Source: Chitinophagaceae bacterium | GTDB lineage: Bacteria; Bacteroidota; Bacteroidia; Chitinophagales; Chitinophagaceae | Length of the DNA: 16,729 nucleotides | Assembly: GCA_947378615.1 (NCBI GenBank) | Contig: CANCKV010000012.1 | Location: 1 to 16,729, forward strand | Direction of reading: 5' to 3' | Part shown: piece after piece, positions 1-16,729 of the stretch | Layout: each line of letters starts with the position of its first letter | Position numbering within the stretch: the first letter of the stretch is position 1 | The notes under the pieces: model-generated | The model's database searches: none | The model's input: the letters and a program-made list of their open reading frames with translations, nothing else | Told to the model about the DNA's origin: nothing | Made by a program: the position numbers and the translations under genes

Positions 1-2
1 GT

Positions 3-1943
3 TCGGCAGCAGAAGGTAATGTTTGGGAATTTAGATTGAAAGATAATTTGGGGTCAGATTGTAGGATAACAAACTGTAGCATTAATGGATTTAATAACAC
101 TAAACGTGTTTCAGAAAATTATTGGGTAGCATTTTATGGAAAGAATAACCGTGTGGATCATTGTACTTTTTACAATAAGAAGAATCTCGGTGTATTAATA
201 GCCGTTGTTTTGGATGACGAACGTAGCAGAATGAATAGTCATTGTATTGATAGCAATTATTTTGCGCCACGTCCTCCTCTTTCCTCAAATGCAGGAGAAA
301 TTATTAGGGTCGGAGTTTCTCAACATTGCACGTTTTATAGTAATACGGTGATTAGGGATAATCTTTTTGAGAAATGTGATGGAGAAGTGGAGATTATCTC
401 TATCAAATCTTGTGGGAATTTGATAAGAAATAACGTATTTAAGGAATGTCAAGGCGGATTTTCACTTCGACATGGCAATAACAATACGGTAGAAGGGAAT
501 CTTTTTTTAGGCAATAATAAGGAAGGAACAGGCGGCGTTCGATTTATTAATGAGGGAAATTGGGCGGTCAATAATTTATTTTATCATTGTAGAGGTATCA
601 ATTTCCGCTCACCTTTAGCGATAATGAATGGTATTTTTCATTCTCCTGCTTATCGCTATTTACCTGTTCGGGATGCTGTTTTTGCCAATAATACTTTTAT
701 TGATTGTACTCCATTTAGTTTATGTGAGGGCAGCGATAAGGAAAGAACGATTCCTCCTGCAAACGTGTACCTTTTTAATAATGTTTTTGCCAATAAAACG
801 GATAGTTTGTTGTATTACGTTTTTGATAAGATTGATAGTATTTATTTTTTCAATAATATCGTTAGTAATTCTATCAAGCAGACTTTGATGAATGGTTTCG
901 AAAAAAGGACTATCTCGAGTGAATTGAAGAATTGTATGATTCCTGCAAAAGAAAGCACGACTATTTTGCCTGATAGCATGCAATCGCAAGTTGTAAAGCG
1001 ATTAAAATATGGTTTCAGTAAAACTGTAGGATTTAGTAGATGGAATGAATTGGAACAGGCTGTCAAGAATCCTTATTTAGGTAAGGGAAGCCGTTGGTTT
1101 GATAGGAATTCTTTCCATTCAATGAATGAAAAATGTGTAACAATAAAATGTAAGAATGTTGAGGAAATTGATGCCGCTTTAGCTACTCATAAGCAAGCGA
1201 TTACCATTCAATTGACAGGTGAGGAATATAATTTTTCGCACCCTATTTTTACTTCTACTACCTTTTGTATGATGGGCAGTGATGCTAAAAAGGTGATTCA
1301 TTTCAAAACAACTGAATCGCTTCCTGCATTGTTTGTTGTTTCTTCCGGTTCTTTGGCAACTATTAATGATATTAACTTGAATGGAAATAACTGCCTTGCG
1401 GACAACTTTATCATTTCGGATACAAACGGTTTTACGAATCACTTTAACCTTAGGATGGTAAATGTTATTATGGCAGGGTTTGGTGGAAATGCATTGTTTT
1501 CAGCTTCAAAACATTCGATTGCAGATAGTATCATCATCCGTAATTCTTCGTTTGCAAATAATACTTGTAATCTTTTTGATTTAAAAAAGGAAAATGAGAA
1601 TATTGGTTATTACAATGTAGAAAGAATGACTATCACAAATAATATTTTTTCTAATAATTCAGGTCAGCTAATAAATGTGTATAGAGGTGGAAAGGATGAG
1701 AGTACGATGGGGCCGATTCTGTTGTTCAAGAAAAATAAAATTCTCAATTGTAGAAATGAAAAGGAACTGATAAATTTATTTGGAGTTCAGCAGTCTTATC
1801 TGATAGAGAATGAATTTAATAACTGTAATGCAGGGCGAATTTTAATAAACTATAATGACAACGTAAGGGCGGCGCATATTCTATCTAATAATACCTATAA
1901 TAATAGTGGGGAAGTAAAGACGAATGAATTTTTGGTTAAGTAA
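3..1943 (+). CDS. PL6-family polysaccharide lyase (alginate lyase / chondroitinase B type), 5' end outside window
   Basis: The reading frame is open from the left edge, so the start and signal peptide are missing; 646 residues are visible, and PL6 enzymes of two-domain type run to roughly 700-780. The fold is a right-handed parallel beta-helix rich in N-N turns. The PL6 active site is intact: N-A-G-E-I-I-R at about 288-308, the calcium-binding pair E-x-E in DGEVEI (E codons at 384 and 390), the general-base Lys of EIISIKSCGN (codon 405-407) and the acid Arg of LRHGN (codon 468-470). Lys and Arg are 21 residues apart, the same spacing as K250/R271 of chondroitinase B, and the two Glu match E243/E245. 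From about 1160 a second beta-helix-like half follows, as in AlyGC-type alginate lyases. The reaction is beta-elimination giving 4,5-unsaturated uronates. Family is firm; alginate versus dermatan/chondroitin is open. It ends 187 bases before fecR, same strand. Confidence 0.93.
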   Translation, partial: SAAEGNVWEFRLKDNLGSDCRITNCSINGFNNTKRVSENYWVAFYGKNNRVDHCTFYNKKNLGVLIAVVLDDERSRMNSHCIDSNYFAPRPPLSSNAGEIIRVGVSQHCTFYSNTVIRDNLFEKCDGEVEIISIKSCGNLIRNNVFKECQGGFSLRHGNNNTVEGNLFLGNNKEGTGGVRFINEGNWAVNNLFYHCRGINFRSPLAIMNGIFHSPAYRYLPVRDAVFANNTFIDCTPFSLCEGSDKERTIPPANVYLFNNVFANKTDSLLYYVFDKIDSIYFFNNIVSNSIKQTLMNGFEKRTISSELKNCMIPAKESTTILPDSMQSQVVKRLKYGFSKTVGFSRWNELEQAVKNPYLGKGSRWFDRNSFHSMNEKCVTIKCKNVEEIDAALATHKQAITIQLTGEEYNFSHPIFTSTTFCMMGSDAKKVIHFKTTESLPALFVVSSGSLATINDINLNGNNCLADNFIISDTNGFTNHFNLRMVNVIMAGFGGNALFSASKHSIADSIIIRNSSFANNTCNLFDLKKENENIGYYNVERMTITNNIFSNNSGQLINVYRGGKDESTMGPILLFKKNKILNCRNEKELINLFGVQQSYLIENEFNNCNAGRILINYNDNVRAAHILSNNTYNNSGEVKTNEFLVK

Positions 1944-2067
1944 CTTATCTTGGATGATAAAAAATATAAAATTTAGGTAACCTGAGACAGGATTGTGGTA
2001 GAATTATCTTTCATTTTTATAGTGGTTAATGGCAAATGCATAAAATTCAATTAAGATTTAATATTTT

Positions 2068-2102
2068 TTTGTAGTCATTAGGGGGATTTTTAAATATTTT
2101 CG
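2068..2102 (+). promoter_or_regulatory. possible promoter for the FecR gene
   Basis: A TTTG at 2068-2071 and TATTTTCG at 2095-2102 (7 of 8 to the Bacteroidota -7 box TAnnTTTG) lie 23 bases apart, at the long end of the usual spacing. The second box directly abuts the dyad at 2102-2115, so a protein on the dyad would cover the transcription start. The region is very AT-rich, so this may be chance. Confidence 0.25.
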
Positions 2103-2115
2103 TAATAATTATTAC
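2102..2115. promoter_or_regulatory. perfect 14-bp palindrome before FecR (possible operator)
   Basis: GTAATAATTATTAC is a perfect dyad ending 15 bases before the FecR ATG. It has the form GTAAY-N4-RTTAC, the same as the core of the hairpin before SusC (3380-3393). It could be an operator for a PUL regulator or a leader hairpin. The palindrome is seen directly; the function is inferred. Confidence 0.35.
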
Positions 2116-2130
2116 AAACAAGTATTTAAA

Positions 2131-3222
2131 ATGGAAAAAGCAACACTTAATCGGTTCTTCTTAAATCAATCTGATAGCTTCGAAAGGCTTAGGGTGATTG
2201 ATTGGATGCTAAATCCTATCAATGACTTTACTTTAAAGGCGTGGATGAGAGAAAACTGGGAGTTGTTGTCTGAATATGATACAAGTGTAGAGCCTGATAT
2301 TGATAAAATATGGTTCAAATTGCAGGAATCAATCAAAAAGGAAATAGCTAGCACTGTTCATTCTAACCCTACAAATTCTAGCCCTAAAAATTCATTAACT
2401 AGAAAAATATTTTTGTATTCCTCTGCCGCTGCCGCAGTTTTTATTTTTGTTATTGGAGGTTATTTTTTACTCAAAATGACTAATTCTAATAATCATGATG
2501 ACAATCTGATTGCTTATGGGAAAAATGTAATTGTTGAAGAAAATAATACTTCAGTCAATAAATTGATACGGCTTGAAGATGGTACAACAATTACGTTGAA
2601 TCCTCATTCAATATTTTACTATCCTACTCATTTTATCAATGGGAAGAGAGAAGTAGCCTTAAAAGGAAATGCATTCTTTCAAGTAGCAAAGAATCCTGAA
2701 AAGCCCTTTTTTGTATATGCAAACAATGTTGTGACTAAAGTATTAGGAACAAGTTTTACTATTCTTACCAATCCGAATACTAAAGAAGTCTCTGTATCTG
2801 TTCATACAGGAAGAGTGCAAGTATTTGAGAAAAACTCTGCAAGTCAAAGTGCCTTTAATGAAAAGGTTTTGACTTCAAATGGGGTGATTGTTACAGCAAA
2901 TCAAGAAGCAATATATTCAAATAAGAAAAACGATTTTCAAACAACCCTAATCCCTGTTCCACTCCCACTGCCAAATGTCAAAGAAAAAGAAAAAACTTTT
3001 GAATTTGAAAGGGCAAACCTGCTAGATGTTATTAGTAAAATTCAGCAGGTTTACGGGGTGGAAATTGTCTTAGAGAATGAAAATTTCAATAAGTGTATTT
3101 TTTCTGGAGAGTTGAATAGTGAAAATCTTTTTGAAAAGTTAGACATTATTTGTACTGCTATTAATGCTACTTATGAAGTTTCGGGAACTAAAGTACTCGT
3201 TAAAGGTAAAGGATGTAATTAG
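2131..3222 (+). CDS. FecR-family anti-sigma factor
   Basis: Inner-membrane sensor that relays a signal from an STN-bearing outer-membrane transporter to a cytoplasmic ECF sigma factor. Residues 1-90 are cytoplasmic, with a three-helix-like start (NRFF, W25, W37, W43). A single membrane span lies at about 93-115 (hydrophobic FLYSSAAAAVFIFVIGGYF), and the rest is periplasmic. The FecR core is at about 145-212: RLEDGTTITLN, then KREVALKGNAFFQVAKN and KPFFVYANN. A DUF4974-type region follows at 288-360 (FEFERANLLDVISKI, then FSGELN), which is typical of Bacteroidota. Its 363 residues are a normal length. The next gene is a SusC with an STN domain, the expected partner. Unusually, no ECF sigma gene sits directly upstream; the PL6 lyase is there instead. 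ATG at 2131 is the only sensible start; no Shine-Dalgarno is visible, as usual for this phylum. Confidence 0.95.
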   Translation: MEKATLNRFFLNQSDSFERLRVIDWMLNPINDFTLKAWMRENWELLSEYDTSVEPDIDKIWFKLQESIKKEIASTVHSNPTNSSPKNSLTRKIFLYSSAAAAVFIFVIGGYFLLKMTNSNNHDDNLIAYGKNVIVEENNTSVNKLIRLEDGTTITLNPHSIFYYPTHFINGKREVALKGNAFFQVAKNPEKPFFVYANNVVTKVLGTSFTILTNPNTKEVSVSVHTGRVQVFEKNSASQSAFNEKVLTSNGVIVTANQEAIYSNKKNDFQTTLIPVPLPLPNVKEKEKTFEFERANLLDVISKIQQVYGVEIVLENENFNKCIFSGELNSENLFEKLDIICTAINATYEVSGTKVLVKGKGCN

Positions 3223-3251
3223 ATAAATGAAGGAGACTTATCTAGTCGGAG

Positions 3252-3267
3252 TTGGTATTTTTACCAA
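3252..3267 (+). promoter_or_regulatory. hairpin between FecR and SusC genes
   Basis: TTGGTA-TTTT-TACCAA is a perfect 6-bp stem with a 4-base loop, 30 bases after the FecR stop. It lacks a following run of T, so it is a weak terminator at best. It may partly uncouple fecR from susC or set relative transcript levels. Confidence 0.3.
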
Positions 3268-3376
3268 GTTTAGTTCAACAACGTTAAGCAACTCATTTTG
3301 ATTATTTTTAAAGATTGCTAGCTTGTAAATTTTAGATTGTTTGTATCCAAACTTGTATATTTATTTTATAAAACAA

Positions 3377-3396
3377 TAGGTAACTTCAGTTACCTA
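3377..3396 (+). promoter_or_regulatory. 8-bp inverted repeat at the SusC start
   Basis: TAGGTAAC-TTCA-GTTACCTA is a perfect 8-bp stem with a tetraloop. It ends 2 bases before the first possible ATG (3399) and 14 bases before the second (3411). As RNA it would mask the ribosome-binding region if 3399 were used. As DNA it is a dyad that could bind a regulator. Its core has the same GTAAY-N4-RTTAC layout as the palindrome before FecR. Confidence 0.5.
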
Positions 3397-3398
3397 CA

Positions 3399-6300
3399 AT
3401 GCGAATTTCGATGAACTACAGAATTATACGATTATTAATTATTGCCTCCATCTCATTATTTTTATTACCAAGAGAAACGAATGCTCAAAATGTACTTGAT
3501 AGGAAAGTAAACGTTTCAGTCAATGATACTGAGCTAAGAAAGGTGTTGGAATTGGTTCAAAAGCAAACAGGTGTACACTTTGTTTACAGTCCCAATACTA
3601 TTGATGACAGCAAAAAAGTAAGCTTTCATTTAACGAATAAAACACTGAAGAACTTCTTTTCAGAACTTTTAGCTACTTATGGCATTAGCAACAAATCGCT
3701 TAGCGATAATAAGATATTATTATTTATTGAACAGGTAAAGAAACAGATTCTTAGTGATGTAGCCCCTCCTCCAACAGAAAAAAAAGAAGTGTCCTTTACT
3801 GCAATAACGGGAACAATAAAGGACAGTATTGGCAATCCTGTTGAGGGTGTGACCGTATCAGATAAAAATAGTAAGGCGACTGCTGTAAGTGATAGAAAGG
3901 GGGTTTATACCATTAAAATTCCTGACAATAATACAATACTTAGATTTAAGCATGTAGGCTATGCTACCATTGAAAAAAAGGTGGATGCATCGAGTGTAGT
4001 CAATATTTCGATGCTAGAAGTAGCGGGAAATTTGAATGAGGTAGTGGTAATTGGTTATGGCACTGTCAAGAAAAAAGACCTTACTGGGTCTGTTTCAAAA
4101 GTTAATTTATCTGATTTGGAAAAGGCACCCGTAAAGTCTTTTGATGAGGCTTTGGCAGGTAGGGTAGCAGGTGTACAAGTATCTTCTGTAGATGGACAGC
4201 CTGGAGCGAGTGTTAGTATTTCTATTAGGGGGAACAATTCTTTGACTCAAGATAATTCACCTTTGTATATTATAGATGGGTTTCCAATGGAAAATCCCAA
4301 CAATAACATACTCAATCCTGCAGAGATAGAATCTATGGAGGTGCTGAAGGACGCTTCTGCTACGGCTATTTATGGTGCTAGAGGTGCGAATGGTGTCATA
4401 ATCATCACTACCAAAAAAGGGAAAATAGGTGCGCCCACTCTTACTTTTGATACTTATTATGGGGTTCAGCAGGATACGAGAAAGATGGATTTGATGGATC
4501 CATATAATTTTATTAAATACCAATATGAATTAGATTCTAATAGGACTAAAACAACGTTCTTTAGTAATGGGAGAAATCTAGAATCGTATAGAAATGCAAA
4601 AGGTGTCGATTGGCAAGGGCTGTTGTTCAGGACTGCGCCTATGACTGATTGTAATTTATCTTTAACAGGAGGAACAGTCAATACAAAATACGTAATTTCA
4701 GGTTCTATTTTAAATCAACAAGGTACCATCACGAACTCCGATTACAAAAGGTATCAGGGGCGAGTCGTATTGGATCAAACGATAAATAATAAAATTAAGG
4801 TTGGAATAAATGCAAATTATAGTAATCTAATTCAAAATGGAGGCTCAACTACTACTACTACAGCATATAATGGGGTTACAAGGGGTTTAATGTACAGTGT
4901 GTGGGGATTTAGACCAATATCTGCAGATAGTACAAATGATAAATTGGTTAGTAGTCTTTTTGATACTAGCTTTTACGCTAATCTGACCAATGATTATAGG
5001 GGCAATCCAATCATTAATTTAAATAACATTTTAAACAGGAAAACGACTAATGCAATTGTTGCAAATATGTATCTTGATTATTTACTTTCACCAGGATTGA
5101 GATTGAGAATAACAGGAGGGATTAGTAGGACACAATTAAGATCCGATGCTTTTTATAGTCTTAATACGGTTCAAGGAAATCCTTCGAGTCCTGTAGGAGC
5201 GAATGGACCAAATGGTTCTGTCAGTTATGCGAATACAAACACTTGGGTAAATGAAAATACATTGACTTATGTAAAGCAAATTAATAAAGATAACCAAATA
5301 AATATATTGGGAGGAGCCACATTTCAAGGAGCAAAGTTTGATAGTTATGGATATTCTGCAATTCAAGTTCCAAATGATCAATTAGGGATAAGTGATTTAG
5401 GGGAGGGTATTCCTCAATCGGTTGCCTCAAACAATACGAGTAATGCACTTGCCTCTTTCTTGAGCAGAATAAATTATACCCTTTTTACTAAGTATCTTTT
5501 TACGGTTTCTATTCGTGCTGATGGGTCATCAAAGTTTGCTGCAAACAATAGGTGGAGTTATTTTCCATCGGCTGCTTTTGCTTGGAAAATTAGTTCTGAG
5601 AACTTTACTAAACGTTTTACTTGGTTGTCAGATGCTAAGTTAAGGACGAGTTATGGGGTGACAGGGAATAACAGAGTAGGCGATTTTGCCTATCAATACA
5701 CGATATCATCACCTATTTCTGCTACCTATCAGTTTAATAACTCGCCTAATAGAGGAGCAATACCGAATGCACTAGGCAATCCAAACTTGAAATGGGAAAC
5801 AACGATTCAAGCTGACATTGGTTTAGATGTCTCTATTTTTAATCAAAGAATCGATATCACCATGGATTATTATAATAAAGACACGAAAAACCTGTTATTG
5901 AATGCTCCTTTGCCTGCTTCAATGGGTTTTTCAAGTGATTATAAGAATATAGGGCAGGTTAGAAATTCTGGTTTTGAATTTAGTATCAATACGGTTAATA
6001 TCAAGACAAGCAACTTTAGTTGGTTGTCTTCTTTTAATATAACTTTTAACAGAAGTAAGGTAATTGCTTTGACTCAAAATCAGGAAACTTTACTTTCATC
6101 AATAGGTCTTGATGCAACAGGTTATTCTGCTCCTCTTTATATGGCAAGGATTGGTCAACCGATTGCTCAGATAATTGGATATAAATGGGATGGGGTCTAT
6201 CAATTTGTTGATTTTAATCAAGTGGGTTCTAAAAATATTTTGAAAGAAAATGTGCCTAATAATGGAAATTTGCGGAGTAGCATTAGACCGGGAGACATAA

Positions 6301-6869
6301 AATACAGAGATATCAATCGGGATGGGGTTGTTGACGCAAATGATGTGACTATTATTGGGAATCCTTATCCCAAACATATTGGAGGGCTAACCAATAGTTT
6401 TAAATATAAAAGTTTTGATATTAACTTTTTCTTTCAATGGTCTTATGGTAATGATGTTGTGAACCTTAATAAATTAATCTTTGAAGGCAATCAATCAGCA
6501 ATACTCAATCTGAATCAGTTTGCTAGTTATGAGAATAGATGGACGAAGGACAACACAAATACGACTGAATATCGTACAGGAGGAGGAGGTCCAAAGGGAA
6601 CCTACTCTTCTAGGATTATTGAAGATGGATCGTATATCCGATTGAAAACAGTACAATTTGGCTATAATCTACCTACTAATAATTTGAAAAAAGCGGGTAT
6701 AAAAAGTATGCGTGTTTATATTTCAGGACAAAATTTATATACTTGGACAAAATATTCAGGTATGGATCCTGAAGTGTCAAGTTACCAATCGACTCTTACA
6801 CCCGGCGCTGATTATTCATCCTATCCAAGAGCTAGAACAACAACGATTGGAGTGAATATTAATTTTTAA
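3399..6869 (+). CDS. SusC-like TonB-dependent outer-membrane transporter with STN domain
   Basis: Imports oligosaccharides across the outer membrane using TonB energy, in complex with the SusD encoded next. A signal peptide covers residues 1-29 (cut near TNA-QN). An STN secretin/TonB domain is at about 35-110, a Pro-rich linker near 122-126, and a CarboxypepD_reg-like domain at about 135-208. A TonB-box region (NEVVVIGYG) is at 213-221. The plug at about 225-340 carries the SusC signatures LAGRVAGVQV, YIIDGFP and DASATAIYGARGANGV. The 22-strand barrel runs to the terminal NINF. Its 1156 residues are usual for the STN-containing class. The STN domain marks it as a transducer to FecR. The start could be ATG 3399 or ATG 3411 (Met5); 3411 gives a cleaner signal peptide (MNYRIIRLL) and clears the upstream hairpin. 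Confidence 0.97.
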   Translation: MRISMNYRIIRLLIIASISLFLLPRETNAQNVLDRKVNVSVNDTELRKVLELVQKQTGVHFVYSPNTIDDSKKVSFHLTNKTLKNFFSELLATYGISNKSLSDNKILLFIEQVKKQILSDVAPPPTEKKEVSFTAITGTIKDSIGNPVEGVTVSDKNSKATAVSDRKGVYTIKIPDNNTILRFKHVGYATIEKKVDASSVVNISMLEVAGNLNEVVVIGYGTVKKKDLTGSVSKVNLSDLEKAPVKSFDEALAGRVAGVQVSSVDGQPGASVSISIRGNNSLTQDNSPLYIIDGFPMENPNNNILNPAEIESMEVLKDASATAIYGARGANGVIIITTKKGKIGAPTLTFDTYYGVQQDTRKMDLMDPYNFIKYQYELDSNRTKTTFFSNGRNLESYRNAKGVDWQGLLFRTAPMTDCNLSLTGGTVNTKYVISGSILNQQGTITNSDYKRYQGRVVLDQTINNKIKVGINANYSNLIQNGGSTTTTTAYNGVTRGLMYSVWGFRPISADSTNDKLVSSLFDTSFYANLTNDYRGNPIINLNNILNRKTTNAIVANMYLDYLLSPGLRLRITGGISRTQLRSDAFYSLNTVQGNPSSPVGANGPNGSVSYANTNTWVNENTLTYVKQINKDNQINILGGATFQGAKFDSYGYSAIQVPNDQLGISDLGEGIPQSVASNNTSNALASFLSRINYTLFTKYLFTVSIRADGSSKFAANNRWSYFPSAAFAWKISSENFTKRFTWLSDAKLRTSYGVTGNNRVGDFAYQYTISSPISATYQFNNSPNRGAIPNALGNPNLKWETTIQADIGLDVSIFNQRIDITMDYYNKDTKNLLLNAPLPASMGFSSDYKNIGQVRNSGFEFSINTVNIKTSNFSWLSSFNITFNRSKVIALTQNQETLLSSIGLDATGYSAPLYMARIGQPIAQIIGYKWDGVYQFVDFNQVGSKNILKENVPNNGNLRSSIRPGDIKYRDINRDGVVDANDVTIIGNPYPKHIGGLTNSFKYKSFDINFFFQWSYGNDVVNLNKLIFEGNQSAILNLNQFASYENRWTKDNTNTTEYRTGGGGPKGTYSSRIIEDGSYIRLKTVQFGYNLPTNNLKKAGIKSMRVYISGQNLYTWTKYSGMDPEVSSYQSTLTPGADYSSYPRARTTTIGVNINF

Positions 6870-6901
6870 TTGACAAATGATAAATCGAAATAAAATATAA
6901 G

Positions 6902-8530
6902 ATGAAGAAAAATATTAAATTAAATATAAAACATAGGAAAAGTTACGGTAGTATCTTTCTTGTTGTGATGATTTTGCAACTTGTTAGCTGTAACAAATTT
7001 TTGGATACTCAACCCCAAAATGTTACAGCTGAAAGTAATTTTTATAGTAATGCAACACAATTGAGTAATGCCTTAACTGGTGTTTATGACATTCTAGCTA
7101 CTGCTAATGTATATGGTGATAACATTTGGGATGCTTTAAGTGTGGCAACAGATGAATCATATTATACAGTTTCTACCACAATTAGTGGCGTTCAATTGAT
7201 GAATTTCACCTCTTCTGAATCATCAATTGCGAACACTTGGGCCGATTTGTATATTGGGATTAACAGGGCAAATCTTGTTTTGGAGAATATAAATAAGCCA
7301 GTAATGGATTCCACTAGCAGAGCTGCAATTCAAGGGCAGGCGTTGTTTTTAAGGGCCTATTATTATTTCTTGCTAGTTTCTAATTGGGGTGATGTGCCAC
7401 TAAAGCTTCACTCGTCAATTTCTCCCGACAGTATTTCTTGTCCTCGGTCTGATTCTAAAATTGTGTATAATCAGATTGTTAGTGATATGACTGCTGCCGA
7501 TTCATTGGTACAGCCTGCTACCTTCTACGGGTTTGGTGGTAGGGTTTCAAAAACTACTGTGGAAGGAATATTGGCAAGGGTATGTTTACACAGGGCAGGA
7601 TTATTCACTGCTGGATTTTCTACTATTGATGACCGTGCTACTTGGTTTGCACAATCCCTTTATTGGTCTAGGAAAGTCATTAATTCTGGAATTCATTCTT
7701 TAAATCCAAGTTATAGTCAAATATTTATTAATCATTGTCAGAATTTATATGATATTAAGGAAAGCATGTGGGAAGTCATGTTTTATGGAACTGGAAACGG
7801 AAACCCTTATCCTCAGAACGGAAGGGTTGGCAACAATAGTGGTATCAAATGTAATGATCTTGTATATGGTTATTCTTATGGCTTCATTGCCGCTCAATCT
7901 AAATTATATACTTCATTTGCAGCTGCTGATTCATTCAGAAGAGATTGGAGTATTGCGCCATTTACTTTATCCACTACAAATGGAGTAACGACAAAAGTGC
8001 CTTTTTCTGCTACGGCTATTTATACTAGGTATGATGGGAAATGGAGAAGGGAATATGAGTTAGGAAACAATAAGCAAAAGAATAATACTTCTATCAATTA
8101 CCCTCTGCTTCGTTATGCCGATGTATTGCTGATGTATGCAGAAGCAGCAAATGAGGTGAATGGAGCTCCTACCGATTCTGCATATTGGGCAATAAATCAG
8201 GTTAGAAGGCGTGCGTACAAGTATCCTTTAAATACTCCAAACGTAAAATGCGATATTGCAACAGGATTGTCTGATCAAGAATTTCGGCTAACTGTACAAG
8301 ATGAACGGTACCGAGAGTTATGCTTTGAAGCGTTACGTAGAAATGATTTGATTCGTTGGGGGAAATATATTTCTACTATGAAGACAATGGCTCAACAGAT
8401 GCCTGTAGGTGCATCTGCGATGGCAGCTATTGCTGCAAACAATATTCAACCGAAAAATGTTTTGTTTCCAATACCTATTGGTGAATTGTCACTAAATCCA
8501 GGGATTGGGAAACAAAATGTAGGATGGTAG
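6902..8530 (+). CDS. SusD/RagB-like glycan-binding lipoprotein
   Basis: Surface lipoprotein that caps the SusC barrel and binds glycan. The lipobox LVSC puts the lipidated Cys at residue 30, followed by NKFLDTQPQ, a standard SusD start. The N-terminal SusD-like part has TPR-type helices (FLRAYYYFLLVSNWGDVPL at about 150-168). The C-terminal RagB/SusD part has NYPLLRYADVLLMYAEAANE near 398-418 and DERYRELCFEALRRNDLIRW near 467-486. The length of 542 is typical. It starts 32 bases after susC, so the two are surely co-transcribed. The lipoprotein export signal after Cys30 (N-K-F-L-D) is not strongly acidic. Fold and role are firm; the ligand cannot be read from sequence. Confidence 0.97.
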   Translation: MKKNIKLNIKHRKSYGSIFLVVMILQLVSCNKFLDTQPQNVTAESNFYSNATQLSNALTGVYDILATANVYGDNIWDALSVATDESYYTVSTTISGVQLMNFTSSESSIANTWADLYIGINRANLVLENINKPVMDSTSRAAIQGQALFLRAYYYFLLVSNWGDVPLKLHSSISPDSISCPRSDSKIVYNQIVSDMTAADSLVQPATFYGFGGRVSKTTVEGILARVCLHRAGLFTAGFSTIDDRATWFAQSLYWSRKVINSGIHSLNPSYSQIFINHCQNLYDIKESMWEVMFYGTGNGNPYPQNGRVGNNSGIKCNDLVYGYSYGFIAAQSKLYTSFAAADSFRRDWSIAPFTLSTTNGVTTKVPFSATAIYTRYDGKWRREYELGNNKQKNNTSINYPLLRYADVLLMYAEAANEVNGAPTDSAYWAINQVRRRAYKYPLNTPNVKCDIATGLSDQEFRLTVQDERYRELCFEALRRNDLIRWGKYISTMKTMAQQMPVGASAMAAIAANNIQPKNVLFPIPIGELSLNPGIGKQNVGW

Positions 8531-8532
8531 AA

Positions 8533-8605
8533 TTAATTGATAACTCATAATTAGGAAATATGAATTATTAGTTTGAATTATCAATTATCAATTAAAAATT
8601 ATCAA
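8533..8605. repeat. AT-rich intergenic repeat patch between SusD and the DUF5017-like gene
   Basis: TTAATTGATAA (8533-8543) is repeated inverted as TTATCAATTAA (8585-8595), giving an 11-bp stem around 41 bases. The motif TTATCAA recurs directly at 8578, 8585 and 8599. The structure lies wholly in the 81-base gap. It could be an RNA hairpin that tunes expression below SusD, or a degenerate intergenic repeat of a kind common in low-GC Bacteroidota. Confidence 0.45.
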
Positions 8606-8611
8606 ATAAAA

Positions 8612-9499
8612 ATGAGAAATAGTTTAATTATTTTGGTTATCATATTAGCGGTTATTTCCTGTACTAAAAAGGATGTAAGCCCTGTCTCATTTAATGTGAC
8701 ATCTGATTCTGTTAATTTTAACGTAGGAGATACTGTTAATTTTTCGTTAAGCGGGAATCCCGATTATATCCTATTCTATTCAGGTGAAAATGGCCATAAC
8801 TATGCTTATAGAAACAGGGATAGTGGGACTGGGACTCCCTTACTCAATTTTTTAAGCCAAGAAAAATTTGGCAATCACAAGAATACTTTGCATCTATTGG
8901 TTTCTACAGATTTTAATGGCAGTTTATATGATACTACCGAAGTTAGAAATGCAACTTGGATTGATATTACAAATAGGGCGAAATTAGATAGTACATCCAT
9001 TTTGACACCTTCTGGGAGTATTAATTTGAGTGATTTTCAAAACTATAGTACACCTATTTATGTAGCATTCAAATTTGCTGATCAACAGGATGGGATTAAT
9101 GCACAGCGAACTTGGAATATTACAAATTTGACTTTAGCAAATTATTTGCCTGATGGTTCAAGTTTTACAGTATTGGACATAGCAAATAGTCTTTGGTTGA
9201 GTGCAAGTTTTTTAACTCCCTACGTAAATTGGATTCAATCAACAACTGCATTAACATTTAATGGTGGAACTAAAACAGCACTTTCAAATGAGGCATGGTT
9301 TGTATCACAACCTGTTAACCTAAGTAAAGTGATTCCAGATGTTGGAGTACCCATTAAAAAGATGACTGACCCCGTTTTAAAAAGCTTTTATCATATTTAT
9401 AATAAGCCAGGTAATTACACGGTAGTATTTGATGTAACAAACGCAAATGCAAATAGTAGTACTGTCGCTTCAAGATCAATAAATATCACTGTTCATTAA
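8612..9499 (+). CDS. DUF5017-like surface lipoprotein in SusE position (putative surface glycan-binding protein)
   Basis: A 295-residue lipoprotein with lipobox VISC (Cys17) followed by TKKD. The N-terminal part (about 23-75) has VGDTVNFSLSGNPDYI, FYSGENG and YAYRNRD, which fit the DUF5017 family found beside SusCD pairs. The middle section is beta-rich (WIDITNRAKLDS; IYVAFKFADQQDG). The end (YHIYNKPGNYTVVFDVTNAN onward) looks like a PKD/Ig-type beta-sandwich. Proteins at this position usually bind the PUL glycan on the cell surface. A TTG codon at 8573 would extend the frame, but ATG 8612 gives an ideal lipoprotein signal and clears the repeat patch. The binding role is inferred from position and lipid anchor; no catalytic motif is seen. 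Confidence 0.85.
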   Translation: MRNSLIILVIILAVISCTKKDVSPVSFNVTSDSVNFNVGDTVNFSLSGNPDYILFYSGENGHNYAYRNRDSGTGTPLLNFLSQEKFGNHKNTLHLLVSTDFNGSLYDTTEVRNATWIDITNRAKLDSTSILTPSGSINLSDFQNYSTPIYVAFKFADQQDGINAQRTWNITNLTLANYLPDGSSFTVLDIANSLWLSASFLTPYVNWIQSTTALTFNGGTKTALSNEAWFVSQPVNLSKVIPDVGVPIKKMTDPVLKSFYHIYNKPGNYTVVFDVTNANANSSTVASRSINITVH

Positions 9500-9513
9500 T
9501 TATAAAAATATAA

Positions 9514-10890
9514 ATGATTGCTATGGTTAAATTTCTACATTATTTAAAAAGTTTATGGGTTGGTGGTGAAAAAAAAGTAACAAAGTCAAATACTATAGTT
9601 ACAGCCGCTAGAATTGCTCCTTCTTTAACTGTTGCTTCCAAAAGGAAGGATATCGTTATGAATGTCGTTCAAACGTCTAGCAAAGGGGCCGCCTGTTTGC
9701 TTTTGATGCTTATAAGTCCGAAGGTGAATGCACAATTGACTAAAAAAGCCTTTAGTAATGCACAGCAGCAATGCAAGAATATGTTATTGGTCACAAAAAA
9801 TCCTGCACAGCCTCCTCGAACCACAAGGCCTGACGGGACATTGGCATTCTCCCCCGACATCTATGATTGGACAAGTGGATTCTTTGCAGGTAGTTTATGG
9901 TACACTTATGAAGCTACAAAGGATCAAAACCTGAAAGCAGAAGCTGTACGATATACAGAAGCCCTTGATTCTCTTCAATATTTCACCGGACATCATGATA
10001 TTGGATTCATGCTTTATTGTAGTTATGGTAATGGCTACCGCATCACACAAAACGAAAAATATAAGGACGTTTTAGTTCAGGGAGCCAAATCTTTATGTAC
10101 TAGATTCAATCCAATCACAGGTTGTATCAAGAGTTGGAATCAGCGATTGTCATGGGATGGAAAAACAATGTGGCGTTTCCCAGTTATCATCGATAATATG
10201 ATGAATTTGGATTTGTTATTCTTTGCTTCAAGGGTGACAGGGGATACCACTTTTAAGCATATCGCTATTACGCATGCCTTGACGACTATGAAAAATCATA
10301 TCCGTCCCGACTATAGCACCTATCATGTGGTAGATTATGATACTAAAACAGGTAAGGTTCTGCATCAGGAAACTTGTCAAGGATATGCTAATAATTCGAC
10401 TTGGGCAAGGGGACAGGCATGGAGTATTTATGGTTTTACATCTGTCTTTAGGGAAACAGGGGATAAGCAATTTTTAGAAACGGCACAACATCTTGCTGAC
10501 TTTTATTTGAATAATGCAAGCCTACCGAAAGACAAGATTCCATATTGGGACTTCAATGCAAATCAAACGGGGTATCAGCCACAGTTTAAATATGATGCAT
10601 CTTTATACAAGGAAATTCCTAGGGATGTGGCTGCAGCTGCAGTGGTTGCCTCCGCATTATTTGACCTAAGTAAATTCTCTGGAAAGAAGGGAGAAGGGTA
10701 TAAGAAGGCTGCTATTGAGATTATTAAGTCATTGTCTTCTTCACAATACACTGCGGAAGTGGGTACCAACAATAATTTCATTTTGAAGCATGCTACAGGT
10801 AGTTTACCTCATAATCAGGAAATAGATAAGCCATTGGTTTATGCTGATTACTATTATTTGGAAGCGCTATTAAAATATAATAAGCTGTAA
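9514..10890 (+). CDS. GH88 unsaturated glucuronyl/uronyl hydrolase
   Basis: Hydrates the 4,5-unsaturated uronate at the non-reducing end of lyase products, splitting it off. The (alpha/alpha)6-barrel motifs are present in order: DWTSGFFAGSLW (about 118-129), HHDIGF with the first catalytic Asp candidate (162), IIDNMMNLD with the second (227), STWARGQAW (295-303) and DVAAAAVVASAL. The last gene of the PUL, it matches the products of the PL6 lyase. The start is uncertain. ATG 9514 lies 14 bases after the previous gene, but puts 48 basic residues before a signal peptide that begins at Met49 (MNVVQTSSKGAACLLLMLIS, cut near VNA-Q). ATG 9658 has an AGGAAGGA seven bases upstream and gives a 410-residue protein of usual size, exported to the periplasm. 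The longer frame is given because it stays open throughout; 9658 may be the true start. Confidence 0.93.
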   Translation: MIAMVKFLHYLKSLWVGGEKKVTKSNTIVTAARIAPSLTVASKRKDIVMNVVQTSSKGAACLLLMLISPKVNAQLTKKAFSNAQQQCKNMLLVTKNPAQPPRTTRPDGTLAFSPDIYDWTSGFFAGSLWYTYEATKDQNLKAEAVRYTEALDSLQYFTGHHDIGFMLYCSYGNGYRITQNEKYKDVLVQGAKSLCTRFNPITGCIKSWNQRLSWDGKTMWRFPVIIDNMMNLDLLFFASRVTGDTTFKHIAITHALTTMKNHIRPDYSTYHVVDYDTKTGKVLHQETCQGYANNSTWARGQAWSIYGFTSVFRETGDKQFLETAQHLADFYLNNASLPKDKIPYWDFNANQTGYQPQFKYDASLYKEIPRDVAAAAVVASALFDLSKFSGKKGEGYKKAAIEIIKSLSSSQYTAEVGTNNNFILKHATGSLPHNQEIDKPLVYADYYYLEALLKYNKL

Positions 10891-10919
10891 GATAGGATGC
10901 CGGAAGTAGGATACAGTTT

Positions 10920-10937
10920 CAAGTAACAGGTTACTTG
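10920..10937 (+). terminator. dyad after GH88, possible end of the PUL transcript
   Basis: CAAGTAAC-AG-GTTACTTG is a perfect 8-bp inverted repeat 29 bases after the GH88 stop. In RNA it would form a 7-bp stem with a 4-base loop, followed by only three T, so it is a weak intrinsic terminator. Its GTAAC/GTTAC arms resemble the dyad before SusC but with a 2-base centre, so an operator role is also possible. Confidence 0.35.
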
Positions 10938-10961
10938 TTTAAGGTGTAGGGTTTAAGGTGT
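10937..10961. repeat. short tandem direct repeat in the intergenic spacer
   Basis: GTTTAAGGTGT occurs at 10937-10947 and again at 10951-10961, separated by AGG (a 14-base period). It overlaps the last base of the preceding dyad. It is followed by a 10-bp palindrome TATTGCAATA at 10962-10971. Together with the GAAAATTGAAAACTGAAA run at 11037-11054 it marks a 248-base spacer made mostly of simple AT-rich repeats. Confidence 0.5.
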
Positions 10962-11090
10962 TATTGCAATAGGAATATATTTATTGGATAGTATTTGCTT
11001 ATAAAGTTTTACTTCTTAATCAATTTTGTGTTCCTGAAAATTGAAAACTGAAACCCAAAATATACAACTAATCTTCTTATTCATTTATGA

Positions 11091-11120
11091 TTTGTTTTTA
11101 ACTTGTAAGGAATACTTTTG
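11091..11120 (+). promoter_or_regulatory. Bacteroidota sigma-ABfr-type promoter for the Omp85-like gene
   Basis: TTTG at 11091-11094 and TACTTTTG at 11113-11120 (a full match to TAnnTTTG) are 18 bases apart. Transcription would start near 11126, about 12 bases before ATG 11139. This rules out the TTG at 11118, which lies inside the -7 box, as the gene's start. Confidence 0.65.
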
Positions 11121-11138
11121 CCGCAATTAAAAATTGCT

Positions 11139-12230
11139 ATGTATTTCAAATTAACTATTTTTTTACTTCTCTTTTATATCATTGACGAAAATTGTTTTGC
11201 CCAAACTGTTTCAAGCGATACTATCTCAAATAAGCAATTTTTAATTTTTCCTGTTGTATCTAGATCTATAGAAACAGATTGGTCTTTTGGAGTAGCGACT
11301 TCTGTAACCTTTCATTTGTCCAAAAAAGATACCATATCTAGGACTTCAAATATGCAAGGACTAATTCTATATTCATTGAAAAAACAATTTGTTGCTGCGA
11401 TAAATGGAACTCAATATTTCAACAAGGAACATTTTGTACTCAATGATCAACTATCCTTCAGTACTTTTCCTGATCAATTTTGGGGAATTGGAAGAAACGC
11501 TCCTGATTCTGCAAAAGAAGCTTATACATTCAAGCAATATTACTTACATCTACATCTTATGCGAAGTGTAGGGGGGCATTTTTATCTTGGCTTATTATAT
11601 GAAATGCAAAACCTATTAGAGGTAAAATACAATCCAAATGGCGTATTTAATAAACAGAATGTTACAGGAAAGGATCCATACTTCATTTCAGGTGCAGGAA
11701 TTAGCCTGACTTATGATGACAGAAAAGAAGCTTTTTGGCCTAGTGACGGTACATTTGGTCAAATATATATTAATCATTTTGGAAAATTGTCTGGTTCTGA
11801 TTTCGATTATACAAATTTCGTATTGGATTTAAGAAAATTTAATACGATGTACAAACGGCAGGTATTGGCATTACAACTTTATTACTTTGGAAATCGAGGA
11901 GAAGTTCCCATAAGAAGCCTAGCTTCATTTGGAGGAACAAACAGAATGAGAGGATATTATGACGGTCGTTATAAGGATAAAAATCAGTTTATTTTTCAAG
12001 GTGAATATAGAATTCCATTTAACAATCGATGGGGAATGGTACTATTTAGCAGTGGTGGAGATGTTAGTTCTACATTAAACGATTTTCAGCTATCTCAATT
12101 CAAATACTCTTACGGTGGTGGACTTCGATATGCACTTAATAAAAGCGAAAAATTAAACCTTAGATTAGATTATGGGATTGGTCAAGGAAACAATAGCGGA
12201 TTTTATTTTCAATTGGGAGAAGCATTTTAA
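11139..12230 (+). CDS. POTRA-less Omp85/BamA-like outer-membrane barrel protein
   Basis: A 363-residue protein with a signal peptide (about 1-22, cut near CFA-Q) that goes straight into a barrel with amphipathic beta-strands; no room exists for POTRA domains. The Omp85 family hallmark is GGTNRMRGYYDGRYKD near 265-280, where RGY is the loop-6 motif that folds into the barrel in BamA/TamA. The following FIFQGEYRIPF strand and the C-terminal Phe (LGEAF) also fit. Family members without POTRA domains are known in Bacteroidota, but their role is not established. It has its own promoter, so it is probably not part of the PUL. The spare ORF extension to TTG 11118 is rejected because it overlaps the promoter. 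Family assignment is good, function unknown. Confidence 0.85.
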   Translation: MYFKLTIFLLLFYIIDENCFAQTVSSDTISNKQFLIFPVVSRSIETDWSFGVATSVTFHLSKKDTISRTSNMQGLILYSLKKQFVAAINGTQYFNKEHFVLNDQLSFSTFPDQFWGIGRNAPDSAKEAYTFKQYYLHLHLMRSVGGHFYLGLLYEMQNLLEVKYNPNGVFNKQNVTGKDPYFISGAGISLTYDDRKEAFWPSDGTFGQIYINHFGKLSGSDFDYTNFVLDLRKFNTMYKRQVLALQLYYFGNRGEVPIRSLASFGGTNRMRGYYDGRYKDKNQFIFQGEYRIPFNNRWGMVLFSSGGDVSSTLNDFQLSQFKYSYGGGLRYALNKSEKLNLRLDYGIGQGNNSGFYFQLGEAF

Positions 12231-12232
12231 TC

Positions 12233-12276
12233 AAAACTTGAAAATTATCTACACTTCTTTTCCTAAATCAAGTTTT
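12233..12276. terminator. shared hairpin between convergent genes
   Basis: AAAACTTGA (12233-12241) pairs with TCAAGTTTT (12268-12276), a 9-bp stem with a 26-base AT-rich loop. It lies between the + strand Omp85-like gene (stop at 12230) and the minus-strand DUF2721 gene (stop at 12287). On either strand the 3' arm ends in T residues, so it can serve as a bidirectional terminator, though the stem is weak. Confidence 0.5.
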
Positions 12277-12286
12277 TAAAGGAACA

Positions 12287-12727
12287 TTATCGGTCAAATT
12301 TATTCTTGAAATATTCAAACACCGAAGGGTCTTCGAGTCCTTCCATATCACTGAGTTCAAGTTCAATGGCCTTCATACTTAAGTTTATTTCCAATAGGGA
12401 AAAGCAAAGAGATGTAGCAAAACAAAGCATGCAAAACGCGAATATCCAATTTGCAAAAAGTGTTAGCCCAAGATAGATTAAAAACATAGAAAGGATACAA
12501 CATAAGAACGCTAATACGCCTAGTGTTTGCATGTGTTTAATGAGTTTTATTCGATACCTTATATTTCTAATCTGACCATGAATTATCTCCTTCTTATCAT
12601 TGTTTTCATATAAATCGTGCAGCGTTCTCACCCTAGAACCTAGTGCCAAGAAACGGTTTGTATAGGCTAACATTACCAAACTGATAGCTGGAAAAAGTAG
12701 TGCAGGTGTATTGATGCTAATATCCAT
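12287..12727 (-). CDS. DUF2721-family membrane protein
   Basis: A 146-residue integral membrane protein of unknown function. Three hydrophobic segments are visible at about 9-27, 68-88 and 92-112, with a basic, probably cytoplasmic, loop between the first and second (SRVRTLHDLYENNDKKE, then RNIRYRIKLIKHMQ). The family signatures are LLFPAISLVMLAYTNRFLAL at the start, MQTLGVLAFLCCILSMFLIY in the second span and ELSDMEGLED after the third. The length is normal for the family. It lies downstream of the TonB receptor on the same strand but is separated by that gene's terminator, so it is probably transcribed alone. Confidence 0.85.
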   Translation of the reverse strand: MDISINTPALLFPAISLVMLAYTNRFLALGSRVRTLHDLYENNDKKEIIHGQIRNIRYRIKLIKHMQTLGVLAFLCCILSMFLIYLGLTLFANWIFAFCMLCFATSLCFSLLEINLSMKAIELELSDMEGLEDPSVFEYFKNKFDR

Positions 12728-12807
12728 AACGTAAATTTTTAGTTGCCCTGCAAAGTAAAGTGATAAGACTGATTAAACTAGTTAATTAATTTATTAGAGT
12801 AAAACAT

Positions 12808-12842
12808 AAACCCTATAATGGCTCGAAGCCTTTATAGGGTTT
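12808..12842 (-). terminator. strong hairpin terminator after the TonB-dependent receptor
   Basis: AAACCCTATAA pairs with TTATAGGGTTT over 11 bp, and an inner GGCT/AGCC stem with a CGA loop sits inside one T-T mismatch, making a 35-base hairpin. It starts 47 bases after the minus-strand stop at 12890. On that strand the 3' arm continues as TTTATGTTTT, a fair U-rich tail. Confidence 0.75.
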
Positions 12843-12889
12843 GATATTCAGTGAAAATTGTAAGTACTCATTTATTCGGTATTGCTTTT

Positions 12890-15361
12890 TTAGATAGGAA
12901 TATCTAACTTCAAACTAATATTTCTCCCCATATTATAAATGCCGTCAACTCCCGTTTTAGGATTAGGATATGAATAAAAATATTTCAACCTACTTAAATG
13001 ATCCTGATAGGCTTTGTCAAGCAAATTATTACCCATCACATAGGCGCTGAACAGGGGTTTCTTTTGCTTGTTGGTAAACGTAGCTCCAATTCCAGCATTG
13101 AAAAGTGAATATCCGGGCGTCTTTGTTTCGGTATTATAAGCGGTATATACTTTGTTTTGGGCAGCATATATCTCTGCTTGTATTTTCACAAATCCTTTAA
13201 CCAAATGGAGTTTCTTATTTGTAAAATCAAGGCGAAGTTCAGAAACGCCATGAGTAGGAGAAATTTGTGGTAGATACTTTGTACTATCTCCAACCGACTT
13301 GCCTGATACGCCCTTATTATCACCGAAAACCACAGAAATGCTATTTTCAAAATGGACTGACTTTACAGGATGCAAATTCAAACTACATTCTCCACCATAA
13401 AGTTGCGCCCTAGCAGCCTGAAATTGAAAGGTTTGGTTGCCCTTTGCTAATATCAAATCGCTTCCATCAGGATTTGTGAGCTTTTGATTATAGATATAAT
13501 TGCCAATATTATTATTAAAAATATCAAGGGTAGCAGTAAGCGTTTTTTCTGAAAATATGAATCCGATATCTTCTTGCCAACTGAATTCTGATTTAAATTC
13601 AGGGTTTCCAAGCTGATAGATATTTGTGCCAGGATGAACACCATTTGCTGAAACCTCTGCAATATTAGGTGCACGATACCCTCTTCCAATATTTGCCTTT
13701 ACAGAAAAGTGTTCTGAAAAGTTATAGGTAGCTCCAAGACTTCCAGAAAAGCCAGAGAAAGTCTTTGAATAATACGAAAATATTTTCTGCCCCCCAACAG
13801 TATCACTACCAAATAAAGCCATGCCAAATCCATTTTGAGGATTCACTTTCGAGTAAAGTTCTTCATTTTTGAAAGCTCGAATATCATAACGTATCCCTCC
13901 CGCAACATCTAATTTACCATAAGATTTTTTTGCAGTAATAAATGGACCAATATCGAACTGATGATAATTAGGAATGATAAAATCTGTTCCACTTGTGACA
14001 TTATTTTCTTGTTGCATTCCATTGACACCTGTAGTGATGCTCAGGTTGTTAAATTCCCTAAACGTATATTTGATATCATAAGTAATGGAATGAAGTTGGA
14101 GGTCCAATCCTGGAATAGTATTTAAAACGGGGTGACTAAATTCCTTTCGGGTGCTATTTTGAAACCCTAGATTTAAAATCAAATGATTTCCATCCCCCAC
14201 CAAAAAGTCGTTGCTCCAATAAACCCGAAGATGTTGCACATGTTGATGTAACTTTTCAATCTGATAATTATTCAAATCGTCATTCGAAACAATCTGCCTT
14301 ATTGCATCAGTTTCTGTTATCTGCCTTGTAAACTTGCGTGTTGAACTATCCCTGCTACCATCAGGTATCTCCTGTAAATCATCAAATAGAATAAAATTTA
14401 GGTGGGAAAATCCCCAAGAACGATGAATCCCTACAGAAGCAGTCGCATCAGTTTCACTATATGCTGTTCCAAATACCTTACCATCATATCTGTTTTGATA
14501 ATCAGCCGCTTGTTTATGCGACAGTCGGCCCATCCATTCAATTCCATTAATAGTCTTGCCCAAGAAAACAGATCCGCCAATTTGTTTATTATTTCCTTGA
14601 TAATCCAATACAACATCCCCTATAAATTTTCCTTCTGGGGCGGGTTGAGTGGGTATAATATTGACGACTCCCGCCAATGCATCAGAACCATAGCTCAAAC
14701 TCGCAGGTCCTTTAATAATTTCTACCCTATCTTCACTATACTGATCCACTTCTATTCCATGTTCATCTCCCCATTGTTGCCCTTCTTGACGTACACCATC
14801 ATATAAGGTAAGAATGCGATTGTAACCTAAACCTCTGATAAAGGGTTTTGATACATTCGGACCAGTCGTAACGGCTCGAACTCCCGGAATCCTCACCAAA
14901 CCATCTATTGCATTAGTTGAAAGATTTGTTACTAAAAAATCATGACTGACAGAAACTATTGGAACTGGATTTCTTTTTATCAACGTAGCCTTAGAAACGC
15001 CTGTAACAATCACTTCTCCCTCATCAGAAAAGCTTTCCATAAGTTTACAATTGTAGATAGTGCCAATAGATAGTGTCACATACTTTGAAACAGATTTATA
15101 CCCTACAAGTTTCACTTCTACCAAGTATTTTCCATTTGGCAATCCAGAAAATGCATATTCTCCATTAGAATTAGTAGCGATGCCTTTCTTTAAATCCGTT
15201 ATATAAACAATTACACCATCTAGAGGTCTATCATGTTCGTCGCGAACCCTTCCAGATAAAGTCGCATTTGTATTTTTATTACCATTGTCTGATCTTGTAT
15301 TTTGAGTAAAACCCACCGAAGTAAGTATCAAAGCAATTATAATACAGTAAATTTTATTCAT
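12890..15361 (-). CDS. TonB-dependent outer-membrane receptor (non-SusC; possibly metal or metal-chelate uptake)
   Basis: An 823-residue receptor. It has a signal peptide (about 1-19), a CarboxypepD_reg-like domain (34-105, SGRVRDEHDRPLDGV, NGEYAFSGLPNGKY), a TonB box (GEVIVTG, 115-121) and a plug (about 135-240). The plug holds IRGLGYNRILTLYDGVRQEG, then QQWGDEHGIEVDQ and VEIIKGPASLSYGSDALAG. The barrel includes GRGYRAPNIAEVSANG and ends in a receptor-type strand with NNLLDKAY and ISLKLDIPI. It is far shorter than SusC and has no SusD partner, so it is not a glycan importer of that type. The WGDEHG plug sequence and a His/Cys-rich small protein just upstream suggest metal-related cargo, such as zinc or copper as in the ZnuD/OprC receptor group; this is inference. 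The start is ATG 15361, with an ordinary signal peptide. Confidence 0.9.
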   Translation of the reverse strand: MNKIYCIIIALILTSVGFTQNTRSDNGNKNTNATLSGRVRDEHDRPLDGVIVYITDLKKGIATNSNGEYAFSGLPNGKYLVEVKLVGYKSVSKYVTLSIGTIYNCKLMESFSDEGEVIVTGVSKATLIKRNPVPIVSVSHDFLVTNLSTNAIDGLVRIPGVRAVTTGPNVSKPFIRGLGYNRILTLYDGVRQEGQQWGDEHGIEVDQYSEDRVEIIKGPASLSYGSDALAGVVNIIPTQPAPEGKFIGDVVLDYQGNNKQIGGSVFLGKTINGIEWMGRLSHKQAADYQNRYDGKVFGTAYSETDATASVGIHRSWGFSHLNFILFDDLQEIPDGSRDSSTRKFTRQITETDAIRQIVSNDDLNNYQIEKLHQHVQHLRVYWSNDFLVGDGNHLILNLGFQNSTRKEFSHPVLNTIPGLDLQLHSITYDIKYTFREFNNLSITTGVNGMQQENNVTSGTDFIIPNYHQFDIGPFITAKKSYGKLDVAGGIRYDIRAFKNEELYSKVNPQNGFGMALFGSDTVGGQKIFSYYSKTFSGFSGSLGATYNFSEHFSVKANIGRGYRAPNIAEVSANGVHPGTNIYQLGNPEFKSEFSWQEDIGFIFSEKTLTATLDIFNNNIGNYIYNQKLTNPDGSDLILAKGNQTFQFQAARAQLYGGECSLNLHPVKSVHFENSISVVFGDNKGVSGKSVGDSTKYLPQISPTHGVSELRLDFTNKKLHLVKGFVKIQAEIYAAQNKVYTAYNTETKTPGYSLFNAGIGATFTNKQKKPLFSAYVMGNNLLDKAYQDHLSRLKYFYSYPNPKTGVDGIYNMGRNISLKLDIPI

Positions 15362-15484
15362 TAATTTGTTTTTTCATGGTCTGTGAAAAAAAATAGGTAC
15401 GCCATTGATTGTTTTATCCAATAAGTATTTCGAATTATCTTAAAAACTGTTCAATCTTCGGATATCTTAAAACGCCTAAATGCG

Positions 15485-15534
15485 AAATAGTATAGATAAA
15501 AAAATATTATTGAGATAATATACCTATACTATTT
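15485..15534 (-). promoter_or_regulatory. nested inverted repeat between the small His/Cys protein and the TonB receptor
   Basis: AAATAGTATAG (15485-15495) and CTATACTATTT (15524-15534) form a perfect 11-bp outer stem. Inside it ATATTAT-TGAG-ATAATAT (15504-15521) forms a 7-bp stem with a tetraloop. On the minus strand it begins 16 bases after the stop of the small gene and lies about 124 bases before the receptor start. It has no clear U-tract, so it may be an intercistronic processing or attenuation structure, or a pair of operator half-sites, rather than a plain terminator. Confidence 0.55.
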
Positions 15535-15550
15535 GAATTAAATAGGATGA

Positions 15551-15883
15551 TTAGGCAATTGAGGGTGGTCCCCTTAATTGTAGTATTATTGGGAATAGTG
15601 ATGAAAGAAAAGACTGATAGAATGCCTTCTCTTCCTCTCCCAAAATAATGTTAGGAACAGTGAGACTAATTTGTTCAACCGTATCTAATGGTAAAAAAAA
15701 GTCATCAATACATTCGCAATGAATGGAAGATATTTTTGAGGTTCTAGTTGATTGTTGTTTTGAAAAATTTGCATTGATTGTACTGTTATGGTAATGAGTA
15801 TGAATAATCAAACGTAATGCAGCTTTTTCCAAAAAAAGGAAAAAGAGAAATACTGCAAAAATTTTTCTTATCAAGTCACTCAT
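15551..15883 (-). CDS. small membrane-anchored protein with HxHxH and HCxCxDD motifs
   Basis: A 110-residue protein I cannot name. Residues 5-20 form a hydrophobic segment (IRKIFAVFLFFLFLEKA) that is a signal anchor or signal peptide. Directly after it is a possible metal-binding cluster H28-T-H30-Y-H32, and at 55-61 the motif H-C-E-C-I-D-D. The C-terminal half is plain, with PNIILGEEE and a Pro-rich end. It sits 189 bases upstream of the TonB-dependent receptor on the same strand. His/Cys placement just outside the membrane segment fits a periplasmic metal-handling helper, but that is inference. The frame extends to 15916 (MKRCCIRYIC), but ATG 15883 gives the clean hydrophobic start and lies below a full -7 box at 15914-15921. 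Confidence 0.7.
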   Translation of the reverse strand: MSDLIRKIFAVFLFFLFLEKAALRLIIHTHYHNSTINANFSKQQSTRTSKISSIHCECIDDFFLPLDTVEQISLTVPNIILGEEEKAFYQSFLSSLFPIILQLRGPPSIA

Positions 15884-15913
15884 GTCGCAAATGTATCTAA
15901 TGCAACATCGTTT

Positions 15914-15921
15914 CAAATGTA
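15914..15921 (-). promoter_or_regulatory. -7 promoter element for the small His/Cys gene
   Basis: On the minus strand the site reads TACATTTG, a full match to TAnnTTTG, with a partial -33 box (TTTA) 19 bases upstream. It lies 30 bases before ATG 15883, giving a short leader. A second identical TACATTTG follows at 15888-15895, only 4 bases before the ATG; using it would require a nearly leaderless message. Confidence 0.45.
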
Positions 15922-16011
15922 AAGGCTGTTAAAAAAGGTATAAAGGTAAAAGTCAAATTGCTAGAGATTATTCTTCATTTTTAAATAAAATGTTGAAATT
16001 TAAAAAAATGT

Positions 16012-16043
16012 TTTGTTAGTATCAGAAATGTCCTTTATATTCG
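16012..16043 (+). promoter_or_regulatory. well-spaced Bacteroidota promoter for a candidate small RNA
   Basis: TTTG at 16012-16015 and TATATTCG at 16036-16043 (7 of 8 to TAnnTTTG) are 20 bases apart, inside the 19-21 base optimum. No + strand gene follows before the window ends; the next + strand feature is an intrinsic terminator about 35 bases downstream. Confidence 0.6.
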
Positions 16044-16047
16044 CATC

Positions 16048-16109
16048 GGTTTTCATAGGATATTGGATTTTAAAAACAGGGTTGCATTTCCATGCGACCC
16101 TCTTTTTTT
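16048..16109 (+). ncRNA. candidate free-standing small RNA, about 60 nt
   Basis: A predicted start near 16048 and a terminator ending at 16109 define a transcript of about 62 bases: an unpaired, U/A-rich 5' part of about 30 bases and a 3' hairpin. The only ATG lies in the hairpin, so it is not a small ORF. The single non-Watson-Crick pair in the stem is U-G if read on this strand but C-A on the other, which supports + strand transcription. I do not recognise it as a named Rfam family. It converges on ilvC, so it could also overlap that message if ilvC reads through its terminator. Confidence 0.5.
16078..16109 (+). terminator. strong intrinsic terminator with seven-T tail
   Basis: AGGGTTGCAT-TTCC-ATGCGACCCT is a 10-bp stem with one U-G pair and a 4-base loop, followed by C and seven T (16103-16109). 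It is textbook rho-independent form on the + strand. On the minus strand it is weaker (a C-A mismatch) but still has a GTTTTT tail and could act as a back-up for ilvC. Confidence 0.85.
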
Positions 16110-16162
16110 ATATATCCTACAGTAAAGTGAATAAAGTGAAATTTTTATGTATATAAACAGAG

Positions 16163-16194
16163 AAAGCCCTTGAAGTAAATTCTTCAAGGGCTTT
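16163..16194 (-). terminator. ilvC terminator
   Basis: AAAGCCCTTGAAG and CTTCAAGGGCTTT form a perfect 13-bp stem with a 6-base loop, 49 bases after the ilvC stop on the minus strand. Both strands have T-rich tails (minus TTTCTCTG, plus TTTTCTATT), so it is bidirectional. Confidence 0.85.
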
Positions 16195-16243
16195 TCTATT
16201 GTTAGTCATAAACTTATATTTCATAGTTCATCACTCATATTAA

Positions 16244-16729
16244 CTATGCAACGGTGCTAATTGCTTTCATTGCAGTCATTGCAGCTCTTAAAGTTGCACC
16301 TACTTCTTCAATTTGATGAGAACGGATAGATTTGTTTACAGCTATTAATTCCTTGTTATCTACACCTGCATCAATACCTGCATTGAAGTTCTTACCAATA
16401 ACATCGGTATCAATCTTCTTCATGAAATCAGCTAATAATGGTTTACAAGCATGGTCAAACAAATAACAACCATATTCAGCAGTATCAGAGATTACACGAT
16501 TCATTTCGAACAATTTCTTACGGGCAATCGTATTTGCAATCAATGGAGTTTCATGCAATGACTCGTAATAAGCAGATTCTGCTTTGATACCTGATTCTAC
16601 CATTGTCTCAAATGCCAATTCTACACCTGACTTAACAAAAGCAACCAACAATAAACCATTATCGAAAAACTCTTGTTCTGCTATCTTAGCAGAAGTAACA
16701 GCAGTCTTTTCGAAGGCCGTTTCGCCAGT
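16244..16729 (-). CDS. ilvC: ketol-acid reductoisomerase, class II, C-terminal part (5' end outside window)
   Basis: IlvC converts acetolactate (or acetohydroxybutyrate) to the dihydroxy acid with NADPH and Mg2+ in valine, isoleucine and leucine synthesis, in the cytoplasm. The frame is open to the right edge; 161 residues are visible, about the last third of an E. coli-type enzyme of some 490 residues. It aligns by eye with class II Ilv[79 protein letters not shown], then [17 protein letters not shown]. The Glu residues of YYESLHE and the Ser of ISDTAEYG belong to the substrate/metal site. The N-terminal NADPH domain and gene start lie outside. It is a housekeeping gene with its own terminator and no visible link to the PUL. 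Confidence 0.97.

Follow-up and report, generated by a model that had tools for sequence, protein, structure and literature searches.

Does the DNA lying between a TonB receptor gene and ilvC in a Chitinophagaceae bacterium carry a small RNA (sRNA) gene of its own, and if so, what might that RNA do? A sequence-only reading of the window, by which is meant the whole stretch of 16,729 nucleotides that was analysed (assembly GCA_947378615.1, contig CANCKV010000012.1), had proposed an unannotated intergenic gene of about 60 nt on the + strand with its own promoter and intrinsic terminator. Table 1 presents an overview of the features at this locus. The arrangement described in that reading, comprising TTTG, a spacer of 20 bases, TATATTCG, a 10-bp hairpin and a tail of seven T, is present to the base. 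A GG occupies 16048-16049, and the hairpin reads AGGGTTGCAT-TTCC-ATGCGACCCT at 16078-16101, followed by C at 16102. Promoter and hairpin alone, without conservation, are not beyond chance; the window is only slightly enriched in terminator-like sites (14, expected 9.4 ± 3.3) and shows no excess of sigma-70-type promoter-like sites (67, expected 73.4 ± 7.9), the promoter scan leaving aside the Bacteroidota type. A search of the window with Rfam at gathering thresholds returned no match. The unit stands beyond chance because of its conservation. Homologs, the fit to a covariance model and compensatory changes all support it, and the locus is very probably a stand-alone regulatory sRNA gene on the + strand.

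Table 1. Features of the sRNA locus and its convergent neighbour (positions in the window)
Feature	Position	Strand	Basis
-33 promoter element TTTG	16012..16015	+	Direct reading
-7 promoter element TATATTCG, Bacteroidota type TAnnTTTG	16036..16043	+	Direct reading
Predicted sRNA gene, about 62 nt	16048..16109	+	Start from promoter spacing, end from T-run
5' region GGUUUUCAUAGGAUAUUGGAUUUUAAAAAC, largely open, candidate base-pairing seed	16048..16077	+	Conservation, fold
Intrinsic terminator stem-loop, 10 pairs, loop of 4	16078..16101	+	Terminator scan, covariation
Terminator T-run, 7 T	16103..16109	+	Direct reading, terminator scan
Bidirectional terminator at ilvC 3' end, facing the sRNA and outside it	16162..16195	both	Terminator scan
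ilvC (ketol-acid reductoisomerase) 3' part, convergent neighbour	16244..16729	-	Pfam KARI_C, NCBIfam ilvC models

The predicted 62-nt RNA folds at -17.3 kcal/mol, compared with -9.5 ± 2.5 for 200 shuffles (z -3.2, with two shuffles equalling it). The sequence-only reading had its first 30 bases single-stranded; they are mostly open in the predicted fold, but a weak 4-bp stem forms within them. The same region includes UUUUCAU, a start-codon complement. Elsewhere in the window, positions 2131-10890 comprise a polysaccharide utilisation locus with FecR, SusC, SusD, DUF5017 and GH88 (Pfam), about 5 kb from the sRNA. The minus-strand frame of 121 amino acids (15551-15916) between the TonB receptor and the sRNA matches nothing in Pfam or NCBIfam, and the searches found no relative of it; it may be lineage-specific or no gene. 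On the other side, the stretch 16163-16240 at the ilvC terminator has dozens of scattered matches in same-genus genomes, in the manner of a dispersed terminator-type repeat.

The conserved block in related genomes that the sequence-only reading had suggested looking for was found. With 101 bases of the window as the blastn query (E ≤ 0.001), 99 of the 147 family genomes sampled, a count that includes the genome of the window, gave one to seven matches each, with few candidates scored per genome. In each of the 12 other same-genus genomes searched, the sRNA part is matched with an E value of 1.2e-9 or better, and the flank at 15917-15995 lies outside the matches listed for them; the nearest copy, in genome G008 of that genus, also has ilvC as its neighbour. 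A scan of named genomes for the exact 23-base core yielded at least 119 stretches, from which 115 distinct copies were used after a duplicate, N or edge filter dropped L154, L193, L204 and L213. The titles listed for these stretches include Ferruginibacter, Niastella, Puia, Terrimonas, Flavihumibacter, Cnuella, Flavisolibacter, Longitalea and other genera, together with metagenome-assembled genomes titled Chitinophagaceae, Bacteroidetes or Sphingobacteriales and one Flavipsychrobacter. A taxonomy look-up places Ferruginibacter and Cnuella in Chitinophagaceae, and one locus titled Bacteroidales (L123) is a copy without the hairpin.

Since the 115 copies were selected on the core alone, conservation of the promoter and terminator is independent of the selection. 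The strict -7 box TAnnTT[TC]G is in place in 43 copies (shuffled mean 1.2, maximum 4) and the relaxed form TAnnTT[TC][GA] in 68, leaving 47 without even the relaxed box. Where it is present, the relaxed box starts 15 nt ahead of the core in 64 of 68 copies, and 47 of the 68 have TTG 18-22 nt farther upstream, against a mean of 5.6 and a maximum of 13 in 200 shuffles. Of the 115 copies, 106 have a terminator, compared with three to five when the stem region is shuffled; the test used finds none in the other nine. Both the Bacteroidota-type promoter and the intrinsic terminator of the sequence-only reading thus recur across the family far above shuffles. In the 115-copy conservation profile, the region around -55 is somewhat A-rich and conservation fades just past the T-run. 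A separate feature of some copies is a palindrome, ATACC(C/A/G)-N-GGTAT, in the -33 region 30-75 nt upstream of the core, found in 15 of 115 copies (L117, L119, L128, L131, L140, L143, L172, L178, L180, L187, L203, L206, L208, L222 and L223) and in none of 200 shuffles. Other family copies have different upstream motifs, and different regulators may drive paralogs that have one common seed.

To describe the family as a structured RNA, a covariance model (R1) was built from 20 of 28 aligned copies picked for their stem bulge, with the window left out of training. R1 nevertheless matches the window at 16049-16109 with 77.8 bits (E 2.6e-12). To test covariation, R1 was given the window together with 89 of the 119 loci; it returned 89 matches (L123 had none), which make 78 distinct rows. 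Among these rows 99.5% of stem cells are paired, and nine of ten stem pairs carry double changes; the 81 double-change cells compare with 12.2 ± 2.9 and no shuffle of 500 reaches as high, a wide margin for an alignment that was fitted to R1 and is therefore biased towards structure. Shifting the partner column by one to three positions lowers pairing to 32-61%. The U-G pair that had been taken as a strand marker is conserved in 68 of the 78 distinct copies; it would be A-C on the other strand and so fixes the predicted strand as +.

These data bear on the view that the locus is a mere terminator or the 3' end of a neighbour's transcript, for example the 5' region of the 15551-15916 minus-strand frame or the end of an upstream + gene. 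The hairpin is nearly symmetric and R1 finds a weak minus-strand match in the window (23.4 bits); moreover, 60 of 115 copies have a + gene upstream and a - gene downstream, and the copies lacking a relaxed -7 box would fit such a view. It is nonetheless very unlikely, as most copies have promoter elements at fixed spacing, the 5' block is conserved, the conserved U-G wobble pairs only on the + strand, and the upstream frame in the window lies on the minus strand.

Even less probable is a dispersed repeat, or a selfish element, with a promoter and a terminator but no function for the host. The family is multicopy and mostly intergenic, with identical sequence at different places, as would be expected of a repeat. 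Against this, the stem covaries, the promoter is maintained and many copies are at orthologous positions. The last point follows from the neighbour proteins of the 115 copies, which form clusters of 27, 26, 14, 14 and 11. One representative neighbour is GldN by Pfam, whose partner we take to resemble the C-terminus of UvrC; other neighbours presumably resemble the pyruvate dehydrogenase beta subunit, RecQ and RecA. Overlap with a mechanically called ORF of at least 80 codons is seen in 15 of the 115 copies, a point against the sRNA reading. With the window sequence as query, phage records gave no match and plasmid records gave two short chance-like matches at E 0.5.

A short peptide gene is the least credible of the alternatives. 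Its basis is an open + strand frame of 42 codons from 16028, read by eye, with similar frames running through some copies and a core that reads FFIGYWILK. The earlier statement that the stretch holds no gene on the + strand nevertheless stands in substance: no frame is kept among copies because they differ by single-base insertions and deletions in the T-run and A-run. The T-run is five in 113 copies and four in the other two of the 115, the A-run varies from one to six, and the offset of the hairpin loop, measured in 107 of the 115 copies, falls into each of the three frames. Furthermore, the frame starts upstream of the predicted RNA start, and the hairpin is maintained by pairing.

Turning from the gene to its relatives, R1 gives one strong match in the window's 67.7%-complete genome, the window copy itself (E 6.3e-11), and nine in the relative G016. 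A class-wide R1 search found E ≤ 0.01 in 8 of 295 genomes, five of the eight from the same family. At the place inspected in each of the three outside-family genomes, the GGATATTGG part of the seed is missing, while L066 retains TTTTCATA. These results hint weakly at a family confined to Chitinophagaceae, because the filters were strict and few candidates were scored. Among the titles listed from open-licence PMC papers, none describes the present family.

The closest described counterpart is FopS (family of paralogous sRNAs), which was taken as the lead because the aligned 5' ends agree. Passages of PMC11697453 present FopS as multicopy Bacteroidales sRNAs (Rfam RF04319, BTncRNA_FopS) that are highly conserved within Bacteroidaceae. 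In Bacteroides thetaiotaomicron, FopS pairs near the start codon of SusC mRNAs through a 5' seed and blocks translation, an effect counteracted by RbpB (PMC11697453, same passages). On the window, RF04319 gives a full-length match on the same strand at 19.9 bits (E 0.51), one of 18 chance-level matches listed. The Rfam gathering score of 56 bits is missed by the window sRNA and reached by none of 59 relatives, and therefore the RNA is named FopS-like and not FopS. At E ≤ 1, RF04319 matches 44 of the 59 relatives, most at about 22 to 30 bits and probably by chance; the match at L048 is apparently antisense across a gene start. The best score, 44.1 bits, belongs to L046 in a genome of the same order, and this copy could possibly bridge FopS and the Chitinophagaceae family.

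For a comparison beyond the Rfam score, FopS copies were fetched from Bacteroidales phage and plasmid-collection records, GTGTTTTTCATAGTATTAGATTTAAGGTTAA being one example. FopS measures about 65-70 nt and the window sRNA a predicted 62 nt. In both, an open 5' region precedes an intrinsic terminator, and a Bacteroidota promoter (TTTG / TAnnTTTG) stands directly upstream, read from sequence only for the window sRNA. In FopS the seed opens with UUUUUCAUAG or UUUUUCAUGG shortly after the -7 box, a placement also seen in the window's family. FopS has several copies per genome, and the Chitinophagaceae family appears to have several in some genomes, one copy having been found in the incomplete genome of the window. 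Aligning GUUUUUCAUAG--UAUUAGAUUU with GUUUUUCAUAGGAUAUUGGAUUU gives agreement at 20 of 21 aligned bases between FopS and the family and at 18 of 19 for the window. Of 20000 shuffles of the family consensus, 10 equal its best local score to the FopS seed (R1/R1'), computed on eight of nine FopS loci, and 74 of 20000 do so for the window's 5' end; when the UUUUUCAUAG block is removed, 1320 of 20000 shuffles reach the score, so that most of the signal is UUUUUCAUAG. FopS and the family differ by a 2-nt insertion in the seed, the absence of the AAGGUUAA block and a terminator stem that starts sooner.

R1 was also run on seven records chosen as FopS-bearing (2.9 million bases). There, four of nine matches at E ≤ 10 fall on FopS on the same strand, a coincidence with a chance probability of about 3e-17 under uniform placement, an approximate value, given that true matches are not spread evenly. 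Conversely, R1 recovers four of the 12 RF04319 FopS matches and misses eight, returns nothing in three of the seven records, and has its best match (27.2 bits) on something other than FopS. The sequence relation between the Chitinophagaceae family and FopS is here taken as real, whether by descent or by common duty, as both complement AUGAAAA starts. The Chitinophagaceae copies would constitute a new, family-wide FopS-like branch. The multicopy family and the likeness to FopS are additions to what had been read from the window.

A second B. thetaiotaomicron sRNA, GibS, has in common with FopS the seed named R1 (distinct from the covariance model R1) and has a single-stranded 5' end that pairs at start codons, as stated in sections of PMC7366714. 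Compared by description, GibS is longer (145 nt), carries two additional metastable hairpins and another seed, R2, and has a non-canonical promoter, PM2 (PMC7366714, same sections). The window sRNA is unlike GibS in being a 62-nt unit with one strong hairpin. Qrr, LhrC and OmrA/B, other multicopy sRNA sets named in part of PMC11697453, have several paralogs that act together; they come from other phyla and serve as an analogy only.

What might such an RNA do? Collectively, the evidence favours, as the probable reading, a trans-acting sRNA of about 62 nt with its own promoter and terminator, belonging to a multicopy Chitinophagaceae family and acting by a FopS-like mechanism. What the sequences show is the conserved unit with its promoter, terminator and strand, its copies, their recurring syntenic positions and the likeness to FopS; transcription, mRNA pairing, repression and a protein partner are inferred. 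In such a mechanism the terminator hairpin and U-tail would end and protect the RNA, while the open conserved 5' end GGUUU(U)UCAUAGGAUAUUGGAUUUU would pair imperfectly with mRNA initiation regions around AUGAAA starts. Pairing of the seed would then block ribosome entry on target mRNAs, and the RNA would perhaps act with or against an RRM-type RNA-binding protein. This mechanism is probable by analogy with FopS and is drawn from the architecture because no specific target emerged from the searches.

Pairing was gauged on 263 gene starts in a 400-kb sample of one relative, G016. Its seed complements them slightly better than chance, at a mean of -10.94 kcal/mol against -10.06 ± 0.36 for shuffled seeds, and none of 60 shuffles is as good; by the top-20 and count measures, one and two of the 60 match or beat it. 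No common theme is apparent among the best gene-start matches in this sample. In the window's genome, the seed complement CCAATATCCTATGAAAA occurs at 28 places with up to three mismatches, compared with 14 for the reversed control. Where a start codon is positioned correctly, none of these places opens a long frame, and the frame at C174 leaves its contig after 22 codons. A place with a single mismatch in C460 was rejected as a target, the gene there being on the other strand. Across 13 genomes of the same genus, 35 places carry ATCCTATGAAAA and 20 carry the reversed control; 29 of the 35 were inspected. Of these, 17 belong to sRNA copies, and at the 12 outside such copies the longest ATG frames are of 75 codons (G003) and 72 codons (G006).

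Turning to SusC, no striking complementarity to the seed was seen in the 30 of 128 SusC matches inspected, one of them cut at a contig end; the seed strings of the SusC and gene-start tests differed slightly, so that the two can be compared only loosely. The start of the SusC gene in the window's own polysaccharide utilisation locus (L260) likewise has no clear complementarity. A separate short frame, CCATGAAAAAACAAATTAATGAATAA (MKKQINE), overlaps the TonB receptor start on the minus strand at 15354-15379 and loosely fits the start of the seed. It is possibly a leader frame or a local target.

The main rival to the pairing mechanism is a protein-binding decoy, in which an RNA-binding protein, such as one of the RRM type, would bind the 5' element and be titrated by the RNA in place of any pairing with mRNA. 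Seed columns 3-24, which are 22 consecutive positions, are invariant in 28 aligned copies drawn from high-ranking blastn matches, and this exceeds what scattered imperfect targets would need; some lower-ranking copies, L071 and L078 among them, are variable in the seed, and such copies occur in G016 and G069. A decoy would also suit the lack of a long complementary target in the searches run and the RbpB CLIP peak on the 5' portion of FopS in Bacteroides, which part of PMC11697453 describes. RRM_1 proteins were found in 13 of 15 genomes searched, with one, a candidate partner, in the window's genome. However, RRM proteins are present in genomes with no detected sRNA copy as well, and so their presence does not follow that of the copies in this small genome set. 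The conserved block opens with a start-codon complement, which suits pairing, and the G016 seed outperforms shuffles on gene starts. A decoy is considered unlikely, and mRNA pairing is preferred.

Other elements of similar design occur among the relatives. A second subfamily, CAGTTTTCATAGGGTACGGATTAAAAACGGGCC-like and with a terminator, scores 35-43 bits to R1 (L077:1216, L079:1502, L081:1557 and L070:1502). Start-codon complements followed by hairpins are also seen, as TTTTCATAGGATAAGGTTTAATGGTTAATGG (L049:1506, L051:1578 and L326) and as GGTTTTTCATAGGATATGGTTAAAATTC (L052:1558). In Prevotella oral taxon 299, near position 975060 (L324), TTTCATAGAATATTATTTTAAGCGG precedes an inverted repeat and a T-run; this element scores 22.4 bits to R1, is not called by RF04319 and is possibly another related RNA. 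A search for other subfamilies by motif plus terminator was uninformative, with three matches outside the core set against zero to two in 30 permuted controls.

On a more tentative note, sRNAs that open with UUUUCAU[A/G]G could form an ancient Bacteroidota class that predates the split of Bacteroidales and Chitinophagales, although we hold this to be somewhat doubtful. FopS and the Chitinophagaceae family would then be two branches of general translation-initiation dampers, with subfamilies and differently regulated paralogs feeding one common seed. At its threshold, the Rfam FopS model misses the Chitinophagaceae branch. A FopS-related multicopy family across Chitinophagaceae would extend such control to a second order, one of largely environmental and not gut bacteria. 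Two questions become testable: why the seed is nearly unchanged throughout the family, and whether importers are under post-transcriptional control in Bacteroidota at large.
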